Source of the DNA: Flectobacillus sp. | GTDB lineage: Bacteria > Bacteroidota > Bacteroidia > Cytophagales > Spirosomataceae | Length of the DNA: 6,215 nt | Reading direction: 5' to 3' | Assembly: GCA_029865665.1 (NCBI GenBank) | Contig: JARXAV010000018.1 | Coordinates: forward strand, 1 to 6,215 | Shown: positions 1 to 6,215 of the stretch, piece after piece | Layout of the letters: every line of letters starts with the position of its first letter | Position numbering within the stretch: the stretch's first letter is position 1 | Notes under the pieces: model-generated | Database searches by the model: none | The model's input: the letters and a program-made list of their open reading frames with translations, nothing else | Told to the model about the DNA's origin: nothing | Program-made: the position numbers and the translations under genes

Positions 1-882
1 TTCGGTAGTATTGCTCTGGTCTTTGGTGTTGTAGTTACGACTAAATGCCCAAAAATATAAACACGTTTGATTGGTAGATGGCGTAATGGTATTCAAGACA
101 AAGCCATTTACTCCCTGCGAACGGTCGCCCTCAGGAGCTCCCGTATCGGTAATGGCAACGCCTACATCAATCGTGACAGTACAAGGAGCTTGGAAATTGA
201 TAATTTGCCAGCGATCCACTTTGCCCTCGTGCTTTATCTTTTTGTTCAATTGACTTTTCCAGAAAGGAGGGGGATAAATGCCTTTCATCCAGCGTTCTAC
301 GGTGGCTGTTTTTTCGTCGTGATATACCTCAAAAGGAGCTTCAGGAACGTGTTCATCGCCAATACTTTCCGAATGCACAAAGGTTTCGTGTGTTAAATCC
401 ATCAGGTTATCAATCACCAAACGGTAGTTACATTTTACCTCAATCATTTTGCCATCTCCTGCCCAATCGGGGTCGTTGTTCCAGTGCATATCAGGGATGA
501 GGCTTGGGTCTGCCAAAGCAGGATTTCCCATCCAAACCCATAAATAGCGGTATTTCTGAATCACAGGGTACGCTCGAACACAAGCCGAAGGATTGATGGT
601 TTCCTGAGAAGGCATGTGCGTACAACGCCCGTTGCCATCGTATTCGAGTCCGTGATAGCCACAAATGACGGTATCGTTATGTAGTTTCCCTTTCGATAAA
701 GGCAATAGTCTATGCCAACAAGCATCTTCTAAAGCAACAGGAGTACCATCTTTTTTTCGATATAGTAAGATGGATTTGTTGCAAATCTTGCGAGATAAAA
801 GGCTGTTTTTAACTTCAAAATCCCATGCTGCGGCGTACCAAGCATTCATAGGAAATGACTCATTCATGGTAAATGATTGCAT
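1..882 (-). CDS. VanA-like Rieske non-heme iron oxygenase, alpha subunit (3' end cut by window)
   Basis: Reading the minus strand from the ATG at 882 gives 294 uninterrupted codons to the window edge. The N-terminal half is a Rieske [2Fe-2S] domain with cluster ligands C55-x-H57 and C74-x2-H77. The catalytic domain shows the mononuclear iron motif D158-x3-D162-x2-H165-x4-H170 (core DLTHETFVH). The overall pattern (FPMNAWYAAAWD start, CGYHGL, MPSQETINPSACVR, NLMDLTHETFVH, GVNGFVLNTITP) is that of the vanillate O-demethylase oxygenase group. Such enzymes take electrons from a separate reductase and demethylate or hydroxylate aromatic acids in the cytoplasm. The family is usually about 350 residues, so roughly 50-60 residues, including the third iron ligand, lie outside. 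Met6 and Met12 are alternative starts; no Shine-Dalgarno is visible. The substrate is not proven: relatives act on vanillate, toluenesulfonate and dicamba, so no gene symbol is given. Confidence 0.93.
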   Translation of the reverse strand, partial: MQSFTMNESFPMNAWYAAAWDFEVKNSLLSRKICNKSILLYRKKDGTPVALEDACWHRLLPLSKGKLHNDTVICGYHGLEYDGNGRCTHMPSQETINPSACVRAYPVIQKYRYLWVWMGNPALADPSLIPDMHWNNDPDWAGDGKMIEVKCNYRLVIDNLMDLTHETFVHSESIGDEHVPEAPFEVYHDEKTATVERWMKGIYPPPFWKSQLNKKIKHEGKVDRWQIINFQAPCTVTIDVGVAITDTGAPEGDRSQGVNGFVLNTITPSTNQTCLYFWAFSRNYNTKDQSNTTE

Positions 883-920
883 CTGTTAATATCGTTGTAC
901 TGTTGCTATTATTAGATAAT

Positions 921-930
921 GTTTATAAAC
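921..930. promoter_or_regulatory. 10-bp perfect palindrome GTTTATAAAC, possible operator
   Basis: GTTTATAAAC is its own reverse complement and abuts the downstream edge of the candidate -7 element, where a repressor could block initiation. The site is short and AT-rich, so chance is a real alternative. Confidence 0.25.
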
Positions 931-937
931 AAAAATA
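930..937 (-). promoter_or_regulatory. Candidate Bacteroidota -7 promoter element for the Rieske oxygenase gene
   Basis: Read on the minus strand this is TATTTTTG, an exact match to the Bacteroidota sigma-factor -7 consensus TAnnTTTG. It sits about 47 nt upstream of the ATG at 882, a plausible leader length. No matching -33 TTG/TTTG is visible at the usual spacing, so the promoter may depend on an activator, or the match may be chance in AT-rich DNA. Confidence 0.4.
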
Positions 938-982
938 TGTTTTTTTCTATGAAAAATAGCATCTTATGAATGTTTTTTGGAG

Positions 983-1002
983 ATTGTCCAGATAATGAAT
1001 GG
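983..1002. repeat. Direct repeat copy A of a 20-nt motif upstream of the oxygenase gene
   Basis: The plus strand reads ATTGTCCAGATAATGAATGG and matches copy B at 1137-1156 in 18 of 20 positions, in the same orientation. It lies about 46 nt upstream of the candidate -7 element, where an activator could bind. The two copies share the consensus ATTGTCCNGATARTGAATGG. Confidence 0.6.
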
Positions 1003-1028
1003 AACGAACAAAGGGGAATGAAGTGGAG

Positions 1029-1048
1029 ATTGTGTTGATAAAATAGCA
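1029..1048. repeat. Degenerate third copy of the 20-nt motif
   Basis: This stretch matches the consensus of copies A and B at 12 of 20 positions, mainly in the ATTGT and GATAA parts. It also shares a longer left flank with copy A: the 10-mer TGGAGATTGT occurs at 978-987 and 1024-1033. It may be a weak or decayed site, or chance. Confidence 0.25.
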
Positions 1049-1136
1049 ATAAAAATAAATTTTTGTATTAATATTTTTAATAATTACTTATTTATTTTGA
1101 AAAAATGAAAATATAATAATTTTAAAAGATTTTAGA

Positions 1137-1156
1137 ATTGTCCTGATAGTGAATGG
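1137..1156. repeat. Direct repeat copy B of the 20-nt motif
   Basis: The plus strand reads ATTGTCCTGATAGTGAATGG, differing from copy A at only two positions. The two starts are 154 nt apart and an AT-rich block lies between the copies. The spacing and orientation fit two binding sites for one regulator, although a remnant of a local duplication is also possible. Confidence 0.6.
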
Positions 1157-1208
1157 TGGATTGGAGTTTAATTATTAGGATATATTAATTTGTAAATACA
1201 CATATCTT

Positions 1209-2279
1209 TCAATCAAATGGTTTTTGAAACTCTGTATTTTTTATTTTTAATCCCACCACGCTAGAATCAAGAGGAGTATTAATAAGCAACATTGTTTGAG
1301 TTCTGATATCTTTACTACACGATTCAATATATGCTTTTATAAGAAAATTACTTAGATTACATATATCATCAATTGGTAAAAAGTCAAGCATCTTTAACAG
1401 ATTTTTAAGTGGTTCTTTGTCATCTATATGAGCACATATTTTATTCCTTACATGTCGAATCATAACTTCTTTTTCTAAATTTCTTTCCTTATCATATCTA
1501 ATAATAACAGTATAGCCATTATGGTTAATTCTTTGTGCAATTTTATAGAAACTATCCGTTTGATGTTCTTGACTTTGCTCGTTTGTGAATATATTGTCTA
1601 AAAGATTGATGACATCAATAATTAATATTGACTTTACAAGTCTCTTTAAATCTATACCAAGATCATCACTTGGGTACATTTCTTTTAAATATAATATAGA
1701 GTCAATTATACTATTTATCTGTAAAATTCTTGTATTGAACTTATCATCAATATTTTTTTGAAACCGCCATATATAGTTAGATCGTGTAGGAGCAAGAGTA
1801 TCTATACTAACAACAAATCCATAATCAGAGTTAGGAATTATAGTACTGGATACAATCGAAAAATCACTGTATGCTGGTATGTCAATAGTGTTTAAAGCGT
1901 GTATAAGATTATAAATATCTTGTACTTCTGTGATATAGTAGTTGAGTGTAATGAGATCGATTTCGTTCCAATATTCATATACTTGAAATATATCCAAATC
2001 TTGTCTGTGTGCACCAAGCTTGTCTCTAATTATCTTATGATAGTTATCATATTCATGCTTAATAGCATTAAGTTTTTTGTGAATTGATTTTGTATTAAGG
2101 TCTCTTGAATTGAACGTATTTTTGATTTGAGCAGCAAAAATAAAGAAAGCGTCAAGGTATAGAAAAATACTTCTAGATAGTATTCTTTTTCTATAATCAT
2201 CAGTGTCTGCATTTGTGAACCATTTTGAAAGATTCAACATTCTGACGCAAAATAATAGTTTATCTATTTTATCTTTCAT
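1209..2279 (-). CDS. Uncharacterised protein with two HEPN-type R-x5-H motifs (putative double-HEPN RNase / Abi-like)
   Basis: I do not recognise a named family for this intact 356-residue protein. It has two near-identical motifs: R85-D-K-L-G-A-H91 and R278-N-K-I-C-A-H284. Both fit R-[polar]-x4-H, the catalytic signature of HEPN RNases seen in HEPN/MNT toxins, AbiU2-like proteins and Cas13. Each motif is flanked by sequence that looks helical, giving roughly an N-terminal all-alpha half (1-130), a possibly beta-rich linker (about 138-175) and a C-terminal all-alpha half (about 183-330). There is no signal peptide or clear membrane segment, so it is probably cytoplasmic. The coding DNA is much more AT-rich than the flanking genes, which suggests transfer. 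It is separated from the mannosidase operon by a terminator and has no visible antitoxin partner. An RNA-cleaving or defence role is inference; a non-catalytic HEPN-like RNA binder is the main alternative. The ATG at 2279 has no Shine-Dalgarno; Met14 is an alternative start. Confidence 0.85.
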   Translation of the reverse strand: MKDKIDKLLFCVRMLNLSKWFTNADTDDYRKRILSRSIFLYLDAFFIFAAQIKNTFNSRDLNTKSIHKKLNAIKHEYDNYHKIIRDKLGAHRQDLDIFQVYEYWNEIDLITLNYYITEVQDIYNLIHALNTIDIPAYSDFSIVSSTIIPNSDYGFVVSIDTLAPTRSNYIWRFQKNIDDKFNTRILQINSIIDSILYLKEMYPSDDLGIDLKRLVKSILIIDVINLLDNIFTNEQSQEHQTDSFYKIAQRINHNGYTVIIRYDKERNLEKEVMIRHVRNKICAHIDDKEPLKNLLKMLDFLPIDDICNLSNFLIKAYIESCSKDIRTQTMLLINTPLDSSVVGLKIKNTEFQKPFD

Positions 2280-2329
2280 AGCTACAGTAATTCATAATAA
2301 GCGAGTGTATACTAAATCTACTAATTTTC
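2280..2329. other. Short leader upstream of the HEPN-like gene
   Basis: This AT-rich stretch separates the mannosidase operon terminator from the HEPN-like start codon and must hold the promoter if the gene is independently transcribed. The minus strand contains TAGATTTA, 7 of 8 to the Bacteroidota -7 consensus, but no correctly spaced -33 element. I would not call a promoter on that. Confidence 0.3.
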
Positions 2330-2378
2330 AACAAAAGAAACAAACCCCTCTTCCATCCAAGCAGATAAAAGAGGGGTT
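2330..2378 (-). terminator. Intrinsic terminator of the GH92-GH125 operon
   Basis: A perfect 10-bp inverted repeat, AACCCCTCTT at 2343-2352 and AAGAGGGGTT at 2369-2378, encloses a 16-nt loop. Read on the minus strand the stem is followed by a T-rich tract (TTGTTTCTTTTGTT). It starts 15 nt past the GH125 stop codon. The plus-strand side has no T-run, so it acts in the minus direction and insulates the HEPN-like gene from the mannosidase transcript. Confidence 0.85.
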
Positions 2379-2392
2379 GATAGGCTGAAATG

Positions 2393-3820
2393 TTATGCCA
2401 ATAAATGCGGTTTGGTTTGGAATACTTCCCAGATAAATTCACCAAAAATGGTGTTTGCCCAAGCAAACCATTTACGAGTAAAATTGGTTGGGTCGTCTTT
2501 GTGGAACGACTCGTGCATAAGACCTGTTCCTCCGTGTGTTTTCTTTAAGGCTGCAATACAGTCTTTGATTTCTTGGTCATTGGAACTTGTTAAGCCTCTC
2601 ATGATGATACTCAAAGGCCAAATCATATCCATTCCTGCGTGTGGGCCTCCGATGCCTTCGGCTGCTTTTCCTTTGAAGAAGAACGGGTTACTGTTTGATA
2701 AAATTAGCTTGCGGGTATTTAGATAAATGGGATCCGTTTTCTTAACAGCATTCAAATAGGGTAATGACAAAAGGCTTGGTACATTGGCATCGTCCATTAA
2801 GTTATAACTGCCAAAACCATTTACTTCATACGCATATACTTTTCCAAATTTTGGGTGAGTTACTATGCCATGTTCTTGAATCGCCTTTTCTACTTCGGTA
2901 GCCAATGCCGATAATTCCGCAGCAAGGGCCTCGTCTTTGAACAACTGCTTAATCATGGTCGATGCTTGTTTTAAGCTTACCACCGCAAAGAAGTTAGACG
3001 GAATCAAGAAAGGAAACACCGTTGCATCGTCACTCGGACGGAACATCGAACAGATTAATCCCACGGGGTTGATTGGATAACCATAGCCACCCAAAGGTAC
3101 GCCATCTGTTGCCCAAGCAGTTGTTCGTTGGAAGGTATAAGAGCCTTTGTCTTTCTTGCGTTGTTGTTCCTTGAAAACCTTTAAGGTTGACTTAATCGTT
3201 TCTTTCCATTCGGCATCAAAAGGCGTGGTATCGTTGGTCAATTTCCAGTAATTGTAGGCCAAACGGATGGGGTAACAAAGGGAATCAATTTCCCATTTAC
3301 GTTCGTGAATACCCGCTTTCATGTCCGTAATATCGGTACTTTTCCATTCGCTTACTTTAGACGCATCTTTATAAAAAGCGTTGGCATAAGGGTCTAGTAA
3401 AATACACTTTTTCTGACGATTGATTACGCCTACTACTAATTGCTGTAATTTTTTGTCGTCTTTGATAACCGTTAAATAAGGCCATATCTGAGCCGTACTG
3501 TCTCGCAACCACATGGCATCAATGTCACCCGTTATGACGTAGGTATCGGGTTTGCCTTGTACCATTTCAAAATCGACTGTAGTGTCAAGCGTATTCGGGA
3601 AACAGTTTTCAAAAAGCCATGTTAACTCAGGGTCTTTTACCTGTACTTTGAATTTTGCAATGGCATTTTCTACGGCGATACTTGTGAAATTACGGTTTTG
3701 AACGGCAGGACGTTTGCTGTCGAACGTACTTGTCTGAGCTGTTACCCCGAAAGGTGTTTTAAGGAACATTCCAGCCGATAATAGGCCAGTGTTTTGAATG
3801 AATTTTCTACGTGATTGCAT
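2393..3820 (-). CDS. Tat-exported GH125 exo-alpha-mannosidase (likely alpha-1,6-specific)
   Basis: This 475-residue protein matches glycoside hydrolase family 125 (formerly DUF1237), metal-independent inverting enzymes that remove non-reducing-end alpha-1,6-mannose from N-glycans or mannan. Conserved blocks include [11 protein letters not shown] (98-108), FRPSDDA (260-266), [14 protein letters not shown] (391-404) and LMHESFH (434-440). D264 and E437 are 173 residues apart, the same spacing as the catalytic Asp220 and Glu393 that I recall for the Clostridium perfringens enzyme, so the acid and base appear intact. The N-terminus carries SRRKFIQ, a twin-arginine signal, then a hydrophobic stretch and likely cleavage near A28, so the enzyme should fold in the cytoplasm and be exported by Tat. 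The start codon lies one base past the GH92 stop codon, indicating translational coupling. Strict alpha-1,6 specificity is inferred from the family. Confidence 0.95.
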
Positions 3821-3821
3821 C

Positions 3822-6131
3822 CTATTTCTTGTCGGTTGAATATGAGTATGGATAAGCGTTTTGTGTTGAACCTCGTTGATAATTGGGCTTGCTTCCCATT
3901 GAGAAATTCAAGATTCCGCCTTTAGTTAAGTCGCTATGATTGAGGTAATTGAATGAATGAATCTTGTTGTTCCATTTCAATTCTTGTACATACAGATTGG
4001 TTTCGCTGCTCGCAGGAGCATTGATTTCTAAGGTTTTACCTGATTCTAATTGTACGCTTATTTTCTTGAATAAAGGCGTTCCTAGTACATATTGGTCGGT
4101 CGCTGGACAAACGGGATAGAAGCCTAACGCTGAGAAAATATACCATGCCGAAGTTTGTCCATTATCTTCGTCGCCACAATAGCCGTCTGGTGTTGGCTTG
4201 TATAATTTACGCATTACCTGACGAGTCCAATATTGTGTTTTCCACGGTTGTCCTGCATAATTATAGAGGTAAATCATGTGTTGAATCGGCTGATTTCCGT
4301 GGGCGTATTGTCCCATGTTCATGATTTGCATCTCTCTAATTTCGTGAATCACACCGCCATAATAGCTATCGTCAAAAAGGGGAGGAGTACTAAATACGGT
4401 ATCTAAGGTAGCGACAAAAGACTTTTCGCCTCCCATCAGTTTAACTAAACCTTGTACGTCGTGAAAAACGCTCCAACTATAATGTAAACTGTTCCCTTCG
4501 GTAAAAGCATCACCCCATTTTAACGGATTGAAAGGCGATTGAAAATTACCGTCTTTATTTTTACCACGCATCAATTTAGTTTGTGGGTCAAAGAGGTTTT
4601 TGTAGTTCATCATACGCTTTTCAAACAGAGCGATTTCAGAGGCAGGCTTCTTCAAAGCCTTCGCCAATTGATAGATACTAAAATCGTCGTAAGCGTATTC
4701 TAAGGTTCTGGCAGCATTCTCATTAATTCCCACATTATAAGGAACATATCCTAGTTCATTGTAGTATTTTACGCCAACACGTCCTGTACCTTCTGGCCCT
4801 TCGTTGTTTGCTCCTTTTATCAAGGCTTCATAGAGCTTTTCGATGTCATAACCTCGTTGTCCCTTGATATAAGCATCTGCCACTACGCTGGCAGAATTGT
4901 TGCCTACCATCACGTTACGATACCCTGGACTTGACCATTCGGGTAGAAAACCGCCCTCTTTATAATCGTTGATAAGTCCTTCTTGCATTTCTTTGTTAAT
5001 CGAAGGATACAAGAAATTTAAGAGTGGATACAAGGCTCTGAAGGTATCCCAAAAACCTGTGCCAGCATACAAATAACCTGCTTCTACTTTGCCATTGTAC
5101 GGACTGTAGTGGACAATATTTCCTTTTGCATCTTTTTCATAATGCTTTTGTGGGAAACAAACTGCTCGGTATAAACACGAATAGAACGTTTGTTGTTCTT
5201 CCGGACTACCGCCTTCTGCTTTAATTCTTCCTAAAATTGTATTCCAATTATTTTTAGAGGCTTCGGCTGTTTGGTCAAAGCTGTCTTTTCCAATTTCACT
5301 TTGAAGGTTGACTTCGGCTTGCTCCAAACTGATGAACGAAGAAGCTACTTTGGCAGTTACTTGTTCGCCTTTTTTAGTTTTAAAACCAATTACTGCTCCT
5401 GTATGATTGCCCGTTGCTTCAAGTTGTCCTTTGGTTAAGGTCTGGTCTAACCACGTGTAAGAAAGGGTGAATGCTTTGTCGAAAACCACCACAAAATAGT
5501 TTTTGAAATTGGCAGGAACGCCCCCACTATTACGGGTAGTATAGCCAACAATTTTATGTTGTGCTGGAATGATTTTGATGTAAGAACCTTTGTCAAAGGC
5601 ATCTACCACGACAAAAGAACTATCCGTTTGTGGGAAGGTAAAACGAAGCTGTGCCGCTCTTTCGGTGGTGGTTAATTCTGTTGTAACGTCGTGGTCTGCC
5701 AAGTAAACGCTGTAGTAATAAGGCTTTACAATTTCGGATTTATGCGAAAACCAACTTTGACGATCGTCTTCTTTATAGCGTAGTTTTTTGGTTACAGGCA
5801 TAATGGAAAATTGCCCGTAGTCGTTCATCCATGGGGATGGTTGATGGGTTTGTTTGAAGCCTCTAATTTTTTCGGCGGTGTAGGTATAAACCCAGCCGTC
5901 GCCCATTTTGCCTGTTTGAGGTGTCCAGAAGTTCATACCCCAAGGACGTGCAATGGCAGGGTAGGTATTGCCATTCGATAAGCTATGTACCGACTGCGTT
6001 CCCATCAGTGGATTCACCGATTCGACTGGACTAAATTTTGTTGTTTGGGAGAAGCTTGTAGGAGCTAGTAAGCAACAAATCACTGCAATCCATCCTGTTT
6101 TCAGATAGTTCATAAGGTTGTTTTGTTTCAT
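3822..6131 (-). CDS. Secreted GH92 calcium-dependent alpha-mannosidase (predicted alpha-1,2)
   Basis: This 769-residue protein is a full-length glycoside hydrolase family 92 enzyme: an N-terminal beta-sandwich (about 32-280) followed by an (alpha/alpha)6 barrel. Family blocks include VNPLMGT (39-45), [12 protein letters not shown] (359-370), TEGNS (544-548), [27 protein letters not shown] (starting 650) and GTPLF (684-688). Compared with residue numbers I recall for Bacteroides BT3990, the catalytic acid E533, specificity pair H584-E585 and base aspartates D642/D644 map at a constant offset of 12 onto E545, H596-E597 and D654/D656. The His-Glu pair is associated with alpha-1,2-mannosidase activity. 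A hydrophobic segment (about 13-27) with a probable cleavage after SFS (position 28) indicates Sec export to the periplasm; no proper lipobox is present. It leads the operon with the GH125 gene. Met7 is an alternative start. Other GH92 linkages (alpha-1,3, alpha-1,4, mannosyl phosphate) are not excluded. Confidence 0.96.
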
Positions 6132-6167
6132 GGATGTATTTAGTTTGTATTGGGTTGTTCGGTTGTG
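6132..6167. other. 5' leader of the GH92 gene
   Basis: This stretch precedes the GH92 start codon. On the minus strand it is A/C-rich without a Shine-Dalgarno motif, and no TAnnTTTG element is visible. The promoter is either beyond the window edge or unlike the consensus, and co-transcription with a gene to the right is possible. Confidence 0.35.
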
Positions 6168-6212
6168 CCACGGAGTTTCACGGAGAAAACGCAGAGTTAC
6201 ACAGAGAAAAAA
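6168..6212. repeat. Short periodic intergenic repeat (CACGGAG/CACAGAG family)
   Basis: Four consecutive 7-mers, CACGGAG, CACGGAG, CGCAGAG and CACAGAG, are spaced 10-11 nt apart and separated alternately by TTT or TTA and A-runs, giving a higher-order unit of about 21 nt. Similar degenerate CACAGAG-rich intergenic repeats are, from memory, widespread in environmental bacterial genomes, including Bacteroidota. It may continue past the window edge. Its function is unknown. Confidence 0.6.
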
Positions 6213-6215
6213 TAA

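What the first reader, a model, noticed from the sequence alone, without database searches (positions are those of the whole stretch)
1209..2279. Orphan protein with two HEPN-type R-x5-H motifs in one chain
The sequence shows R85-DKLGA-H91 and R278-NKICA-H284: the same spacing, the same R-[D/N]-K-[L/I]-x-A-H core, and both followed by acidic residues and a helix-like stretch. HEPN RNases normally form their active site by pairing two such motifs, usually by dimerisation; Cas13 does it within one chain. A 356-residue protein with two copies could be a compact self-contained HEPN nuclease. I infer a possible abortive-infection or stress RNase; no named family was recognised.
Basis: partly seen in the sequence, partly recalled or inferred. 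Interest (0 to 1): 0.75.

Follow-up and report, generated by a model that had tools for sequence, protein, structure and literature searches.

The report
Single-chain tandem HEPN ribonuclease candidate
A bacterial gene of unknown function encodes one protein that appears to carry two different RNA-cutting (HEPN) domains, both with intact conserved active-site motifs, so it may form a complete RNA-cutting enzyme from a single chain, perhaps for defence against viruses; this is predicted, not shown.

Summary
The 356-aa minus-strand ORF 1209-2279 has R85-DKLGA-H91 and R278-NKICA-H284 and no other R-x4-6-H. Both halves match the same stretch of Pfam HEPN_AbiU2; the window protein scores 24.7 bits, below the 26.8 cut-off, while 6 of 11 close relatives pass it. 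In 40 aligned family members motif 1 keeps R and H in 40; of the 25 that reach motif 2, 23 keep both. Seven ordinary AbiU2-type proteins each have one such motif. More distant relatives (Agrobacterium, Ralstonia, Paraburkholderia; up to 756 aa) have no Pfam match over cut-off. AlphaFold2 (pLDDT 83, pTM 0.84) gives two four-helix units, but fold matches to HEPN are not above helical-bundle background. A linker motif, D-x-L-A-x-T-R, is also conserved. The gene is AT-rich. The two relatives with readable surroundings lie near defence-type genes; the window gene does not. Best reading: single-chain tandem-HEPN RNase of AbiU2 affinity, probably a defence effector. Not shown: a shared cleft, RNase activity, or defence.

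The parts
1209..2279 (-). 356-aa tandem HEPN (AbiU2-like) protein, 27.8% GC
   Evidence: ORF; PF18734 in two stretches, E=1.9e-5, 24.7 bits, below the 26.8 cut-off; relatives; GC
1893..2279 (-). N-terminal HEPN-like unit, residues 1-129 (helices 2-22, 28-58, 64-90, 109-129; a shorter one 97-106)
   Evidence: AlphaFold2; PF18734 residues 68-130; HepT-like, not above helical-bundle background
2007..2027 (-). motif 1, R85-DKLGA-H91
   Evidence: R and H in 40 of 40 aligned family members
1773..1802 (-). inter-domain linker motif, residues 160-169 (D-x-L-A-x-T-R-x-x-T in most relatives)
   Evidence: In A6 (32 rows) D160 and L162 in 31, A163, T165 and R166 in 30 each; the window protein has Y169 where most relatives have T
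1314..1745 (-). C-terminal HEPN-like unit, residues 179-322 (helices 179-200, 209-230, 268-282, 303-322; shorter ones 244-250, 256-264, 291-300)
   Evidence: AlphaFold2; PF18734 second stretch; hhalign to seven single-domain AbiU2-type proteins E=4e-5, probability 70%
1428..1448 (-). motif 2, R278-NKICA-H284
   Evidence: R and H in 23 of the 25 family members that reach it
2343..2378 (-). intrinsic-terminator-like hairpin between the GH125 gene and the HEPN gene; suggests a separate transcription unit
   Evidence: 16-pair stem, T-rich tail; in 850-2500, 3 terminator-like sites found against a shuffle mean of 0.4; promoter-like sites 10 against 11.8, no signal

Best explanation
The gene encodes a single-chain tandem-HEPN endoribonuclease of AbiU2 affinity. 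Two diverged HEPN domains, each with an intact R-[D/N/H]-x-x-x-[A/G]-H motif, are joined by a linker of about 50 residues that carries its own conserved D-x-L-A-x-T-R element. Most likely the two domains pack against each other inside the chain, as the two HEPN domains of Cas13 do, and make one composite, metal-independent RNase site that cuts cellular or viral RNA when a trigger such as phage infection releases it; the result would be translation arrest or abortive infection. Shown: two AbiU2-like motif regions, conserved motifs, relatives in two phyla, defence-type genes near two relatives. Inferred: RNase activity (from the HEPN family), intramolecular pairing (two motifs in one chain, confident two-unit model), trigger and defence role (neighbours of relatives, AT-rich content, sparse distribution).
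Confidence: 0.62

Rival explanations
1. It is a tandem HEPN RNase, but active sites form between chains: two copies pair N with N' and C with C' (or N with C'), giving two composite sites per dimer.
For: HEPN proteins typically homodimerise (PMC12165695, passage); a linker of pLDDT 50-59 in blocks 151-180 would permit it.
Against: pTM 0.84 and five models of similar confidence suggest one compact arrangement; both motifs are kept together in 23 family members. Neither excludes it.
Confidence: 0.2
2. It is a HEPN toxin of a toxin-antitoxin or two-gene Abi pair whose partner is elsewhere or lost, rather than a self-contained effector (this can be true together with either pairing).
For: In L001 an Abi_C protein gene ends 9 bases upstream on the same strand; the 2013 HEPN survey lists AbiU2 in operons with a Sel1-repeat protein and another HEPN family in operon with AbiU2 (PMC3710099 table, passages).
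Against: In the window the gene follows a terminator-like hairpin and no small partner gene was seen; in L002 the upstream neighbour is GajA-like and on the other strand.
Confidence: 0.25
3. Both domains bind RNA or act in housekeeping or regulation without cutting (as inactive HEPN domains are thought to do).
For: Motif-less, probably inactive HEPN families exist (PMC3710099 section 6); no activity was tested here.
Against: Those lack the motif; here R and H persist in both halves in two phyla.
Confidence: 0.08
4. The two motifs are a coincidence in an unrelated helical protein.
For: Two R-x4-6-H motifs occur in 36% of shuffles; fold scores do not stand out.
Against: Extended core absent from 100,000 shuffles; PF18734 match of both halves; conservation.
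Confidence: 0.02

Closest known systems
HEPN_AbiU2 (PF18734)
   Same: R-x5-H spacing and R-[D/T/H]-x-x-x-A-H core (RDKIIAH, RTKYIAH, RDKMYAH and similar in seven single-domain proteins, five over and two under the cut-off); both halves match the profile
   Different: Those seven are 169-231 aa with one A-H motif each (some have other R-x4-6-H strings); here two diverged copies in one chain plus a conserved linker; the more distant relatives scanned no longer match the profile
Cas13 and Cas13an
   Same: Two HEPN motifs in one chain
   Different: Cas13an is 429-577 aa, its HEPN domains are rearranged, and ten of thirteen lie beside CRISPR arrays (PMC12165695 section 3); here 356 aa, motif at the end of the third main helix of each unit (canonical order as I recall it), no array-like repeats, no Rfam hit
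Twelve uncharacterised AlphaFold clusters with an intramolecular HEPN dimer (PMC12165695)
   Same: Same kind of architecture, if the pairing is right
   Different: Membership unknown: the supplementary tables could not be read here; two of the twelve became Cas13an
Swt1
   Same: A dyad of HEPN domains in one protein (PMC3710099 table, passage)
   Different: Eukaryotic, fused to a PIN nuclease, and listed there as inactive
HepT of HEPN/MNT toxin-antitoxin systems
   Same: N-half aligns with HepT chains, best four rmsd 3.0-3.3 over 107-109 residues
   Different: HepT chains there are about 130-150 aa, single-domain, with an MNT partner; no such partner seen in the window
AbiV (9bj6), antiphage HEPN RNase
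   Different: Single domain; AbiV typically lacks the standard H in the motif (PMC3710099 section 6)

Membership tests
HEPN superfamily | R-x4-6-H motif with polar residue (N, D, H) after R | tested here: met
   Both motifs; definition from PMC3710099 section 6
HEPN superfamily | Second conserved acidic residue, typically in an E-x3-[KR] motif | not tested
   Described in PMC3710099 section 6; not searched for systematically
HEPN superfamily | Four-helix HEPN fold | tested here: inconclusive
   Two four-helix units predicted; HEPN structures are 8 of 50 rows but score no higher than unrelated helical bundles
HEPN superfamily | RNase activity | not testable with these tools
   Needs protein
HEPN_AbiU2 (PF18734) | Profile score over the curated cut-off | tested here: inconclusive
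   Window protein 24.7 bits against 26.8; P0002, P0004, P0006, P0007, P0008 and L001 above it, P0003, P0005, P0009, P0010, P0011 below it
HEPN_AbiU2 (PF18734) | Single HEPN domain (as in the seven examples examined, 169-231 aa) | tested here: not met
   356 aa with two motifs
Cas13 / Cas13an | CRISPR array beside the gene | tested here: not met
   No array-like direct repeats in the window, L001 or L002; the window is only 6.2 kb, and 3 of 13 Cas13an lack an adjacent array too
Cas13 / Cas13an | Two HEPN motifs in one chain forming one active site | tested here: inconclusive
   Two motifs present; shared site not measurable, no coordinates returned
HEPN/MNT toxin-antitoxin | Adjacent MNT nucleotidyltransferase gene | tested here: not met
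   Neighbouring genes are Rieske oxygenase, GH125 and GH92

The most novel reading that the evidence does not exclude
A non-CRISPR family of single-chain HEPN RNases arose by joining two AbiU2-like domains, independently of the AbiD/F-like fusion proposed for Cas13, with the conserved D-x-L-A-x-T-R linker acting as a built-in switch that controls assembly of the composite active site; the longer forms (Agrobacterium, Ralstonia) add a C-terminal sensor region.
Probability: 0.3. Interest if true: 0.75.

Novelty: new variant of a known kind. Interest (0 to 1): 0.5.

Why it matters
Cas13 is proposed to descend from a fusion of two defence HEPN genes (PMC12165695). A compact, apparently separate fusion at 356 aa would be a second, simpler case of one chain carrying a whole HEPN site, and a small system in which to ask how such a nuclease is kept off. 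It also gives a set of uncharacterised proteins in two bacterial phyla a testable function.

Tried and rejected
Viral and phage origin: no relative found in IMG/VR with three queries or in phage records by tblastn or blastn; at those sensitivities only.

Recent internal duplication: rejected; the halves align only weakly, with the motif in register.

Chance motif: rejected for the extended core, not for the bare R-x4-6-H.

Cleft test: not possible; model coordinates do not reach the Python box (one search lists its files).

Empty site (flanks without the gene): tried through the GH125 neighbour. In the nine fetched regions of 12-14 kb GH125 was found in nine (65-72% identity), a GH92 in four (one of them at only 30%), the Rieske gene and the HEPN gene in none (tblastn E <= 1e-5), so no conclusion.

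Spread: A2 was searched in samples of the class, order and phylum of G001: 2 of 395, 1 of 399 and 1 of 395 genomes. The one in common is G001 itself; the other, G104, is a weak hit (E 2e-4) around motif 2 only, whose ORF shows one motif (L005), and is not counted as a relative. The samples overlap.

Pfam matches other than PF18734 (DUF5064, Fib_alpha and others) are below their cut-offs and were ignored; DUF5064 recurs in eight of eight relatives scanned near the N unit (E 0.001-0.15) and was not followed. The only PDB sequence match was PA1076 (2k4v), E 0.26. PHROGs: one match, E 0.12.

Families not listed among the VIA-align rows (for example Cas13) are not excluded by that.

Literature: searches. 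No paper on a tandem AbiU2 protein appeared in those listings; they cover open-licence PMC papers only, and long lists were cut. Seen: PMC3710099 (passages, section 6), PMC12165695 (passages, section 3), PMC13092281 (passages on HEPN). All other papers were seen as listings only. The canonical HEPN helix order and HepT biology are partly recalled.

Full report
What is there. The window holds, all on the minus strand, a Rieske/VanA_C oxygenase gene cut by the window's edge (1-882), the gene in question (1209-2279), a GH125 alpha-mannosidase (2393-3820) and a GH92 glycosidase (3822-6131). No whole genome is held for it. GH125 homologues at up to 72% identity occur in genomes of the phylum of Brumimicrobium (38 of 247 sampled; 127 of 201 in the family of the best hit), so the host is probably of that phylum (Bacteroidota, recalled). 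The HEPN gene is 27.8% GC (third positions 21.0%), the three other genes 41.1-43.8%, and a terminator-like hairpin separates it from GH125. This looks like an acquired single-gene unit (inference).

The observation. R85-DKLGA-H91 and R278-NKICA-H284 are present and are the only R-x4-6-H motifs. The bare motif twice is common by chance (36% of shuffles), the extended core is not (0 of 100,000).

Family. Pfam gives one match, HEPN_AbiU2, E 1.9e-5, 24.7 bits against a cut-off of 26.8, in two stretches. Scanned apart, the halves match profile positions 110-172 (E 0.0055) and 119-167 (E 0.03). Read without gaps, both arginines fall at about position 127 (my arithmetic; the second match has one gap). 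Of 11 close relatives (P0002-P0011 and L001), six are over the cut-off and seven show two stretches. NCBIfam gives nothing, PADLOC at best E 0.066, PHROGs E 0.12.

Relatives. Three protein searches gave P0001 (the window protein itself) and 38 others. Ten (P0002-P0011) have 302-383 aa and 26-50% identity to the window protein in A2. The other 28 (P0012-P0039, 170-609 aa) were reached after adding L001 and the Agrobacterium protein to the alignment; two bear organism names, Ralstonia solanacearum (P0014) and Paraburkholderia madseniana (P0016). The Agrobacterium pusense plasmid protein has 756 aa (L002). Six of the longer ones (P0012-P0016, P0018) and L002 have no Pfam match over a cut-off. Conservation (A4, 40 rows with the window protein): R85 40 of 40, H91 40 of 40; motif 2 R and H in 23 of the 25 rows that reach it; P0017 lacks both and P0022 has R but no H, and their sequences leave the family there as if frameshifted. 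Invariant in A3 (13 rows) are also, among others, W104, N105, D160, L162, D299 and C321. A linker motif D-x-L-A-x-T-R stands between the two units: D160 and L162 in 31 of 32 rows of A6, A163, T165 and R166 in 30 of 32. I know of no function for it.

Single-domain comparison. PF18734 was sought in 247 genomes of the class of Brumimicrobium: 9 had a match at E <= 0.001, 6 over the cut-off; ten places. Seven were read as proteins of 169-231 aa (L007, L009, L010, L011, L015 over the cut-off; L013, L014 under it); each has one R-x4-A-H motif of the AbiU2 form. Left out: L006 and L008 (a stop inside) and L012 (no such motif). Against the profile of these seven, the C unit aligns with E 4e-5 (probability 70%) and the N unit with E 0.002 (13%), both with the motif in register; N against C gives E 0.003-0.006 (6-11%) over 10-15 columns, and with fewer sequences E 0.025 (2%) over 48 columns. 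These are E-values of single comparisons. So the two units are far diverged, and the N unit's membership rests on motif, Pfam stretch and model more than on profile similarity.

Surroundings of relatives. Two loci could be read. L001 (uncultured Brumimicrobium): OLD-like ATPase with TOPRIM about 2.6 kb upstream with two other ORFs between, an Abi_C protein whose gene ends 9 bases before the HEPN gene, and 0.3 kb downstream a Fic protein matching PADLOC PDC-S04 at E 2e-92. L002 (Agrobacterium pusense plasmid, record not annotated): GajA-like (E 3.5e-213) and GajB-like (E 4e-159) genes on the other strand next to it. The window's own neighbours are not defence genes. Two of two readable loci in such surroundings is suggestive, and a small number.

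Mechanism. HEPN R and H make a metal-independent RNase site (PMC3710099 section 6), and HEPN proteins work as pairs, between chains as a rule and within the chain in Cas13 (PMC12165695 passage). The simplest use of two conserved motifs in one chain is an intramolecular pair. I put 0.62 on a single-chain tandem-HEPN RNase effector as stated; the homodimer rival is its direct alternative, and the toxin-partner rival overlaps with both.

Novelty. HEPN, AbiU2 and single-chain HEPN pairs are known kinds. A tandem AbiU2-type protein was not seen in the listings, but twelve uncharacterised clusters with intramolecular HEPN dimers were reported in 2024, and this family may be among them. Hence new variant of a known kind, interest 0.5.

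Noticed in passing
window 1773-1802 (-), residues 160-169: Linker motif D-x-L-A-x-T-R-x-x-T between the two units is nearly as conserved as the HEPN motifs, across two phyla; function unknown.
   Followed up: partly
P0012-P0039: Many of the more distant relatives end early or leave the family sequence as if frameshifted (for example P0017, P0022, P0036, P0038, P0039); P0016 ends in a stretch matching IS3 transposase regions, and P0026 and P0029 carry unrelated Pfam domains (PF01135, PF14748). Decay and assembly error were not separated.
   Followed up: no
L001 7149-9071 (+): An Abi_C (PF14355) protein gene ends 9 bases before the tandem-HEPN gene: a possible two-gene operon.
   Followed up: partly
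L002 1978-3885 (-): GajB-like gene appears split: the 512-aa ORF matches its best GajB profile only from position 129 onward, and a separate 107-aa ORF with a P-loop-like sequence (by eye) lies upstream.
   Followed up: no
L002 5983-8253 (+): The 756-aa Agrobacterium protein has about 400 residues after the second HEPN unit with no Pfam match; possible sensor or scaffold.
   Followed up: no
window 890-1208: Stretch downstream of the HEPN gene: no ORF of 60 aa or more lies in it, about 22% GC (883-1208), no Rfam hit.
   Followed up: partly
relatives P0002-P0009, residues about 12-119: DUF5064 (PF16703) recurs below its cut-off near the N unit in eight of eight relatives scanned (E 0.001-0.15).
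   Followed up: no
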